Part shown: positions 1 to 64,000 of the stretch, in pieces
How the letters are laid out: each line of letters begins with the position of its first letter
How positions within the stretch are numbered: the stretch's first letter is position 1
NCBI RefSeq assembly: GCF_021129305.1
Contig: NZ_JAJOMB010000031.1
Span: forward strand, 1-64,000
Direction of reading: 5' to 3'
From: Kineosporia babensis
Lineage (GTDB): Bacteria > Actinomycetota > Actinomycetes > Actinomycetales > Kineosporiaceae
DNA: 64,000 bases
Notes under the pieces: model-generated
Seen by the model: only the letters and a program-made list of their open reading frames with translations
The model's database searches: none
What the model was told of the DNA's origin: nothing
Translations under genes and position numbers: made by a program

Positions 1-112
1 GGCCTTGACCCTGCGTCGCCGTCTGTACGCCGTGCGGGTAAATCCGAGAACCTGGAGCCGCCAGAATACCGGTTCTCTCAAGCTACTTTGAGCGCCGCCC
101 GAAACTGCGGAC

Positions 113-1570
113 ATGACCCATGGGACGAGCCCGGACGCCGACACCCTGAGCCACGTCTCCGTCGCTCCCCACGTCCTGAACTACGCGGTAGATCAGCGAT
201 TCCTCGCCGACGTAGCCACCGAGACCAAGCAGTATCTCGAAGATCTGGCCAACGACCGTAGTATTCAGTTTCACCTGATCGAGGCACGGGCGAAGACTTT
301 TGATTCGTACAGCGACAAGGCTGCGAAGATTGACGCCGCCGGACAATTGAAGTATCCGGAACCGCAACGTCAGATCACGGACTGCGTTGCAGCCCGGGTC
401 ATCGTCTTCACCGAGCGGGCACGAAAGGAGATCTCCGATCTCCTGGAACGCCGTTGCATCGTTTCGGAAATGCAGAATCCCGGTCATTCCAAGAACAACG
501 GCTACGACAGCGATCACTTCATCATCACCGGCACGCAGGATCCCGCCGCGCTGCTGAGGTACTCCAACCTCGCCAAGTTCTTCCAAAAATATCCGGGCCT
601 CGAAATACAGGTTCGTACGGTAGCGGGACACGCCTGGGCCGAGTACGAGCACGATGTCAAGTACAAGTCGAGCGATTACCGGGAACTGTCCCCCAGCAAG
701 AAGGGCATCATCAATCAGCGTTTTGTCGAGTCCGGCGGTCTCCGTCGACTGATGGACCAAGTATTCAACGAGATCGACGACTTACTCTCGCCTGCCCCGG
801 CAGCGGAGGCCACCGATGAGGACCAGGAGGGCTACGCCGCCGAGGGCGAGGATGCTGTAGATCCGGATCATGACCCGGACCCGCAACCGCTGATGCCTTA
901 CATGGTGGCCGAGCTGATCCGCAGCCGGTTCCCCGAGGACGCCGCGGACGATGCCGAAGCCATTCAGGAACTGACCAAACATTTGGAGGCGTTGAACGTC
1001 ACCACGATTGGCCGACTCCGGTTGAAGCTCGCCGGTCTCAAAGAAGGCCAGGTCGCTCAGCGGATGGGCTACACGCCGGCGACCACCGGGATCCGGAAGT
1101 TCGACGACGAACTCCTAGCCATCTTCGCCGAGGCGTACGTGGAGCGAGCGGCAAGCGAAGATCGCCGGGAGACCTTGAGAATGAGGCTCCGAAGAGTCAA
1201 GGGCCAGTTCGCGATCTATTCGATCGAGGGTACCGCGGGAAGTGGAGCGAGCAACCCGATGACGGCCGCCGCGGCCGTGCGGGCGCTCGCCCGAATCGTC
1301 GCTATTCGGCTCGGACGCGAGAGCGCGCAGATTGAGAACGCGATCGCGATCAACAAATCCGCGATCTCGGCGGGCTCCAAAGCTCGCCAGGTCGACACCC
1401 CAAAGGGCCGCCTCTTCGTCAGCACGAACTTGACCCGCCAATATGCGGAGTCGCTGATGAGGACGCTGGTCACCAAACTGGCGGGCAGCAACGTCCAGGT
1501 CTTCAGGGCCGGAGACCTCATTCTTGAGGCGCCACCTACGCCACCCGTCCCACGCCCCGCCAGCGACTAG
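113..1570 (+). CDS. RelA/SpoT-domain (p)ppGpp synthetase-like protein with long C-terminal extension
   Basis: 485 residues. The N-terminal part (about 45-225) is a RelA/SpoT nucleotidyltransferase domain. It has an Arg/Lys start (EARAKTFDSYSDKAAKI near 58-73), the DCVAARVIVF strand (90-99), NGYDSDHF (129-136) and EIQVRTVAGHAWAEYEHD (164-181), which contains the catalytic Glu of the EVQIRT motif. No HD hydrolase, TGS or ACT domain is visible, so it is not a long RSH protein. It would transfer pyrophosphate from ATP to GTP/GDP or another acceptor. Residues 226-485 are acidic at first, then helical and Arg-rich, and I do not recognise them; ordinary small alarmone synthetases are about half this length. 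No antitoxin-like partner is seen downstream, and the upstream side lies outside the window. The family call is firm; substrate and role are inferred. Confidence 0.85.
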   Translation: MTHGTSPDADTLSHVSVAPHVLNYAVDQRFLADVATETKQYLEDLANDRSIQFHLIEARAKTFDSYSDKAAKIDAAGQLKYPEPQRQITDCVAARVIVFTERARKEISDLLERRCIVSEMQNPGHSKNNGYDSDHFIITGTQDPAALLRYSNLAKFFQKYPGLEIQVRTVAGHAWAEYEHDVKYKSSDYRELSPSKKGIINQRFVESGGLRRLMDQVFNEIDDLLSPAPAAEATDEDQEGYAAEGEDAVDPDHDPDPQPLMPYMVAELIRSRFPEDAADDAEAIQELTKHLEALNVTTIGRLRLKLAGLKEGQVAQRMGYTPATTGIRKFDDELLAIFAEAYVERAASEDRRETLRMRLRRVKGQFAIYSIEGTAGSGASNPMTAAAAVRALARIVAIRLGRESAQIENAIAINKSAISAGSKARQVDTPKGRLFVSTNLTRQYAESLMRTLVTKLAGSNVQVFRAGDLILEAPPTPPVPRPASD

Positions 1571-1617
1571 TTCATTGGGAATCCCAGCGGATAAAGGTCT
1601 TACGGACGACCTAGGGT

Positions 1618-2352
1618 TCAGGGGTGCTCGGGCCAGGCGCGGTGGCGTTCGGGGTCGACCGTGAAGCGGAATCCGGGGCGGGTGTTGTACTCACCTACCG
1701 GGATCAGGTGCCAGGTCAGGTCGTTGGGGTCCGCGTCGGGGGCGGCCTGCACTCCGACGAAGCCGGTCGGGACGCTGTCGTGCCATTCGCCCCAGACCTG
1801 GGTGGCAATCCGGCCGGCCTTGCGGGGGCCGATCGGGGTGCGGCGCACGGCTACGGCGGCGGAGGCGGTGGCCAGTTTCGCGGGGCCGGTGCTCGGGGCG
1901 GAGGCCGGGGCGAGCTGGGGTAGGCGGCGGGTCGGGAGCTGAGGGGCGGCAGTGACCGAGGTGAGGGCTTGCTCGACGGCTGCGGGGAGATCGGCCACGA
2001 CGTCGGCGCCCGGGTTCTCGGCCTGGATCTGGCCTTCGGCCACGGCCGTGCGGTACTCGCTCGGGCGGGCCTGACGCTGCAGGGCGTGGGCGGCCTCGAC
2101 GGTGCGGCGCGGGAACAGTTCGGGGAAGGTGATGACGACGATGGCCCAGTGGCCGTCGCGCTCGCCCTGGCCGTACCAGCCGGTGCGCACCCGCCAGGCG
2201 GGGTAGACCTTGTCGTTGGCCTGGCCCGGGATGAAGTACCCCTTGCTGGTGGCGGTACGTACGAGCAGGATGCCGTCCTCGCCCAGTTCCTCGCTCTCCT
2301 GGATGCTGCCCCAGGGGCTCCAGGCGGGGGTGAGGGTGCTCGGGCGTGACAT
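1618..2352 (-). CDS. Hypothetical protein, 244 aa
   Basis: The reading frame is open further upstream, but the ATG at 2352 has a strong ribosome site (GGCAGGAGG, about 7 nt before it), so I start there (MSRPSTLTPAWSPWG). The N-terminal 100 residues are rich in Trp and Gly with a compact look (GKEKGYF-like turn, WRVRTGWYGQGERDGHW). Residues 110-170 are an Ala/Pro-rich linker. The C-terminus again has Trp-rich strands (QVWGEWHDSVPTGFVG, TWHLIPVGEY). No signal peptide or membrane segment is seen. It converges with the alarmone synthetase gene. Family and function are not recognised. Confidence 0.7.
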   Translation of the reverse strand: MSRPSTLTPAWSPWGSIQESEELGEDGILLVRTATSKGYFIPGQANDKVYPAWRVRTGWYGQGERDGHWAIVVITFPELFPRRTVEAAHALQRQARPSEYRTAVAEGQIQAENPGADVVADLPAAVEQALTSVTAAPQLPTRRLPQLAPASAPSTGPAKLATASAAVAVRRTPIGPRKAGRIATQVWGEWHDSVPTGFVGVQAAPDADPNDLTWHLIPVGEYNTRPGFRFTVDPERHRAWPEHP

Positions 2353-2887
2353 GGTGCTGCCTCCTGCCGTCTTCGTAACCGGACCGTTGTGTTGTCCGGA
2401 GACCGCCCGGCTGTCCGTAACCGAGCGGATGTAGACGGTAACTGATGTTTGCCCGGAAGGGCAGGGGCTGCGTCCTCCCATTTCGAAAACCGTTCCGGCG
2501 TAAGCGCAGGTGAAGAGGGCCCCGTAGCCGCAGGGCGTGACCGAGAGCCCCGTCACGACGCCCGGTTCGGGCCGCTTCGCACCGGATGGGCATTACCGTT
2601 CGTGAACGGACCACCCTCGACGGGGCTGTGAAAAAATTTCAGTAGCAATGGACGTTCGGGTAGGCACCCGAGGCGTCCACACCGTCCGTTGCTGGTTCGG
2701 ACCGAGTGCCGGCGGCGATCAGGCTGGCGCGCCGGTTGATTCGCGCGGGCAACATTCGCGAGAACAGGGCCATCAGCAACGCGAGCTTCGCCGGTGCCGA
2801 CAACTCGCTGACTGGCGGAAGGACGAGGCCCGCACTTGTATGGCCGCGTTCACAGGCTTTGGGCCACTTCGGCCCTAGCATGACCAG
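2353..2887. other. Non-coding stretch with small repeats
   Basis: About 535 bases without a convincing gene. It must hold the promoter of the leftward gene starting at 2352 and of the rightward gene at 2888. Visible structure: an exact 8-base direct repeat CGTAACCG at 2374-2381 and 2416-2423 (42 bases apart, about four helical turns) and a perfect palindrome CCGTTC-GT-GAACGG at 2596-2609. The short frames here lack ribosome sites and codon bias. The repeats look like protein-binding sites, but no regulator can be assigned. Confidence 0.4.
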
Positions 2888-3223
2888 ATGCTCATTCAGC
2901 AGGTTCAGGTGGCCATCACGCCCGGTCAGCAGACCCGGTTCGAGACCGCTCTGCTCGAGGTCCGCCGGCTGGCCTTCCAGGCCCCGGGCTTCCGCCGCTT
3001 CGACGTGGCCCAGGGCGCCGACCAGCCCACCCAGTACCAGATCCAGGTCTTCTGGGAAACCGCCGAGGAGCTGGGCGATTACGTCACCTCGGACGCCTTC
3101 GAGCAGACCTGGGCGCCGGTGCACCCGTTCCTGACCAGACCGCTGCTGATCAACGTGTTCCTGGAACGCCCGAGCCTCGACTTCCAGGGCCCGGGCGTGC
3201 TGCCCGACGTGGTCGGCTACTGA
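2888..3223 (+). CDS. Antibiotic biosynthesis monooxygenase (ABM)-like dimeric alpha-beta barrel protein
   Basis: 111 residues, the usual length for the ABM/dimeric ferredoxin-like fold. It starts with the typical first strand (MLIQQVQVAITPGQQTRFE), then a helix, then the phrase LAFQAPGFRRFDVAQGADQPTQYQIQVFW split across strands 2 and 3, and a C-terminal VHPFLTRP region. In the family such proteins are small cofactor-free oxygenases or heme-handling enzymes, but many are of unknown function, and no substrate can be read here. Monocistronic between an unknown gene and a convergent serine hydrolase. Confidence 0.75.
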   Translation: MLIQQVQVAITPGQQTRFETALLEVRRLAFQAPGFRRFDVAQGADQPTQYQIQVFWETAEELGDYVTSDAFEQTWAPVHPFLTRPLLINVFLERPSLDFQGPGVLPDVVGY

Positions 3224-3280
3224 CCCGGTTTCCCGGCATCGCTGCTGACTCGGCCGAGGCAGCGGGAGTGCAGGAGGGAT

Positions 3281-4273
3281 TCAGGCGCCGTGCTCGTCGA
3301 GCAGGCGGAAACCGGCCGCGTCCACCGAGGCCGAGGTGGCCGACAGGATCACGGCGCCGATGCCCGCCTCCCGGTCCATCCCCAGCCAGGTACGAAAGCC
3401 CCCGGTACCGCCGTTGTGCCAGGTGATCACCCGGCCCTTGTTCTCCAGGGTGATCCACGCGGCGCCGATCCGGGCCCCACTGCCCAGCGGAGCCACCGGG
3501 TCCAGGGCGTCCAGGCCGACCGTGCGCTCTTCCAGCAGCGCCCGGGCGAACTCAGCCATGTCACGGATGGTGGAGCGAATGCCCCCGGCCGGCGCCAGCG
3601 ACTCCCCGGTCCAGGCCTCCCGCTTCCAGCCGCGCTTGGAGTGGCCGAGGAGCGAGGTGGGGCGCAGGTCGCCCGGGCTCGCCGCGATGTACCAGGACTT
3701 CAGGCCGAGTTTCGCCGCAATCCGTTCCTGCACCAGCTGCGGGTAGGTGGTGTTCTGGGCCCGGGCCACGGCGTGCCCGAGCAGTTCGAAGCCGAAGTTG
3801 GAGTAGCGCGGCCTGGGGTTGCCGACCTTGACCTCGGCGGCCTGCTCGATCGTCTCGTCCAGGGTTTCGCCGTAGGGGTTGCTGCCGTTCCACCACCACA
3901 GCGAACGGCGCAGGCCCAGCCGGGCGGGCGGCAGACTGGGCAGGCCGGAACGATGCTTGCTGAGGGCCTGCAGCTCGACACCGGCTACCGGGCAGTTCTT
4001 TTCCAGCGGCAGCAGCTCGCCGAGGGTGGTGCTGCCCTTCAGCACCCCGCGTTCCACCGCGTCACGGTAGAGCAGGCCGGTCACACCCTTGCTGATCGAG
4101 CCGATCTCGAAGTCGGCCTCCGCGGCGGCGCCCCACCCGCTGATGGCCACGTTGTCCCGGGCAACCGTGGCAACCGCCACGACGGGGTGCTTCTTACCCA
4201 GACTGCGCCGAACTCTCAGGGCCAGCGCAGTATCCCCCCACACGTCATTCACGGATACGCCCCCAGGAGACAC
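3281..4273 (-). CDS. Beta-lactamase family serine hydrolase (class C/PBP-like)
   Basis: 330 residues. The class C beta-lactamase/penicillin-binding fold is shown by the S-x-x-K nucleophile motif in EIGSISKGVTGLL (Ser about residue 59), the Y-x-N motif in PRYSNFGFELLGHAVA, and the third box HNGGTGGFRTWLG in place of KTG. No signal peptide is visible, so a cytoplasmic esterase/peptidase is more likely than a secreted beta-lactamase. The start at 4273 is the longest frame; an internal GTG (VNDVWGD) 6 codons later is possible. It is divergent from the LacI gene at 4360 and not obviously part of that sugar operon. Substrate unknown. Confidence 0.85.
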   Translation of the reverse strand: MSPGGVSVNDVWGDTALALRVRRSLGKKHPVVAVATVARDNVAISGWGAAAEADFEIGSISKGVTGLLYRDAVERGVLKGSTTLGELLPLEKNCPVAGVELQALSKHRSGLPSLPPARLGLRRSLWWWNGSNPYGETLDETIEQAAEVKVGNPRPRYSNFGFELLGHAVARAQNTTYPQLVQERIAAKLGLKSWYIAASPGDLRPTSLLGHSKRGWKREAWTGESLAPAGGIRSTIRDMAEFARALLEERTVGLDALDPVAPLGSGARIGAAWITLENKGRVITWHNGGTGGFRTWLGMDREAGIGAVILSATSASVDAAGFRLLDEHGA

Positions 4274-4359
4274 CGGTCCATGGGCGCAATCCTGGCCGGA
4301 CGGGCACCTCGCTGTCCACGCGCCACCGGCGAGCCCTCAGCGCGATTACAGTTCGGCGC

Positions 4360-5382
4360 ATGGCCACCTTGGGGGACGTCGCCGCCCGCGCCGGCGTATC
4401 CATCTCTTCTGTCTCCAGGGTTCTCAGCAATCACCCGGCGGCCCGGATCAGCGAGGCCACCCGCCGCCGGATCGTCGAGGCCGCCGAGGAATTGCGCTAT
4501 CGGCCGAATTTCGCCGGGCGGGCGCTGAAGTCGGCGCGCACCCAGGTGATCGGCCTGGTGCTGCCGGACCTGACCAACGCGCTGTCCACCGATCTGATGC
4601 ACGGTGCGGAGGACGAGGCGCGTGAGCACGGATACACGATGCTGCTGGGGCGCTCGGATGCGCTGAGCCCGGTGAGCGAGGTGATCGCCCGGCTGATCGG
4701 TGAGGGCCGGGTGGACGGCATGGTTCTGCAGCTGGCGGACGGAGTGCCGGCGGCCGGGATCGGCGATCTCTTGGACACGGCGGCGCCGGTAGTGCTGCTG
4801 AACGAAACTCATCCCGGCCATGTCGGTTCAGTGGCGCTGGACGACGTGACCGGCGCCCGGATCGCCACGCAGCATCTGATCGAGCTCGGGCACGAGCGGA
4901 TCGCCATGGTCAACGGCCTGCCCAGCTCGTTCACCGCGCAGCGCCGGCGCACCGGCTACCGCACCGCGATGAAGGCCGCCGGCCTGCGGGTACCGCGCGG
5001 CTACGAGACCCGGCTGGGCTACTTCGCGCCGGACGGCCGGGCCGCGCTGCGCCGGTTGATGACGTTGTCGCCGGCTCCGACCGCGGTGGTCGTGGCCAAC
5101 GTCAATGCCGCGGTCGGTCTGCTGGCCGAGGCCCGGCAGGCCCGGATCGCCGTGCCCAGGCGCCTGTCGGTGATCTGTGTGCACGACTCCTGGACGGCCG
5201 AGAACACCTGGCCGCCGCTGACCGCGGTGCAGATGCAGTTCTACGCGATGGGCCGGGCGGCGGTGCGCAACGTGCTTGACCGGATCGAGAACGGCGTGCT
5301 GCGCGACGACGTGATCCTTGATCCGCCACCGCAACTCATCGTGCGCAACTCCACCGCCCGCCCACCGAGAGCGACCCGCTGA
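4360..5382 (+). CDS. LacI-family transcriptional regulator of the fuconate operon
   Basis: 340 residues. It has an N-terminal LacI helix-turn-helix with hinge (VAARAGVSISSVSRVLSN, then YRPNFAGRALKS) and a periplasmic-binding-protein-like effector domain from about residue 60 (VIGLVLPDLTN, ATQHLIELGHERIAMVNG). It lies 156 bases upstream of and in the same direction as a sugar ABC transporter plus fuconate enzymes, and the gap holds two matching LacI-type operators. It is therefore probably the local repressor, relieved by L-fucose or a pathway intermediate. The family is certain; target and effector are inferred from context. Confidence 0.9.
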   Translation: MATLGDVAARAGVSISSVSRVLSNHPAARISEATRRRIVEAAEELRYRPNFAGRALKSARTQVIGLVLPDLTNALSTDLMHGAEDEAREHGYTMLLGRSDALSPVSEVIARLIGEGRVDGMVLQLADGVPAAGIGDLLDTAAPVVLLNETHPGHVGSVALDDVTGARIATQHLIELGHERIAMVNGLPSSFTAQRRRTGYRTAMKAAGLRVPRGYETRLGYFAPDGRAALRRLMTLSPAPTAVVVANVNAAVGLLAEARQARIAVPRRLSVICVHDSWTAENTWPPLTAVQMQFYAMGRAAVRNVLDRIENGVLRDDVILDPPPQLIVRNSTARPPRATR

Positions 5383-5450
5383 CCAGCGCGGACGTCCGCA
5401 ATCAGGCTCTCCCGGCCAGTCACCGACCGTGGTTTGTGAACCAGATCTCG

Positions 5451-5491
5451 TCAAACGATTGACCGCTGCCGAGGTCAGATCTAACGTTTGC
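5451..5491. promoter_or_regulatory. Paired LacI-type operators upstream of the fuconate operon
   Basis: Two imperfect palindromes with the central CG typical of LacI-family sites: TCAAACGATTGA at 5451-5462 and TCTAACGTTTGC at 5480-5491. They share the pattern TCnAACGnTTG, and their centres are 29 bases apart. The first extends to GTCAA-ACGA-TTGAC (5450-5463). Both sit 48-88 bases before the start codon of the sugar-binding protein gene and downstream of the LacI gene. Binding is inferred. Confidence 0.6.
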
Positions 5492-5538
5492 GCAAGCCGG
5501 GCCGTGTGCACAGTGGAGTGCCGAAGGAGTCATCAGCG

Positions 5539-6870
5539 ATGAAGTCCCGAACCCGAAAGCTTGCTCCCCGTACGGCGATCCTGGCGATCGCGGCGCTGGC
5601 CACGGCCGGCCTGGCCGCCTGCGGCGGTGACAGCGACAACGGTGACGCCCCCGCCCAGAGCGACTCCGGCGGCAAGATCACCGTCTGGGTGGACCCGCCT
5701 CGGGTGCCCGCCGCGCAGGCCTTCGAGAAGGCCCACCCGGAGATCGAGATCGAGATCAACCAGATCGACGGCACGGTCGGCGGCAAGACCTTGCAGCAGC
5801 AGTTCGCCCAGTTCAACCAGGCGGGCAAGGGCTGGCCGGACGCGATCTTCTTCCCCAGCAACGACGACATCGCCTGGGCCGCGGGCGCCCAGATCAACTG
5901 GGCCGCAGACCTTACCGAGCTTCTGCCCGAGGTGATCGAGGGCTACGACCCGGCCGTGCTGGCGCCCTGCGACATCGACGAGCGGATCCGCTGCCTGCGC
6001 AACGACGCCGCCCCGGACGTCTTCTGGTACAACGCGAAGTTCTTCGCGGAGAACAACTACGACCTGCCCACCACCTGGGAGGAGTACGCGTCGCTGGCGG
6101 TCACCATCGCCCAGGAACATCCGGGCAAGATCAGCGGCTTCACCGGCGACGCCTACGCCCCCGACCGCTACTTGTGGGCCAGCAACTGCCCGACCAACGC
6201 ACGGCAGTCCGAGACCGAGGTGAAGATCGCCCTCGACGACCCCAACTGCTTGCGGGCCAAGGATCTGCTGGCCGAGATGTACGACGGCAAGGCCCTTTCC
6301 ACCCTGGGCATCTTCGACGCGGACGCCGCCGAGGTGGGCAAGGAACTGGTGATGAGCCCGGGCGCTGCCTGGTGGGGCGACTACCTGTTCAACCAGACCT
6401 GGAAGATCCCAGCCGGCGAGATGACCGCGATCGAGCCGCTGAAGTGGGCGGGCGGCAGCGCTCCGGCCACCGGCAACGAAGGCGGCGGCCTGTGGGGCGT
6501 TTCCAACCACATCACCGGCAAACAACTGGAGAACACCCTTACCTTCGCCGAGTTCGTGGCCACCGACCCGGCCTGGCAGGTGGAACTCTCCACCGGTCTG
6601 CCGGCCTACGGCGGCGCCCAGGACGCGTGGGTGGAGAAGCAGTCCGCCGGCGAGTACTTCGCCGACAACGAGACGACTTTCGCGGCGATGAAGGCCGCGA
6701 TCGGATACGTGCAGCCGGATCACGCGTACATGCTCTACAACACCGGCAGCGTCTGGACCGAGACGGTGGTGCCGGCCCTGGTCGACGGCAAGAGCATGGA
6801 CGATGCGTGGTCGGCGTTCAGCACTGAACTCGTGAACCAGGCCAAGGCCATGGGGTACACGGTTCAGTGA
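5539..6870 (+). CDS. ABC transporter sugar-binding lipoprotein
   Basis: 443 residues from the ATG at 5539, chosen because GAAGGAG lies about 10 nt before it and because it begins a clean lipoprotein signal: charged MKSRTRKLAPR, hydrophobic core, lipobox LAAC with Cys28. The mature part is a family 1 extracellular solute-binding protein (KITVWVDPPR, then AFEKAHPEIEIEINQIDG, EYASLAVTIAQEHPGKISGF). It would be anchored outside the membrane and deliver sugar to the two permeases that follow. First gene of the operon behind the LacI operators; its stop overlaps the next start. Substrate is probably L-fucose or a fucoside, judged only from the downstream enzymes. Confidence 0.9.
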   Translation: MKSRTRKLAPRTAILAIAALATAGLAACGGDSDNGDAPAQSDSGGKITVWVDPPRVPAAQAFEKAHPEIEIEINQIDGTVGGKTLQQQFAQFNQAGKGWPDAIFFPSNDDIAWAAGAQINWAADLTELLPEVIEGYDPAVLAPCDIDERIRCLRNDAAPDVFWYNAKFFAENNYDLPTTWEEYASLAVTIAQEHPGKISGFTGDAYAPDRYLWASNCPTNARQSETEVKIALDDPNCLRAKDLLAEMYDGKALSTLGIFDADAAEVGKELVMSPGAAWWGDYLFNQTWKIPAGEMTAIEPLKWAGGSAPATGNEGGGLWGVSNHITGKQLENTLTFAEFVATDPAWQVELSTGLPAYGGAQDAWVEKQSAGEYFADNETTFAAMKAAIGYVQPDHAYMLYNTGSVWTETVVPALVDGKSMDDAWSAFSTELVNQAKAMGYTVQ

Positions 6871-7814
6871 CCACCACGCTGAGCAAGCCTCTCCAGGCGG
6901 CGCCCAGCCAAGGGCGCCGAACCCGGGCGTCCTCCGAAACCCTGGGCGCCTGGACGCTGATGGCGCCCTACCTGGTGCTGCTGCTGATCGCCGGGGTCGT
7001 CCCGATCGGTTACGCGATCAAGACGTCACTGGAGCGCTCCCCCACGCCGCTCGACCCGTCCTCCGGTTTCGGTGGTCTGGACAGTTTCCGGACCGTCGTC
7101 ACCGACTTCCGTTTCGTCGACACCTTCCTGAACATCGGTGCGGTGCTGGTGGTCTGGCTGCCGATCATGATGCTCGGGATCGTCGGCCTGGCCCTGCTGA
7201 TCCACGCCAGCCCGGGTCGTTTCGGCGCCTCGATGCGGTTCGTCTACTTCATTCCCGGGGCGCTGGCCGGGATCGCGAACTTCGTGCTGTGGGTGTACCT
7301 GCTCAACCCCTCGCAGTCGCCGATCGAGTGGATCTGGGGCGTTCTCGGCGTGGACACGGTCAAGCAGGCCGTGGCCACGCCCGGGCACCTGCCGTTCGTG
7401 CTCGCCGCGATGATGTTCTTCCAGGGGGTGGGCTCGTGGATCGTGGTGGTCAACGGGGGCCTGAACTCGATCGCCGACGAGACCCTGGAGGCGGCCGCGA
7501 TCGACGGCGCGAACGCCTGGCAGCTGGCCTGGCACATCAAGCTGCCGATCATCCGCCCGTGGATCGGGTACGCCGCCCTGATGAACCTGGCCTACGGCTT
7601 TCAGCTGTTCCTGGAACCGCAGCTGCTGGACCAGGTTTCCTCCAACGCCCTACCCGATCAATGGACGCCGACCCAGCTCGGCTATGCGTTCGCGTTCAGC
7701 AACTACAACTTCCCCGCGGCCGCCGCCATGTCGTTGATCCTGCTGGTGATCACGCTGGGGATCGGGATGCTGATCGTCTTTCGCAGCGGGCTGTTCGGGG
7801 ATGAGGAACGATGA
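6867..7814 (+). CDS. Sugar ABC transporter permease (MalF/UgpA type)
   Basis: 315 residues. GTG start inside the GTGA overlap with the preceding gene. About six transmembrane segments, the first near residues 28-50. The EAA loop that docks the ATPase is EAAAIDGANAWQLAWHIKLP (208-227). It forms the inner-membrane channel with the next permease. No ATP-binding subunit is encoded in the operon. In actinobacteria a shared MsiK-type ATPase usually serves several such transporters, so one elsewhere in the genome is expected. Confidence 0.93.
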   Translation: MTTTLSKPLQAAPSQGRRTRASSETLGAWTLMAPYLVLLLIAGVVPIGYAIKTSLERSPTPLDPSSGFGGLDSFRTVVTDFRFVDTFLNIGAVLVVWLPIMMLGIVGLALLIHASPGRFGASMRFVYFIPGALAGIANFVLWVYLLNPSQSPIEWIWGVLGVDTVKQAVATPGHLPFVLAAMMFFQGVGSWIVVVNGGLNSIADETLEAAAIDGANAWQLAWHIKLPIIRPWIGYAALMNLAYGFQLFLEPQLLDQVSSNALPDQWTPTQLGYAFAFSNYNFPAAAAMSLILLVITLGIGMLIVFRSGLFGDEER

Positions 7815-8698
7815 ACCTGGGACGTCTGGCCCGCGTGGTCACGATGCTGTTCGTGGCCTCGTTCTTCGTCTTCCCGATCATCGGCTTCATCGCGATGGCC
7901 TTCCGGGACGCCGACCAGGTGGCGGCCGGCCAGGGCGGCTGGCTCGGTCTGGGCGGCGTCTCGCTGGACAACGTCAGCCACAGCTGGTCGCAGGTGAACG
8001 GGTTCGGGCCCTCCGGCGGGCTTTTCGTGCAGTGGATGCAGAACTCGATCATCGTCTCGGTGGGGGGCGCGCTGCTGGCCATCCTGGCGGCGATCCCGGC
8101 CGGCTACGCGATGGCCCGGCTGCGCTTCCGGTTCCGCCGGGCACTGCTGATGATCACCCTGATCACCATGGTGATGCCCAACACCGTCCTGGTGATCCCG
8201 CTGTTCCTGGAGGTGAACGCGGTCAACGCGATCGGCGAGCTGTGGCCGGTGGTGGTGATCATGGGGTTCTTCCCGTTCGGGGTGTACCTGTCCTACATCC
8301 ACTTCATGACCAGCATGCCGGGTGAGCTGGTGGAGGCGGCCCGGCTGGACGGGCTGAACGAGGTCTCGATCTTCGCCCGGATCGCGGTGCCGATCTCCAA
8401 GCAGGCCTGCGTGCTGGTGGCCTTCTTCGCCTTCGTGGCCAACTGGACCAACTTCTTCCTGCCGCTGGCCCTGCTCTCGTCGAACCAGCAGAACAAGACC
8501 GTCTCGATCGGCCTGCAGGAGCTGATCGGCGCCAGCCCGCTGTTCAATCCGACCGTGGCGGCCGGGCTGGACGTCAAGCTCTACATGCCGCAGCTGGCCC
8601 TGGCCACGGTGATCGGCATGCTGCCCCTGCTCGCCGTGTTCCTCGGTGCCCAGCGTTATCTGATCCGTGGTGAGACCGTCGGTGCTGTGAAGGGTTGA
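7811..8698 (+). CDS. Sugar ABC transporter permease (MalG/UgpE type)
   Basis: 295 residues, ATG within an ATGA overlap with the first permease. Hydrophobic N-terminal segment (VVTMLFVASFFVFPIIGFIA), further membrane helices at about 80-100, 112-135 and 145-165, and the EAA loop EAARLDGLNEVSIFARIAVP (175-194). It pairs with the preceding permease to form the transmembrane pore. Short linkage (3 bases) to the dehydratase gene shows cotranscription of uptake and catabolism. Confidence 0.93.
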   Translation: MNLGRLARVVTMLFVASFFVFPIIGFIAMAFRDADQVAAGQGGWLGLGGVSLDNVSHSWSQVNGFGPSGGLFVQWMQNSIIVSVGGALLAILAAIPAGYAMARLRFRFRRALLMITLITMVMPNTVLVIPLFLEVNAVNAIGELWPVVVIMGFFPFGVYLSYIHFMTSMPGELVEAARLDGLNEVSIFARIAVPISKQACVLVAFFAFVANWTNFFLPLALLSSNQQNKTVSIGLQELIGASPLFNPTVAAGLDVKLYMPQLALATVIGMLPLLAVFLGAQRYLIRGETVGAVKG

Positions 8699-8701
8699 TG
8701 A

Positions 8702-10012
8702 ATGACGAAGATCGTCGCCGTCGAGGTGCACGACGTGCGCTTCCCCACCTCGCTGTCGCTGGACGGCTCGGACGCGATGAACAAGGACGGCGACTACTCG
8801 GCCGCCTACGTCATCCTGCGCACCGACGACGTGGACGGCCTGCGCGGGCACGGTTTCACCTTCACCATCGGCCGGGGTAACGACATCTGTGTGCTGGCCG
8901 CCCAGCGTCGGGCCGAGCCGCTGGTCGGGCGGGACCTGGCCGAGGTGACCGGCGATCTGGGTGGCATCTACCGCGAGCTGGGCGCGGACTCGCAGCTGCG
9001 CTGGCTGGGGCCGGAGAAGGGTGTGGAACACCTGGCGATGGCCGCGGTGATGAACGCGGTGTGGGATCTGGCGGCGCGCGAGGCCGGGGTTCCGTTGTGG
9101 CAGTTGCTGGTCGGGATGAGCCCGGCGGAACTCGTGGACGTGGCCGATCTGCGTTACCTGAGTGACGTTCTCACTCGGGACGAGGCGCTTGAGCTGTTGC
9201 AGGAGATGGCTCCCGGTAAGGCTTCCCGCCTGGCCGAACTCCGGGCCACCGGCTACCCCTGCTACACGACTTCGGCCGGTTGGCTGGGGTATTCGGACGA
9301 CAAGCTGCGACGGCTGTGCTCCGAGGCCGTGGAGGCCGGCTACGGGCACGTCAAGCTCAAGGTCGGGGCTTCATTGGAGGACGATGTCCGTCGGCTTCGG
9401 ATCGCCCGTGAGGTCCTCGGTCCGGACCGGCACCTGATGATCGACGCGAACCAGGTCTGGGACGTTCCGCAGGCCATCGAGTGGGTGCAGGCGCTGGCCG
9501 GGTTCAGGCCGCTGTGGATCGAGGAGCCGACCAGCCCGGACGATGTGCTCGGGCACGCCGCGATCCGCCGGGCAGTGGCGCCGATCGGGGTGGCCACCGG
9601 GGAGCACGGGATGAACCGGGTGCTGTTCAAGCAGCTGTTCCAGGCCGGGGCGATCGACTTCTGCCAGCTCGACGCGGCCCGCCTGGCCAGCGTGAACGAG
9701 GTCGTGGCGGTGTATCTGATGGCCAAGAAGTTCGGGGTGCCGGTCTGCCCGCACGCCGGTGGAGTCGGTCTGTGCGAATTGGTGCAGCACCTTTCGGTGT
9801 TCGACTACGTGGCGGTGTCGGGTTCCTTGGAACAGCGGGTCACCGAGTACGTGGACCACCTGCACGAGCACTTCACCGACCCCTGCATCGTCAGGGACGG
9901 CCACTACCTGCTGCCGGCGCGGCCGGGCTACTCCGCCGAGCTGAAACCCGACTCGGTGCTGGAGTACTCGTTCCCGCACGGCACCTACTGGTCGAAGGGA
10001 TTCCCTGCGTGA
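8702..10012 (+). CDS. L-fuconate dehydratase (enolase superfamily)
   Basis: 436 residues. It would dehydrate L-fuconate to 2-keto-3-deoxy-L-fuconate in the oxidative, non-phosphorylating L-fucose pathway. The N-terminal capping domain has the family signature LDGSDAMNKDGDYSAAYVIL (19-38). The barrel carries the general base in HVKLK (Lys218/Lys220), metal ligands Asp248 (MIDAN), Glu274 (WIEEP) and Glu301 (ATGEHG), Asp324, and the acid/base His351 (CPHAGG). This is the catalytic set known for the characterised Xanthomonas L-fuconate dehydratase, at the same numbering as far as I recall. The gene is linked 3 bases after the permease and overlaps the lactonase start. Specificity is strongly suggested, not proven. 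Confidence 0.9.
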   Translation: MTKIVAVEVHDVRFPTSLSLDGSDAMNKDGDYSAAYVILRTDDVDGLRGHGFTFTIGRGNDICVLAAQRRAEPLVGRDLAEVTGDLGGIYRELGADSQLRWLGPEKGVEHLAMAAVMNAVWDLAAREAGVPLWQLLVGMSPAELVDVADLRYLSDVLTRDEALELLQEMAPGKASRLAELRATGYPCYTTSAGWLGYSDDKLRRLCSEAVEAGYGHVKLKVGASLEDDVRRLRIAREVLGPDRHLMIDANQVWDVPQAIEWVQALAGFRPLWIEEPTSPDDVLGHAAIRRAVAPIGVATGEHGMNRVLFKQLFQAGAIDFCQLDAARLASVNEVVAVYLMAKKFGVPVCPHAGGVGLCELVQHLSVFDYVAVSGSLEQRVTEYVDHLHEHFTDPCIVRDGHYLLPARPGYSAELKPDSVLEYSFPHGTYWSKGFPA

Positions 10013-10845
10013 TCATCGACGCCCACCAGCACGTCTGGGACCTCGACCGGGCCGACTACCCCTGGCTGGGCCCCGAGACTCCGCTCTGGAACCGCACCTT
10101 CACCTTCTCCGAACTGAAACCTGCGCTGGAACGTAACGGCGTGACGCACACCGTGCTGGTCCAGTCCGCCGACAACTTCGAAGACACCCAGCTGATGCTG
10201 TCAGTGGCCGACCAGCATCCCGAAGTCGCCGGGATCGTTGTCTACGTCCCGCTCGAGCAGCCCGCGATCGCCGAAACCCGGCTGACCGAGCTGCTTCAGG
10301 ACCCCCGCGTGGTGGGCGTGCGCAACCTCATCCACAACCAGCCCGATCCCGACTGGATCCTGCGCCCCGAGGTGGACGAAGGCCTCAGCGTCCTCGAACG
10401 TGCCGGCGTCACCTTCGACTACGTGGCCGTGCTCCCCCGCCACCTCGGGCACGTGCCCACCCTGGTCGAGCGGCATCCCCAGCTGCGGATCGTGATCGAC
10501 CACCTGTCCAAGCCACCCATCGGCGCTTCGGATGTTGAGCCCTGGTGGACGCTGATCGCGGAAGCTGCCGCCGGGCCGACCGTGTTCGCGAAGCTGTCCG
10601 GCCTGTATCCGGGCGATGCCCCCGACACCTGGACCGCCACGTCCATCCGTCCGTTTGTTGATCGTGCTCTTGAGGTCTTCGGGCCGCAGCGGCTGATGTA
10701 CGGCGGTGACTGGCCGATCTCGGTGGCCGCGGGCGGGTACGACCGGGTGTTCGCCGGACTGGCCGAGGTGTTGTCCGGACTGTCCACCGCCGACCGGGCA
10801 GCCGTTCTGGCCGGCACCGCGCAACGCTTCTACCGCCTGCCCTGA
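10009..10845 (+). CDS. Amidohydrolase-2 family lactonase, probable L-fucono-1,5-lactonase
   Basis: 278 residues. GTG start at 10009 in a GTGA overlap with the dehydratase gene. The first strand carries the metal-binding motif DAHQHVWD (residues 4-11), followed by YPWLGPE; later motifs are VIDHLSKPPI (near 162-171), FAKLSGLY and YGGDWPIS. This is the TIM-barrel family that includes L-rhamnono-, galactarolactone- and L-fuconolactone hydrolases. Placed next to fuconate dehydratase, it most likely opens L-fuconolactone to L-fuconate. The fucose dehydrogenase and the deoxyfuconate dehydrogenase/aldolase steps are not in the operon. Confidence 0.87.
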   Translation: MIIDAHQHVWDLDRADYPWLGPETPLWNRTFTFSELKPALERNGVTHTVLVQSADNFEDTQLMLSVADQHPEVAGIVVYVPLEQPAIAETRLTELLQDPRVVGVRNLIHNQPDPDWILRPEVDEGLSVLERAGVTFDYVAVLPRHLGHVPTLVERHPQLRIVIDHLSKPPIGASDVEPWWTLIAEAAAGPTVFAKLSGLYPGDAPDTWTATSIRPFVDRALEVFGPQRLMYGGDWPISVAAGGYDRVFAGLAEVLSGLSTADRAAVLAGTAQRFYRLP

Positions 10846-11303
10846 TCGGGCTGTGTTTCAGAGACGCTGGGCCGCAGGAACATCCAGAAGGTCAGCAATA
10901 CGAACCCGCCGAACAGAGTGATGGACGGCAGGCCGATCGGGTTGAGCAGGAGCGCCGGATCGGCCGTCACCGCGGGCCAGGAGACGATCCAGTTCGCCGC
11001 CATGTCGAGGGCCATCACCACCGCGGCCAGAACCGCCCCGGCCCGGCGACGCTGCCAGATCAGGACGACGACCAGCGGGTCGAGCACGATCAGGCTGTGG
11101 AAGAAGACCTGGAACGGCAGGGCGTACTCCTGGTAGGCCGCCAGGCCCCCGGTGATCAGGTCGAACAGGTGAGCCAGGGTTCCCTCGCCGAACCCGATCA
11201 GGTATACCGCCCGAATCCATCGCACCCTGCGCAGGGTACTTCGCCGCCACTCGGTTGCCCGCCGGCCAGGAGGTCCCGTCGCCGGCCCTGGCGGGTCTGC
11301 CAT
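10830..11303 (-). CDS. Small integral membrane protein, unknown
   Basis: 157 residues from the ATG at 11303, preceded by an AGGTGAT ribosome site; a second ATG at 11315 is possible. After a basic N-terminus there are about four hydrophobic segments (RAVYLIGFGEGTLAHLFDLI, FQVFFHSLIVLDPLVVVLIW, AVLAAVVMALDMAANWIVSW and SITLFGGFVLLTFWMFLRP). Its 3' end overlaps the lactonase gene by 16 bases tail to tail, and its start overlaps the divergent GNAT start. Family not recognised. Confidence 0.75.
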   Translation of the reverse strand: MADPPGPATGPPGRRATEWRRSTLRRVRWIRAVYLIGFGEGTLAHLFDLITGGLAAYQEYALPFQVFFHSLIVLDPLVVVLIWQRRRAGAVLAAVVMALDMAANWIVSWPAVTADPALLLNPIGLPSITLFGGFVLLTFWMFLRPSVSETQPDQGRR

Positions 11304-11769
11304 GATCACCTGCATGCACCAGACCAGTTGGCAGCTCAGGCCCGTCGAAGCAAGCGACTACGAACGCTGGCGGGAGCTCTTCGCCGGGTACGCCGAGTTC
11401 TACGGCCTCGACCAGACCCCGGAGCAGGTCGACACGGTCTGGTCCTGGCTGCTCGACCCGGCCCACGAGATCGAGGGCATGCTGGTCGCGGGACCGGACG
11501 GCCGTCCCGTCGGCCTGATGCACTTCCGACGGTTCTCCAGGCCCACCAGCGCCACGGTCGGTGGGTACCTCGACGATCTCTTCGTGGACCCGCAGACCCG
11601 CGGTGCGGGTGCTGGCGACGCCTTGCTCGCGGGGCTGAAGTCGGTCGCTGCAGAGCGGGGCTGGAGCGTCGTGCGGTGGATCACCGCCGATGACAACTAC
11701 CGGGCTCGCGGCAAGTACGACCAGCACGCCACCCGCACCACCTGGATCACCTACGACATGCCGGTGTAA
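11302..11769 (+). CDS. GNAT-family N-acetyltransferase
   Basis: 155 residues. GNAT fold: N-terminal LRPVEASDYERWRELFAGY, and acetyl-CoA binding motif A in DDLFVDPQTRGAGAGDALL (R-x-x-G-x-G/A), then a helix and the RWITADDNYRARGKYDQ region of motif B. It would transfer acetyl from acetyl-CoA to an unidentified amine. Two in-frame ATGs (11302, 11314) are possible; the first has a weak GGCGGG ribosome site. The start codon overlaps that of the divergent membrane protein gene, so the promoter of each must lie within the other gene. Confidence 0.85.
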   Translation: MITCMHQTSWQLRPVEASDYERWRELFAGYAEFYGLDQTPEQVDTVWSWLLDPAHEIEGMLVAGPDGRPVGLMHFRRFSRPTSATVGGYLDDLFVDPQTRGAGAGDALLAGLKSVAAERGWSVVRWITADDNYRARGKYDQHATRTTWITYDMPV

Positions 11770-11799
11770 AGCCGGTTGGGCGGCTTGGGAGCCCAGGGG

Positions 11800-13107
11800 T
11801 CAGAAGAAGGTGTGAATCAGGTCGACCACGTACTCCTCGTCGTCGATCACCGGGATCACCCGCCACTTGTCCAGCGTGGTGCACGGATGCGAGATGCCGA
11901 CGTGGACCAGGTCACCCGGGCCCAGCTCCGCCTCGGCGGGGATGCTGAGGAAGGCGTGCTGGTCGTTCAGGGCGGTGACGGTCATGCCCTCGGCGGCGTA
12001 TCGCGTGCCGTCCCGCCGACGGACCTCGCGGGGAAGCGGCAGGCCCTCATCGAATCCGGCGTCCCGGCGGCCTAGAAGCAGCAAGGCCAAGCCAGGTTCG
12101 GGGCGGGACAGCACGGGGGCCCAGACCGACAGGGCCGGTCTCAGCAGGGGGCCGTCGGCTCCGCGGCCGGCCGGGGTGACGGAGGCGTAGAAGCCGTCGT
12201 CGTGGATGGCGTAGGCACCACTGCGCAGCACTATCACCGGGTCGCCCTCCACCGCGGCCGTCATCAGCGTGGAGGCCACGACGTCGGGAAAAGCGCTACC
12301 CCCGGCGGAAACCACGTACCCAGGGGCCAGTAGCCCGGCGGCGAACAAGCTGGCGCCCAGCTCGGCGAGTTCGTGGCACCAGCCCGCCACCCGAGTGTTC
12401 TCCTCCGGGAGGCCGTGGTGGCCGAGCGTGCCCTCGTACCCGCTGACCCCCGCCAGATGCAGCTCCGGGCGGGCAGCCACCGCGACGGCCACCGCTCGGG
12501 CATCCTCGGGCGAGCGCGCGCCGGTGCGCCCGCCGGGGTGGCCGAGCTCGACCAGAACGTCCAGGGCACGGCGGGCCCCGGCGTGGGTCAGCTCGTCGGC
12601 CAGGAAGGCCACGCCCTCGGCAGAGTCGACGTTGACGTAGACGCTCAGCTCGGGCTCGGCCATCAGCCGGCGCGACAGCCAGGTGATGCCCGCCCGGTCG
12701 GCCAGCTGGTTGGCCACGACGAAGCGGTGCACTCCGTAGGCGTGGTAGGCCTGCAGCTGCGAGACGCTGGCCACGGTGATCGCCCAGGCGCCGTTCTCCA
12801 GCTGCTGGTGGGCGATCTCCGGCGACATGTAGGTCTTGCCGTGCGGGGCGATGCGCATACCGCGTTCGGCACACCAGTTCGCCATCGCGCCGATGTTGTG
12901 GGCCAGCGCATCGCGCTCCAGCACCGCCAGGGGGAAGGTGAAGTCCCCGCCGTGCAGCGGTACCGGGCTCTCGCGCAGCCGCTGGGCGCTCACCGTGCCC
13001 CGCGAGACCAGGGCGCCCCAGCCCTTCTCGGTGACGCCGACGCGCAGGTCGGCCAGTTCGTGCAGAGCCTTGGCCCGCATCCCGTTCACATCCGCCCCAC
13101 CGTTCAC
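11800..13107 (-). CDS. PLP-dependent D-amino acid dehydratase/deaminase (alanine-racemase-fold, DSD1/DTA type)
   Basis: 435 residues from a GTG at 13107, chosen because GAGGGGAG lies 6 nt before it; an ATG at 13080 is the alternative. The N-terminal barrel has the PLP lysine motif PHGKTYMSPEIAHQQL. The C-terminal beta domain has HVGISHPCTTLDKW, where His-x-Cys matches the metal-binding pair of eukaryotic-type D-serine dehydratase and D-threonine aldolase. Such enzymes deaminate D-serine or cleave D-3-hydroxy amino acids. Soluble and monocistronic, divergent from the SnoaL-like gene. Exact substrate open. Confidence 0.85.
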   Translation of the reverse strand: MNGGADVNGMRAKALHELADLRVGVTEKGWGALVSRGTVSAQRLRESPVPLHGGDFTFPLAVLERDALAHNIGAMANWCAERGMRIAPHGKTYMSPEIAHQQLENGAWAITVASVSQLQAYHAYGVHRFVVANQLADRAGITWLSRRLMAEPELSVYVNVDSAEGVAFLADELTHAGARRALDVLVELGHPGGRTGARSPEDARAVAVAVAARPELHLAGVSGYEGTLGHHGLPEENTRVAGWCHELAELGASLFAAGLLAPGYVVSAGGSAFPDVVASTLMTAAVEGDPVIVLRSGAYAIHDDGFYASVTPAGRGADGPLLRPALSVWAPVLSRPEPGLALLLLGRRDAGFDEGLPLPREVRRRDGTRYAAEGMTVTALNDQHAFLSIPAEAELGPGDLVHVGISHPCTTLDKWRVIPVIDDEEYVVDLIHTFF

Positions 13108-13363
13108 TACGGTCTCCCCTCGCCGCAGGTCCCGACCGCACCGGGCGCCCGTGAGTTGCTCGTTCTGGCATCCGCCCGCCGCACGACACCGGGCGAAAAC
13201 AGGCAAGGGACGCAACTGCGCCCGTTTATGAGTCAACACCACGACGTCTCTGCACGCCAGAGACGTGCCGCAGGTGCGAGACCGGTGGCGGTCACCGGGA
13301 CCGCAGAGGCTCCCGAGGCGCCGGGCGCGGCCGCGGAGGCTCTGACGACATAGAGTCACCGCC

Positions 13364-13744
13364 ATGAGCACCGCCCTGCCGACCGTCATCGTCCAATGGC
13401 TGGACCGGATCAACCACCGGGACGCGCAAGGAGCCGGCGAGTGCTTCGCCGAGGACGCCGTCTTCCACTACGCAATGCCGCACCCACCGGTCCGCGGCCG
13501 TGACGGCATCCGCGGCATGTTCGCAGGTCAGGCCGCCACCTACGTGAAGATCAGCTGGGAGGTGACGGCCTTCGCGGTGGACGGTCCCCGGGTCTGGATG
13601 GAACGCGTCGACCGGTTCTTCACGGCGCAGGGCCGCGAGATCGCGATCGAGTGTGCCGGGGTGGCCGAGGTCCACGACGGCCTGATCACCGAAGTACGTG
13701 ACTACGTGGACCTCAGCACCTGGGAACAGCGCAGCAAATCCTAG
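13364..13744 (+). CDS. SnoaL/NTF2-like protein, resembling limonene-epoxide hydrolase
   Basis: 126 residues, a cone-shaped alpha+beta barrel of the NTF2 superfamily. The stretch VWMERVDRFF and the C-terminal LITEVRDYVDLSTW match the Arg-Asp...Asp arrangement of the limonene-1,2-epoxide hydrolase family (E-R-x-D and R-D-Y-x-D). A small epoxide hydrolase or a binding protein is possible; the fold is common and many members lack known activity. Its TAG stop overlaps the stop of the convergent GPP34 gene in the palindrome CTAG. Confidence 0.75.
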   Translation: MSTALPTVIVQWLDRINHRDAQGAGECFAEDAVFHYAMPHPPVRGRDGIRGMFAGQAATYVKISWEVTAFAVDGPRVWMERVDRFFTAQGREIAIECAGVAEVHDGLITEVRDYVDLSTWEQRSKS

Positions 13745-14448
13745 GAACTGGCCGCGCCGCCGGCCGCCCCCGCCGAGGCGCCGGCGGCGATGACTGCGAT
13801 GATCGTCACCACAGCGTCCTTGACCACCTTGGCGCCCCACTCCCCGTCCTGGATCGCCTTGCCCCGCTTGCGGATCTCGGACGACCAGGGCAGGGGCGGG
13901 TCCATGTCCTTCAGCGCGGGCTTGAGCGTGTCGCTGCCGGACAGCAGCGCGATCAGCGCACCCGAGCGCGGGCCCGGCTCGGCCCCGTCCGCCAACACCG
14001 CGCGGATCTCACGGCGCACCTCCTTCTCGTGGCTGTCGTTCACCGCCGGGTGCAGGGTGCGCGGAAACACACCGAGAATCTTCGTCTTCTCCTCGCGCAC
14101 CATCCCGCGCTCGACCAGCCGGGCCGCGACCTTCTTGGGCAGACCCCGGCCGACCTTCTCCAGCACCGACATCCCGCTGCGCGGCTTCTCGGCGATCACG
14201 TCGAAGGCCTCCTGCAGCAACGGGTCGGGCAGCGGCCCGTCACCGGCGGTGAGGATCCTGCGGTTGGAGAACATGCTCTTCTTCTCCTCCTGGTCGACCC
14301 GGCCGAGCAGGCTCAGCTCGACCAGCAGGGCGCCCCCGAGGATGTAGTTCACAACGGTCTCACCGGCCACGTTGCCCTTCTCGTCGTGCAGCAGGAGCAG
14401 CATCAGGTCTTCGACGAGCAGCGTGTCGCCGGACGTGTACTCGGTCAT
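13741..14448 (-). CDS. GPP34 (GOLPH3-like) phosphoprotein family protein
   Basis: 235 residues. It has the family's N-terminal pattern (LLVEDLMLLLLHDEKGNV, then YILGGALLVELSLLGRV), a helical core (PDPLLQEAFDVIAEKPR, VLEKVGRGLPKKVAARLVERG) and the conserved ALIALLSGSD-like helix. In eukaryotes GOLPH3 binds phosphatidylinositol-4-phosphate on the Golgi. In actinomycetes the family is widespread and of unknown role, possibly membrane-associated. The C-terminus is an Ala/Gly-rich hydrophobic tail (VVTIIAVIAAGASAGAAGG) that could contact the membrane. Start at 14448 follows GAAGGGA. Confidence 0.9.
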   Translation of the reverse strand: MTEYTSGDTLLVEDLMLLLLHDEKGNVAGETVVNYILGGALLVELSLLGRVDQEEKKSMFSNRRILTAGDGPLPDPLLQEAFDVIAEKPRSGMSVLEKVGRGLPKKVAARLVERGMVREEKTKILGVFPRTLHPAVNDSHEKEVRREIRAVLADGAEPGPRSGALIALLSGSDTLKPALKDMDPPLPWSSEIRKRGKAIQDGEWGAKVVKDAVVTIIAVIAAGASAGAAGGAASS

Positions 14449-14528
14449 GACGTCCCTTCGGCCGGGTGGATCGGTTCTGTCCGCAACGAATCAGAGTCCG
14501 GACCGACGGGTCACGTACCGCAGCGGCG

Positions 14529-15962
14529 CTACTTGGCCCGTTCAGCCCTGGGTGAGCGAATACCGTACTGGGCGATCTTCCGGTAGAGCGTGGCCCGGCC
14601 CATCCCCAGCTGGGCCGCCGCCCGGACCAACGTCATCCCGGGCTCCGCGAGACAGCGGATGATCTCGTCGCGTTCCAGCGTCTCCAGTCGGCTCAGCTTC
14701 CTCCCGGAGCTCGAGGCGAACAGTTCCGGCGGCAGATGCCGTACGTCGATCAGATCGGCCCGCGCGGCGGCCTCGCGCACCACCTTCACCAGTTCGCGGG
14801 TGTTCCCGGGCCAGTGGTACCCGGTCAGCGCTCGCGCGGCCGCGGAGGTGAAACCCACATCCCGGTGACGTTCGGCCCGAGCCACATGCTGCGCCACTGG
14901 CAGGACGTCGTCGGCTCGCGAACGCAGCGGCGGCACCTCCACGACGGTGTCCACCAGAACGGCCAACGCTTCCGGGATGGTCGCGTAGTCGGTGGCAGTG
15001 AGCATAAAAGCTTGAGGACGCTGGTCCGGCCGCAGTGCCCGGTTGAGGCATACGGCGAGCTCCTCGGCCGTCCACGTGGCCAGCGCCTCGACATCCGAGA
15101 CGATCACGCAGGTGTCGGCTGCGTTCAGTTCCGGGGTCCACAGCGCGAGCCAGGCTTCGGTGTCATCAGGGGACGGGGGTCGCGCGGCCAGGATACGTTC
15201 GCGGCGGACGGTCTCCTGCCGGGCCTGGGTAGCCAGGGTTCGCTTACCCACGCCCGACTCTCCCACCACCGCCACAACCCGTCCCGCCTGGAGGGCCGTG
15301 CGCGCCTCCTGCAACGCGGCCTGCCAGACCCCGGAAACGCAGGGGTCCGCGCTGCCCGGCTGCACCCGGAACACCTCTCCCCGCCCAGCCGGCTGCGGAC
15401 GATGCCCACCGGCCCGCAGCATCATCAGCGCTGAGGTGTTGGCCGCGGCGGCCTGGGCCAGCGCCAGCAGCAACCCCGACGAACGGTCCGACCAGGTGGT
15501 CAGGTTGACGCTGCCGGCCAGGTCCCCGCTGATCGGATCGAGCACCGGCACGGCCGCGCAGGTGTAGCCGTACAAGGCGGTGCAGAAATGATCGTGCCCC
15601 TGCACCAGCGTGGCGGTGCGATCGGCCAGGGCCAGCCCCAGGCCGTTGGTACCCGCGGTGCGCTCGCCGTAGGAGAAGCCGGGCGCCAGGTGCACCCGGT
15701 CCAGCGAGCGCACGATCGAGCCGTCCTCGCACAACCGGCTCAGCACCAGCCCGTCCGGATCGGTGATCATCAGGCTGAGCGGCTCGTTGGCCAGCGTGGC
15801 CTGCAGCCCGGTGAGCACCTCCAGGCCGCACTCGTAGAACAGCGAGCCGGTGTCCACACTGCCGGTGAAGGCCGGCTCGATGCGCTCGGGCGAGACCCCG
15901 TACCCCTCGCTCCGGCGCCAGGACGCCTGCACCCTGGGGGCAAACCTCCGCATGTCCGACAT
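14529..15962 (-). CDS. GAF-AAA+-Fis activator of the AcoR/MimR type, lacking GAFTGA
   Basis: 477 residues. A GAF-like sensor fills about residues 30-190 (SYGERTAGTNGLGLALAD, VLDPISGDLAGSVNLTTW). A shortened AAA+ domain follows with P-loop VVGESGVGKRTLATQ and Walker B CVIVSDVEAL. A C-terminal Fis helix-turn-helix (AAAQLGMGRATLYRKIAQYG) ends the protein. The sigma-54 contact loop GAFTGA is not found, which fits actinobacteria, where RpoN is generally absent. Relatives such as MimR activate propane-monooxygenase operons. The start at 15962 has GGAGG 4 nt upstream. It is divergent from the amidohydrolase operon, which is its likely target through the palindromes between them. Confidence 0.85.
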   Translation of the reverse strand: MSDMRRFAPRVQASWRRSEGYGVSPERIEPAFTGSVDTGSLFYECGLEVLTGLQATLANEPLSLMITDPDGLVLSRLCEDGSIVRSLDRVHLAPGFSYGERTAGTNGLGLALADRTATLVQGHDHFCTALYGYTCAAVPVLDPISGDLAGSVNLTTWSDRSSGLLLALAQAAAANTSALMMLRAGGHRPQPAGRGEVFRVQPGSADPCVSGVWQAALQEARTALQAGRVVAVVGESGVGKRTLATQARQETVRRERILAARPPSPDDTEAWLALWTPELNAADTCVIVSDVEALATWTAEELAVCLNRALRPDQRPQAFMLTATDYATIPEALAVLVDTVVEVPPLRSRADDVLPVAQHVARAERHRDVGFTSAAARALTGYHWPGNTRELVKVVREAAARADLIDVRHLPPELFASSSGRKLSRLETLERDEIIRCLAEPGMTLVRAAAQLGMGRATLYRKIAQYGIRSPRAERAK

Positions 15963-15983
15963 GACACCTCCGCGCTCCGTTGC

Positions 15984-16042
15984 GTTGGGCCCAACCTACG
16001 CCGTGCAGCGGGGTTCTCAACAGGTGTCTCGAATTGAGACAC
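15984..16042. promoter_or_regulatory. Two palindromic sites in the divergent regulator/amidohydrolase promoter
   Basis: A perfect 12-base palindrome GTTGGGCCCAAC at 15984-15995 and a perfect inverted repeat GTGTCTC-GAATT-GAGACAC at 16024-16042 lie in the 163-base divergent spacer. The second has the size and symmetry of a dimeric activator site of the Fis-type regulator encoded alongside. The first sits just upstream of the regulator's own start and may mediate autocontrol. Both are read directly from sequence; the binding protein is inferred. Confidence 0.6.
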
Positions 16043-16125
16043 GAGGGGGCTGCCCAGCCGAGCACCGCGTCTCTAGTTTCGAAAAACGAAGCCGGACAGA
16101 CTCTCCGACGATGTGGAGGACGGGC

Positions 16126-17151
16126 ATGTACACCAAGGACGGCGAAAACTATTTCATCGTCGACGCACACGTCGCACTCTGGGACGCCTCCCCGGCCAAC
16201 CAGCGCAACATCCACGGTAAGCAGTTCATCGACTGCTTCTACGACTACCACCGCAACCTGAGCCCGGAATCCGAGCTCTGGGCCTACGAGGAGTTCATCA
16301 GCTACACCGGCGAACGGCTGATGAAGGACCTGTTCCAGGACGGCTACGTCGATCACGCGATCTTCCAGCCGGCCCTGCTGGGCGCCTTCTACAAGAACGG
16401 TTTCGGCCAGACCGAGGCGGCCTTCGAGCTCACCCGCCAGCACCCGGGCAAGCTCACCTACAACCACGCCTACGACCCGCGTTTCGGCGAGGACGGCCTC
16501 AAGCAACTGCGTGAGGACGCCGCCCGGTTCAACCTCAAGGGCGTGAAACTCTATACCGCGGAATGGTTCGGCGACTCCCGCGGCTGGAAGCTGGACGACA
16601 AGTGGTCCTACCGCTACCTGGAGGCCTGCCAGGAACTCGGGATCGACAAGATCCACATTCACAAGGGCCCGACGATCCGCCCGCTGGACCGGGACGCCTT
16701 CGACGTGGCCGACGTGGACAAGGCCGCCACCGACTTCACCGACCTGACCTTCGTGATCGAGCACTGCGGCCTGCCCCGGCTGGAGGACTTCTGCTGGATC
16801 GCCACCCAGGAACCGAACGTGCACGCCGGCCTGGCGGTGGCGATGCCGTTCATCCACACCCGCCCGCGCTACTTCGCCCAGATCATCGGAGAACTCCTCT
16901 ACTGGCTGGACGAGGACCGCATCCACTTCTCCAGCGACTACGCGATCTGGACGCCGCGCTGGCTCGTCGAGCGCTTCGTGGACTTCCAGATCCCGGCCGA
17001 CATGGACGAGTACGCGCCGCTGAGCGTGGATCAGAAGAAGAAGATCCTCGGCCTGAACGCCGCTGCCCTGTACGACATCCCGGTGCCCGAGCACCTGCAG
17101 CTGGCCCAGCCGCCGCGGCCCGACCGCCAGCCCGCCGTGGCGGTGGCCTGA
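16126..17151 (+). CDS. Amidohydrolase of the propane-monooxygenase operon type
   Basis: 341 residues from the ATG at 16126 with GTGGAGGA 5 nt before it. Amidohydrolase-2 barrel: VDAHVALWDASPANQ (first metal motif reduced from HxH to HVALW), IHIHKGPTIRPLDRDAFD, FVIEHCGLPRLEDFCW, and HFSSDYAIWTPRWLVERFVDFQ near the C-terminus. Genes of this type normally follow the four propane 2-monooxygenase subunit genes (prm/mim) in Rhodococcus, Gordonia and Mycobacterium, where their exact reaction is not settled. Here the monooxygenase genes are absent from the cluster. First gene of a three-gene operon; its TGA overlaps the next ATG by one base. Confidence 0.85.
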   Translation: MYTKDGENYFIVDAHVALWDASPANQRNIHGKQFIDCFYDYHRNLSPESELWAYEEFISYTGERLMKDLFQDGYVDHAIFQPALLGAFYKNGFGQTEAAFELTRQHPGKLTYNHAYDPRFGEDGLKQLREDAARFNLKGVKLYTAEWFGDSRGWKLDDKWSYRYLEACQELGIDKIHIHKGPTIRPLDRDAFDVADVDKAATDFTDLTFVIEHCGLPRLEDFCWIATQEPNVHAGLAVAMPFIHTRPRYFAQIIGELLYWLDEDRIHFSSDYAIWTPRWLVERFVDFQIPADMDEYAPLSVDQKKKILGLNAAALYDIPVPEHLQLAQPPRPDRQPAVAVA

Positions 17152-17906
17152 TGGCTGCGCCGAACGAGTTGGAGGCGCGCGCCTGGAGCGCTCTGGACGC
17201 GGTGATGGACCCGGAACTCGACGAGCCGATCACCGATCTGGGGTTCGTCCGCTCGCTCAGCGCTTCGGATCAGGGCGATCTTCTGGTGCACCTGCGCCTG
17301 CCCACTTCCTTCTGCTCACCGAACTTCGCGTACTTGATGGCGAGCGATACGAAGGACGTCCTCGGCGGGCTTGCCGGAGTCGGCTCGGTGGTGGTGGAAC
17401 TGGACGATCACCACGACTCGGATCTGATCAACGCCGGCCTGGCGGCAGATGCGGGATACCAGGGGACGTTCGGGCCCGAGGCGGAGGAAAGCCTGGACGA
17501 GTTGCGGCTCACCTTCCGCAAGAAGGCGCACACCGCAGCCATGGAACGTGCCCTGACCGCCGCGCTGAAAGCCAGCCCTGGCCTGGAACTGAACGCGACG
17601 CTGGCCGACCTTCCGGCCTCACCGGCCACCGAGGCCCTCAAGCGCCGCCGCCACGACCTGGGCCTGTCCCTGCAGCCGGACGCACCGGTCCTGGTCAACG
17701 AGGACGGCACCCCAGTTCCCCGTGAGCAGGCCGAGTTCCGGCTGCGCCGGGCCCGCTCCACCCGCATCTCGATCGACGGCAACGCGCACTTCTGCCGCGG
17801 CCTGCTACGCACCCGTTACCCCGGATCCGACGCCGACCAGAACCCGTGCGCGCACGGCGACACCGACGGCCGTCCGCTCCTCAGCTTGGAGGTCAAAGCA
17901 TCATGA
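17151..17906 (+). CDS. DUF59 (MIP18-type) iron-sulfur assembly-like protein
   Basis: 251 residues. The N-terminal 100 residues are a DUF59 domain (AWSALDAVMDPELDEPITDLG, LLVHLRLPTSFCSPNFAYLM) with one Cys in the usual position. The remaining 150 residues are a less familiar extension containing charged helices, the segment TRISIDGNAHFCRGLLRTRY and a terminal NPCAHGDTDG. The same two-part protein follows the amidohydrolase in propane-monooxygenase clusters, where it probably helps metal-site maturation. Coupled by overlaps to both neighbours. Confidence 0.82.
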   Translation: MAAPNELEARAWSALDAVMDPELDEPITDLGFVRSLSASDQGDLLVHLRLPTSFCSPNFAYLMASDTKDVLGGLAGVGSVVVELDDHHDSDLINAGLAADAGYQGTFGPEAEESLDELRLTFRKKAHTAAMERALTAALKASPGLELNATLADLPASPATEALKRRRHDLGLSLQPDAPVLVNEDGTPVPREQAEFRLRRARSTRISIDGNAHFCRGLLRTRYPGSDADQNPCAHGDTDGRPLLSLEVKAS

Positions 17907-18928
17907 GAGCAGTCCAGGTCACCGGCTACCACCAGCCCCTGGCGATGACCGAACTGGCCCAGCCGGAGGTCACCGGCCCGTTCGACGTGATCGTGAAGAT
18001 CGGCGGCGCCGGGGTGTGCCGCACCGACCTGCACATCCTCGAGGGTCAGTGGGCCGAGAAGTCCGGCGTGGCGCTGCCTTACACGATCGGGCACGAGAAC
18101 GCCGGCTGGGTGGCCGCGGTCGGCAGCGCCGTGACCAGCGTGGCCGAGGGCGACCCGGTGATCATTCACCCGCTGATCACCTGTGGCCTGTGCCGGGCCT
18201 GCCGCTTCGGCGACGACGTGCACTGCGAGAACTCCCAGTTCCCGGGCATCGACACCAACGGCGGCTACGCCGAGTACCTGAAAACCTCGGCCCGCAGTGT
18301 GGTCCGGATCGACCCGTCGCTGCAGCCTTCCGACGTCGCCGCCCTGGCCGACGCCGGCCTGACCGCCTATCACGCCGCCGCCAAGGCCGCCCGCCGCCTG
18401 CGCGCCGGTGACCGCTGCGTCGTGATCGGCGCCGGCGGCCTGGGCCACATCGGCATCCAGGTGCTCAAGGCGATCAGCCCGGCCGAGCTCATCGTGGTCG
18501 ACCGCAACCCGGACGCCACCAAACTGGCCCTGAGCATCGGCGCCGACCACGGCGTCACCGCCGACGGCACCCAGGTCGAGCAGATCCTGGAGCTGACCGA
18601 CGGCAAGGGCGCCGAGGTGGTCCTCGACTTCGTCGGCGAAGGCGGCTCCACCCGTGAGGGCCTGAGCATGCTGCGCCGGGCCGGCGACTACCACGTGGTC
18701 GGCTACGGCGAGAACGTCGACGTGCCCACCATCGACATCATCTCGGCCGAGATCAACATCGTCGGCAACCTGGTCGGCTCCTACAACGACCTGGTCGAGC
18801 TGATGGCCCTGGCCGCCCAGCAGAAGGTCACCCTGCACACCAGCAAGTACCCCCTCGACCGCTTCCAGGACGCCATCGACGACCTGGACGCCGGCCGGGT
18901 CCGGGGTCGGGCGATCCTCGTCCCCTGA
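17903..18928 (+). CDS. Zinc-dependent NAD(P) alcohol dehydrogenase (MDR family)
   Basis: 341 residues, ATG in an ATGA overlap with the DUF59 gene and preceded by TTGGAGG. Catalytic zinc ligands are in GVCRTDLHILEG (Cys) and TIGHENAGWVAAVGS (His-Glu). The structural zinc loop is ITCGLCRACRFGDDVHC. The Rossmann motif is VVIGAGGLGHIGIQVLKA. In the related alkane clusters this enzyme oxidises the secondary or primary alcohol made by the monooxygenase. Without that oxygenase the substrate here is uncertain, for example a xenobiotic or plant-derived alcohol. Last gene before a strong terminator. Confidence 0.9.
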   Translation: MRAVQVTGYHQPLAMTELAQPEVTGPFDVIVKIGGAGVCRTDLHILEGQWAEKSGVALPYTIGHENAGWVAAVGSAVTSVAEGDPVIIHPLITCGLCRACRFGDDVHCENSQFPGIDTNGGYAEYLKTSARSVVRIDPSLQPSDVAALADAGLTAYHAAAKAARRLRAGDRCVVIGAGGLGHIGIQVLKAISPAELIVVDRNPDATKLALSIGADHGVTADGTQVEQILELTDGKGAEVVLDFVGEGGSTREGLSMLRRAGDYHVVGYGENVDVPTIDIISAEINIVGNLVGSYNDLVELMALAAQQKVTLHTSKYPLDRFQDAIDDLDAGRVRGRAILVP

Positions 18929-18939
18929 CCGGCGCACGG

Positions 18940-18972
18940 CGAGAAGGCCCCACCTGTGGTGGGGCCTTCTCG
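18940..18972. terminator. Strong bidirectional hairpin terminator
   Basis: A perfect 15-base stem (CGAGAAGGCCCCACC, 18940-18954) with a 3-base loop TGT and its exact complement at 18958-18972. It starts 12 bases after the alcohol dehydrogenase stop and 11 bases beyond the stop of the convergent lysine-rich microprotein gene. It lacks a U-tract on the plus strand but can serve both transcripts. Confidence 0.85.
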
Positions 18973-18982
18973 TACGCGGCGG

Positions 18983-19048
18983 CTACTTCTTCTTCTTGCC
19001 CGACTTCTTGTTCTTGCCGGACTTCTTCTTGTCCTTCTTCTTCGCCAT
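18983..19048 (-). CDS. 21-residue lysine-rich microprotein
   Basis: A tiny gene encoding 21 residues, 13 of them lysine, beginning MAKKKDKKKSGK and ending in four lysines. It is coding in appearance: GGAGG sits 6 nt before the ATG, every sense codon ends in G or C, a TAG stop follows, and a strong terminator lies 11 bases after the stop. The KKK-D-KKK / SGKNKK / SGKKKK layout suggests two SGK-type repeats. It would be extremely basic and unstructured, so RNA, ribosome, nucleoid or acidic-membrane binding is plausible. It lies downstream of kptA (102 bases apart, same strand). I know no named family; function unknown. Confidence 0.65.
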   Translation of the reverse strand: MAKKKDKKKSGKNKKSGKKKK

Positions 19049-19150
19049 GGCTGTCCTCCATGATCGTCACGGTTGATTCAGAGCCCATCGGCGCCGAACG
19101 CCCCCGACTTGAGAACAAGCGCAGCCTGACTGGAGCGCATCGACGCGTGA

Positions 19151-19681
19151 CTAGCGCTGTGCCAGGGTGGACAGCAGTGCTGGAGGTACGTGGTCGGTGA
19201 GCCAGACGCCGTTGGCCGCGCGGTAGAAGGGGTGACCGCCCTGGTGGGCGGCTGCGGCATCTACTTGAAGGACGACGGGGTCGCCTCGGCGGGCACCGAC
19301 GGTTCGGGCGGTAGTCACGTCGGCGGACAGATGAACGAAGCGGCGGCCCATCGGCAGGAGCCCTTGGGTGGTGATACCGAGCCGGGCGCCTGGGTGCGTG
19401 CCGTGGTAGAGGACGGCGGGTGGGGCCAAGGGCTCGAGGCCTAGGTCGACGTCCAGGGAGTGGCCCTGGGCAGCACGAATCCGGTTGTCCCGCAGTTCAA
19501 AACGTTGCTTGTCCGAGGTGGCGACCAACTGTTCCAGGTCCTCACGGTTACCGACGCGACCGTGCCGGCCAAGAGCGTCTACAAGCTCGGTGACGTCCAC
19601 CCAGCCACCGGCGTCCAGGTGCAGACCGATCGCTTCCGGGTGATGCCGCAGAAGGTAGCTGAGGTAACGGCTTTCGATCAC
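19151..19681 (-). CDS. kptA: RNA 2'-phosphotransferase (Tpt1/KptA)
   Basis: 176 residues, GTG start in a GTGA overlap with the LysR gene. Family motifs: SRYLSYLLRHHPEAIGLHLD with the conserved Arg-His, then DKQRFEL, LYHGTHPG, FVHLSADVTTARTVG, PVVLQVDA and FYRAANGVWLTDHVPP. The enzyme moves an internal RNA 2'-phosphate to NAD+, giving ADP-ribose 1,2-cyclic phosphate and nicotinamide. It serves tRNA splicing in yeast, while bacterial substrates are unknown (RNA repair or ADP-ribosyl capping have been proposed). Translational coupling to a LysR regulator is unusual. The full frame is longer but upstream residues belong to the LysR gene. Confidence 0.9.
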   Translation of the reverse strand: MIESRYLSYLLRHHPEAIGLHLDAGGWVDVTELVDALGRHGRVGNREDLEQLVATSDKQRFELRDNRIRAAQGHSLDVDLGLEPLAPPAVLYHGTHPGARLGITTQGLLPMGRRFVHLSADVTTARTVGARRGDPVVLQVDAAAAHQGGHPFYRAANGVWLTDHVPPALLSTLAQR

Positions 19682-20532
19682 GGGACACTCAGGTGATGGA
19701 GGACGTCGGTGGGCAGGTCGGTGCGCTCGGGTCGCCACACTGCCCAGTATCGGACGTCGGGCAGGTCCCGGATCGGTATCGCGACGACGTTCTCGGGAGC
19801 GGACACGCAGCCGTTGACCACGGCGGCGCCCAGGCCGAGGGCAACGAAGTGGGTCATCAGGTCCCAGCCGTCGACCTCGGCGGCGACCGCGATGGAGACG
19901 CCCGCGTCGAGCAGGGCGCGGGCGAGTTCTTGGCGGTGGGGACGTTCGGGCGGCGGCAGGAGCAGCGGCAGACCTGCCAGGTCCTTGAGCGTGCATTGGG
20001 CTTGCGCGGTGAGTGGGTGACCGGCGGGCAGCATGAGAACCTGGGGGTAGCGGGCGATCTCGGTGCTGGCCAGGTGCGGCGGGGGCGGCCGACTGCCGAA
20101 AACCCCGACGTCGGCACGGCCTGCTGCGACCTCCGTGATGGCCTGTTCGCGGTTGGCGGTGCGGACGTGGAGCTCGCGGCCGCTGTTCACCAGCCCTCGC
20201 ACCCCTTCGCCGATCACCCAGCGGAAGGTTCCGTGGCCGGCCGCGATGGTCAGTGAGGTCGGTCGGCCGTCAAGCTCGGCGATGAAATCCTTTGCCCGCC
20301 GAACGTTCTCCTGGGCAAACCAGGCCAGCTTCTCCCCCGCCGGGGTCAGCCGCAGGCCGCGTCCGTCCCGTTCGTACAACGGTGTGCCCAGTTCGCGGGC
20401 GAGCTTGCCGATCTTGGCGTGCAGGGAGGGCTGGGCCAGGTGCAGTTCGGCCGCGGCTGCGGTCAGGTTCAGGTGCCGGGCGAACACAGCAAAGGCCCTG
20501 AGCCCGTCCGACTCCAACGCATCCATAGGCAC
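19678..20532 (-). CDS. LysR-family transcriptional regulator
   Basis: 284 residues. N-terminal winged helix-turn-helix (LNLTAAAAELHLAQPSLHAK, then YERDGRGLRLTPAGEKL) and a two-lobed effector domain (ADVGVFGSRPPPPHLAS, VLMLPAGHPL, FVALGLGAAVVNGCV). Its stop overlaps the kptA start, so both are in one leftward transcript. It is divergent from the HAD-like gene at 20597 across a 64-base spacer, the classic LysR target arrangement. Effector unknown. Confidence 0.92.
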   Translation of the reverse strand: MPMDALESDGLRAFAVFARHLNLTAAAAELHLAQPSLHAKIGKLARELGTPLYERDGRGLRLTPAGEKLAWFAQENVRRAKDFIAELDGRPTSLTIAAGHGTFRWVIGEGVRGLVNSGRELHVRTANREQAITEVAAGRADVGVFGSRPPPPHLASTEIARYPQVLMLPAGHPLTAQAQCTLKDLAGLPLLLPPPERPHRQELARALLDAGVSIAVAAEVDGWDLMTHFVALGLGAAVVNGCVSAPENVVAIPIRDLPDVRYWAVWRPERTDLPTDVLHHLSVP

Positions 20533-20596
20533 AAACTAGCGGCGAACGTCCATTTGCTAGTTCCGCTCTAGATCTCATCGCGCCACGCTGGCTGCC

Positions 20597-21139
20597 ATGA
20601 ACAAAGATCGACAACCTCGGCTGGGGGTGGACATCGGCCGCGTGATCATCGACGGTACGGCGCATCCGGGCGGCGGCGACACCGCGTTCTTCTCCGGCGG
20701 CGAGGCGGTCATGCTGGCAACGCCGCAGGTGCCCGGGGCCATTGAGACGATCGCCCGGCTGAGCGAATGGTTCGGCGGACGGGTGTGGCTGGTCTCCAAG
20801 TGCGGGCCGAACGTCCAGGATCGTTCCCGGCGCTGGCTGGCCGCTCATGACTTCTACGCCCGCACGGGGGTGCCGGCTGAGAACCTGCGGTTCTGTCGCG
20901 AGCGCAAGCACAAGCGCAGGCATTGTGTGCAACTGGGTCTGACGCACTTTGTGGACGACCGACCGGACGTTCACGCGGCGATCACCGACGTCGTCCCTCA
21001 TCGGTATTTGTTCGGGCCCCAGCGCACGGGGGTCGCAGTGGATGCCGTCCGCGTCCCGGATTGGGCGGCCGTAGAGGCCTTGATCGTGGGTCAGTTGCGG
21101 GGCATACCGTTGGGGGATGGAACACCAGGACGACGCTGA
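20597..21139 (+). CDS. HAD-like hydrolase
   Basis: 180 residues. HAD-type motifs: N-terminal GVDIGRVIIDG (Asp12 nucleophile; the usual second Asp of DxD is replaced by Gly, as in several DIGGV-type members), RVWLVSKCGPN (motif II Ser), a basic helix RERKHKRRHC (motif III Lys) and HFVDDRPDVHAA (motif IV). A small phosphatase or nucleotidase is likely. Divergent from LysR-kptA; its 3' end overlaps the next gene by 23 bases. Whether it acts on KptA products is speculation. Confidence 0.75.
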   Translation: MNKDRQPRLGVDIGRVIIDGTAHPGGGDTAFFSGGEAVMLATPQVPGAIETIARLSEWFGGRVWLVSKCGPNVQDRSRRWLAAHDFYARTGVPAENLRFCRERKHKRRHCVQLGLTHFVDDRPDVHAAITDVVPHRYLFGPQRTGVAVDAVRVPDWAAVEALIVGQLRGIPLGDGTPGRR

Positions 21140-21557
21140 CTGGCCGGCCCGACGACGAGAGGCTTTCGAGGCGCACGAGCGGGCCCGGGAACGAGCCGAG
21201 GCAGCGGAGGAACTGCAGGCCAAGGCGCTGGTGGCGGATTTTGTGGTGCACGTGCGGGAGCTGGGGCTACCGCCGGAGCCGTTGCGGGCACGCGCGTACA
21301 ACGGCTCGGCGACCTTCCGGACCGGTCTGAGTGGGTGGTATCTGCAGCCCAACGGCTCGCTGGGGATCGGGGAGGACGGCCTGTTCTACGTACTGATCAC
21401 GCCCGGGGGTCTGGCGACCTGGCTGCGTGGGGCGCAGATCGCACCCTCGGCGCCGCCGCTGGCGGTGGGGCGGGGTGCGCGGGACGGTGAGTCGATGTCG
21501 TTGCGGGAGCTGTTGGACCGACGTCTGGCAGCCGGGCTGAAGTTCCGTCGCGTCTGA
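21117..21557 (+). CDS. Hypothetical protein, 146 aa
   Basis: 146 residues with an N-terminal charged helix or coiled coil (RRREAFEAHERARERAEAAE, about 12-40) and a compact C-terminal part (LSGWYLQPNGSLGIGEDGLF, YVLITPGGLATWLRG). It overlaps the HAD-like gene by 23 bases and is probably cotranscribed with it. No family recognised. No signal peptide or membrane segment. Confidence 0.75.
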   Translation: MEHQDDADWPARRREAFEAHERARERAEAAEELQAKALVADFVVHVRELGLPPEPLRARAYNGSATFRTGLSGWYLQPNGSLGIGEDGLFYVLITPGGLATWLRGAQIAPSAPPLAVGRGARDGESMSLRELLDRRLAAGLKFRRV

Positions 21558-21615
21558 TACCGGATATCGTGGCCCGACTCGCGAACAACCGGCACCGAAC
21601 TGTGAGGAACCACGT

Positions 21616-21939
21616 TTGACCAGCACCGACCGGCCGGATGGCCAGCAGGACGTCTCGGCCACCCTGCGCGAGCTCCGCGAGAGCATCGACAACCTGGATG
21701 CCACGCTGGTGTTCCTGCTCGCCGAGCGATTCAAGATCACCCAGCGGGTCGGGCACCTGAAGGCCGAGTTCGGCCTGCCGCCGGCCGACCCGCAGCGGGA
21801 GACCGAGCAGGTGCGCCGGCTGCAGCGGCTGGCCGAGGAGGCCCACCTGGACCCGGTCTTCGCCGAGAAGTTCCTGAACTTCATCATCGCCGAGGTGGTC
21901 CGTCACCACGAGTCGATCGCCCGGAGCGTCAATTCCTGA
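21616..21939 (+). CDS. Chorismate mutase, short AroQ (actinobacterial type)
   Basis: 107 residues, TTG start at 21616 with GAGGAA upstream. It is an all-helical AroQ domain: LRELRESIDNLDATLVFLLA, ERFKITQRVGHLKAEFGLPP, DPQRETEQVRRLQRLAEEAH and FAEKFLNFIIAEVVRHHESI. It rearranges chorismate to prephenate for Phe/Tyr synthesis. Size and sequence pattern fit the intracellular actinobacterial enzyme that is boosted by DAHP synthase binding. No signal peptide. A terminator lies just beyond it inside the next, convergent gene. Confidence 0.9.
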   Translation: MTSTDRPDGQQDVSATLRELRESIDNLDATLVFLLAERFKITQRVGHLKAEFGLPPADPQRETEQVRRLQRLAEEAHLDPVFAEKFLNFIIAEVVRHHESIARSVNS

Positions 21940-21952
21940 CGTCCGGCAGGAC

Positions 21953-22846
21953 TTACGAGATCAGGCGGACGGCCCGGGATTCCAGATCCCGGGCCGTTTC
22001 CTCGTCGCCCAGGCTGCGCAGCACCGAGGCCAGGTTGCGTAGGTAGGTGTCGATCACGCCGTGCCCGCTGCTCTCACCCAGGGTGAGCGCCTGACGGGCC
22101 AGCGGACGGGCGGCGATCGGGATGCCGAGGTGGGCCGCCAGCATCACGGCCAGGTTGTTGCTGTAGGCCGCGGATTCCGGCCGGCGGATGTTGTCCTGCC
22201 GCTCCACCAGCTGGGTGGCCTTGGACAACGCCGTGCGAGCGCCTTCCGGGTCGCCGTTCAGCAGCCGGGCCTTGGCCAGATTGCTCAGCACCGCCGCCAG
22301 CTCCGGCCCGGCCGAGCTCTCCTGCTCGGCGATCGCCCGGGCCCGCTCCAGCATCGTCTGCCCGGCCTCGAGTTCCCCCAGCCGCAGCCGCACCAGGCCC
22401 AGGTTGTTCAGGTGCCGGGCCACCCGCAGGTCCTCCCGGCCGAGCGCGGCCACCGTCACGCCCAGGGCCCGCTCCAGCAGCTCGGCCGCCTGCTGCCACT
22501 CGTTCACCCGGGCCAGGGCGATGGCCAGGTGGCCGAGTTGGGTCGCGGCATAAGGGTGATCGGCGCCCACGGCCTGCTCGGTCAGGGCCACCGCCCGCGC
22601 CGCCAGCGAGCGCACCCGGGCGCCGTCCTGGCGCAGGAACATCGCGAAGGCCACGCCGTTACCGCGCAGCACCACGCGCGGGTGGGCGGGCAGGCCGGGC
22701 TCGTGCACCTCGACCAGCACGCGGGAGCTGAGGGCGCGGTCGTCGGCCGCGTCCCACACGTCCAGCAGCAGCACCGCAACCGCCCGGGGCAGCGTGGGCG
22801 CGCTGCTGTGCAGGCGGAGGATCTCGGCCGTGTCTTCCATTTGCAC
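21953..22846 (-). CDS. Tetratricopeptide repeat protein
   Basis: 297 residues. After a short N-terminal region, TPR units run from about residue 75 to 290, for example HPYAATQLGHLAIALARVNE, VARHLNNLGLVRLRLGELEA, LAAVLSNLAKARLLNGDPEG and DTYLRNLASVLRSLGDEETA. This resembles the C-terminal TPR part of the NB-ARC/TPR regulators (one is encoded at 54716-57049) but has no ATPase or HTH. Probably a protein-interaction module. Start at 22846 or at the ATG two codons later. Confidence 0.8.
   Translation of the reverse strand: MQMEDTAEILRLHSSAPTLPRAVAVLLLDVWDAADDRALSSRVLVEVHEPGLPAHPRVVLRGNGVAFAMFLRQDGARVRSLAARAVALTEQAVGADHPYAATQLGHLAIALARVNEWQQAAELLERALGVTVAALGREDLRVARHLNNLGLVRLRLGELEAGQTMLERARAIAEQESSAGPELAAVLSNLAKARLLNGDPEGARTALSKATQLVERQDNIRRPESAAYSNNLAVMLAAHLGIPIAARPLARQALTLGESSGHGVIDTYLRNLASVLRSLGDEETARDLESRAVRLIS
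21970..21996 (+). terminator. Hairpin terminator of the chorismate mutase gene
   Basis: A perfect 11-base stem CGGCCCGGGAT (21970-21980), 5-base loop TCCAG and complement (21986-21996), followed by TTTCC. It is 31 bases after the chorismate mutase stop and lies inside the 3' end of the convergent TPR gene. Confidence 0.7.
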
Positions 22847-22972
22847 AGTGAACCATCAGAAAGTGTCCAGCGGTCGAACTACCCCGGCGGCCAGGGGCAG
22901 ACGCAGGAGTTCCTTGAGGCCGGCGGCGGCCCGGCCGACCGCGAAATGAGGGCAAGGCCATACTTGGCCGAC

Positions 22973-23488
22973 GTGAGCACTCCTGGGCGTTTCTTGGTGT
23001 TGCACGATTACGGGATGGGCGGGCTGTGGTGGTGGGTTCACGCTCCGTCGGCCGAGGCCATCCTCGAAGCGGTGGCCGAGGTTGAGGTGATCACCGACCC
23101 GGAGACCGTCGAACGAGTCTCGACCTGGGACGATGTCGCCGAGGTGAGCCTGGACGCGTCGGGCGACTCGGCGTGGAAAGGCCTGGTGGCGCAGCGCACG
23201 GCCGAACGCCAGGATCCGGACTACGGCAAGCTGATCGGCCAGGGAACGGTGTACCTACGCAGCGCTGAGGACGGCATCACCTACCTCACGGAAGTGAATG
23301 CTGATGGCATCCGCACCCGTGAGGTGGGCATTCTTCCCGACGGCCGGCAACAGCGCAGCGACGACTGGCCGCTGAACCCGGCCTTTGACCTGCGCAGTCC
23401 GGAACTCGCACGTCAGGCGCTGCTTTCGGCGGCCGACTTCGAGGCGCACTGGCAGCGGGCCGAGCCGGTGCCCGATCACTGGGACTAG
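22973..23488 (+). CDS. Hypothetical protein, 171 aa
   Basis: The frame is open far upstream; the coding part begins at the GTG at 22973 (STPGRFLVLHDYGMGGLWWW) or the ATG at 22946. Features: Trp-rich start, an acidic helix (SAEAILEAVAEVEVITDPE), a DPDYGKLIGQGTVYLRSAED strand region and a C-terminal RSPELARQALLSAADFEAHW helix. It looks like a compact cytoplasmic protein seen in actinomycetes, function unknown. Its stop codon overlaps that of the convergent response regulator (CTAG). Confidence 0.7.
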   Translation: MSTPGRFLVLHDYGMGGLWWWVHAPSAEAILEAVAEVEVITDPETVERVSTWDDVAEVSLDASGDSAWKGLVAQRTAERQDPDYGKLIGQGTVYLRSAEDGITYLTEVNADGIRTREVGILPDGRQQRSDDWPLNPAFDLRSPELARQALLSAADFEAHWQRAEPVPDHWD

Positions 23489-24141
23489 CGGCGGTCGCCG
23501 TCCTCCAGGTATTTCAGGACGGCGACCACGCGCCGGTCCGTGTGGTCGGTGGGGGCCAGGTCCAGCTTGGCGAAGATGCTCCGGATGTGCTTGTGCACAG
23601 CCCCTTCGGTCACCACCAGTTTCTCGGCGATCGCGGTGTTGCCCAGCCCCTCGGCCATCAGGGCCAGCACGTCGCGCTCGCGCGGGCTGAGACGTTCCAT
23701 TCCCGGGTCGGGCCGGTTGCGGGTCATCAGCTGGGCCACCACCTCCGGGTCGATCGCGGTGCCGCCCTCGGCCACCCGGTTCAGCGCGACCAGGAACTCC
23801 TCGACCCGGCCCACGCGCTCCTTCAGCATGTACCCCAGCCGGTTGGCCCCACTGGTGAGAAGGTCGGTGGCGAAGGACTGCTCGACGTAGGCCGACAGCA
23901 CCAGCACCGACAGCTCCGGGTGCCGGCGCCGGGCCTCGACCGCCGCCACGATGCCTTCGTCGGTGTGGGTGGGCGGCATCCGCACGTCCACGATGGCCAC
24001 GTCGGGCTTCTGCTCGTCCACCGCCTCGAGGAACTGCTCCGGCCCGGCCGCGGTGGCGACCACGTCCAGCCCTTCGGCCCGCAGCAGCGACGCCAGTCCC
24101 TCCCGCAGCAGCGCGTCGTCCTCCGCGATCACGATCCGCAC
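23485..24141 (-). CDS. NarL/LuxR-type response regulator
   Basis: 218 residues, GTG start inside the 3' end of the kinase gene (13-base overlap). Receiver domain with IAEDDALLREGL, phospho-acceptor Asp in AIVDVRMPP (about residue 52), and LSAYVEQSF and YMLKERV switch residues. The C-terminal LuxR helix-turn-helix is LSPRERDVLALMAEGLGNTA, then VTEGAVHKHIRSIF. Partner of the adjacent kinase; targets unknown. Confidence 0.93.
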   Translation of the reverse strand: MRIVIAEDDALLREGLASLLRAEGLDVVATAAGPEQFLEAVDEQKPDVAIVDVRMPPTHTDEGIVAAVEARRRHPELSVLVLSAYVEQSFATDLLTSGANRLGYMLKERVGRVEEFLVALNRVAEGGTAIDPEVVAQLMTRNRPDPGMERLSPRERDVLALMAEGLGNTAIAEKLVVTEGAVHKHIRSIFAKLDLAPTDHTDRRVVAVLKYLEDGDRR

Positions 24142-25394
24142 GGCAACTCCACTTTCAGCATCGTCGGTCCACCCACCGGGCTGCTGACCGAGACGCTGCC
24201 GTCGTGCGCCTGCACCCGCCGCCGCATCCCGACCAGACCGGAACCGGCACTCTCGTCCGCTCCCCCGCGCCCGTCGTCCTCGATCTCGATCAACAACCGC
24301 TCGTTACGGCGGCGCAGCCTAACAGCGGCCGCCGACGCTCCCGAGTGCTTGGCCACGTTGGTCAGCGCCTCGGCCACCACGAAATACGCGGTGGCCTCGA
24401 CCGATGCGGGACAGCGGCCCGGCACCTGGACGTCCACGACGGTGGCGACTGCGCAGTTCGTGGCCAGGCCCGACAGCGCCCCCGCCAGCCCCCGGTCCTC
24501 GATCACCGGCGGCAGGATGCTACGCACCACCCCCCGCAGTTCCTTCAGTGCCTCCTCAGCCGCGTCCTGTGCCTGGGCGATGATCTGGTCCACCGTGGCC
24601 CGGTCCACGTTCTCCCGGGCCAGGGCCCGCCGTGCGGTACCGAGCAGCATCGTGACGGCCACGACCTTGTTCTGCGTACCGTCGTGCAGCGAGCGCTCGA
24701 TCCGCCGCAGTTCGGTGGCGTGCGCATCCAGCGCCGCCGCCCGTGACGACGTCAGTTCCGCGATCCGGCCGCTCAGGTCGACCCCGGGCGGTGGGCTCAG
24801 GAACCGCCGGCCGGGCCGGGCCTGCAGCCTGGCCATCGCCGGGCTCAGCCCCAGCAGGATCGCCGTCCAGCCCACGCCCATCATGAACACGATGAACACC
24901 TGCGGCCAGGTGTCCACCACCCACACCCCGATCGAGGCCGAGCCCATGCCGTCGGGCAGGAACGGGTACCAGAGCGGGAACGACAGGTCGCGCACCGCCA
25001 GCAGTGGCAGCATCAGCCCCCAGAAACCGAGGAACAGCCCGCCCAGGCCGTGCACGGGCAGCCACTTCAGCTCACCCCGGGTGGACGGATCCCGCAGTGC
25101 CGCGCGCAGATTCGTGACCCGGTGCACCGGACCGAGCACCGGGGTACCCCAGCGGCCGAGCCGGGCCCGCTCGCGGGCAGCCACGCTGTGCACCATCTGC
25201 AGGGTGACCGGGACCAGGAGCAGCCCGATCCCGACCAGGCACAGCAGCGCCGTACCGAGCACCATGAAGCTGGTGAACAGCGCCAGCAGTGCGGTGTTGA
25301 CTCCGCCGCCCATCTCTTCCAGCGCCGTGATGGCCCGGTTGGAGGCCTGCCCCAGCGCCTCCCTGGGGCTGAGCCGCTCCCGGGTGGGTTCCAT
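24129..25394 (-). CDS. Two-component sensor histidine kinase (HisKA_3 type)
   Basis: 421 residues from the ATG at 25394 (a GTG at 25412 or the upstream ATG at 25502 are alternatives; no ribosome site decides). Membrane sensor domain with about four segments: VNTALLALFTSFMVLGTALL and LLVPVTLQM near 30-75, GLGGLFLGFWGLMLPLLAV near 115-135, and VFIVFMMGVGWTAILLGLSP. The phospho-acceptor helix is RIERSLHDGTQNKVVAVTML and the ATPase N box is EALTNVAKHSGA with IEDDGRGG. It would phosphorylate the overlapping NarL-type regulator. Signal unknown. Confidence 0.9.
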   Translation of the reverse strand: MEPTRERLSPREALGQASNRAITALEEMGGGVNTALLALFTSFMVLGTALLCLVGIGLLLVPVTLQMVHSVAARERARLGRWGTPVLGPVHRVTNLRAALRDPSTRGELKWLPVHGLGGLFLGFWGLMLPLLAVRDLSFPLWYPFLPDGMGSASIGVWVVDTWPQVFIVFMMGVGWTAILLGLSPAMARLQARPGRRFLSPPPGVDLSGRIAELTSSRAAALDAHATELRRIERSLHDGTQNKVVAVTMLLGTARRALARENVDRATVDQIIAQAQDAAEEALKELRGVVRSILPPVIEDRGLAGALSGLATNCAVATVVDVQVPGRCPASVEATAYFVVAEALTNVAKHSGASAAAVRLRRRNERLLIEIEDDGRGGADESAGSGLVGMRRRVQAHDGSVSVSSPVGGPTMLKVELPCGS

Positions 25395-25900
25395 CCCCTG
25401 TGCCTGATCCACACCACGAAGGTAGCGGCCGCCCCCGACAACCTTGATCGTGGCGAGGACACCCCCGAAAAGGTGACCCGATTCTTTTCGCCATTCCCCC
25501 ACGATCTTGAACCTTCACGGGCCACAATCTTTCCGTGAACGGGGGGAACCATCAGACCATGAGAGAAAACACCCAGGGCCCGGATCGAAACCGGATCGTC
25601 GCCATGGCCGCCAGCCGTGAAAGCTGGTACCTGGCAATGGCTTACGTGCGGCAGGAATTTCCGCAGCCAATTCCGGTGGCCCAGACAGCCCGGAATACCG
25701 AAAGCAAAGCCGACCACGCCGACAGGAAAAGGAAGCGAACCCTTTTCCGGGGACTTCGGCGCCGCCGGGCCGGCCTGCCGGTCGGGCTGAATATCATCCG
25801 CCCCGCCGACTGACGGCACGATCGCGACATAGCCGACACCTGTAGCCCATCTGAGGACCCCGGCTCCGGCCCGGCCTTCGCCAGATCTACAGTTGAGCGC
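25395..25900. other. Intergenic stretch with one doubtful short frame
   Basis: About 500 bases between the kinase start and the dehydrogenase start, lower in GC than the genes around it. A rightward frame 25535-25813 (92 codons, GTG start, peptide rich in Arg and Gln) has no ribosome site and weak third-position bias, so I leave it as unsupported. The region should hold the promoter of the two-component operon and that of the dehydrogenase. No clear repeats or RNA gene seen. Confidence 0.4.
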
Positions 25901-26944
25901 GTGACTACCTCATATGCCAAGGTCAACGGCGTATCCAGCCTCACCGTCGTCCAGGAGGAAGCGCCCACCGCGCTCGCGCCGGGCATGGTGCAGGTCGGCA
26001 TTACTTATTGCGGCATCTGCGCCACCGACACCCACAACTACACCAGCGGCGGCCAGATCCCGGCCGCCGTGTTCGGTCACGAGTGGACCGGCGTGGTCGA
26101 GGCCACCGCCGACGACGTGACCGACCTGCCGGTGGGCACCCGCGTCATCGCCAGCGTCGGTGCGGCGTGCGGGATCTGCGCCCAGTGCCAGGCCGGCCAC
26201 CCGGGCCACTGCGACCTGGCCTTCGCCGAGGCCAACGGCGTGGCCCCGGGCTCACCGGTGCACGGCGCCTTCGCCCAGACCCTGGTGGTCTCCGCCCGCC
26301 GGGTGATGCCCGTGCTGGACGGCCTCAGCGACATCGAGGCCGCCCTGGTCGAACCCACCGCCGTCACCTTCCACGCGGTGCGTCGCACCCACCAGGAACT
26401 CGGCGCGATCGTGGTGGTGCAGGGCGCCGGCCCGATCGGCCTGCTCGCCGCCCAGCACGCCCGCCACGCCGGTGCCGGGCACCTGGTGGTGATCGAGCCC
26501 AACGAGCGGCGCCGCGAGGCCGCGACCAAGCTCGGCTTCACCGACGTGCTGGCCCCGGGCGAGGCCGCCAGGGCTCGCGTACTGGAGCTGAGCAACGGCC
26601 TGGGCGCCGACGTCCTGTACGAATGCACCGGTGTGGCCGCGCTTCTGCAGCCCTCGGCCGAGCTGGTCCGGCGCGGCGGCACCCTGTCGCTGCTGGGCTT
26701 CCCGATGACCGATTCCACGGTCAGCTACGGCGACTGGCAGATCCGCGAGCTCACCGTGATCGGCTCGCTGGCCTATACCCGCGACGACTTCCTCGGCGCC
26801 CAGCGGGCCATCGCCGACGGTTCGGTGCGCGTGGCCGACCTGCACACCGGCACCATCGGCCTGGGCGAACTGGCCGCCATGCTCGACGAACTCGACTCCG
26901 GCAAGACCGACCACGCCAAGGTCCTGCTCGACCCCCGACGCTGA
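25901..26944 (+). CDS. Zinc-containing alcohol/polyol dehydrogenase (MDR family)
   Basis: 347 residues, GTG start at 25901. Catalytic zinc ligands in YCGICATDTHNYTSGG and VFGHEWTGVVEA; structural zinc loop GAACGICAQCQAGHPGHC; Rossmann motif VVVQGAGPIGLLAAQHARHA. It resembles butanediol/sorbitol/threonine-type dehydrogenases. It stands alone, converging on the KDPG aldolase operon, and may or may not belong to the sugar-acid pathway next to it. Confidence 0.88.
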   Translation: MTTSYAKVNGVSSLTVVQEEAPTALAPGMVQVGITYCGICATDTHNYTSGGQIPAAVFGHEWTGVVEATADDVTDLPVGTRVIASVGAACGICAQCQAGHPGHCDLAFAEANGVAPGSPVHGAFAQTLVVSARRVMPVLDGLSDIEAALVEPTAVTFHAVRRTHQELGAIVVVQGAGPIGLLAAQHARHAGAGHLVVIEPNERRREAATKLGFTDVLAPGEAARARVLELSNGLGADVLYECTGVAALLQPSAELVRRGGTLSLLGFPMTDSTVSYGDWQIRELTVIGSLAYTRDDFLGAQRAIADGSVRVADLHTGTIGLGELAAMLDELDSGKTDHAKVLLDPRR

Positions 26945-26962
26945 AGCCTCCGATCAACAGAC

Positions 26963-26995
26963 GCGGCGCGCGCCCCGGACCAGGACGCGCGCCGC
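26963..26995. terminator. Bidirectional hairpin terminator
   Basis: A perfect 10-base GC stem GCGGCGCGCG (26963-26972), 13-base loop and complement (26986-26995) in the 63-base space between the convergent dehydrogenase and KDPG aldolase genes. No U-tract, but position and strength fit a terminator for both sides. Confidence 0.7.
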
Positions 26996-27007
26996 AGACA
27001 ATCAGGC

Positions 27008-27634
27008 TCAGCCGGCCGCGCGAGCGGCAGCCACCGCCTCGGCTGCCAGCCGGGTGATCTCGGCCCAGTTACCGGCGTTGACCAGCGACTTGTCCACCAT
27101 CCAGCTCCCGCTGACGGCCGGCACGCACGGCAGGGCCAGGTACTCGCCGAGGTTGTCCAGGCTGACCCCACCGGAGGGCATGAACGTGATCCCACCGAAC
27201 GGCGCCGACAGGGCCTTGATCATCTTCGGCCCGCCGAGCAGCCCGGCCGGGAAGAACTTGACCTCACGCAGCCCCAGCGAGACCGCCGTCATCAGATCGG
27301 TCGAGCTCGAGATCCCCGGCAGCGCAGGCACGCCCAGCTCCTGCGCCCGTCGCACCACGTCGGCGTTGATCCCGGGGCTGACCACGAACGTCGCGCCCGC
27401 CGCAACCACCTCGTCGACCTGAGCCGGGGTCAGCACCGAGCCCGCGCCGACCGTCATACCCTCGAGCTCGGTCAGCCGCCGGATCCCTTCCAGCCCGGCC
27501 TCGGTACGCAGGGTCACCTCCATCACCGCGATCCCCCCGGCCAGCAGGGCCTCACCGAGCGGGACGGCCTGATCCGCCTCGTCGATCACGACGACGGGGA
27601 CGACCGGGTGAGCAGCGAGCAGCGGGGCGCTCAT
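27008..27634 (-). CDS. eda: KDPG/KHG aldolase
   Basis: 208 residues from the ATG at 27634 with GAGGAGAACC before it. Class I aldolase barrel: VVPVVVIDEADQAVPLGEAL, the catalytic Glu in AVMEVTLRTE, VGAGSVLTPAQVD, the Schiff-base lysine in REVKFFPAGLLGG, and FMPSGGVSLDN. It splits 2-keto-3-deoxy-6-phosphogluconate to pyruvate and glyceraldehyde-3-phosphate. Last gene of the leftward operon, 32 bases after the KDG kinase gene, so it completes the route from mannonate. Confidence 0.93.
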   Translation of the reverse strand: MSAPLLAAHPVVPVVVIDEADQAVPLGEALLAGGIAVMEVTLRTEAGLEGIRRLTELEGMTVGAGSVLTPAQVDEVVAAGATFVVSPGINADVVRRAQELGVPALPGISSSTDLMTAVSLGLREVKFFPAGLLGGPKMIKALSAPFGGITFMPSGGVSLDNLGEYLALPCVPAVSGSWMVDKSLVNAGNWAEITRLAAEAVAAARAAG

Positions 27635-27666
27635 AGCGTTGGTTCTCCTCAGTTCAGCAACAGATC

Positions 27667-28677
27667 TCAACGACGGACGTCGGTGCTGCCGTGGTCGGCA
27701 GCCTCGAGTTCGCTCCGGGTCGGCAGAGCCTCCCAGTCACCGATGGCCTGGCAGACGATCCCGCCCAGACGGTTGGCCCGGGCCAGGCATTCGGGCATGG
27801 AACCGCCGTCCAGCAGAGCGGAGAGATACCCACCGACGAACGCGTCCCCCGCCCCGACCGCGTCGGTCACCTGGACCGGAGTGGTCGGGCTGCGATGAAG
27901 GACGCCGCTCTGCTCCAGGCCAAGGGCACCGGTGGCACCCAGCTTCAGGACGGTCGACCCACCCGAGTGCAGATGCTCCGCCAGCGCCTCCCCGGCCTCG
28001 AAGCTCTCGCCCACCTCGCCGACGAAATCCCGGCGGGAAGCGAGCACCGCCTCTTCGGGCCCGGCGAACACCAAGTCCGAGAAGTGAGCCAGCCGGCCCA
28101 GGGCCCCGACGGCGTGCTCCGGGCCGCCCCTCCACAGCGTGGTCCGGTAGTTCACGTCGAAAGAGACCAGGGTCTGGTTCTCCCGAGCGATCTGAATGGC
28201 GTGGCTCAGCGCCGTGAAGGTCTCGTCGCCCTCCCCCAGCGCCGGGGTGATCCCGGTCAGGTGCAGGACCGCGGCCCCAGCGATCACCTCGCGGTACGCC
28301 TCGACGTGTTCGCTGGTCAGCTTGGACGCCGCACTGCCGGCCCGGTAGTACCGCACCCCGACCGTGCGACCGCCGCGCGCCTCCTTGACCATCAACCCGG
28401 TCGGGGCAGCCTCATCACGCTCAGCCAGCACGGTGACACCCTCGGCCCGGATCTCGCGCTCGACCAGCGTCCCGAAGTCGTCGTTCCCGAGCCGGCTGAT
28501 CCAGGTGACCGGATGCCCCAGGCGGGCCAGCGCGATGGCGACGTTCGACTCCGCGCCCCCGATGCCCAGCGTCATCGGTGCCCCGTCCCGCAGCCGCGGG
28601 GCCGCGGGCGGCGTCAGCAGCGCCATCGTCTCGCCGATGGTTACAACGCCCTCACCCTGCAGTGCCATGCCACCCAT
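27667..28677 (-). CDS. kdgK: 2-keto-3-deoxygluconate kinase (PfkB/ribokinase family)
   Basis: 336 residues; ATG at 28677 preceded by GAGGAAG. Ribokinase-fold marks: N-terminal TLGIGGAESNVAIALARLG, RLGNDDFG, substrate loop YYRAGSAASKL typical of KDG kinases, and the C-terminal catalytic box VTDAVGAGDAFVGGYLSAL with the base Asp. It makes KDPG for the adjacent aldolase. Placed 26 bases after the dehydrogenase gene in the same operon. Confidence 0.92.
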   Translation of the reverse strand: MGGMALQGEGVVTIGETMALLTPPAAPRLRDGAPMTLGIGGAESNVAIALARLGHPVTWISRLGNDDFGTLVEREIRAEGVTVLAERDEAAPTGLMVKEARGGRTVGVRYYRAGSAASKLTSEHVEAYREVIAGAAVLHLTGITPALGEGDETFTALSHAIQIARENQTLVSFDVNYRTTLWRGGPEHAVGALGRLAHFSDLVFAGPEEAVLASRRDFVGEVGESFEAGEALAEHLHSGGSTVLKLGATGALGLEQSGVLHRSPTTPVQVTDAVGAGDAFVGGYLSALLDGGSMPECLARANRLGGIVCQAIGDWEALPTRSELEAADHGSTDVRR

Positions 28678-28703
28678 CCGTCTTCCTCGACCGAGCGAAA
28701 CCC

Positions 28704-29729
28704 TCACCCAATATGCAGCATCACCTTGCTGCTCCCGCTCGCAGGGTCGAGCGCCACCCGCAGGGCCTGCCCGGCCTGCTCCAGTTCGAAGGTGTGGGTG
28801 ATCAGCGGACCCACGTCCAGGCCGTCCCGCATCGCCTCGATCGCATCGGTGATCTCGTCCACGAACCGGTACGAGCCGATCCAGGTGATCTCTCGCGTCA
28901 CCAGATCGCCCAGCGCCGCCTGCACTTCCGAGCCCGGAAGATTGCCGACCTGCACCAGCGTGCCGCCGCGGGCCGTGGCCCGCAGCACCGAACCCAGCGC
29001 TCGCGGCGAACCGGAGGCCTCGAACACGATCTCGACGTCCTGCGGCAGCTCACCGCCGGTGGCCACGTTGACCGTCGCGTCCGCACCCATCTGCTTGGCG
29101 ATCTGCAGGGCGCTGTCGCTGACGTCCGAGGCGATGATCGTGTCTGCCCCGCAGTACTTTGCGGCCGCCACGACCAGCGAGCCGATCGGTCCGGCGCCGT
29201 TCACCAGCACCGTCTTGCCGTGCAGGCTGCCGACCCGGCCTACGGCATGGAAGGCCACGCCCAAAGGCTCGGCCAGAGCGCCGTGTTCGGTGGTGACTTC
29301 TGCGGGCAGCACCCGGATCTGGTCGGCCCGGGCACTGCGGTACTGGCTGAACCCGCCGTCGGTGTGCGGGTCGAACGCCGCCGAGCCGAAGTACCGCGAA
29401 GGTGTGTACAGGTTGGTCCGGCCCTTGAGCCGTTCGGGCATTTCCCCGTCGCCGACCAGCGTCGCCGGGTGCACGGTGACCGCCTGTCCTTCGGAAAGGC
29501 CGCTCACTCCAGCACCGAGACGGGCGATGCGCCCGGCGATCTCGTGCCCCAGCACCAGCGGATGCTTCAGCTGGGCGGTGCCGGATGCGCCGTTCTTGAA
29601 GTAGGAGGTGTCCGAGCCGCAGATCCCGCCCCATTCCACGGCGATCAGCACCTCGCCCTCGCCGGGGACCGGGTCGGGCAGTTCGTCGATCCTCAGGTCC
29701 TCAGGACCGTGCACCACGGCGGCTTTCAC
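28704..29729 (-). CDS. Zinc alcohol dehydrogenase, L-idonate 5-dehydrogenase-like
   Basis: 341 residues, GTG at 29729 in a GTGA overlap with the transporter gene. Catalytic zinc motifs GGICGSDTSYFKNGAS and VLGHEIAGRIARLGAG; the structural-zinc loop is replaced by a Cys-free segment (GDGEMPERLKGRTNLYTPSR), as in idonate dehydrogenases. Rossmann motif TVLVNGAGPIGSLVVAAAKY. It probably oxidises a sugar acid or polyol (L-idonate, L-gulonate or similar) to a keto acid that feeds the mannonate/KDG route. Exact substrate inferred only. Confidence 0.87.
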   Translation of the reverse strand: MKAAVVHGPEDLRIDELPDPVPGEGEVLIAVEWGGICGSDTSYFKNGASGTAQLKHPLVLGHEIAGRIARLGAGVSGLSEGQAVTVHPATLVGDGEMPERLKGRTNLYTPSRYFGSAAFDPHTDGGFSQYRSARADQIRVLPAEVTTEHGALAEPLGVAFHAVGRVGSLHGKTVLVNGAGPIGSLVVAAAKYCGADTIIASDVSDSALQIAKQMGADATVNVATGGELPQDVEIVFEASGSPRALGSVLRATARGGTLVQVGNLPGSEVQAALGDLVTREITWIGSYRFVDEITDAIEAMRDGLDVGPLITHTFELEQAGQALRVALDPASGSSKVMLHIG

Positions 29730-31102
29730 GCAGCGTCCTCCAGGGCAGACAGGTCGCGGTCGGCCACCTCGGGCATCAGGTAGGCGGTGACCAGGGCGAT
29801 GAACGAGTAGACGATGAGCATGGCGGCGATCGGCCACCAGCTGTTGAAGGCGGCGGTCAGGCCGGCCGCGATCACCGGGCCGGCCGCCACGGTGGCCAGA
29901 CCACCGAGTTCCTTGGCCAGACCGACCTGGGTGAACCGGTTGCGGCCGCCCAGCAGCTCGGACATGGTGACGTTCTCCAGGGCGAAAAGGCCCACCACGG
30001 CGACGTTGTAGCCCAGGATCATGCCGATCACCAGGCCCGGGGTGCTGCCGCTGGTGACCAGCAGGAGCATCGGGAAGGCCAGGAGCATCGACAGCGTGCT
30101 CATCACCATGTACATCGGGCGGCGGCCGAACCTGTCGCTGAGCATGCCGATGAACGGGACCGTGGCGAAGCCCAGGACCGAGCCGATCAGCAGCGAGTCC
30201 GTGGCCACCGACTTGTCCAGGCCCAGGGTGGTGCCGATGTAACCGACCAGGAAGGTCTGCACCAGCCCGGAGTTACCGGCCTGACCGATCCGCAGGCCCA
30301 GCGCCAGGAAGAACGCCTTGCCCTTGTTCGCCTTCAGCCCGGCCTCGAGCTTGCTCTCCTTCACTTCCGCACGGTCCAGCGCCACACCGTCGACCACGTC
30401 GTCCCGGGCCTCGAAGACCGGGCTCTCCTTGACGTTACGGCGGATCCAGAGCGCCAGGATCAGCAGCACGAAGCTGGCCAGGAACGGGATCCGCCAGCCC
30501 CAGCTGTGCAGCTGCTCCTCGCTCAGCACGGCCAGCAGCAGCGCCCAGATACCGGTGGCGACCAGCGTGCCGGAGTTGGTGCCCAGCGCGATCAGCGAAG
30601 AGATCAGTCCCCGGCGGCGTTTCGGCGCGTACTCCACCAGCATCACCGTGGCTCCGGCGATCTCGGCGCCGGCACCGAAGCCCTGCACCAGCCGCAGCAC
30701 CACCAGCAGGGCCGGGGCCAGCAGGCCGATCTGCGCGTAGGTCGGCAGCGCACCGATCAGCGTGGTCGAAACACCCATCATCGCAATGGTGATGAACAGG
30801 ACCCGCTTGCGACCGAGCTTGTCGCCCATCCGCCCGAAGTAGACGGCACCGGCCAGCCGGGCCACGTACCCCACGCCGTACGTCGCCATCGCGGCCAGCA
30901 GGCCGATCGCCGGGCTGACGTCGGGGAAGAAGATCTCGTTGAAGACGATCGCGGCAGCCAGCGAGTACAGCTGAAAGTCCATGAACTCCATGGCGGTGCC
31001 GAGCCAGCCGGACACCGCGGCCTTCGACAGGTCCTTGGTGGACCGCTCCGGCACGCCCCCGGGTGGTGGCGTGTCGTTCAGGGCCGAGGCCTCTGCGCTC
31101 AT
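29726..31102 (-). CDS. MFS transporter, metabolite:H+ symporter (MHS/ShiA-like)
   Basis: 458 residues, 12 predicted membrane helices. The MHS signature lies near the first helix (GWLGTAMEFMDFQLYSLAAA), loop 2-3 motif GRMGDKLGRKRVLF, and the mirrored GMLSDRFGRRPMYM. It takes up organic or sugar acids with protons; in this operon a hexuronate, mannonate or idonate-like acid is expected. First gene of the four-gene operon, behind the AATATACAAG motif. Confidence 0.92.
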   Translation of the reverse strand: MSAEASALNDTPPPGGVPERSTKDLSKAAVSGWLGTAMEFMDFQLYSLAAAIVFNEIFFPDVSPAIGLLAAMATYGVGYVARLAGAVYFGRMGDKLGRKRVLFITIAMMGVSTTLIGALPTYAQIGLLAPALLVVLRLVQGFGAGAEIAGATVMLVEYAPKRRRGLISSLIALGTNSGTLVATGIWALLLAVLSEEQLHSWGWRIPFLASFVLLILALWIRRNVKESPVFEARDDVVDGVALDRAEVKESKLEAGLKANKGKAFFLALGLRIGQAGNSGLVQTFLVGYIGTTLGLDKSVATDSLLIGSVLGFATVPFIGMLSDRFGRRPMYMVMSTLSMLLAFPMLLLVTSGSTPGLVIGMILGYNVAVVGLFALENVTMSELLGGRNRFTQVGLAKELGGLATVAAGPVIAAGLTAAFNSWWPIAAMLIVYSFIALVTAYLMPEVADRDLSALEDAA

Positions 31103-31159
31103 CGATTGCTCCCTTGCTCATCGACGGGCCCGTCCATGGGGCCCTTGTGTGGCAGTTGA

Positions 31160-31169
31160 AATATACAAG
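31160..31169. promoter_or_regulatory. Shared regulatory motif before the MHS transporter operon
   Basis: AATATACAAG at 31160-31169 (CTTGTATATT on the transcribed strand), an AT-rich island 58 bases before the transporter start. The same ten bases recur at 33938-33947 before the second sugar-acid operon. On the leftward strand it holds a TATATT -10-like box next to a TTGTA half-site of the kind GntR/FadR regulators bind (TTGTATACAA type). Confidence 0.55.
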
Positions 31170-31214
31170 CCCTGTCGCGAAGGGCAAGACCCGGTTCGGA
31201 AACTGGTCGACCAG

Positions 31215-32690
31215 CTACTGCAGCGGTACGTGACCGGCCGCGAGGTCCGGCAGCAGAGCCTCGGCCGAGCGCGTCAGATCGGCGTCTTCGGCCAGGTCAG
31301 CAGCACCCAAGACGTTCAGCAAGCGCGCAACGACCCCGCTCGGCGAGCCCCGCCAGCAGCCCGCCAGCGCTGCGGTGGCCGGATCCGTAGTACCGAAGAG
31401 CTGACCACCGGAGGACGCGTCGGGCCGGGTTGCGTGGGCCCACGCGGCTAGCGCAAGGGTCTGGTTGGGGCCAACTGGGGACGCTTGCTCCCGTAGGTCG
31501 CGCAGCACGGTCACCCAGCGCTGGGGCAGCTTGAGCGATCCGTCGGAACCGATCTGCCGTAGCTCGTGATGAATGGCGTTGTTACTGAACCGGGCAACCA
31601 GGCTCTCCGCGTACCGCAGCGGATCAGGGCCACCGTTCGGAAGGGTCGCGGCAACTTCGGCCGCGTACCCCCGCACGAACGTCGCGCCCCAGTCGGTAGC
31701 CAGTACGTCGGCGATGGTGCGGCATCCGGCAGCGAGTCCTAGGTAGGCCAAGCCGGAGTGACTGCCGTTGAGCAGCCTCAGCTTGGTCAGCTGGTACGAC
31801 GCTACATCGTCCACAAACTGGGCCCCGCCGTGTTCCCAGGCCGGCCGGGCCGCACGGAATGCGTTCTGCAGTACCCACTGGCTGTACGGCTCCCCCGCCA
31901 CTGCGAGGCCGTCCTGCACACCGAGCCGGGCTGCCGCCTCGGCCAGGTCCGCCGCACTTGTCGCCGGGACGATCCGGTCGACCACGGTGGACGGGAAACC
32001 TACGGACGTGTCCAGCCAGTCGAGCACCTTGTCGCTGTCGGCCCAACCAGCCGCGGCGACGAATTCCCGCACCACGCCGGCCAGGACCGAACCGTTGCCG
32101 TCCAGATTGTCACAGGAGACGACATCGATCGGCGCGCCAATCGTCCTCAAGCGGTTCGCCAACGACACCGCCAGGCGAGCCACCACCGTGCCGACCACCG
32201 CATCAGCCGGGTTCTTACGGCTCAGGTCCAGGTCGGCGGCAATCCGCGGGTCGGCGAGGTTCAGCCGTCCGCTGGCCGGATCACGGTGATAGCCCTTCTC
32301 CGTGACGGTCAGCGTGATCGTGCTGACCTCGGCCGATCGGATCAGGGTGTCGAGCGCAGCCGCGTCATGGCTCAGGTGCAACGCGCCGGACAGCGCCGCC
32401 ACCACCCGCGGCTGCGAACCGCCCGGTGAGCGCGTGGTAACCGAGAACAGGTAGTCCTGCTCGCGAGCGCGCTGCACCACCGAGGCATCGCGCGGCGCGA
32501 CCGCCACGATCCCGGTCGCCTGCCCCGTGGCCTCCGAAGCCGCCTCGGTGTAGACGGCCTGGTGAGCCCGGTGAAAAGCTCCCAGCCCGAAATGCACTAC
32601 CTGCGGCCGTAGCTCACGAGGATCGACCAGTGGGCGCGCGTTCTGATCCAGTCTGTTCAGGCTCGCCAGGCCGAGAAGTTTTTCGCTCAC
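31215..32690 (-). CDS. Mannitol dehydrogenase-family oxidoreductase, probable fructuronate reductase
   Basis: 491 residues, GTG start in a GTGA overlap with the mannonate dehydratase gene. Family marks: [19 protein letters not shown] (nucleotide-binding), [36 protein letters not shown], and the catalytic [16 protein letters not shown] (Lys...Asn-x-His). It interconverts D-fructuronate and D-mannonate (UxuB type) or a related polyol/ketose pair. Beside mannonate dehydratase the fructuronate assignment is the best. Uronate isomerase (uxaC) is not in the window. Confidence 0.87.
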
Positions 32691-33895
32691 CAGTCGTGCA
32701 CCGACCCGTCCAGACGCCGCGCCACCGGCAGGTACTTCGGGTCGTAGGGGAAGCGCTCGGCCGCCTTCTCGTCGTACTCCACGCCCAGGCCGGGTTCGTC
32801 GGACAGGTCCAGCATGCCGTTCTTGAGCGTGACGTTGGTCCGGAACACCTGCATGGTCTCGGCCACGTGCGGCATGTACTCCTGGATGCCGAAGTTCGGC
32901 ACGGTCAGGTCCACGTGCACGGCTGCGGCCAGCGAGATCGGCGACAGGTCGGTGGCACCGTGCGATCCGGTGCGCACCTGGTACAGCGCCGCCAGATCGA
33001 AAATCCGCCGCAGGTGCGTGATCCCGCCCGCATGCACCACGGTCGTCCGGACGTAGTCGATCAGCTGCTCGGTGATCAGGTCCTTGACGTCCCAGATCGA
33101 GTTCAGGATCTCGCCGGTCGCGATCGGCGTGGTGGTGTGCCGGCGGATCAGCCGGAACGCCTCCTGGTTCTCGGCCGGCGTCGGGTCCTCCATCCAGAAC
33201 AGGCGCAGGTCCTCGACGCTCTTGCCGAAGCGGGCGGCCTCGATCGGGGTGAGCCGGTGGTGCACGTCGTGCAGCAGGTGGAAGCCGTAGCCGAACTTCT
33301 CGCGCACTTCCCGCAGATAGGTGGGGGCGAAGTCGAGGTAGGCCTCGGTGGACCAGGGCTGCTCGTCGGGCAGGCTGCCGTTGGCGGGCTCGTAAACCTC
33401 CCCCTTACGCACGCCGTAGCTGCCACCTAGGCCTGGAACGCCGGTCTGCGCGCGGATCGCCTGGTACCCCTGGTCGCGGAACTTGGCCACGTCGTCGAGC
33501 AGTGAGGGTACGTCTGTGCCGGAAGCGTGGGAGTAGACCATCACGCCGTCGCGGGAGCGGCCGCCCAGGAGCTGGTACACCGGAAGACCGGCCACCTTGC
33601 CCTTGATGTCCCACAGCGCTACGTCCACGGCCGCGATCGCCGTCATCGTCACCGGGCCGCGCCGCCAGTACGCCCCCTTGTACAGGAACTGCCAGATGTC
33701 CTCGATCCGGGCGGGGTCGCGGCCGATCAGCAAAGGGACGAGGTGGTCACGTAGGTAGCTGGCGACGGCCAGTTCCCGCCCGTTGAGCGTCGCGTCGCCC
33801 AGCCCGGTCACCCCGTCGGACGTGGTGATCCGCAGGGTGACGAAGTTGCGGCCCGGGGAGGCGACAAAGACCTCCGCGCGTTCGATCGTGCTCAC
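32687..33895 (-). CDS. manD: D-mannonate dehydratase, ManD type (enolase superfamily)
   Basis: 402 residues, the usual length; GTG at 33895 with AAGGAG before it (the frame stays open upstream). Capping domain, then metal and catalytic residues Asp210 and His212 ([12 protein letters not shown]), Glu236 ([11 protein letters not shown]), Glu262 (ATGEILNS) and His312 ([11 protein letters not shown]), with the family loop [15 protein letters not shown]. It dehydrates D-mannonate to 2-keto-3-deoxygluconate, feeding the KDG kinase encoded 5 kb away. Some ManD relatives also act on gluconate or are very slow. Confidence 0.9.
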
Positions 33896-33937
33896 TGACC
33901 CATCTCCTTCGGCGGCTCCAGCTCCAATGCAAGCGCT

Positions 33938-33956
33938 AATATACAAGAACATGTTC
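33938..33956. promoter_or_regulatory. AATATACAAG motif and palindrome in the manD/GntR divergent promoter
   Basis: AATATACAAG at 33938-33947 repeats the motif at 31160. It abuts a perfect palindrome GAACATGTTC at 33947-33956. They lie 43-61 bases upstream of manD and 47-65 bases upstream of the divergent GntR gene. This is the expected place for a GntR operator controlling both operons and itself. Confidence 0.55.
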
Positions 33957-34002
33957 ATCAGGCGGGTGTCGCGGCCCGGTCCTGGCGAGGAGGTCGATTA
34001 CG

Positions 34003-34728
34003 ATGGCCGGTATGTCCCCCCGAAAAGCCGGTGGCAGCAGCCGGCAGGCCGTCTACGACTCCCTTCGACGGCGCATCCTCGGACTCGAACTGGCCCCCGG
34101 CACCGCGCTGTCCGAGAACGACCTCGCCGCCGAGCTCGGGGTCTCCCGCACCCCGGTGCGCGAGAGCATGATCCTGCTGTCCGAAGAAGGCCTGGTGCAG
34201 GTCTTCCCCAAGGTCGGCACCTTCGTCTCCCGGGTCGACGCCACCAAGGTCGCCGACGCCCAGTTCCTACGCGAGGCCGTCGAACTCGCCGCCCTGGACG
34301 ACGTGCCGCTCACCCCGGACGACGAACTCGTCGCCCTGCTGCGCGAAAACCTCACCCAGCAGCAGACCCCCGGCATCGACCGCGAGGACTTCTTCCGCCT
34401 GGACGAGGAGTTCCACCACCTGCTGCTGCGCCTGAGCGGCCACGGCAACTCCTGGTCCACCGTCGCCTCGGCCAAGGGCCACCTCGACCGCGCCCGCCGC
34501 CTCGGCCTGAACGAGGTCGGCTCACCCCGGCCCTTCATCGACCAGCACGCCGACGTGCTCGACGCCGTGCTCTCCGGCAACACCGAGGCCGCCCGCACCA
34601 CCCTGCGCCACCACCTGCGCGCCGTCTTCGAAGACGTCGAACGCGTACGCCGCCGCTCCCCCGAACTCTTCGCCGCCGACCCCGACGCCGTACCCGTGCG
34701 CCGCAGCGTCGCCGTGTGGGGCAACTAG
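34003..34728 (+). CDS. GntR-family (FadR subfamily) transcriptional regulator
   Basis: 241 residues, ATG at 34003 with GAGGAGG 9 nt upstream. Winged helix-turn-helix SRQAVYDSLRRRILGLELAP, SENDLAAELGVSRTPVRESM, and an all-helical FCD effector domain (FLREAVELAALDDV, EDFFRLDEEFHHLLLRLSG, HADVLDAVLSGNTEAARTTL) with the His residues that often hold a metal. Divergent from manD; likely repressor of the mannonate/hexuronate operons with a sugar acid as inducer. Confidence 0.92.
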   Translation: MAGMSPRKAGGSSRQAVYDSLRRRILGLELAPGTALSENDLAAELGVSRTPVRESMILLSEEGLVQVFPKVGTFVSRVDATKVADAQFLREAVELAALDDVPLTPDDELVALLRENLTQQQTPGIDREDFFRLDEEFHHLLLRLSGHGNSWSTVASAKGHLDRARRLGLNEVGSPRPFIDQHADVLDAVLSGNTEAARTTLRHHLRAVFEDVERVRRRSPELFAADPDAVPVRRSVAVWGN

Positions 34729-34738
34729 GACTGAGACG

Positions 34739-35095
34739 TCACAGGCGGTCGGCGCGTCTCCAGAGGTCGCGGAGCATGCGCGGGAACACCACGAACCAGC
34801 AGACCACGCCGACGAAACCGAACGGAACGAGCCAGTAGACGAACCACAGCAGCGGCAGGGTCACCACGACGGTGCCGATCAGCCGTCCGGCCAGGCCGTA
34901 GGTGACCACGGTGGCGTCCCACTTGCCAACACCGATGTGGCTGCGCTCGCGGGCCTTACGGGCGTCGGCGGCTGCGGACGTGAAGTGCTCGGGGGCGGGC
35001 TCTTCGGCGTCTTCGCTCACGGGGGCGTAGCAGCGCAGGCACCAGTCCACCTCGTGGGTAAGCAAAGCTCCGCATGCACAGCGGGGTTGGGGCAC
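34739..35095 (-). CDS. Zinc-ribbon membrane protein
   Basis: 118 residues. N-terminal zinc ribbon with two Cys pairs (CACGALLTHEVDWCLRCYAP, Cys 6/8 and 19/22), a charged linker, then two hydrophobic segments at about 69-90 and 90-107 (LIGTVVVTLPLLWFVYWLVP, GFVGVVCWFVVFP). Its start is two bases after the stop of the large Gly-rich protein, so the two are translationally linked. Function unknown; a membrane partner of that protein is plausible. Confidence 0.75.
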   Translation of the reverse strand: MPQPRCACGALLTHEVDWCLRCYAPVSEDAEEPAPEHFTSAAADARKARERSHIGVGKWDATVVTYGLAGRLIGTVVVTLPLLWFVYWLVPFGFVGVVCWFVVFPRMLRDLWRRADRL

Positions 35096-35097
35096 GT

Positions 35098-37029
35098 TCA
35101 GACTCCGCCTGGGCTGGACACCGGGTTGCTGTAGTTCGGTCGTGGGCTCACCTGATAGGCCAAGTTGGGACGTTCGGGGGCCATGGGTGCCTGAGGAGCC
35201 GGTGGTCTCGGGGGTTCGTTGACGGCAGCGGGCGGGCTTGGCGTGTTGGGTAGAGATGAGGGCTTGGCCAAAGGGGGCGGGGAAGAGAGCGCCGGAGGTT
35301 GGGGCATGGGCTGGACGGTCTGAGCGCCTACCGAACCTGGACCGTTGGCCGGAAGGTTTGCGGCGGTGGGCATTCCGGGTGCGCCAGCTCCGGGCATGGT
35401 GCCGGCGGTCGACAAGGGACCCGCGGCTAGAAGCGCGCCGGTGCTGGAAGCTGCTCCCGGTCCTGGCAGTGCGGGACTGACGCCAGACATGGCGCCCGCG
35501 CTCGCCGCTGACAGGACACCGGATGTTGCACCGGCCAGGCCGACCGACCCAGGCGTGCCGGCAACTCCGGCGCCGTTTGCCCCCGGTACGGCGCCTGCCA
35601 GTGCTCCAGTAACGCCTCCGGCGCCCAAGACACCACCTGGCATGCTGACTGCCCCAACACCAGCTCCGGCTGCAGCCCCTGGCCCGCCGCCCGCTCCAGC
35701 AACACCCCCAGCGCCAGACCCCGCACCCAGCACACCACCTACCCCTGCGCTGCCAACGCCCGAAGGGCCACCCAGTCCACCAACACCCGGTAGACCACTC
35801 ATCCCGGCTCCAGGTAATCCGCGCGCCCCCGCAATTTCGCCAGTACCTGGTGAGCCACCCACTGCGGCAGCGCCGCCAACTCCCGGCGCGCTTCCTGCGC
35901 CGGAAAGACCCCCAACGCCAGGCAGCCCAGCAGCACCACCAACGCCCTGGGAAGCATTTACTCCGGCCATGCCACCAACGCCAGGCACGCCGCCGACTCC
36001 CCCGGGCATTCCGACTACCCCAGAAACGCCGCCTGCCCCTGGCAACGAACCTGCACCCGGGACACCCGCTCCAGCGGACGTATCACCTCCCGGCGCAGCC
36101 CCCGCCCCTGGCAAGCCAATCGACCCAGCCGTGCCTCCCGTGCCTGCAGCACCCGCCATACCCCCACCTGGCAGGGCTCCCGCCAGCGGACCAGCGCCAG
36201 GCAAGCCCCCGCCGACAACCCCGCCCGGCGCCGCACCAGTGCTCAGGCCCGTGGCCGCGCCGGCATCGCCACCAGGATTGGCCGCTCCCCCGGGCCACCC
36301 CACCGACCCAAGCTGAGCCGCATGCCCCACCACCCCGACGGCATTGCCCTCGTAGGCCGAAAGCAACACCGCACGCAAAGGATTCGCCCCCGCCGGAGCA
36401 GCCCCCGGCCCAGAAGCGGCCGATCCAGCCCCAGCCGAGCCAGCACCGGTTGAGCCAGCAGCAGTTGAGCCAGCGCCGCCCGAACCGGAACCAGCGGCAG
36501 CCGAACCAGATGCCGCCGAACCTGGGCCAACCAAGCCACCGGCAGAGTCATTCGTCCCACCAGCAGACCCTGAGGCCCCTGATCCGCCCACCCCAGAAGC
36601 AGACTCACCCCAACCCCGCGCACCCGAACCCTCGACCGAGCCCGAAATCAGATTCATCACCGCGGCATTCGCAGCCGTCATCCGCGCGTTCATGTCCGGC
36701 GAAACCGGCGCGGCCGCACTACCCAACGGTTGCGTAACCGCAGCCACCGACTGAGGCTCCTGCTTCTGCAGGCCCAGCTGCAACAGAGCCTGCGGCGGCG
36801 GGACCGGGTCCACCGGCGCGGCCGGCATCTGGTCCTGGGCCGAGCGCTTCCCGTCCGAACGCGGCCCCGCAACCCGTTCTTCGTCCGGCACCGGAGTCTG
36901 CTCGGTCAGGTCTACGCCGCAGTACTCGCAGAACTGCCAGTCGTCATGGATCAACAGGTCGCAGTTCGGGCATTTCAGCTTCGCCGCCAGCTGTTCCCAG
37001 GGCGCACGCAGCCAAGGAGAATTGTCCAC
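35098..37029 (-). CDS. Zinc-ribbon protein with long Gly/Ala/Pro-rich elastin-like region
   Basis: 643 residues from a GTG at 37029 (GGGAGG 6 nt before it; the ATG at 37035 lies directly on the ribosome site). Residues about 16-45 are a zinc ribbon (LKCPNCDLLIHDDWQFCEYC). From about 130 to 570 the chain is low-complexity Gly/Ala/Ser/Val/Pro with elastin- or silk-like units such as LPGVGGLSGAGSAPGVGG. The C-terminus is Pro-rich (APMAPERPNLAYQVSPRPNY). The complementary strand is also open here (Pro-rich), but the zinc ribbon and coupling to the next gene support this strand. No signal peptide. Disordered scaffold or condensate-like role is only a guess. Confidence 0.75.
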   Translation of the reverse strand: MDNSPWLRAPWEQLAAKLKCPNCDLLIHDDWQFCEYCGVDLTEQTPVPDEERVAGPRSDGKRSAQDQMPAAPVDPVPPPQALLQLGLQKQEPQSVAAVTQPLGSAAAPVSPDMNARMTAANAAVMNLISGSVEGSGARGWGESASGVGGSGASGSAGGTNDSAGGLVGPGSAASGSAAAGSGSGGAGSTAAGSTGAGSAGAGSAASGPGAAPAGANPLRAVLLSAYEGNAVGVVGHAAQLGSVGWPGGAANPGGDAGAATGLSTGAAPGGVVGGGLPGAGPLAGALPGGGMAGAAGTGGTAGSIGLPGAGAAPGGDTSAGAGVPGAGSLPGAGGVSGVVGMPGGVGGVPGVGGMAGVNASQGVGGAAGLPGVGGLSGAGSAPGVGGAAAVGGSPGTGEIAGARGLPGAGMSGLPGVGGLGGPSGVGSAGVGGVLGAGSGAGGVAGAGGGPGAAAGAGVGAVSMPGGVLGAGGVTGALAGAVPGANGAGVAGTPGSVGLAGATSGVLSAASAGAMSGVSPALPGPGAASSTGALLAAGPLSTAGTMPGAGAPGMPTAANLPANGPGSVGAQTVQPMPQPPALSSPPPLAKPSSLPNTPSPPAAVNEPPRPPAPQAPMAPERPNLAYQVSPRPNYSNPVSSPGGV

Positions 37030-37296
37030 GCGCATCCTCCCGTCACCCGAACAGGCGCGCTCCACCCGACCCGTCCATTGCTCTTAATCTCGACCCCACC
37101 GCGCCGGATGTGCGCAAGCTCGTACTCGTTCCCTCCAATGGGTGAAGGCGGTCGCCGACCGCGCCGACTAGGCAAAGATCCGCAGGACGAGCCCTTGGCA
37201 ACCCGACGGATGGAACGCCTGCGCCAGTACCCGCGTCCTAGATCTGGGGTGGCACGAGGACGCGAAGCGAGAAGATCGTCGAGGGGGCGACCACTC

Positions 37297-38217
37297 ATGC
37301 AGGACAACACCGACCGCAAGCGCACCAACCCAGCGAACACCAGCCGGCGTCAGCAGATCCTGATGACGGCGATGGCGGTGACCGCGATAGTGGCCATCGT
37401 GACCGTTGTGGTGGGGCCGTGGCGAGGAGGCGACGTGAACCAGGACGTAACCCCAGGGCGACCGGAACTGCTGGTGCCCCAACCGCCCGAGACGGACACG
37501 AGCCGTCCGCACATCATCGTTCGCCCGCAGACCGTGCCCGTGGACGGCGCCGACGTGGCCCTGATCTTGGCCAACCCCACCCCCGAGGAGGCCTTCTTCG
37601 GTGTCTCCGGCCTGCTGCAGCGCTGGAACGGATCCACCTGGAGCGACCACCGTCAGGTGGTCACCGGGACCGGCCCCGATCAGTCCCCCGGGCGCCTGCA
37701 CAGCCTGGACGAGCAGGTCATCGTCCCGATGATCGCCCTGAGCGCCCCCGCGAGGGGGTTCGCGCAGCCGGTCTGGACCCATGTGCAGGACATCGATGCC
37801 GGCTGGTACCGCTTCAAGTTCAACACCGCCACCGGCATCTTCCAGGTCAGCGACACCCCGTCGGAGAAGATCGTCCGCTCCACCACCCCGATCGGTTTCA
37901 GCGGGATCTCCGTGGTCCAGGCCGGCAGCGCGGCGAAGCTGGAGCTCGAAGCCTTCCCGCGCACCCCGATCAGCGGCAGCTTCGATCTTGACCAGCACGT
38001 CGGCGACTACACCAGCACGGCCAGGATCGAACGTCTGGACGGTGATCGCTGGGTGGTGATCCCCTCGGACACTGTCCAGACCGTCAACGGCACCCCGGCC
38101 AACGGGTCCTTCGTGGTGCAACTGCCCGAACTTGAGACGGGTGTGTACCGGGTGAGCAGAGAGGCGAGCGTGGCCGGACGGGTCGAGTCGCTGTTCTGGT
38201 CGCTGCCGCTGTCCTGA
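37297..38217 (+). CDS. Membrane-anchored extracytoplasmic protein, unknown
   Basis: 306 residues; ATG at 37297 with GAGGGGG about 8 nt upstream. A short basic cytoplasmic tail, one membrane helix at about 20-40 (ILMTAMAVTAIVAIVTVVVG), then beta-rich extracytoplasmic parts: an Ig-like domain around 75-190 (VALILANPTPEEAFFGVSG, GWYRFKFNTATGIFQV) and a second around 195-305 (LELEAFPRTPISGSFDLDQ, LETGVYRVSREASVAGRVES). Divergent from the zinc-ribbon operon across 267 bases. Family not recognised. Confidence 0.8.
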   Translation: MQDNTDRKRTNPANTSRRQQILMTAMAVTAIVAIVTVVVGPWRGGDVNQDVTPGRPELLVPQPPETDTSRPHIIVRPQTVPVDGADVALILANPTPEEAFFGVSGLLQRWNGSTWSDHRQVVTGTGPDQSPGRLHSLDEQVIVPMIALSAPARGFAQPVWTHVQDIDAGWYRFKFNTATGIFQVSDTPSEKIVRSTTPIGFSGISVVQAGSAAKLELEAFPRTPISGSFDLDQHVGDYTSTARIERLDGDRWVVIPSDTVQTVNGTPANGSFVVQLPELETGVYRVSREASVAGRVESLFWSLPLS

Positions 38218-38356
38218 GGTCTTCACGGGAGGTGCCCGCCCGACGATCAATGCGATAACGAAGACCTACCCATGAGTCGGACAGCCCGGATGACCTGCCC
38301 GAACGTGATATCAACGGATCCAACTACGGCGTTTTCACCGCGATCCGGAGAGCATC

Positions 38357-41194
38357 ATGGGTTTCCTAGACAGATTTCGTATACGCCGCGCAGGGCAGCC
38401 TGCACGGTCGGTGGAGGAAACAACCTCCGACTCCGGCGTTCCCACCGATCAGCCCAGATACGCGGTGATAGCGCTCCAATCGTCCGCCTTAGGGGCGAAT
38501 CGGCCTCAGGTCACCGAGATGGCGGTGGTCACAACCGACCTGTGGGGACAGGTGGTCGACGAGTGGCAGAGCGGTAGCCAGACACTGGCCGATGTCATCA
38601 CTGAGGTGAACCAGCGACTGGCGGGCGCCGCGATCGTCGCGCACAACGCCGAGTTCGACCTGGCGCTGCTGCGTGCCGAGTACCGGCGGGCCGGCTGGAA
38701 GCTGCCGCAGGTGCCCACCCTGAGCACCCTCGAAGCCTCCGCGTACTACCTGCCCGCGCTGCAGCGTCGTCGTCTGGCCGATCTCTCCTCGGCCCTCGAC
38801 GTCCCGCAGGGCAAGTCTGGCTCCGCGCTCGAAGACGCCCGCACCACCGCAGCGCTGCTCACCGTGTTCATCAGCCCGAAGACCGGGAAGCCCCCGCTGC
38901 CCGCCCACCTCGACGGCCTGCCTGCCCAGGCGCAGAACGTCGCCTGGCCGACCGAGGCCACCCTCGAACCACGCACCGAAACGCCTTCCTCACCGAGCGT
39001 TTCTGCTGTCCCGGCCGTAAGCCCGGCCCTGGTAGAGCGTTTCTCGCTGCTCGACGCCCTGGACGAAGGCGCCAGCGTCGCCACGTTCGCCTACCTCGAG
39101 AAGCTCGCCGAACTCCTGCAGACCGGCACCGCCACCGCGCAGCACACCGCCGACCTGGCCCGTGTTGCCTCCGCCGAAGAGCTCACGCCGGAAGAAGTGG
39201 CCCGCGCCGACGATGCCTTCGTCCGCGCGCTCACCAATGCGGCGCTCGACAACGGAGCGGTCTCGACGACTGACCGCACCGAACTCCTCGCGCTGGCCGA
39301 TCTTCTCGGTCTGGGCCAGCACGTGGTGCTGCAGATCCTCAATGCTGCCGGGGACGCCCGTCACGCCCGCGAAGCAGTCGGCGTCAAGAAACTGCCCACC
39401 GACTGGAACTTGGGCGAGCCGCTGCGGGTGGGCGACAAGGTCGTCTTCACCGGCGGTGATCCGGACGTACGGGCGCAGCAGGAGACCCAGTCTCAGGAGC
39501 TGGGCGTGCGCGTGGTCGGCGTGGTCTCCGAAACCACGGCGCTGCTGATCTCGGACCAGACGGTAGACGGAACTCGTGCTGCCCGCGCTCGTGAACTCGG
39601 AACTCGCACGGTCAGTCCCAGTGACTATGCGCTGCTGCTGGCCCACCTGCAGCCGTCGGCGCCTTCGGTCGAGGCGGTCACCTCCAAGCCGGTCGCCGAA
39701 GAACCAGAACTTGAGGACGCTGCCCCGCCCGTTCCCGAGGTGAAGTCGCCTTCGGGTGCGGTGGAGTCAGCAGACAAGGACGCGGAAACTGGCGTTCCGG
39801 CCCCAAAACCGGCTGCCGCTGAGGTCGAGTCAGGCGTCGGGTCCGGCACTGACGAAGTCTCTGCGGCTGCGGGTCCGAACTCAGCTGCAGACACTGACGT
39901 GGCACCGGCCGAAGACAAGGCGCCCGAAGCTTCGGCTGCGCCCGAGACTTCGGCTGAGCCCGAGGCTGAAGCCAAGGCCGGCGATGAGGTGACCGAACCC
40001 GAAGCTCTGGTCGAGGTCGGCGAGGCTGTGGTCGCAAACCCGAAGCCGGAAGCCAAGGCTGACGAGCCCGAAATTCAGTCTGAGGTCAAGGTTTCCCCGG
40101 AACCTGCTGCCGCCGAACCGGCCCAGGCGGAACCCACCCCGTCTGCCGAACCCGAGGCTCCCGCTGCGGAATCTTCTCCGGCCGAAGCATCCACGAAAAC
40201 CCCCGCCGCGGAGACCAAATCCACGACCGGTCCGGAAACAAGCGCTGCGGAAGCAGCTTCGGCTCCGGCGTCGGAAGAGCCCGCCGCTGCAGCAACCGAA
40301 CCTGTCGAAACTGAGGCCACCGAAGCGCAGACCTCGGAAGCCGAGCCCGTAACCCCGGCCAAGCGGACCACCCGCAAGCCGAGGACCACAACGCCGCGCA
40401 AGCCCCGGACGTCCATGCCGAAGATCACCGGCCCCAACTCAGCCGAACCGCAAGCCCCGGCCCAGGAACCGAAGCCCGAACCCGAGGCAGCTCCCACCCC
40501 CGAGGCCACTCCGGCTTCCGAGGCAACCCCGGTGCCCGAGGCAGCCTCGGTGTCTGAAGCAGCTCCGGCGGCGAAGGCCGCGCCCGAGCCTGAGGCGGCA
40601 CCCGAACCCGAGGCAACTCCCGCTCCTGAGGCAACTCCGGCGGCCGAGGCAGTGCCCGAGCCCGAGGTAGCACCCGAAACCGAGGCAGCTCCCACCCCTG
40701 AAGCAACTCCAGAGCCCAAGGCCGCGCCCGAGCCCGAAGCGGCACCCGAACCCGAGGTAGCACCTCAGCCCGAAGCCGAGCCCGCCCCCAAACCGGCCCG
40801 CAAACCCCGCGCATCCAGGGCCAAAGCAGCGCCCCAGCCGGAACTCCCGGCCGAGGAACCGGAGGCCGCGCAGCTCGACTTCATCACCCCCGAGCCCGCA
40901 CCCGCACCCCGTACTCGGCGCAAGGCAACCGCCCCCAAACCCGAGCCGGTCGAGCCGGAAGCCGAGGTAGTCGTCCCCAAGAAGGCGACTACCCGGAAGA
41001 CCGCTGCCACCCGAACCCGAGCCGCCGCCAAGCCCGCCACCTCCGAACCCGAAACCGAAGAAGCCGCGCCCACCCCGCCCAAGACCGCCGAAGTGCGCGC
41101 CTGGGCCCGGGAGAACGGTCATCAGGTATCGGTCCGCGGCTCTCTGCCCAAGGAATTGATCGCCGCCTACATCGAGGCCCACTCCAAGAGCTGA
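38357..41194 (+). CDS. DnaQ-fold (degenerate) - BRCT - PEA-rich - Lsr2-tail fusion protein
   Basis: 945 residues. Residues 33-175 have a DEDDh 3'-5' exonuclease fold, but the DxE motif reads AVIALQSSAL (Asp to Ala39, Glu to Gln41) and the last motif GSALED lacks its His (Gly155). HNAEFD (Asp101) and Asp160 remain, so catalysis is doubtful. A helical region follows (about 215-345), then a BRCT domain (about 354-435, RVGDKVVFTGGDPDVRAQQ). Next is a 470-residue Pro/Glu/Ala-rich linker with Lys/Arg-Pro patches (RKPRTTTPRKPR). The end is an Lsr2 C-terminal DNA-binding domain (EVRAWARENGHQVSVRGSLP, then ELIAAYIEAH), where RGR is changed to RGS. Probably a DNA-bound scaffold. Confidence 0.85.
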   Translation: MGFLDRFRIRRAGQPARSVEETTSDSGVPTDQPRYAVIALQSSALGANRPQVTEMAVVTTDLWGQVVDEWQSGSQTLADVITEVNQRLAGAAIVAHNAEFDLALLRAEYRRAGWKLPQVPTLSTLEASAYYLPALQRRRLADLSSALDVPQGKSGSALEDARTTAALLTVFISPKTGKPPLPAHLDGLPAQAQNVAWPTEATLEPRTETPSSPSVSAVPAVSPALVERFSLLDALDEGASVATFAYLEKLAELLQTGTATAQHTADLARVASAEELTPEEVARADDAFVRALTNAALDNGAVSTTDRTELLALADLLGLGQHVVLQILNAAGDARHAREAVGVKKLPTDWNLGEPLRVGDKVVFTGGDPDVRAQQETQSQELGVRVVGVVSETTALLISDQTVDGTRAARARELGTRTVSPSDYALLLAHLQPSAPSVEAVTSKPVAEEPELEDAAPPVPEVKSPSGAVESADKDAETGVPAPKPAAAEVESGVGSGTDEVSAAAGPNSAADTDVAPAEDKAPEASAAPETSAEPEAEAKAGDEVTEPEALVEVGEAVVANPKPEAKADEPEIQSEVKVSPEPAAAEPAQAEPTPSAEPEAPAAESSPAEASTKTPAAETKSTTGPETSAAEAASAPASEEPAAAATEPVETEATEAQTSEAEPVTPAKRTTRKPRTTTPRKPRTSMPKITGPNSAEPQAPAQEPKPEPEAAPTPEATPASEATPVPEAASVSEAAPAAKAAPEPEAAPEPEATPAPEATPAAEAVPEPEVAPETEAAPTPEATPEPKAAPEPEAAPEPEVAPQPEAEPAPKPARKPRASRAKAAPQPELPAEEPEAAQLDFITPEPAPAPRTRRKATAPKPEPVEPEAEVVVPKKATTRKTAATRTRAAAKPATSEPETEEAAPTPPKTAEVRAWARENGHQVSVRGSLPKELIAAYIEAHSKS
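39700..40800. repeat. Pro-Glu-Ala low-complexity coding repeat
   Basis: Degenerate short repeats encoding PEA/PEATP-type units (for example AAPEPEAAPEPEATPAPEAT) inside the exonuclease-fold/Lsr2 fusion gene. The repeats are imperfect at DNA level and prone to length change by slippage. Confidence 0.8.
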
Positions 41195-41208
41195 GCCTTG
41201 TCGAGCCC

Positions 41209-41247
41209 GCGGCTGGATCTGCCCCGTCTAAGAGCAGATCCAGCCGC
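41209..41247. terminator. Bidirectional hairpin terminator
   Basis: A perfect 14-base stem GCGGCTGGATCTGC (41209-41222), 11-base loop, and complement (41234-41247) in the 62-base space between the convergent Lsr2-fusion gene and the phosphotransferase gene. Confidence 0.85.
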
Positions 41248-41256
41248 GCTTGGTGA

Positions 41257-42372
41257 TCACCCGGCCCAGACCGTCTCCAGATCGATCTCCGTCACCTCGA
41301 AGACCCCGTTCTCCGGATCGACCAGCATCGGATGCCGGAAGATGCCCGGATTGAACAACGCCTCCCACTGCTCGGTCATCGCCTCCGGATCGTCCAGGAT
41401 CGGCAATTCCCGCAGGGCCTCGAGCAGGTGCGACGGCCCCCGCCCGGCATGCATGATCGAGAACGCCAGGCACACCACCTCCCGGGCCCGGCCAACCGCG
41501 CAGATCTGTTCCGGTGAAGGCGTTTTCCCAGGACAGACTTCTTCATATCCCGTTCTTGCCTCGTGTATGGCGTGCGGCGAAGCACCGTAACGAGCTACGG
41601 CCACCTGCAGCCAGGAGAAATCATCGCTCCGGCTCCCCCAGCCTGCCTCGGCCCAGTCCAGCGCCACCGCTCCTCGGGGTCCGGCCACGCAGTTCAGCGG
41701 ATGCAGATCACGATGAACCAGCAATGGACGCGGATCGGCCTCGAGCGCGCCGGTCACCCGATCTTGGAGCGCCTTGATCAGAGCCGCGACCACGGCCGGG
41801 CGCGCATGAAAGGGGTGAGTGGGTGAAGCCAGGGCGCGGGCCAGCAATGCGGCATCCAGACCACCCAAGGAGGTGGCGGGTCGACCATCAAGCAGGGCCA
41901 GGGCCGCCTCGCTGGATCCGATGTGGTGCAGCGTACCGATCAATTGCCCCAGGGAACGCGCCGTCAGGGGCTCGAACACGTCAGGCACGAACCGTCGAAC
42001 CGACACCACGACCGACTCACCGTTGAGCGGGAACTCAAGGGGAACGTCCAAAAGCGTTTCTGGAATCGGGTTGTAGGAAATCGCGTCGCGGGCGAGGCAA
42101 ACGTCCGCAATGCCATGGAGGGCCACCGTGACCTGATGTTCCCAGCGCAAGTTCGCTTCCTCCGCCGGAGTCGGCGAAAGGCAGAACTTGAGAACGATCT
42201 CGCCCGGCCGACCGTCGGTTTCAAACACCGGAGCGCTCAGAACCGTGCGGTGGCGATGACCCGGACCAGTCGGCAGGATTCGGCCGGCCCCGCGTGGCCG
42301 TAGCCCCAGCAGGTAGAGGCTGCGCCCCAGCACCGCAGCGCACTGGGTGCCGTTGAGCGCCGGCCGGTTCAC
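41257..42372 (-). CDS. Aminoglycoside phosphotransferase-fold kinase
   Basis: 371 residues, GTG start at 42372 in a GTGA overlap with the glycosyltransferase-like gene; the open frame extends far upstream but belongs to that gene there. Kinase-like marks: VFETDGRPGEIVLKFCLSPT (Lys strand), Brenner motif LLVHRDLHPLNCVAG, and metal motif VALDWAEAGWGSRSDDFSW. It would phosphorylate a small hydroxyl compound, perhaps a sugar. The coupling to a glycosyltransferase-like gene argues against an antibiotic-resistance role. Confidence 0.82.
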   Translation of the reverse strand: MNRPALNGTQCAAVLGRSLYLLGLRPRGAGRILPTGPGHRHRTVLSAPVFETDGRPGEIVLKFCLSPTPAEEANLRWEHQVTVALHGIADVCLARDAISYNPIPETLLDVPLEFPLNGESVVVSVRRFVPDVFEPLTARSLGQLIGTLHHIGSSEAALALLDGRPATSLGGLDAALLARALASPTHPFHARPAVVAALIKALQDRVTGALEADPRPLLVHRDLHPLNCVAGPRGAVALDWAEAGWGSRSDDFSWLQVAVARYGASPHAIHEARTGYEEVCPGKTPSPEQICAVGRAREVVCLAFSIMHAGRGPSHLLEALRELPILDDPEAMTEQWEALFNPGIFRHPMLVDPENGVFEVTEIDLETVWAG

Positions 42373-43757
42373 CGGCGATCCGTGCTTCGGCGGGCCAGCT
42401 TGTTCAGGTTGGAGTCCAGATACAGCTGCCGGAGCAGGCTTTCCCCCTTGGAACGTTCCCGGGGGTGCCGCAGGTAGGCCATTTCGTCGCTGAAGTCGGT
42501 GAAATGCAGCCAGGCCGACGGGGTCAGGTCCAGGACCGCGAACGAGTCCTCGGCCGAGTGCCAGCCGCTGTGATGGGCCAGCGCCGCATGCGCGGCCTTG
42601 GCGAACTCGGCCTCGCCCAGCCGGTCCCAGCGCATCAGGTGCACGGCGGTCAGCGGCGAGGGATTGCGCCAGCGGATCGAACCCATCTGGAAGGCGTCGG
42701 GCTGTGACCAGTTGGCCAGCATGAGCTGATCGGCGCCGCGCTCGAACGACAGGCTCTCGGTACCGGCGAGCGCGGCCAGGTGCGTGTTGGAACCGGTTCC
42801 GGCCCCGATGCTTCCGCAGATCCGGGGGTCGGCGAGCAGGGCGGCGTACCCGCGCAACGTGATCGAGTCGGCGCCGCGCAGTTGGGTCACTCCGGGCACG
42901 GCGTGGGCCACTTCGTGCAGGCAGTCGATGTTGGCCTGGTCGGCGGGCTTGACCGGGGCGGCGACCAGGATGTCGTGCTCGTGCACCTGCTCGACGATCT
43001 TGCCCAGGACGGCGGCGTGCTGCTCGGAGGTGAGGGTGTTGTCGACCTCCTTGATCGCGTCGGTCTGGCGGGTATACGGGTTGGAGGCGGTCGGGTTGTA
43101 GATCAGGACGGGACGCCGGCCGGGCAGAAGATCGGCGAGCAGCTGGGCGGCAGCTTCCTGCTCGTCGGGGGTGAAGCGAAACTGTGTTCCGCTGCAGTCG
43201 GATTCGCCGTCTCCAGGGAAGACCGTGCTGGGGTGAGCGGCCCGGAAGTAGTTGAGCACTTTCTTGCCGCCGTCGGCGATCCGGCGCCCGAAGGCGTGCA
43301 GCGACCAACCCGCGTCCCAGGTTTTCAGGTACCGCCGCACTCCCGGATCGGGGCGGGTCAGCGACGGGAACGACGAGGGCGCAACCACGAGGTCGTAGCG
43401 GCGCAGCTCGGTGCGCTCGAGCTGCGCGATGTCGATCAGGGCGTCGAAGCGGCCGTCCCCGTACAGCGGCAGGTAGGCCGGGTGGCCGGCCAGGTCGATC
43501 GACGCCTGCGGGAAGTTCTGGTGCAGCCAGTCCAGCCAGGCGGCGTGCCGGAGGAAGTCGCCCAGGTACCAGCGGTCGGTGTCGTGCAGCCACAGCACCC
43601 GGGCGGCCGCGCCCACGTCCGGCACCAGCCCGGCCGGGGCCGTCCGGATCTGTTCGAGCACCGGTTCCAGCTGCGAGTGCAGCGGGGCCGACGGGGCCGG
43701 GGGCCGGATCGGCGCCTGCTCCTTGACCGACGCGCAGAGTTCAGCATGAGCCGTCAT
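42369..43757 (-). CDS. Glycosyltransferase family 9-like (GT-B) protein
   Basis: 462 residues. Two Rossmann-like halves: ARVLWLHDTDRWYLGDFLRH with the downstream SIDLAGHPAYLPLYGDGRFD, and RRPVLIYNPTASNPYTRQTD, ILVAAPVKPADQANID, then RICGSIGAGTGSNTHLAAL. The G-x-x-x-H-x-A-A-L pattern and layout recall heptosyltransferases/GT9, though the match is weak. Actinomycetes lack lipopolysaccharide, so the acceptor would be another glycan, lipid or natural product. Translationally coupled to the phosphotransferase. Confidence 0.65.
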   Translation of the reverse strand: MTAHAELCASVKEQAPIRPPAPSAPLHSQLEPVLEQIRTAPAGLVPDVGAAARVLWLHDTDRWYLGDFLRHAAWLDWLHQNFPQASIDLAGHPAYLPLYGDGRFDALIDIAQLERTELRRYDLVVAPSSFPSLTRPDPGVRRYLKTWDAGWSLHAFGRRIADGGKKVLNYFRAAHPSTVFPGDGESDCSGTQFRFTPDEQEAAAQLLADLLPGRRPVLIYNPTASNPYTRQTDAIKEVDNTLTSEQHAAVLGKIVEQVHEHDILVAAPVKPADQANIDCLHEVAHAVPGVTQLRGADSITLRGYAALLADPRICGSIGAGTGSNTHLAALAGTESLSFERGADQLMLANWSQPDAFQMGSIRWRNPSPLTAVHLMRWDRLGEAEFAKAAHAALAHHSGWHSAEDSFAVLDLTPSAWLHFTDFSDEMAYLRHPRERSKGESLLRQLYLDSNLNKLARRSTDRR

Positions 43758-43841
43758 GGCTACGGTTATACCGCTAAGATTTGGGAAAATCCCAATTCTT
43801 CAGCCGGGCTGAGCTTCGTTCAACCAAGGAGAAGGCCGCGC

Positions 43842-44729
43842 ATGACGTCGACCCACCACGAAGATCGAGATCCCCCGGAGGAGCCCCGCCCGACCGAGGC
43901 TCTGCGCCTGATGACCTGGGACGTCGCCGGTGCCCGGGAGGAGGTCAGCCGGCGGCAGGCCAAGTGGCTGGCTGCCTCGCCCTACGACGTCATGGTCCTG
44001 ACCGGCGTCGACGCCCGCCACCAGGCCCTCGACGAGGCCCTGCGTGAGCACGGCCTCGAGACCCTCGCCCCGTCACGCCCTTCCAGCACCGGCAACGACC
44101 ACATCGTGATCGCCGCCCGCCACCACCACCTGAGCCCGCTGGACGTCCCACCCCCGCGCGAGCAACCCCATCGCTGCGTACCGGCCCAGCTCACCCCGCT
44201 CCAGCACGCGCCCCTGCCCCCGACCCCGCTCGTCATCGCCGGGGTCTATGTGCCCGGCCACGGCGGACTGTCCCGGCGCCACGCCGACAAGCGGGCCTTC
44301 AAGCACGCCGGCAAGGTCTGGCTGCCCAAGGTGATCGCCGCCGCCGGTGAGCAGCCGCTGATCGTCGCCGGGAGCCTGAAACTGCAAGAGCCCGGCGAAT
44401 TCTCCCGCTTCGCCGAGCTCGCTCCCTGGGAGTGCGACTTCTACTGGTCCTGGGCCCGGATGGGCCTCACCGACCTCTACCGCGCCACCCACCCCGACCA
44501 GGTCAGCCCGGACTCGCGCTGGTTCGGCCTGGACGACCTGAAGGTGCAGCGCTTCGACCAGATCTGGATCAGCGACGGCCATCTGCCCGGTTCGGGCTGC
44601 TCCTACGACGACCAGCCCGGCCGCGAAGGCCTCGGCGAATTCCCCGCCCTGACCGCCGAACTGGACTACGGCCCCCGACCGCGAGGCCACCACGCCGATC
44701 GCTCCTCGGGAAGACAAAGCACGTCATAG
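43842..44729 (+). CDS. Endonuclease/exonuclease/phosphatase-fold protein, active site degenerate
   Basis: 295 residues; ATG at 43842 after AAGGAG. The EEP fold is suggested by LRLMTWDVAG (24-30, counterpart of TWNVNG), SPYDVMVLTGVDAR (counterpart of LQE), LIVAGSLKLQEPGEFSRF (about 172-189, counterpart of GDFN), and FDQIWISDGHL (about 236, counterpart of DyilvS). The catalytic residues usually at these places (Glu, Asp-Asn, final Asp-His) are replaced (Gly, Ser-Lys, Thr/Ala), so it is probably not an active nuclease. Its stop codon sits in the loop of a terminator hairpin. Function unknown. Confidence 0.7.
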   Translation: MTSTHHEDRDPPEEPRPTEALRLMTWDVAGAREEVSRRQAKWLAASPYDVMVLTGVDARHQALDEALREHGLETLAPSRPSSTGNDHIVIAARHHHLSPLDVPPPREQPHRCVPAQLTPLQHAPLPPTPLVIAGVYVPGHGGLSRRHADKRAFKHAGKVWLPKVIAAAGEQPLIVAGSLKLQEPGEFSRFAELAPWECDFYWSWARMGLTDLYRATHPDQVSPDSRWFGLDDLKVQRFDQIWISDGHLPGSGCSYDDQPGREGLGEFPALTAELDYGPRPRGHHADRSSGRQSTS

Positions 44730-44749
44730 CGTGGCTTTGCCTTCCCGAG
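44705..44749 (+). terminator. Hairpin terminator overlapping the EEP-like gene end
   Basis: CTCGGGAAGACAAAGCACG (44705-44723) pairs with 44730-44749 with one mismatch and one bulged base. The six-base loop contains the TAG stop codon at 44727-44729. The right arm is followed by GTCTTCCCG. Confidence 0.7.
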
Positions 44750-44847
44750 TCTTCCCGATCCGCCCGGTCGGGCGGGGAGCCTGAGCGCGGGCCCGGGCGG
44801 TGAGGCAAGATCGTGCCCATCGCTTGACGAACCTGGAAGGACAGCCC

Positions 44848-45816
44848 ATGCGCGAGCTCTACCCACCGATCGAACCCCACGCCAGCGGTCTGCTGGAGGC
44901 TGGTGACGGCCATTCGGTCTACTGGGAGGAGTGCGGCAACCCGCAGGGCAAGCCGGTGGTGTTCCTGCACGGCGGTCCCGGGGGCGGGGCCTCGGCCCGG
45001 CACCGGCGGCTGTTCGACCCGGCCAAGTACCGGATCGTGCTGCTGGACCAGCGTGGCTGTGGGCGCAGCCGGCCACTGGCCAGTGAGCCCGAGGCGGACA
45101 TGAGCGCGAACACCACGTGGCATCTGGTCGCGGACCTGGAGTTGCTGCGCCAGGAGCGGGGCATCGAGAAGTGGCAGGTGTTCGGCGGTTCCTGGGGATC
45201 GTCGCTGGCCCTGGCGTATGCGCAGAAGCACCCGGAGCGGGTGAGCGAGCTGATCCTGCGGGGCATCTTCACGCTCCGCCCCAGCGAGCTGACCTGGTTC
45301 TACGAGGGCCTGGCGGGCAACATCGCGCCGGATTCGTGGGAAGGTTTCGTCGGGGCGCTGCCCGAGGCCGACCGGGTGCCCGGCCGGCTGATCGACAACT
45401 ACGCCAAGTTGCTGTTCGACCCGGACCCGGCGGTCCACCAGCCGGCGGCGGTGGCCTGGGCCACCTGGGAATTCACCAACCTGACGGTGCAGCCGCGGCC
45501 CGACCTGATCGCCACCGCGCAGAACCCGGTCAGCTCGACGGCGTTCGCCCGGATCGAGAACCACTTCTTCCGCAACGACGGCTGGTTCACCCCGGAGCAG
45601 CTGATCAAGGACGCACCGAAGCTGGCCGGGATCCCGACCGTGATCGTGCAGGGCCGCTACGACATCTGCACGCCCGCGGTCACCGCCTGGGATCTGCACC
45701 GGGCCTTCCCGCAGGCGCAGTTCCATCTGATCGAGGACGCTGGTCACGCCTACGACGAGCCGGGAATCCTGGACGTTCTGATCACCTCCACCGACAAGTT
45801 CGCGGACCGCTCGTGA
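44848..45816 (+). CDS. pip: Prolyl iminopeptidase (alpha/beta hydrolase)
   Basis: 322 residues from the ATG at 44848 with GGAAGG before it. Proline iminopeptidase marks: PPIEPHASGLLEAGDGHSVY, oxyanion motif FLHGGPGGGASARHR, LLDQRGCGRSRP, nucleophile in VFGGSWGSSLALAYAQKHPE (Ser about 115), Asp in VQGRYDICTP and His in EDAGHAYDEPG. It removes N-terminal proline from peptides in the cytoplasm. It overlaps the DUF885 peptidase start, so the two form a peptide-degrading pair. Confidence 0.93.
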   Translation: MRELYPPIEPHASGLLEAGDGHSVYWEECGNPQGKPVVFLHGGPGGGASARHRRLFDPAKYRIVLLDQRGCGRSRPLASEPEADMSANTTWHLVADLELLRQERGIEKWQVFGGSWGSSLALAYAQKHPERVSELILRGIFTLRPSELTWFYEGLAGNIAPDSWEGFVGALPEADRVPGRLIDNYAKLLFDPDPAVHQPAAVAWATWEFTNLTVQPRPDLIATAQNPVSSTAFARIENHFFRNDGWFTPEQLIKDAPKLAGIPTVIVQGRYDICTPAVTAWDLHRAFPQAQFHLIEDAGHAYDEPGILDVLITSTDKFADRS

Positions 45817-47456
45817 GCACCCCGCTGAACGACCTCGGCGAGCGCTACTTCCGCACCCAGCACACCCTGGAGCCGTTCAACTCGACGCTGCTGGGCCTGT
45901 CGGAGTTCGATCACCTCGCCGGTGACCCGAGTCTGGAGGCCGGGCAGGAGGCCGCCGAGACGTTCGCCGGGATCCTCGACGAGCTCGGGGCGATGAAGAC
46001 CGACGAGCTCACGGACGACGAACGCGTCGATCATGGGGCCCTCACCGAGCTGGTGCAGGGCTCCCACGGGGATGCGACGCACGCGTTGTGGGCGGCCAGT
46101 TTCTCGGCCCTCGGGTACGTCTCCCGGCAGGGCCTGATCTTCCAGGCCGTTCCGGCGATGACGATCACCGACGAGGACGGCGCCGACCGGTACCTGCAGC
46201 GCCTGCAGGGCATTCCGCGGGTGCTGGACGCGCTGGGCCGCAGGGTGCAGGACGAGGCCGGGCAGGGCCGGCCGAGCACCCAGGTGGGTCTGGAACAGGC
46301 TCTGGCGCAGATCAATACGGCGATCATGGCCGATCTGGCGCAGGACAGTCTGCTGGATCCGGCGCGTTCCGGGGCCGGGGCGGCGGTGCTGGAGCAGGCT
46401 TCGGACGTGGTGCTGATGCGCATCCGCCCGGCCCTGGAACAGCTGAGCCGGGCCTACCGCGGGGTGTTGCGCACGGCCCGTAGCGACGAGCAGGTCGGGA
46501 TCAAGTTCACCGAGGGTGGCGAGGCCGGCTACGCCGACGCCGTGCGCCGGCACACCACCACCGAGAAGTCGGCGGCGGAACTGCACCAGCTCGGCCTGGA
46601 CCTGATCGACGAGCTGAAGGGCCGCTGGGCCGAGATCGGCGGCCGGGCCTTCGGCCTGAGCGACCTGCCGGCCATCGCGCAGCGGCTGCGTGAGGATCCG
46701 CAGCTGCGCTACTCCTCCCCCGAGGACATGATCGCCCGCTGCCAGGCCGCCCTGGCCAAGGCCGAGGCGGCCGCCGGTCAGGCGTTCGACCTGGCCACGA
46801 TCCCGCCGTGCTCGGTCGAGTCGGTCGGCGGCGCTGCCGCGTCCGGCGCCACCGCCGCGTACTACCGGCCGCCCTCGCTCGACGGCTCCCGGCCCGGCGT
46901 GTTCTTCCTGGACACCTCCGGCGCCGCTCAGACCCCGGCGTACGACTGCGAGGCCCTGACCTTCCACGAGGGTGTGCCGGGCCACCACCTGCAGCTGTCC
47001 ATCGCGCAGCAGATGAACGTGCCGCACTGGCGGCGCTACATCGACACCGAGCTCGGCGCGTACACCGAGGGCTGGGGCCTGTACGCCGAGCGCCTGGCCG
47101 AGGACCTCGACCTGTACTCCGACGACGTGCAGCGCCTGGGCATGCTCTCGCTGTCCGCGCTGCGGGCCGCCCGGCTGGTGGTCGACACCGGCATGCACGC
47201 CTTCGGCTGGTCCCGCGAGCAGGCCGAGACGTACCTGCGCGAGAACACCACGGCCACCGAGCACGAGATCAGCTCCGAGGTGGTGCGCTACATCAACTGG
47301 CCCGGCCAGGCCCTGGGGTACGCCACCGGCCGGCAGGAGCTGCTGCGTCTGCGGGAGGCCTCCGGCCTGAGCCTGACCGAGTTCCACCGAGTGGTCCTGG
47401 GGCACGGCTCGCTCCCGCTCACCGTGCTCGCCGGCTTGTTCACACCTGCCCGGTGA
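45813..47456 (+). CDS. DUF885 family zinc-peptidase-like protein
   Basis: 547 residues, GTG start in a GTGA overlap with the iminopeptidase gene. DUF885 proteins are mostly helical with a gluzincin-like motif; here ALTFHEGVPGHHLQLSI (about residues 382-398, HExxxxHH variant) and a downstream helix YTEGWGLYAERLAEDLDLY supplying Glu, plus GQALGYATGRQELLRLRE near the end. Likely a soluble metallo-carboxypeptidase or aminopeptidase. No signal peptide. Confidence 0.88.
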   Translation: MSTPLNDLGERYFRTQHTLEPFNSTLLGLSEFDHLAGDPSLEAGQEAAETFAGILDELGAMKTDELTDDERVDHGALTELVQGSHGDATHALWAASFSALGYVSRQGLIFQAVPAMTITDEDGADRYLQRLQGIPRVLDALGRRVQDEAGQGRPSTQVGLEQALAQINTAIMADLAQDSLLDPARSGAGAAVLEQASDVVLMRIRPALEQLSRAYRGVLRTARSDEQVGIKFTEGGEAGYADAVRRHTTTEKSAAELHQLGLDLIDELKGRWAEIGGRAFGLSDLPAIAQRLREDPQLRYSSPEDMIARCQAALAKAEAAAGQAFDLATIPPCSVESVGGAAASGATAAYYRPPSLDGSRPGVFFLDTSGAAQTPAYDCEALTFHEGVPGHHLQLSIAQQMNVPHWRRYIDTELGAYTEGWGLYAERLAEDLDLYSDDVQRLGMLSLSALRAARLVVDTGMHAFGWSREQAETYLRENTTATEHEISSEVVRYINWPGQALGYATGRQELLRLREASGLSLTEFHRVVLGHGSLPLTVLAGLFTPAR

Positions 47457-47461
47457 GCCGC

Positions 47462-48208
47462 TCAGCCCTCCGGTAGGACGTAGCGGAACTCCAGCGGCTG
47501 ACCGGTCAGCCGCTGGAGAGCCGTGTCCATCATCTGGTGCAGGTTCTCAGTGTTCTCAGCGTCCTGCTGCTGGTCGCCCGGGATCAGGCTGCGGACCATC
47601 ACGAGCGTGTTGCCGAGTTGGGCGAAGCCGACGGCCTCGTTGTCGTCGCGCCAGTGATTGCGCGCCGTGAAGAACGCCGACACTTCCTGAGCGCCGTCGG
47701 GGCCGGCTACCTCGAGCATCCGGATCGGGCTGTCGCCGTCGTCGCTCTCGGCGGCGGCGCAGTCCGGCAGCTGCCCAGCCAGGTCCTCGAACACCAGGCG
47801 GGCTTGCTGCGGACCGGACTTCCAGGCGAACACCTGCTCGTAGGCGCCCGGCGAGATCCCGGCCCCGTCCGGGTCGTACCACGCCTGTTCCCAGGCCTGG
47901 TCCGGCTTTTCGCCCTCCTGCAGGTTCGATCCCTCATTCGTCGGGCAGACCCCCAGCTCGATCGCCTGCCCGGACAGCTCGACCGGCTCGGACTCCCCGG
48001 TCTCGCGCACCGCCGCAACCGGCAGATCCGTCAGCTTGAGCAGGTGTCCCGCCGTCGGCTCCAGCACCAACTCACCCACCTGCGGTTCAGCCGCCGAGGC
48101 AACAGCCTCGTCCTCGGCCGAGCACGACGAGATTCCCAGCGCCACCAAGCCCGCTACCCCGGCCGCCACCATCAGTCTGCGCCGGCCACCGACGTCCTTT
48201 GCTTTCAT
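47462..48208 (-). CDS. Lipoprotein with PknH-like sensor domain
   Basis: 248 residues from the ATG at 48208 (another lies two codons upstream). Lipoprotein signal: basic start, LMVAAGVAGLVALG core and lipobox ISSC. The mature part shows a pattern shared with the TM protein at 48771-49802: Cys in ELGVCPTNEG, Trp-x-x-x-Trp in AWEQAWYDPDG, AYEQVFAWKSGPQQARLVFE and a Cys in LAGQLPDC. The layout resembles extracytoplasmic PknH-like sensor domains with two disulfide cysteines. It lies 41 bases after the sigma factor gene and may help sense envelope signals. Confidence 0.75.
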   Translation of the reverse strand: MKAKDVGGRRRLMVAAGVAGLVALGISSCSAEDEAVASAAEPQVGELVLEPTAGHLLKLTDLPVAAVRETGESEPVELSGQAIELGVCPTNEGSNLQEGEKPDQAWEQAWYDPDGAGISPGAYEQVFAWKSGPQQARLVFEDLAGQLPDCAAAESDDGDSPIRMLEVAGPDGAQEVSAFFTARNHWRDDNEAVGFAQLGNTLVMVRSLIPGDQQQDAENTENLHQMMDTALQRLTGQPLEFRYVLPEG

Positions 48209-48249
48209 GGGCACCAGACACTTCCATACGCCCGGTCTGTGGCGAAATA

Positions 48250-48774
48250 TCAGACCCGGGCGCTGAGCAGACCCGCCTTCCGCAACGCCGCCAGCCCACG
48301 GGCCGCGTTGCTCCGGACGCTCGCGTGGGCCATGCCCAGGGTGGCGGCGATCTCGTGGTCGTTCAGGCCCTCGTAGTACCGCAGCACCAGCACCGCCCGA
48401 TGCTTGGGCTTCAGGGTGGCCAGCGCCTGCAGCAGGGCATCGCGCTCGGCCAGGGCCCCGCTGGAGTCCTCGACCGGGCGCTCCCCCAGGATCGTGCTGT
48501 CGGTGGGCGATTCACGCTGAAAGCCGCGCCTCCAGAAGGAGGTCGCGGCGTTGACCAGCATGCGGTTGACGTAGGCGTTGGGGTCGTCGGTGGCGCTGAC
48601 CAGGTCCCATTTCAGCAGCACCTTGGCCAGCACGTCCTGCACCAGGTCCTCGGCATCGGCCGACGACCGGGTCAGGCCGCGAGCGATGGCCATCAGCCGG
48701 GGACTGCGCTCGCGGACGAAGTCCTCGAAACCGGGCGCCCTTTCAAGACTCGGTTCCTGCCAGGGCCGCCTCAC
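48250..48774 (-). CDS. SigE-family RNA polymerase sigma-70 (ECF-like) factor
   Basis: 174 residues, GTG start in a GTGA overlap with the anti-sigma-like gene. Region 2: FEDFVRERSPRLMAIARGLT, SADAEDLVQDVLAKVLLKWD and PNAYVNRMLVNAATSFWRRG. Region 4: LKPKHRAVLVLRYYEGLNDH and EIAATLGMAHASVRSNAARG. Typical of the actinobacterial SigE-type ECF group. A short inverted repeat (CCCGGTCTG at 48231-48239 with CAGACCCGGG at 48251-48260) at its 3' end may attenuate read-through into the lipoprotein gene. Confidence 0.92.
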   Translation of the reverse strand: MRRPWQEPSLERAPGFEDFVRERSPRLMAIARGLTRSSADAEDLVQDVLAKVLLKWDLVSATDDPNAYVNRMLVNAATSFWRRGFQRESPTDSTILGERPVEDSSGALAERDALLQALATLKPKHRAVLVLRYYEGLNDHEIAATLGMAHASVRSNAARGLAALRKAGLLSARV

Positions 48775-49802
48775 TGCCCGTCCCCCGTCCGGCTGTCGGT
48801 GCCGGTCGGGACCGGCAGATCGGTCGCGCTCGGGTCGGTCTCGTCCACCTCAGACACCGGTGACTGCAGGCCGGACGGCGAACCGTCACCGGGAGTACGG
48901 CCCTTGAGCCGGTAGATCGCACTGTCCAGGACCTGCATCGCGCCGGTGTAGGCCTCGTCCTCATTGCCCACGTACACGTCCGGGCCGCCGTCGGAAGCCG
49001 GAACGCTGATCCGGACCGAGATCAGGGCGTCGCCCCACAACACGAACGCCTGAGCCTGCGGGATGTTCTGGCCGTCCTCAAGAGTGGTGGCCAGGTGCGG
49101 CACCACCAGCTCGGCGTCGTCGGTGCGGTCGGTGGTCACGCTCAGGCCTTCCATCCCCGGGCCGGAGGTGCACTCGGGCAGGTCGGCGCGCAGACCGTCC
49201 AGAACGGCAGCCGGCTGGTCGGGCTTGCCCGGCCACTGCGCGATCCGTTCGGTCACGGTGTAGTCCGCGGGCACATTGCCCTCGCCGGAGACCCAGGTCC
49301 GCTCCCAAGCACTCTCGGGAGCAGCAGTCCCGTACGTCTCGTCCACGCACACCCCGCCGGCCCATGGTTCCCCGGACAGGTCCTGCGGGGGCCCCTCGGC
49401 CACGAGCCGCTCCACGCCGACGACGCTCCAGTTCTCGTCGGACAGGTCACCCGTGTGCAGCAGCGACGACTTGGTGACGTCCGGAATCGAGGTGTCCAGC
49501 GGAGTCTGAGTGACGGAGGGCGTGGGCCCGGCCGGAACCCCCTCACCTCCTGTGCCCGTCGACCACGGGGAGATCACCACCGTCACGGCCGCGATGGCCG
49601 CTGCGGCGCTCACGGCGCCCGTGGCCAGCGCCTGGCTGGTGCGGTGCTTCTTCCTGGCCCGGCGCTCGATCGCCCGCAGGTCGGCGCCCGGGCCCGGCCG
49701 TAGACCGGCCCGGAAGAGCGCCGTGACCTGGGCGTCGCCCGGGTCCGGCTGGTCCAGGTCGAGGTCCGGGCGCTGGTTGCCGCCGCCGTCCTGTGCGTTC
49801 AT
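48771..49802 (-). CDS. Single-pass membrane protein, probable anti-sigma factor with sensor domain
   Basis: 343 residues. Cytoplasmic part about 1-55 with a charged helix (DLRAIERRARKKHRTSQALA), one membrane segment at about 58-77 (GAVSAAAAIAAVTVVISPWS), and an extracytoplasmic domain with paired cysteines (GGVCVDETYG and LRADLPECTSG) and AWERTWVSGEG, related to the lipoprotein downstream. No zinc HxxxCxxC anti-sigma motif is seen. Upstream of and overlapping the sigma gene; such position and topology suggest it holds the sigma factor at the membrane, as inferred only. Confidence 0.78.
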   Translation of the reverse strand: MNAQDGGGNQRPDLDLDQPDPGDAQVTALFRAGLRPGPGADLRAIERRARKKHRTSQALATGAVSAAAAIAAVTVVISPWSTGTGGEGVPAGPTPSVTQTPLDTSIPDVTKSSLLHTGDLSDENWSVVGVERLVAEGPPQDLSGEPWAGGVCVDETYGTAAPESAWERTWVSGEGNVPADYTVTERIAQWPGKPDQPAAVLDGLRADLPECTSGPGMEGLSVTTDRTDDAELVVPHLATTLEDGQNIPQAQAFVLWGDALISVRISVPASDGGPDVYVGNEDEAYTGAMQVLDSAIYRLKGRTPGDGSPSGLQSPVSEVDETDPSATDLPVPTGTDSRTGDGQ

Positions 49803-49856
49803 GGCACCAAGACGCTGCCACGCACACCGGTTGTGGCAACTTTGCCGAAGGAATCC

Positions 49857-50855
49857 TCAGACCTGGTCGCTGTAGGAGATCACGGCCTTGCTGGTGAACA
49901 TGTCGACCGCGCCCGGGTAGGTCTCCTGGCAGGGCGTGAACCGGATCTCGTACACGCCGGCCGGGGCCGGGGGCAGCTCGATCTCCGCGTTGCGGCCGCG
50001 GTCGTCCACACTGATCTGCTCCAGCGGCTGGTCGCGCTCGCTGTTCTCCTCGGCGTCGATCGGGCGCAGCACCCAGGTTCCGCTCAGCCCGACGCCGGTC
50101 ACCCGGATCTTGGCCCCGGCCGAGCGCACCACCGAGCGGGTGATGCCGGTGATGCCCGCCGCGTAGCCGACCAGGATCGGTGCCGTGGTGATGCCCTGAC
50201 CGCAGAGCACCACTTCGGCGCTGGATCCCGGGTGGCCGGGCGGCACGGTGATCTGGGCGGTGGTCTCACTGAGCCATCTGAGCTGGACGATCTGGCCGTC
50301 GACGGTGGCCGTGGCCTGAGCCGGGCCGCAGCCCAGGTCGCTGGCCCGCAGCACCACCGGGCCGCCGGTCGCCAGAACCCATGCGCACCGCCGGGCCGTG
50401 TGCGAGGCCAGCGCGATCCCGGCCTCCGGCACCGGTTCGGCCGGGCTGACCTTGTCCCGGTACGAGACCACGGCCCAGCCGACCACGCTGCCCCGCCGGC
50501 GAATCTCCAGCAGCGCGGGCGTCCCGCCTTCACCGGCCGGCAGCGCCAGCTTCATCCGGTTGCTGTCGGCCCAGGTCGGGATGATGCTGCGGCGGTTGTT
50601 CAGGATGACCACGAACCGGTTGAAGCGGAACTCCGAGGCGTTCAGGCCGAGGTTGAGCCGGCTGGTCAGGATCAGCGCGGGATTACCGGAAGGCGGCTGC
50701 AGGCCGGGCCCGACCACGGTGAACAACTCGGTGTCGCGGCGCTCGGCCGGCAGCGCCCAATCGCCGGAAGGCAGCTCGTGCACCGCCTGCGATCCCGACG
50801 GTTCGGGCCGGTCCGGCACCTCGGCAACGAAGGCATCCACAAGTTCGGAGGACAT
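49857..50855 (-). CDS. Hypothetical beta-rich protein, 332 aa
   Basis: 332 residues, ATG at 50855. No signal peptide or membrane helix. The first part (about 30-135) has strands around ALILTSRLNLGLNASEFRFN and VVILNNRRSIIPTWADSNR; the later part looks like Ig/IPT-type beta domains (VLRASDLGCGPAQATATVDG, AKIRVTGVGLSGTWVLRPID, AGVYEIRFTPCQETYPG). Same strand as, but 54 bases upstream of, the anti-sigma gene. Function not recognised. Confidence 0.75.
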   Translation of the reverse strand: MSSELVDAFVAEVPDRPEPSGSQAVHELPSGDWALPAERRDTELFTVVGPGLQPPSGNPALILTSRLNLGLNASEFRFNRFVVILNNRRSIIPTWADSNRMKLALPAGEGGTPALLEIRRRGSVVGWAVVSYRDKVSPAEPVPEAGIALASHTARRCAWVLATGGPVVLRASDLGCGPAQATATVDGQIVQLRWLSETTAQITVPPGHPGSSAEVVLCGQGITTAPILVGYAAGITGITRSVVRSAGAKIRVTGVGLSGTWVLRPIDAEENSERDQPLEQISVDDRGRNAEIELPPAPAGVYEIRFTPCQETYPGAVDMFTSKAVISYSDQV

Positions 50856-51225
50856 GGAGCCAGACCCTTCGTCGCCGCAACAGCTCCCCGACGACAGCCG
50901 CCGCGAGCCCGATCACCCAGGGCACTCACTGCGAGCACCCATCAGCCTTTCGAGGACGGCTGGAAGGGTGGCCCCTTGAGGCAAATCAGAGTTTCAGCGC
51001 CCGGGAGGGTGATGACCGCTCCACCGGGAAGCCGCCCCGAAGCCGCCGGAAAGCTCTCGTTGGGCAACCCCCAAGCGGCCGTTGGCCAGCAAGGACCCGG
51101 CCGGGTGGCGGTGTGGCAGGCCTCCGGGCGACCCTCTACCGTTCGCCTCGGGGAAGGCTCCCCGAGAGCAATCTCTAGTTTGTTAGTCTGAAAACTCAGC
51201 TTTCCAGCACGAGGAGTACGCGGGC
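50856..51225. other. Divergent intergenic region with a hairpin
   Basis: About 370 bases between two divergent genes, no convincing frame. A perfect 8-base hairpin with tetraloop, CTCGGGGA-AGGC-TCCCCGAG, is at 51147-51166, followed by an AT-richer stretch (CTAGTTTGTTAG, 51174-51185) that could be a -10 region of the gene at 51226. Otherwise nothing is recognised. Confidence 0.45.
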
Positions 51226-53949
51226 ATGGCTACCACCGGCGCGAGGCCGAGCATTCTGATCGTCGGTGGCGGGGTGGCCGGCACCCTGGTCACGCTGCAC
51301 CTGGCCCGCCTGGCCGCGCGCCGCTCCACCGGGATCGACATCGTCGTCCTGGAGTCCTCCGACCTGCTCGGGCGCGGCGTCGCGTTCGGCACCCCGGAAG
51401 ACCGGCACCTGCTCAACGTGCCGGCCAGCGGCATGAGCGCCCTGCCCGAGGAACCCGGCCACTTCGTCGCCTGGCGCGCCGAGGACGACAGCCGATCGAG
51501 TGACAAGCCGACCCACCCGTACGACTTCACCTCCCGCCGCGAGTTCTCCCGCTACGTCCGCCAGTTGCTCACCGAGTCGCTCCAGGCCGCCGGCGAGTAC
51601 GTCTCGCTACGCCACGTCCAGCAGCAGGCCGCCACCGTGCGCCGCTCCGGGGCCGGGGCAACCGTGACCACCGCGGCGGGGCGCCGATTCCAGGCCGACG
51701 CCGTGGTCATCGCCACCGGTCTGCCCGCCGCAGGCTGGGACTGGGCACCCGAGACCCTCCGCAACTCGCCGTTCTTCGTCCCCAGCCCGTGGGCCCCCGG
51801 CGCGCTCGACGTGATCCGCCGCGACCGCAGCGGCCCCGCCCCGGTGCTGATGGTCGGTGCCGGCCTGACCATGGTCGACGTTGCGCTGTCGCTGTCCGGT
51901 GAAGACGCCGGCCGCGACGACCGGGTGCTGCACGCCGTCTCCCGCACCGGACGGCTCCCCCGCACCCACGCCCGCGTACCCAAGCTGCCAAACATCCCCG
52001 ATGTCAGTGAATGGGGGACGTCGGTGGCCGAGCTGCGTAAGCACGTCACCCGCCACTTCGCGGACGTGGTGCACGCCTCGGGCGACTGGCGGCCCGCCCT
52101 GGACGGCCTGCGCGTACAGGTCCAGACGCTCTGGGGCCGGATGAGCGACGAGGAACGCCTCAGCTTCGTGCGCGAGGAGTCGGGCTACTGGAACGTGCTG
52201 CGCCACCGCATGCCACTGTCCAGCTCCGACCGGCTGCACGAACTGCGCTCGCAGGGAAAGCTGTTCCTGCACCGCGCCGAGGTCGCCGACGCCCAGCCGC
52301 TGAGCCAGGGCGGCCTGCGGGTCACCATGAAGGACGGCAGCACCCAGGAGGTCGGCTGGGTGGTGAACTGCACGGGCCCGCGCACCGATATCCGCGAGCT
52401 CGGCAACCCCCTGCTGAACGACCTGCTCACCCCCGCGCACGGCGTCGCCGCGGCCACTGTCGCGAGCGGCGGCATGGGCTTTCGCACCGTCAACGGCCGC
52501 CTGATCGACTCGGCCGGCAGCCCCGAAGCTCCGCTGTGGACGCTGGGCGCCCTACGCCGCGGTGAACTGTGGGAGACCACCGCCGTGCCGGAGATCCGCA
52601 CCCAGGCTCTGGCTCTGGCCACCACGCTGCTCGACACCCTTGCTCCCCTGCCGCGCCGCCTGGCCGACGGCCGCATCGTCAGCGGCCACCACCCCGTCGC
52701 CCGCCCCCGGGACCTGCTCGGTCTGCCTCTGTCCACCACCGCCGAGGCTGCCGCCACGTTCAACGCCGGGCTGGAGCGCGTCATGCGCCTACAGGCCGGC
52801 GCCGAAGACCTGCTGCGCGAAGCCACCGAGCACGACCCCGACTTCGCCCTGGCCCACGCCGCCCTGGCCATGCTCGGCCACGAAGCCGGCGCCACTGCCG
52901 ACGTGCAGGCCTCCCTGGCCGAGGCCAAGCGCGCGGTCACGATCAAGGGCGACGACCGCGAGCGCAGCTTCGTGGACGTGATCGACCGCCGGGTCAGCGA
53001 CGTTCGCCGCTCCGGCGCGCAGGCCCTGATCAACCACATCGCGATCTACCCCCGCGACGTGCTCGCCGTCTCCGCCGCCGTTCCCACCATCGCCTTCTCC
53101 GGCGTCACCGATCTGCAGCAGGAGGCCTGGGCACTGGTGGAGGGCCTTGCCCCGGCGTACGGCGACCACTGGTGGTACATCTCCCTGCTGGCCTTCACCC
53201 GCCAGGAACAGTCCCGCTTCGAAGAGGCCGCCCTCCTGGCCGAGAGTGCCCTGGCCTGCGAGCCGTCGTCCGGGCACGCCGTGCACGCGCAGACCCACGT
53301 GATGTACGAGACCGGACAGCACGACGAGGGACGCGTGTGGCTGGACCACTGGGTCACCGAGACCGGGCGCTCGGCTGGCTTCCGGGCCCATTTCGCCTGG
53401 CACGCGGCCCTTCACGAGCTGGCCCTGGGCGACCTGGACGCCGTGCGCAAGCGCTACAAGGCGCACCTGGCACCCCCGGCCGTGACCGGCGTGCGGGCCC
53501 TGATCGACTCGGCCTCGCTGCTGTGGCGCTGGCGCCTGATCGGCGACCAGCCGCCCTCGGCCGCCCCGGTGATCGAGGCGATCGGCCCGGCCCTGCTGAA
53601 GTCCCCGCAGACCCCGTTCATCGCGCTGTACTCGGCCATCGCCCTGACCGCCAACGACGACCAGGCCGGACTGGAAGAGCTCAAGCAGTACGCCCTGGGT
53701 TCCGCCGAGGCCTCCATGCACACCCTGGTCGTGGCCGCCTGCGAGGCCCTGACCGCAGTGCTGCAGGAACGCTGGGCCGAGGCCGCGCGTATCCTCGAGG
53801 ACCTCTACCCCAAGCTCGACCACATCGCCGGCTCTGCCGCCCAGCGCGAGGTCTTCCAGGACACCCTGATCCACTGTCTGGTCCAGGACGGCCACGAAGC
53901 CCGCGCCCAGGAACTCCTGGCCGCCCGCCCCTCCCGCCGCAGCTGCTGA
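51226..53949 (+). CDS. FAD/NAD(P)-binding protein fused to a TTC38-like TPR domain
   Basis: 907 residues; GAGGAG precedes the ATG at 51226. Residues 1-480 are a FAD/NAD(P)-binding domain: SILIVGGGVAGTLVTLHLAR (dinucleotide fold), DLLGRGVAFGTPEDRHLLNV, DAVVIATGLPAAG, second nucleotide motif VLMVGAGLTMVDVALSL, and GWVVNCTGPRTD. Residues about 495-900 are helical TPR-like repeats (LERVMRLQAGAEDLLREATE, HAVHAQTHVMYETGQHDEGR, WHAALHELALGDLDAVRKRY) resembling the TTC38 family. Each half is normally its own protein. The flavin half may oxidise or reduce a small molecule; the partner half is of unknown role. Confidence 0.85.
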   Translation: MATTGARPSILIVGGGVAGTLVTLHLARLAARRSTGIDIVVLESSDLLGRGVAFGTPEDRHLLNVPASGMSALPEEPGHFVAWRAEDDSRSSDKPTHPYDFTSRREFSRYVRQLLTESLQAAGEYVSLRHVQQQAATVRRSGAGATVTTAAGRRFQADAVVIATGLPAAGWDWAPETLRNSPFFVPSPWAPGALDVIRRDRSGPAPVLMVGAGLTMVDVALSLSGEDAGRDDRVLHAVSRTGRLPRTHARVPKLPNIPDVSEWGTSVAELRKHVTRHFADVVHASGDWRPALDGLRVQVQTLWGRMSDEERLSFVREESGYWNVLRHRMPLSSSDRLHELRSQGKLFLHRAEVADAQPLSQGGLRVTMKDGSTQEVGWVVNCTGPRTDIRELGNPLLNDLLTPAHGVAAATVASGGMGFRTVNGRLIDSAGSPEAPLWTLGALRRGELWETTAVPEIRTQALALATTLLDTLAPLPRRLADGRIVSGHHPVARPRDLLGLPLSTTAEAAATFNAGLERVMRLQAGAEDLLREATEHDPDFALAHAALAMLGHEAGATADVQASLAEAKRAVTIKGDDRERSFVDVIDRRVSDVRRSGAQALINHIAIYPRDVLAVSAAVPTIAFSGVTDLQQEAWALVEGLAPAYGDHWWYISLLAFTRQEQSRFEEAALLAESALACEPSSGHAVHAQTHVMYETGQHDEGRVWLDHWVTETGRSAGFRAHFAWHAALHELALGDLDAVRKRYKAHLAPPAVTGVRALIDSASLLWRWRLIGDQPPSAAPVIEAIGPALLKSPQTPFIALYSAIALTANDDQAGLEELKQYALGSAEASMHTLVVAACEALTAVLQERWAEAARILEDLYPKLDHIAGSAAQREVFQDTLIHCLVQDGHEARAQELLAARPSRRSC

Positions 53950-53985
53950 GTCGCCCCTCAGGCCAGGCCTTCTAAGATCGCGCGC

Positions 53986-54639
53986 ATGGAGCACGCCATT
54001 GCCGATCTTCCGCGTTTCGCCACCCTGCAAGAACCAGTGACAGTGGGCGAACCGCGGGCCTGGACCCGCGGAACGGTCCAGGAACTGCCGGAACTGTCGG
54101 CGCTGCTGATGGCGGCCACCGTGATCCCGGTGACGGCCGACGGCACGGACTACGAAGTCCTGCTCTGGGGAGAGGGCGAGGAGCGTCGGGGCTGGCTGTG
54201 TCTGCCACCGTCCGCAGACGCTTCGGCTCTCGCGGTAGCACCGGTCCAGCAGAGCTTTTGGACACTGCTGGGCGGCATTGTCGAAACGGCCGGCCAGGGT
54301 GAGTCCCGGCTGGACAACCAGGACGCGGTGCTGACCGTCGAGGCAGCACTCGAACCGTTCGGCGAGGCGCTGGAGGCCTACGCATGGATCTGGGAAGAGG
54401 CCGGCCAGGAGGTGCCGATCCAGACCGAGGACTACTACGTCGCCGCGATCGAGAGCAACTACGACCTGACGCTGGCCCGCCGCACCGACGGCAGCCTGCT
54501 GCTGTTCGCCCCGGACAGCGGTTTCGACGACATCACCCCGTTCGCCGGCTCGCCGGAGCAGTCGCTGTACACCTTCGACGACCTGCCCGACCTCACCAGC
54601 TGGATCGAGGACTGGGCCGCCGCCTGGCGAGCAGCCTGA
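53986..54639 (+). CDS. Hypothetical acidic protein, 217 aa
   Basis: 217 residues, strongly acidic. Mixed alpha/beta look: LLMAATVIPVTADGTDYEVL, EERRGWLCLPPSADA, SFWTLLGGIVETAGQGESRL, YVAAIESNYDLTLARRTDGS and the C-terminal LPDLTSWIEDWAAAWRAA. The ending recalls SMI1/KNR4 (SUKH)-type proteins but the match is not secure. It follows the FAD/TPR gene by 36 bases. Function unknown. Confidence 0.72.
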   Translation: MEHAIADLPRFATLQEPVTVGEPRAWTRGTVQELPELSALLMAATVIPVTADGTDYEVLLWGEGEERRGWLCLPPSADASALAVAPVQQSFWTLLGGIVETAGQGESRLDNQDAVLTVEAALEPFGEALEAYAWIWEEAGQEVPIQTEDYYVAAIESNYDLTLARRTDGSLLLFAPDSGFDDITPFAGSPEQSLYTFDDLPDLTSWIEDWAAAWRAA

Positions 54640-54715
54640 GGTCGAGCCCGTCCGGACGTCAGATCGAACATCAAGTCGTTCGTCCTGTTCTCCCACCCGC
54701 CCCTCGGCCACTATT

Positions 54716-57049
54716 TCACCCCGGAGGTACTTCCCGAGGGGCAAGGGGGAGGTCGGCAAATCGTTTGAGAACGGCTGCGGTGTCGGGATGGTTCTGGGCG
54801 CGGAGAAGATGCAACGCCTGCTGATAGGTGACGTCGGCGGCGGCCAGATCTCCGACAGCGGCCTGGGAGTCGGCCAGGCGGGCGAGGGTGGATCCCTCAC
54901 CGCGGGGGCTGGCCAGTTCCCGGAAGAGGTCTGCCGCGCGGCGGTAGCAGTCGATCGCCGTGGGGTAGTTGCCGAGGTGGTGCTCAGCCAGGGCGATGCT
55001 GTCCAGGATCATGGCCTGCGCGCTGCGGTCGGCGGCTTCCTCGGCCAGGGCCAGCGCCTGCCGGCAACTCAGCACGGCCTCGGCGTGCTGCCCGGTCAGC
55101 GTCAACCCCCAGCCCACAGCGTTCAGCGCGAACATCTCACCGTCGCGATGTCCGGCGGCCCGGTAACCAGCCAGGCTCAGACGGACGTGGGCCAGCGCCT
55201 CCTCGTGCTCGTCCCGCAACTCGTGCACCCAGCCGATCATCCGGTGGGTACGGGCCTGACCCAGCTGGGCCGGGCGCTCGCCCGCCCGGGCGTAGCGTTC
55301 CAGGGCCTCGCGCAGGTGGGCGTGCGCTTGTGCGAACTGACTCAGCTCGGCCGCCGCGGTAGCCATCACCAGCTGCGAATAGCCCTGGGCGGCAGGGTTG
55401 CCCAGGCGTTCGGCGGCGCCGAGCCCGACGTCGGTGACCGCCCGCAGATCGTTCCACCGGGCCTGGCGGCGTAGGTAGGACTCCAGGGTCCAGGCCAGCT
55501 GCCAGGCCAGATCATCCAGACCGGCCTGGGCCGACAGGTGGACGGCGGCGAGCAGGGAGGGGAGCTCGCCGCCGATCCATTCCAGGGCCTGCTGTTCATC
55601 GGTGATGTCGATCGGGCCGGCCTCGGCAAGCGCAGTGCCGAGGGGGATCTCGATCGGGTCGTGGGTAGGGTCGATCATGCGCGCGGCGCTGAAGGCGGTG
55701 TGCGTGTAGTGCTGCAGCAGGCGGGTTATCGCGGTTCGGCGTTCCTCCAGGGCTTCGGACAGTTCGCCGGCATAGACGCGCAGCAGGTCGTGCAGGTGGT
55801 AGCGGCCGGGTAGACGTTCGCCGAGCAGGCTGGCGCGGGCCAGTTCGGTCAGCAGCCGGCCAACCTCCGCGGTGGGCCGGCCGGAAAGCGCAGCGGCGGC
55901 GGGCAACGAGATGTCCGGGCCAGGGTGCAGACCCAGCAGGCGGAACAGCCGGGCCGCCGAAATCGAGATCGCCTCGAACGACCAGGAGAAGACCGCCCGC
56001 ACGTCGCTGACCTCGTCACCGGCCTCCAGCACGGTCAGTCGCCGGGCGCTCTGACCCAGGTCGGCCGCCAGGACCGCCAGCGGAAAGCTGCTCTGCTGAG
56101 CCCGCGCCGCCGCAACCGCCAGGGCCAGCGGGAGCCCACCACACGCGTCCACAATTCTCTCGACCGCATCCGGCTCGGCCGTGATGCGCTGAAGGCCGAG
56201 CCGGGCGGTGAGCAGCTCCTGGGCCTGCGCCGTCGGTAACGGTTCGAGACGCAGCAGCCGGGCACCGGAGGTGGCGGCCAAGGAGGTCAGCTGGTTGCGG
56301 CTGGTGACCAGGGTCAGGCCACCGGATCCGCCCGGCAGCAGCGCTCTGACCTGGTCGCTGTCGCGGGCGTTGTCCAGCACCACCAGGATCCGACGGTTGG
56401 ACAGCAGGCTGCGGTACAGCGCGGCCCGCTGCTCGAGCGAGGCAGGCACCGAGCCGGCCGCGATCCCGAGCGCCTGCAGGAATCCGCGCAGGATCTCGCT
56501 GGGAGCGGCCACCGTGCCGGAACGGTCGAAGCCCCGCAGGTCGGCGTACAGCTGCCCGTCCGGAAATCGGGAGGCCGCGGTGTGCGTCCAGTTCAGGGCC
56601 AGGGTGGTCTTGCCGACGCCGCCCGGGCCCGACACCACCCCGATCACCACGGCATCGCTGTGCGTGAGCTCCAGCAGCTGATCCAGTTGCCGCAGTTCGG
56701 CTTTGCGGCCGGTGAAGCCGGGGATCGCGCCCGGCAGCTGGGTAGGGCGAGGAGCCGGCATCAAGGACGCCGGCGCTGAGGGCTCGTGGTCGGCCCACCA
56801 TTGCGCCCGGGCCAGTTCGGTGAAGGCAGCGAGCTCGTCCTCGGCCAGATTGAGCGCCTGGCCGAGCAAACGCACCGACTCCGGCCTGGGGTAACGCACT
56901 TTGCCCCGCTCCAGCTGGCTGACCGAGCGAACGTTCAGACCGGCTTTGGCGGCCAGCTGCTCCTGGGTCAGCCGGGCGGCGACCCGGTGTCGGCGCAACT
57001 GCTCGGGGAACGTCGGCGCGGGATCAGGGCTGGAGACCACCCCCGCCAT
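54716..57049 (-). CDS. HTH - NB-ARC ATPase - TPR regulator
   Basis: 777 residues from the ATG at 57049 (33 codons of open frame precede it). An XRE helix-turn-helix (about 15-70: VAARLTQEQLAAKAGLNVRS), then an NB-ARC/STAND ATPase with PGFTGRKAELRQLDQLLELT, P-loop GVVSGPGGVGKTTLALNW, Walker B RRILVVLDNARDSDQV and DACGGLPLALAVAAARAQ. From about 530 follow TPR units (AHLREALERYARAGERPAQL, FALNAVGWGLTLTGQHAEAV, AMILDSIALAEHHLGNYPTA). AfsR/DnrI-like signal-responsive regulators of secondary metabolism in actinomycetes have this ATPase-TPR core. Divergent from the secreted lectin gene. Ligand unknown. Confidence 0.88.
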   Translation of the reverse strand: MAGVVSSPDPAPTFPEQLRRHRVAARLTQEQLAAKAGLNVRSVSQLERGKVRYPRPESVRLLGQALNLAEDELAAFTELARAQWWADHEPSAPASLMPAPRPTQLPGAIPGFTGRKAELRQLDQLLELTHSDAVVIGVVSGPGGVGKTTLALNWTHTAASRFPDGQLYADLRGFDRSGTVAAPSEILRGFLQALGIAAGSVPASLEQRAALYRSLLSNRRILVVLDNARDSDQVRALLPGGSGGLTLVTSRNQLTSLAATSGARLLRLEPLPTAQAQELLTARLGLQRITAEPDAVERIVDACGGLPLALAVAAARAQQSSFPLAVLAADLGQSARRLTVLEAGDEVSDVRAVFSWSFEAISISAARLFRLLGLHPGPDISLPAAAALSGRPTAEVGRLLTELARASLLGERLPGRYHLHDLLRVYAGELSEALEERRTAITRLLQHYTHTAFSAARMIDPTHDPIEIPLGTALAEAGPIDITDEQQALEWIGGELPSLLAAVHLSAQAGLDDLAWQLAWTLESYLRRQARWNDLRAVTDVGLGAAERLGNPAAQGYSQLVMATAAAELSQFAQAHAHLREALERYARAGERPAQLGQARTHRMIGWVHELRDEHEEALAHVRLSLAGYRAAGHRDGEMFALNAVGWGLTLTGQHAEAVLSCRQALALAEEAADRSAQAMILDSIALAEHHLGNYPTAIDCYRRAADLFRELASPRGEGSTLARLADSQAAVGDLAAADVTYQQALHLLRAQNHPDTAAVLKRFADLPLAPREVPPG

Positions 57050-57278
57050 TATGTCCGAAACCCATCCATGTCGGACGCATCGCCGCAGACTGGTCGACAA
57101 GTGTCGTAGATGCGCGCTGGGCTCTGCCCCAGAACCGAACGTGATCATGCTGGGCCGAACGGATCACGGCGCACAGACAGGCCCGGATTTCCGGTGCTAG
57201 GTTCCGTGCCGTCCAGGGGGGAAACGGCGCCGAAGATCTCGGCGACGGCCTGGGACTTGTTTCACTGGAGGGGTTTTC

Positions 57279-57815
57279 ATGAATCTGCGCCGTTTTGCGC
57301 GAGCAGCCGCCACCACGCTGGCCGCGGCTGGAATCGTCACCGTGGGAATGGTTTCACCGGCGCACGCCGAGAGCCCGGGTCGTACCTACGACGACTACCG
57401 CGGCAACGTTCCCGTCCACGTGGCCTTCGCGGCCCAGTGGATCAACGCGGGCGACAGCTGGTACTTCGGCAACTCCCGGATGACCATGCAGACCGACGGC
57501 AACCTGGTCATCTACCACCGCTGGGTCAAGGACAACGGCAAGCCCCGGGTGCTGTGGGCCACCGGGACCAACGGCAAGGGCGGGGTCAAGGTCCGGTTCC
57601 AGAAGGACGGCAACTTCGTCATCTACAAGAAGGACGGCAAGACCGCGGTGTGGGCCTCCAAGACGGCGAACAAGTGCAACGACTTCGCCTGGTCGCCGGT
57701 CATCGGTCTGCAGGGCGACGGCAACTTCGTGATCTACTGCGCCCCGGTCCGGGCCGCGGACAACATGCCGGCCGACTCGTTCAAGGTGTTGTGGTCGCCG
57801 AACGTCAAGTCCTAG
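57279..57815 (+). CDS. Secreted bulb-type mannose-binding lectin domain protein
   Basis: 178 residues; GGAGGGG before the ATG at 57279. A Sec signal peptide (basic MNLRRFARAA, hydrophobic core, cut after AHA near residue 30) is followed by one B-lectin beta-prism. It has three sugar-site motifs of the Q-x-D-x-N-x-V-x-Y type: MQTDGNLVIYHR, FQKDGNFVIYKK and LQGDGNFVIYCA, all intact. Two Cys (NKCNDF and VIYCAP) could form a disulfide. It probably binds mannose-type glycans outside the cell. Followed by a terminator. Confidence 0.88.
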   Translation: MNLRRFARAAATTLAAAGIVTVGMVSPAHAESPGRTYDDYRGNVPVHVAFAAQWINAGDSWYFGNSRMTMQTDGNLVIYHRWVKDNGKPRVLWATGTNGKGGVKVRFQKDGNFVIYKKDGKTAVWASKTANKCNDFAWSPVIGLQGDGNFVIYCAPVRAADNMPADSFKVLWSPNVKS

Positions 57816-57823
57816 GTGTTTGA

Positions 57824-57853
57824 TGCTCCGCCGGGCCCAGGTCCGGCGGAGCA
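57824..57853 (+). terminator. Hairpin terminator after the lectin gene
   Basis: A perfect 11-base stem TGCTCCGCCGG (57824-57834), 8-base loop and complement (57843-57853), starting 9 bases past the lectin stop codon. No long T-run follows. Confidence 0.75.
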
Positions 57854-57875
57854 CCACCCGGTAGATTCACCCGCT

Positions 57876-58352
57876 GTGCCCCACGACCTGCCTGCCGCCG
57901 CCCGCGCCATCACCCGCGCCACCGTCGAGGCCGTCGACGCCGCCCGCGCCGGTGACCTCGAAGCCTTCACCCGGGCCACCACCGACCTGGCCGCCTGCGA
58001 GCCGGAACAGGTGCGGCTGGCCCTGGGCGTGGTGGTTCGCGACCTGCTGGAGCACCTTCACCCCGACGGTCTGGCTGCCGACGACCTGCAGGACCTGATC
58101 CGCAGCTGCGTGAAGCGGGTGTTCGCCTGGTACCCGCAGGTGGACGTCAACGCGCTGGTCATCGTGATCACCGGCGCGCTGGGCATGCAGGAGGAAGAGG
58201 AACCGCGCTACTCCCCCGCCAACATCGCCCGGCACGCTCCGTTGTTCATCGCCGAACTGTTGTCCCAGCCCCGGCCGACCCTGAGCATCCAGCAGTACCT
58301 CACTGCGGCATTCCAGCAGATCCGCACCGCAGAACTGCACGAAATGCCCTGA
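57876..58352 (+). CDS. Hypothetical helical protein, 158 aa
   Basis: 158 residues from the GTG at 57876 (VPHDLPAAARAITRA); the open frame begins 20 codons earlier, within the terminator, so the later start is preferred. Mainly helical and acidic: ATVEAVDAARAGDLEAFTRA, LALGVVVRDLLEHLHPDGLA, DLQDLIRSCVKRVFAWYPQV, APLFIAELLSQ. No signal peptide or membrane segment. Family not recognised. Confidence 0.75.
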   Translation: MPHDLPAAARAITRATVEAVDAARAGDLEAFTRATTDLAACEPEQVRLALGVVVRDLLEHLHPDGLAADDLQDLIRSCVKRVFAWYPQVDVNALVIVITGALGMQEEEEPRYSPANIARHAPLFIAELLSQPRPTLSIQQYLTAAFQQIRTAELHEMP

Positions 58353-58363
58353 CCGTAGGGCCC

Positions 58364-58861
58364 TCAACTCAGCTGGAAGCGCTCGTCACCGCCCTCACTC
58401 AGCTGAAGGCCTTGACCGAGAACCAGTTCCCGGGCGGCCGGGCCGATACTCAGGCCCGGCCCGCACACTTCACTGAGAGCGCCCCACACCTGATCCGCCT
58501 GTTCCGAGGCAGTGCTGCCCGCCAGCCACCCCGCCTGCAGATGCCCCGGCCCGAACAGACCGGCCGGGTGAACAACCGCGGCCTGAAGCTGAACCAGGGC
58601 CTGCACCCTCAGCCCGGGCGTCGCTGACACGCCCGACCCCACCAAGGAACCAGCCGGTGGCTCGGCACCCGCGGGTAACGGCAGGAAGCACTGAAACCCG
58701 CCACCGCATTCCAGCGCTTCCAGCACGGCGGCATGAGCATGGACAGCGTTCAGACCGGGCCGACTGCACATCCACCAAGCCGACGGCAGTGCCAAGGCGA
58801 CCTGCGCCCCAAAGGCGCGTAAATCGTCCTCAATCAACCAGCAGGCCGTACGTCGTTTCAC
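58364..58861 (-). CDS. Hypothetical protein, 165 aa
   Basis: 165 residues, GTG start at 58861, 7 bases after the methyltransferase stop, so probably cotranscribed. Sequence shows ACWLIEDDLRAFGAQVALAL, AHAAVLEALECGGGFQCFLP and LRVQALVQLQAAVVHPAGLF. Third-position GC is high. No recognised family; possibly a substrate-linked partner of the methyltransferase. Confidence 0.6.
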   Translation of the reverse strand: MKRRTACWLIEDDLRAFGAQVALALPSAWWMCSRPGLNAVHAHAAVLEALECGGGFQCFLPLPAGAEPPAGSLVGSGVSATPGLRVQALVQLQAAVVHPAGLFGPGHLQAGWLAGSTASEQADQVWGALSEVCGPGLSIGPAARELVLGQGLQLSEGGDERFQLS

Positions 58862-58868
58862 CCGGCCA

Positions 58869-59606
58869 TCATTCCAAGGGCTTGCGCCAGACCGAAACGT
58901 GACTGTCGCTGTCCGAGGTGAACGGCGTGCCGACCCAGTCGGCCGTCCGCTGCTCGAAGGTCAGCCCGGCCAGCTGGGCCATCAGATCCAGCTCGGAGGG
59001 CCAGACGTAACGGTAGTTGTGGATGCCGTATTCGTAGGTGCCGTCCGGCCGGCGGTGGAAGTGGTGGGACGACGCCTCCTGGGTGACCAGGTCGTAGGTG
59101 TCGAAACCGCTGTGCTCGGTGCTGATCTCGAACGGAACGGCGATGGTGCCCGGGGGCAGCCGGCGCACCTGGGGCACCCCGACCTCGATCACGAACCGCC
59201 CGCCGGGAGCCAGGTGACGGGCGGCGTTGCGGAAGCACTCGACCTGGGCGGCCTGCGTGCGCACGTTGCCGATCGTGTTGAAAACCAGGAACACCAGGGA
59301 GAAACGACCGGGGACGAGCGTGGTGGTCATGTCCCCGACGGTCACCGGGAGTTCTTCTTCGGAGATCTTGGCTCGCAGGCGATCGGTCATCGGCTGTGAG
59401 AGTTCGATGCCGTGCACCGGAACGCCACGCTGTCTCAGCGGGACACAGACCCGGCCGGTGCCGCTGGCGAACTCCAGTGCCGGACCGCCTTCGGCCAATT
59501 GATGAAGAAAGTCAACGGTTTCGGGAAGTGAGCGCCCTTGTACCTGATCGTCGTAGCCAGAAGCGGTCTTCTCGTCCCAGGTATCGATGTCATCCACGCC
59601 ATCCAT
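58869..59606 (-). CDS. Class I SAM-dependent methyltransferase
   Basis: 245 residues. Rossmann methyltransferase: motif I ALEFASGTGRVCVPLRQRG, acidic loop VHGIELSQPM, VTVGDMTTTLVPGRFSLVFL (motif II/III), and the NAARHLAPGGRFVIEVGVPQ helix and strand. The C-terminal half (TYDLVTQEASSHHFHRRPDG, YGIHNYRYVWPSELDLMAQL) matches the ubiE/YcgJ-like small-molecule type. Substrate unknown. Leading gene of a two-gene unit. Confidence 0.9.
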   Translation of the reverse strand: MDGVDDIDTWDEKTASGYDDQVQGRSLPETVDFLHQLAEGGPALEFASGTGRVCVPLRQRGVPVHGIELSQPMTDRLRAKISEEELPVTVGDMTTTLVPGRFSLVFLVFNTIGNVRTQAAQVECFRNAARHLAPGGRFVIEVGVPQVRRLPPGTIAVPFEISTEHSGFDTYDLVTQEASSHHFHRRPDGTYEYGIHNYRYVWPSELDLMAQLAGLTFEQRTADWVGTPFTSDSDSHVSVWRKPLE

Positions 59607-59640
59607 CGTTCACAACGAGCACCTGAGAAGCGAGCGGTTT

Positions 59641-60750
59641 TCAGCTAACGGCCTGCGCCCCGCGCAGCACCGAGGCCAGCGTGCGCCCGGTGAAGGCCGG
59701 CGTGCTCTCGCGCAGTTGCACGTGCCCGGTCACCCGGACCACCTCGGTCGGAGTACCGGCGTCCCGCAGCGCCAGCTCCACCGCACGCAGTCCCAGCTCC
59801 CGTAGCGGCACCCCGACGGTGCTCAGCGCCGGGGTGACGTCGCGCAGCGTCTCGATGTCGTCGAACCCGGCGATAGCCACGTCCTGACCGGCCACCAGCC
59901 CGGCCTCACGAAGCGCAGCGATGGCCCCGACGGCCATCACGTCGTTCACCGCGAACACACACGACACGTCCGGCGCCCGGGCGATCAGCCGTTGCATCGC
60001 CTCGTAGCCGCCGTCCCGGGTGAACGCCGTACGCAGCACGTTCTCGCGAGCCAGGCGGGTGCCGGCCTTGCGCAGCCCGTCGCGGAAGCCGGCCAGCCGG
60101 TCCTGCGAGGTCAGCACGGCCGGGTCGCCCGCCAGCACGGCGAAGTCGCGGTGCCCGAGATCGACCAGAGCCTGAGCCAGGGCCTGGGCGCCGCCGCGGT
60201 TCTCGATCGCCAGCGTGTCCACCGGCAGCACCGGCTGGGTGATCGCCGCGACCCGGCCGCCACCCTCCACGTAGGCCTCGAACTCCCCGACCAGGCGTGC
60301 GGTGGCGACCTGGTCGGACAACCGGCTACCGACCAGGACGATGGCGCGGGCCCGCTGACGCCGCAGCCGGGCCACGTACTCCAGTTCGGCCCCGGGCCGG
60401 CGCCCGGTGGTCGCGATCGTCACCGCCAGACCCCGCTCCTCGGCCCCGGCGATCACTCCGGCCGCGATCGAGGAGAAGTACGGGTCGGCGATGTCGTGCA
60501 TCACCAGCCCCACCGAATCCGTGCGCCCCCGGGCGACGGCCTGGGCGTTGGGGTTCGGTGCGTAGTCCAGCCGGCGGGCGGCCTCCAGGACCCGCTCACG
60601 CAGGTCCTCGGCCACCCGCCGGTTCTTGCTGCCGTTCAGTGCCCGCGACGCCGTGGCCAGCGACACCCCTGCCAGGGCGGCCACGTCGGCGAGCGTCACC
60701 AGAGCCACGGCCCCTTGGCTTTCGGCGGGATCTCGGTCCAGGTCGCGCAT
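59641..60750 (-). CDS. LacI-family transcriptional regulator
   Basis: 369 residues from the ATG at 60750 (the frame is open further up, into the cupin gene). HTH and hinge: VTLADVAALAGVSLATASRA, LDYAPNPNAQAVARGRTDSV; effector domain SVGLVMHDIADPYFSSIAAG, FAVNDVMAVGAIAALREAGL, VAIAGFDDIETLRDVTPALS. It lies 40 bases after the cupin gene on the same strand, so it is the last gene of the sugar operon and probably its repressor. Confidence 0.92.
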   Translation of the reverse strand: MRDLDRDPAESQGAVALVTLADVAALAGVSLATASRALNGSKNRRVAEDLRERVLEAARRLDYAPNPNAQAVARGRTDSVGLVMHDIADPYFSSIAAGVIAGAEERGLAVTIATTGRRPGAELEYVARLRRQRARAIVLVGSRLSDQVATARLVGEFEAYVEGGGRVAAITQPVLPVDTLAIENRGGAQALAQALVDLGHRDFAVLAGDPAVLTSQDRLAGFRDGLRKAGTRLARENVLRTAFTRDGGYEAMQRLIARAPDVSCVFAVNDVMAVGAIAALREAGLVAGQDVAIAGFDDIETLRDVTPALSTVGVPLRELGLRAVELALRDAGTPTEVVRVTGHVQLRESTPAFTGRTLASVLRGAQAVS

Positions 60751-60790
60751 ACCCGCGATTGTGCCGCAGGAACACCCCGTTGAATGGCCA

Positions 60791-61525
60791 TCAGGGCTGT
60801 TCAGAGGGTTGAACCGGAGGCTCGGGAGAACCACCGGGAACCGGGTAGGCGTTGAGATACCCACACATGCCGAACTTCTCCTCGGCCGGCCGCTCCATCC
60901 GCTGCACGGCCGCCTGGCGCAGATGTGAGTGATCTCCCGTGGCCAGGGCGGCCAGCTGGGCCGCGGTCGCGTCGACCGCGGCACCCGCACCGGTGGCCAG
61001 GATGTTGCGCCAGTCCCCGAGCAGAGAGGTCACCAGCCCGACTGAGGACGCGTGGAACGCCTCGAGCGGGGCGAAGTCACCTTTCTCGGCGGCCTGGCGC
61101 AGAACCTGGAACCCTTCCACCGCCAGATCGCGGCGCGCCCGGGCCCGATCGGCTGTGGGCGCACTGCGTGCCTTCTCGTAGGTCTCCCGGTCGGTCAGGT
61201 GCTCCGGCGGGAAGGTGAGCACGGCGTCCCCGGCCTCGGGCAGGCCGGAGTTCTGCATCAGCACCAGCACCTTCAGGTCGCCGTCGTTGACCGCGCGGTG
61301 GATCGTGCCCGGGGTGAACCAGACCACGTCCCCGGCACTCAGCGTCTGCTCGGCGAACCCGTCGGTGGTGAGCGTCTGCAGCCGCCCGGCCCCGGAGACC
61401 ACGATGTAGGCCTCCGTGCAGCACAGGTGCATGTGGGGCGAGCCGCCGCACAGGCCGTCGAGGGCTTCCCAGGGGTAGACCCGCAGGGCGCTCAGTCCGA
61501 CGCCCCCGGGCAGCTGCCCCGTCAC
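60791..61525 (-). CDS. Cupin-domain protein
   Basis: 244 residues, GTG start in a GTGA overlap with the DUF6807 gene. An N-terminal cupin barrel carries both motifs: HMHLCCTEAYIVVSGAG (His-x-His...Glu) and GDVVWFTPGTIHRAVNDG (final His), so a metal site is intact. The C-terminal 120 residues are helical (DLAVEGFQVLRQAAEKGDFA). Likely a sugar-acid isomerase, epimerase or binding protein of the operon; reaction unknown. Confidence 0.82.
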   Translation of the reverse strand: MTGQLPGGVGLSALRVYPWEALDGLCGGSPHMHLCCTEAYIVVSGAGRLQTLTTDGFAEQTLSAGDVVWFTPGTIHRAVNDGDLKVLVLMQNSGLPEAGDAVLTFPPEHLTDRETYEKARSAPTADRARARRDLAVEGFQVLRQAAEKGDFAPLEAFHASSVGLVTSLLGDWRNILATGAGAAVDATAAQLAALATGDHSHLRQAAVQRMERPAEEKFGMCGYLNAYPVPGGSPEPPVQPSEQP

Positions 61526-62421
61526 GAGTCCTGCTCGCCCAGATAGGCCTCGACGTTCTCGCGGGTCCAGGCGCCGTCGGCGATCACGAAACGGTGGGCC
61601 AGATTCAGCGTCTCACCGTGCGGCAGGATGATCTCGTCGTGGAAGGCCGGGGAGGGCGCCACCACGGGAATCGGGTCGTTGCGCACGAACCACTTCAGCT
61701 CGCCCTGGGAGCTGGTCCCGGCCACGGTGAGGATCGAGACGTCGCCGTCGATGTCGTCGTTCTGGCCGGTGTACAGCAGCCAGTTCGAGGGCGTGCCCAT
61801 CGCCTCCGGGCCGAGGCCGTCCTCGGTGAGCACCTTGCCGCCGGTGAGGTTGCGCCCCATCCGCAGGAACCAGCCGGTGTACCCGGCGTTCTCGCGGCCG
61901 GCGGTGGTCGGGCTGCCCAGTTCCAGGTCGGCACCGCGGATGTTGGTCAGGTCGCTGGCCACGTCGATGGTGTAGGAACCCTTTTCGACGTCGATGCGGT
62001 GCACCCGGATCCGGCGCTTCTCGGTGACCCACTTCTCGCCGCCCTGGGTGATCCAGGTCAGGTCCTCGGTGAGGGTGAGCTCGTCGCCGTCGTGGTCGAT
62101 GATCTCGAAGGCGTCGTGCTGCATGCTGCCGACGTTCTCGAGCGGGATGTAGCCCTGCCCGTGCACGTAGGAGTAGCCGCCCCAGAAGTTCTCCCCGGAC
62201 ACGTGCGACCAGGTCAGCTGCAGACCCTTGTGCCAGCGGTGGTCCCACGGCCGGTAGCCGCTGACCAGGGCGCCGGACAGGGTCCGGATCGGGTGCAGGT
62301 AGGGCTTGGGGGCCTCGAACTGCGGGATGTCGGCGCCGTAGACGTAACGCAGGATCTCCACGGAGCCGACGCCCAGGCCGAGGCTGTGGCCGTGCTGGTG
62401 TTCGACGGTGAGCTTGCTCAA
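61522..62421 (-). CDS. DUF6807 (PmoA-like) family protein
   Basis: 299 residues. The family, sometimes labelled methane oxygenase PmoA by mis-transfer, is a beta-sandwich protein common in sugar operons. Here: PYLHPIRTLSGALVSGYRPW, DHRWHKGLQLTWSHVSGENF (conserved DHxxH), ENAGYTGWFLRMGRNLTGGK, and HDEIILPHGETLNLAHRFVI. It is cytoplasmic by sequence and probably a sugar-processing enzyme. It lies 18 bases after the oxidoreductase gene and overlaps the cupin gene. Confidence 0.82.
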   Translation of the reverse strand: MSKLTVEHQHGHSLGLGVGSVEILRYVYGADIPQFEAPKPYLHPIRTLSGALVSGYRPWDHRWHKGLQLTWSHVSGENFWGGYSYVHGQGYIPLENVGSMQHDAFEIIDHDGDELTLTEDLTWITQGGEKWVTEKRRIRVHRIDVEKGSYTIDVASDLTNIRGADLELGSPTTAGRENAGYTGWFLRMGRNLTGGKVLTEDGLGPEAMGTPSNWLLYTGQNDDIDGDVSILTVAGTSSQGELKWFVRNDPIPVVAPSPAFHDEIILPHGETLNLAHRFVIADGAWTRENVEAYLGEQDS

Positions 62422-62439
62422 GAGTCTTCTCTCCTTGGT

Positions 62440-63540
62440 TCAGGCGCCGAGACGGGAAGGCTGGTAGCGGCCGCCGCCGTCGAGCTGGGTGTAGAAGGGG
62501 TTACCGGGCACCAGTTCCGAGCGCAGCACGGGCTTACCGGTGATCGCCGACTGGTACAGCGCGGTGACCAGTTCCATGGTGCGGCGCCCGTCGTGACCAC
62601 TGGCCGGCGGTCGTTCCCCGGCCTCCAGCGCGTCCAGGTACACGGCCAGCTGGGCCACGTGCGAGCTGGCCAGATCTTCCGAAGGCGCCCAGCCGGCGGC
62701 GGTCTCGGCCGGAACTCCGTCGCGGGGAGTCCACTTCCAGTTCGAGTTGTCGTACCCGTACAGGTGCGAGACCTCGACCGTGGCGTCGTCGAAGTCGAAC
62801 CGCAGGTAGCTCTCCTGCCGGGGCGAGAGCACACTGTTGATCACCGAGGCCATCGCCCCGTTGGCGAACGAGACCGAGGCGAGTGAGACGTCCTCGGTCT
62901 GTACGTCCCGATCCAAAGTACCCATCAGCGCGCGGATCTCGTGCCAGTCGCCCAGCAGCGAGAGCATCAGGTCCATCTGGTGGATGCCGTGGCCCATCGC
63001 CGGGCCGCCGCCCTCGGTCTCCCACTTGCCCCGCCACGGCACCGCGTAGTAGTCGGTGTCGCGGTACCAGAGCGTGTGGCAGACCGCCACGTGCGGGCGT
63101 CCCAGCGTCTTCTCGGCGATCTGCTTGCGCAAAGTGCTGGCGGCAGAACCGAACCGGTGCTGGAACACGTAGCCCACGTAGGGGCCTTCAGGGCCTTCGG
63201 CGGCCGCGAGTTCGTCGTACTCCGCCAGCGAGAGCACCGGCGGCTTCTCGCACCACACCCAGGCGCCCGCCGCAAGGCAGGCCAGCACGGCCTCGCGGTG
63301 GGCGATCGGCGGGGTGCAGATCGAGACCAGGTCCGGGCGGGCCTGCTCCAGCATGGAGGCGACATCGGTGTAGGTCTGGGCGATGCCGTGTTTGGTGGCG
63401 AAGGCCTTGGCGCGGTCGGCATCCACGTCCACCACCGCGACGATCTCGGCTCTGTCGCGCTGAGCTTCGTATGCCTGCTGGTGGGCGCCGGCGATGGCGC
63501 CCGCGCCGATGATCGCGACCCGGTACTTGCCGCTGGGCAT
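62440..63540 (-). CDS. Gfo/Idh/MocA-family sugar oxidoreductase
   Basis: 366 residues. N-terminal Rossmann fold VAIIGAGAIAGAHQQAYEAQ, nucleotide-binding VWCEKPPVLSLAEYDELAAA (EKP motif with catalytic Lys), and the C-terminal substrate domain AMGHGIHQMDLMLSLLGDWH with the usual Gly-x-H-x-x-D pattern. It oxidises or epimerises a sugar or inositol using NAD(P). Second gene of the operon, between the binding protein and the DUF6807 protein. Confidence 0.92.
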   Translation of the reverse strand: MPSGKYRVAIIGAGAIAGAHQQAYEAQRDRAEIVAVVDVDADRAKAFATKHGIAQTYTDVASMLEQARPDLVSICTPPIAHREAVLACLAAGAWVWCEKPPVLSLAEYDELAAAEGPEGPYVGYVFQHRFGSAASTLRKQIAEKTLGRPHVAVCHTLWYRDTDYYAVPWRGKWETEGGGPAMGHGIHQMDLMLSLLGDWHEIRALMGTLDRDVQTEDVSLASVSFANGAMASVINSVLSPRQESYLRFDFDDATVEVSHLYGYDNSNWKWTPRDGVPAETAAGWAPSEDLASSHVAQLAVYLDALEAGERPPASGHDGRRTMELVTALYQSAITGKPVLRSELVPGNPFYTQLDGGGRYQPSRLGA

Positions 63541-63613
63541 GAATCTCCTCCTGGCTTGCTGCGGAACCTGTTGCTGTATCGGTGGTTTGAAACTGGGGAC
63601 GGGGTTGCTGGCT

Positions 63614-64000
63614 TTAGCTGGCGGCGTTGTCCACGGCGGTGGTGAGTTCGTCGACGAACTTCTGTGCGGCTTCAGCGGTGGACTGCCGGCCGAAGAAGGC
63701 TTCCTGGGCGGCGCGTTGCAGCATGGCGTTGATGTCGCTGGCGCCGGCCGGGGTGAGCGCCGGCGGCGGCTCGATCAGCGGCTCGACCTGCTCGTTGAAC
63801 TTGGCTGCGGCCTCGGACGGCGCATCCAGGTCGGAGCGGATCGCGGCCAGCGTGTCCGCGTTGGCCGGGATCCCCCGGTCGGTGCCGAGGATCTTGGCGG
63901 CGACCGGCGAGTTGACCATGTAGTCGACCAGTTTGGCGGCTTCGGCCGGGTGCTCGGTGCGGGAGGCGATCGACCAGTACATGGACGACTTGTAGGAGTA
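63614..64000 (-). CDS. Extracellular solute-binding protein, C-terminal part (cut by window end)
   Basis: Only the last 128 codons are inside the window; the gene continues past base 64000. The C-terminal lobe of a family 1 sugar-binding protein is seen: SMYWSIASRTEHPAEAAKLV, DYMVNSPVAAKILGTDRGIP, NEQVEPLIEPPPALTPAG, FFGRQSTAEAAQKFVDELTT, a pattern common to actinobacterial sugar ABC binding lipoproteins. Followed on the same strand by the Gfo/Idh/MocA gene after 73 bases; the permeases may lie before it outside the window or be absent. Confidence 0.85.
   Translation of the reverse strand, partial: YSYKSSMYWSIASRTEHPAEAAKLVDYMVNSPVAAKILGTDRGIPANADTLAAIRSDLDAPSEAAAKFNEQVEPLIEPPPALTPAGASDINAMLQRAAQEAFFGRQSTAEAAQKFVDELTTAVDNAAS

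Follow-up and report, generated by a model that had tools for sequence, protein, structure and literature searches.

The window analysed here, a stretch of 64,000 nt, comes from contig C25 in the 9.4-Mb genome (G000) of Kineosporia babensis. It contains a very short gene, hereafter the microgene, which is read on the minus strand from 19048 to 18983 and encodes MAKKKDKKKSGKNKKSGKKKK in 21 codons followed by TAG. The features at the locus are the following:

18983..19048, minus strand: microprotein gene (MAKKKDKKKSGKNKKSGKKKK), ATG to TAG, from frame reading, conservation and a check of in-frame starts
19055..19059, minus strand: Shine-Dalgarno motif GGAGG, with the start codon 6 nt on, read from the sequence
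19086..19113, minus strand: sigma-28 (FliA/WhiG)-type promoter match CTCAAG-N15-GCCGATG, with 0 mismatches to the flhA/cheA motif
18940..18972, no strand assigned: 15-bp perfect inverted repeat with a 3-nt loop, a probable terminator without a T run, between convergent genes
19151..19681, minus strand: kptA (PF01885), context only, outside the unit
17903..18928, plus strand: convergent gene, zinc alcohol-dehydrogenase-like by reading (putative family), context only

The encoded microprotein has 13 Lys among its 21 residues and a net charge of +12. Its Lys fraction of 0.62 is the highest of the 672 short frames (12-60 aa) in the window, the next reaching 0.14. Upstream of the ATG, the next in-frame stop is met after 6 codons, with no start codon between. 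A preliminary description had proposed, without naming a strand, a 21-residue, 13-Lys frame with ATG and stop, an optimal ribosome site and only G/C-ending codons. The frame is indeed present, on the minus strand; GGAGG lies 6 nt ahead of the ATG and every sense codon has G or C at its third position. The strong terminator placed behind the gene was borne out in part: the perfect inverted repeat is there and the 60 nt after the stop are predicted to fold with -42.7 kcal/mol (z -5.7 relative to mononucleotide shuffles), but a consensus terminator scan of the window, in which a T run was required, reported none. Two convergent genes flank the repeat, which may act for both of them. The position downstream of kptA was also correctly described: kptA (E 1.7e-43 to PF01885) is on the same strand and ends 102 nt before the microgene, with the promoter match located between the two.

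Conservation was assessed by a DNA search of 98 genomes (own included) in which the matches were translated. Loss of the frame while the nucleotides drift had been named in the preliminary description as the sign that would speak against the gene; instead, the frame is kept in five of the six Kineosporia genomes (own included), with one copy found in each, and none was found in G003. The relatives encode MAKKKGSKDKKGKNKKSGKKKK (G001), MAKKKDSKDKKGENKKSGKKKK (G004), MAKKKDTKGKKKDAKAKKGKKGKKKSGKKK (G005) and VAKKKDTKGKKKDTKAKKGKKGKKKSGKKK (G002), and K. rhizophila JCM 9960 and K. mesophila JCM 16902 have the same microgenes as G001 and G002. In family f15, the microgene occurred in 2 of 12 genomes among the matches listed by a pattern search, namely as VAKKKDKKKKDKNKKGKKK in G073 (Kineococcus xinjiangensis) and MAKKKDKKKDKKGKKNKKK in G086. 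For one genome, G117, two pattern matches were among those listed. The Kineosporia frames are 21, 22, 22, 30 and 30 codons long. Pairwise nucleotide identity is 67-95% within the frame, 47-66% in the 120 nt upstream (90% for one close pair) and 43-70% in the 80 nt downstream, and one Ser codon is kept across the copies as TCC, AGC or TCG. A start codon and a Shine-Dalgarno motif are present in all copies only for the lysine frame. The two alternative frames were rejected as coding candidates: although open, neither has a start shared by the copies, and in G002 a stop codon interrupts frame +2 within the gene. A stable fold follows the stop in 7/7 copies (z -2.0 to -5.7, mononucleotide shuffles), and its sequence varies between copies. 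Therefore, the microgene is very probably a real gene, and we consider it highly likely that its product is a translated microprotein. The short start is the sole in-frame start in G000, G004 and G073. A longer product is possible in G001, G005, G002 and G086, because the lysine frame is open upstream in these genomes with other in-frame starts, over 47, 79, 110 and 417 codons, respectively.

In G003, no Lys-rich frame was found behind 15 scanned sites of its 18 promoter-like sites, the other three of which precede cheA, flhA and fliC, and a looser microgene pattern, which also misses G002 and G005, gave no match. G003 is flagellated though the microgene was not found there. Likewise, flagellin was present in 7 other genomes of the family, with no microgene among the matches listed by the DNA and pattern searches.

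Upstream of 5/5 Kineosporia copies lies the motif CTCAAG-N15-(G/A/C)CCGATG, with 0, 0, 1, 1 and 1 mismatches to CTCAAG-N14-16-GCCGATG, and its end is 37-40 nt from the microgene start (37 nt in the window); because of shared ancestry, these are not five independent events. Neither of the two f15 copies has such a promoter (best 4-5 mismatches), and in G086 one flagellin-type frame, unlike the microgene of that genome, has an exact promoter match. The motif was then sought in the flagellar clusters of the six Kineosporia genomes, covering 400 kb (100 kb of G000 and 60 kb of each of the others), in which 16 sites with at most one mismatch were found. Fifteen of these lie 16-114 nt before the start of fliC, flhA or cheA; that is, a site precedes fliC in three of the six genomes and both flhA and cheA in all six. 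In G000 and G003 such a site also stands before PilT, and G003 has one before a chemoreceptor too. The G000 families were assigned by Pfam (FlhA, PF00771; CheA domains; PilT, T2SSE; flagellin, PF00669), and FlhA and CheA of the other genomes were named by shared N-terminal sequence. Over 137 kb holding the five microgenes, both strands together gave 7 sites, i.e. the five microgene sites and 2 others. Genome-wide in the six genomes, a looser motif (TCAAG-N14-16-VCCGATG) had 116 matches vs 62 for the reversed pattern, so that about half of its isolated matches may be due to chance, and the promoter argument is accordingly drawn from position and recurrence.

Two good candidates for a FliA/WhiG-type sigma factor are encoded in G000, next to weaker matches; both have sigma-70 regions 2-4. 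The candidate on C5 scored 283 bits, over the curated cut-off of 189.6, and the candidate on C1, 0.3 kb before fliC, scored 173 bits, below that cut-off. Given that the same type of promoter stands before fliC, flhA, cheA and pilT, the microgene probably belongs to the flagellar/zoospore regulon; from these motif positions, we regard its membership in a sigma-28 regulon as likely. It would be at most a regulon accessory in the genus and not part of the flagellar core, as the f15 copies are without the promoter and the searches found no microgene in G003 and other flagellated relatives. In the literature searched, no polylysine member of a sigma-28 regulon was found.

The sixteenth site of the flagellar clusters has no clear frame. 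At L075 (G000:C1:677845-677873), a perfect match to the sigma-28-type promoter is followed by no clear protein frame; a GC-rich inverted repeat follows some 80-90 nt past the promoter, and the locus is possibly a flagellar-stage small RNA. Elsewhere in G000, proteins are encoded directly behind sigma-28-type sites at L078 (C21:7532), L203 (C45:205967) and L198 (C78:91627). None of the three had a Pfam match at E 0.01, and relatives of the L203 and L198 proteins recur behind sigma-28-type sites in congeners.

Kineosporia forms fast-swimming zoospores, as described in the part of PMC2587704 consulted. The reading we favour, with a probability of roughly 0.6, is that of a sigma-28-driven microgene whose product is made at the zoospore stage and is a disordered polycation that binds a polyanion. 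The frame with its conservation, and the promoter match with the company it keeps, are what the genome sequences offer for this reading. The locus would form a stand-alone unit with a transcript of ~135 nt, composed of a sigma-28 promoter, a short leader with the Shine-Dalgarno motif, the 21-codon frame and a hairpin end. In vivo, a sigma factor of the sigma-28 (FliA/WhiG) family would control it and the frame would be translated during zoospore formation, together with flagellin and with parts of flagellar export, chemotaxis and the type IV pilus. The product (+12) would be disordered and could bind a polyanion in the zoospore, with rRNA or the ribosome, nucleoid DNA and polyphosphate as candidates. 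Judged from composition, we put action by polyanion binding in zoospores at about even odds.

Composition was compared over 19 distinct microproteins, with a Planctomycetota sequence left out. After the first two residues, 72% of positions are K, followed by D, G, S, A and N, and T, V and E are rare. HU-type DNA-binding proteins and polyphosphate kinase 2 (PPK2) have tails with lysine-rich runs of similar make-up, so DNA and polyphosphate are as plausible as RNA. At three loci (L014, L015 and L017), PPK2-type proteins with lysine-rich tails or N-termini of microprotein-like composition were seen; PPK2 was assigned by Pfam for L015 and L017, and for L014 by its likeness to L017. No match to the microprotein was obtained from Pfam, NCBIfam or PDB (E up to 10, 1 and 10, respectively), which is a weak test for a short, low-complexity query, and no description of such polylysine peptides was found in the literature searched. 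The product would be an almost pure lysine sequence, shorter than gene callers usually accept, and its promoter would link it to the stage of swimming spores, a brief part of the actinomycete life cycle about which little is known. A gene of 66 nt that can be deleted, and whose time of expression can be predicted, also gives experiments something concrete to start from.

Among the other readings, the one that survives best, though we think it rather unlikely, is a sigma-28-dependent small RNA in which the GA-rich body would base-pair, with or without a second function for the peptide. The locus is a short unit with a promoter and a hairpin end, and sigma-28-dependent small RNAs are described for flagella biosynthesis in an excerpt of PMC10578931. 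This reading has to face the restriction of the residues after the first two to K, D, G, S, A, N, T, V and E in the 19 microproteins, and the retention of start and Shine-Dalgarno motif while the hairpin sequences differ. Moreover, there was no Rfam match near the cut-off (best 16.6 bits vs 40).

A constitutive small structural ribosomal protein of the bS22/bL37 kind is less probable still. The microprotein is short and very basic, and presumably resembles bL37. Like a bS22-type protein, it shows a MAKKK-like, AAG-rich run; however, the bS22-type sequence contains Arg, His and Leu, and the KKKHRKLLRKTRHQRRNKK-type frame at C2:212196, which we take to be bS22, is a separate gene in G000. As the KKKHRKLLRKTRHQRRNKK-type gene stands apart in the same genome, the microgene was ruled out as bS22. 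Small proteins of this sort are reported on mycobacterial ribosomes in the consulted parts of PMC5876184 and PMC6133939. A structural role of this kind fits poorly with the flagellar-type promoter and with the patchy occurrence of the microgene, which was not found in G003 or in other genera of the Kineosporia family; there was also no PDB sequence match (a weak test).

A run of Lys codons followed by a hairpin is reminiscent of a leader peptide (attenuator), which would sense lysine charging or slow translation and control the next gene. Three congeners (G001, G002 and G005) have their next called gene on the strand of the microgene, about 100-210 nt beyond its stop codon. The next called downstream gene of the window and of G004, however, runs on the opposite strand, and different genes lie downstream in the window, in G001, in G004 and in the pair G002/G005. 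A leader peptide is therefore very unlikely.

The frame might also be nothing more than an (AAG)n stretch of low complexity that happens to be open, which we consider equally improbable. GA-rich repeats do stay open in several frames, and frames +1 and +2 are open across the G000 gene. Against this, a frame with at least 10 Lys and at least 45% Lys appeared in 0/30 order-3 Markov copies of the window, the frame is conserved with its signals, and 16 of the 24 stretches with the exact pattern of the first nine codons in genome_contigs (84,980 species) were such microgenes. Finally, a partnership with the RNA 2'-phosphotransferase gene kptA, which had been the preliminary description's hint at RNA and for which the adjoining, same-strand position in the window speaks, can be dismissed as barely credible, since tblastn with KptA (E up to 1) gave no match within the 16-19 kb around the microgene in any of six other genomes and the microgene has an intervening promoter match of its own. 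A tblastn search with the dehydrogenase (E 1e-5) likewise found nothing near the microgene in six other genomes.

Polylysine microgenes of a similar kind, with 10-36 aa, also occur in other Actinomycetes. Besides the 16 microgenes, the exact-pattern stretches comprised 6 long proteins and two short frames, L085 (an HU-like tail) and L098, which were dropped because each is the in-frame end of a longer frame. Two microgenes came from Kineosporia, one from Kineococcus and 13 from other sources: Pseudonocardia (5), Amnibacterium (3), and one each from Cellulomonas, Tessaracoccus, a Micrococcales MAG, an Actinomycetota MAG and a Planctomycetota MAG. The last (L089), outside the Actinomycetes, is a 21-codon lysine-rich frame, MAKKKGKKKASKKAGKKKAAK, with AGGAG ahead of it. 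A pattern search across the class (394 genomes) gave 4 matches, i.e. a microgene in G488, two bS22 variants and a 10-codon frame in G616. These pattern counts are lower bounds, because a microgene in G526 was missed by the pattern and found through its neighbour, as follows. In viral contigs, there were no matches to the pattern.

At 7 of the 13 other loci, a divergent gene for a 72-96-aa helix-turn-helix (HTH) protein lies about 75-120 nt away. When the 394 class genomes were searched with an alignment of these proteins, the top matches were in G488 (E 2.5e-21) and G526 (E 1.3e-17), which have the divergent microgenes MAKKKNDKKGKKGKKKK and MAKKKKDKKGKKKKK, respectively; the other 28 HTH loci scanned had no microgene. 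This makes 15 loci outside Kineosporia and Kineococcus (13 from the exact pattern, plus G488 and G526), 9 of which have a divergent RelI/ClpC2-like HTH gene. The motif GTCAA-N7-TTGAC occurs at 12 of the 15 loci in 22 copies (two Pseudonocardia loci being near-identical), all of them within 140 nt upstream of the microgene in stretches of 2-8 kb each. By its letters, this motif is the ClpC2 operator, given as CGTCAAC-n5-GTTGACG in the consulted part of PMC10030653. HTH-microgene pairs with operators in the spacer are L086, L087, L091, L096, L100, L103, L107, L109/L139 and L110/L214. Operators without an HTH gene beside them are present at L088, L106 and L094, and neither is seen at L089, L090 and L108, the sequence of L108 beginning 79 nt upstream. 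No description of a regulator-microprotein pair combining an HTH gene with a polylysine microgene was found.

Double operators are present in 81 of 296 genomes of the class, and both G488 and G526 belong to these 81. Among 20 double-operator loci inspected, a ClpC2-type HTH frame was located no more than 271 nt away at 18, and a Lys-rich frame was seen at none, so most double operators are unrelated to microgenes; none of 57 viral stretches has a Lys-rich frame behind a double operator. In the window and at the four congener loci, no GTCAA-N7-TTGAC and no frame with the HTH motif was found, so that an antitoxin-type partner with this motif was seen at none of the Kineosporia loci. One relaxed operator match, at position 77 of the window, is far from the microgene and has another form, and the double operator of G000 is on C14, beside a ClpC2-like gene.

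Taken more widely, the genomes of Actinomycetes may encode a class of polylysine microproteins with 10-36 aa and a Lys share of about 70%, a bacterial counterpart to counter-ions of the protamine type, under lineage-specific stage or stress switches. We put this forward tentatively, as a possibility that is less likely than not. The switches would be sigma-28 in Kineosporia zoospores, and RelI/ClpC2-like repressors with ClpC2-type operators in Pseudonocardia, Amnibacterium, Cellulomonas and Tessaracoccus. If so, such peptides would form a reversible coat on RNA, DNA or polyphosphate while the cell rests or disperses. Dedicated operators and repressors in front of such genes outside Kineosporia suggest that the cell has to keep the peptide in check. 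Common descent of the microgenes cannot be proven, because their sequence is so simple.

Several known systems can be set beside these genes. The short HTH proteins match RelI (PDB 9sdc, E 6.4e-11) and the N-terminal part of ClpC2 (8ada, E 4.8e-4). RelI is described, in the part of PMC13284704 consulted, as an antitoxin of an HTH family that is partly similar to ClpC2 and occurs almost exclusively in Actinomycetes, its short members lying mostly beside RelS; in the short HTH proteins found here, by contrast, the divergent neighbour is a polylysine microgene and not RelS. The Kineosporia microgene shares with the microgenes of other Actinomycetes the M/V-A-K-K-K start, a length of 10-36 residues and Lys-richness up to the stop, whereas the ClpC2-type operators and divergent HTH gene seen elsewhere are both missing at the Kineosporia loci. 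Its promoter form and its company of fliC, flhA, cheA and pilT resemble the actinomycete FliA/WhiG regulon. In Actinoplanes zoospores, flagella and type IV pili are both under such sigma factors, according to an excerpt of PMC8325347. The flagellar consensus given in the same source has TAAA at -35 and GCCGATAA at -10, in contrast to CTCAAG and GCCGATG in Kineosporia. Lastly, the tails of actinobacterial HU-type and PPK2 proteins have the same K/G/D/S composition as the microprotein, e.g. ...KKDKKGKKGKKK, but there the run is a tail on a folded domain, whereas the microprotein consists of such a run as the whole protein.
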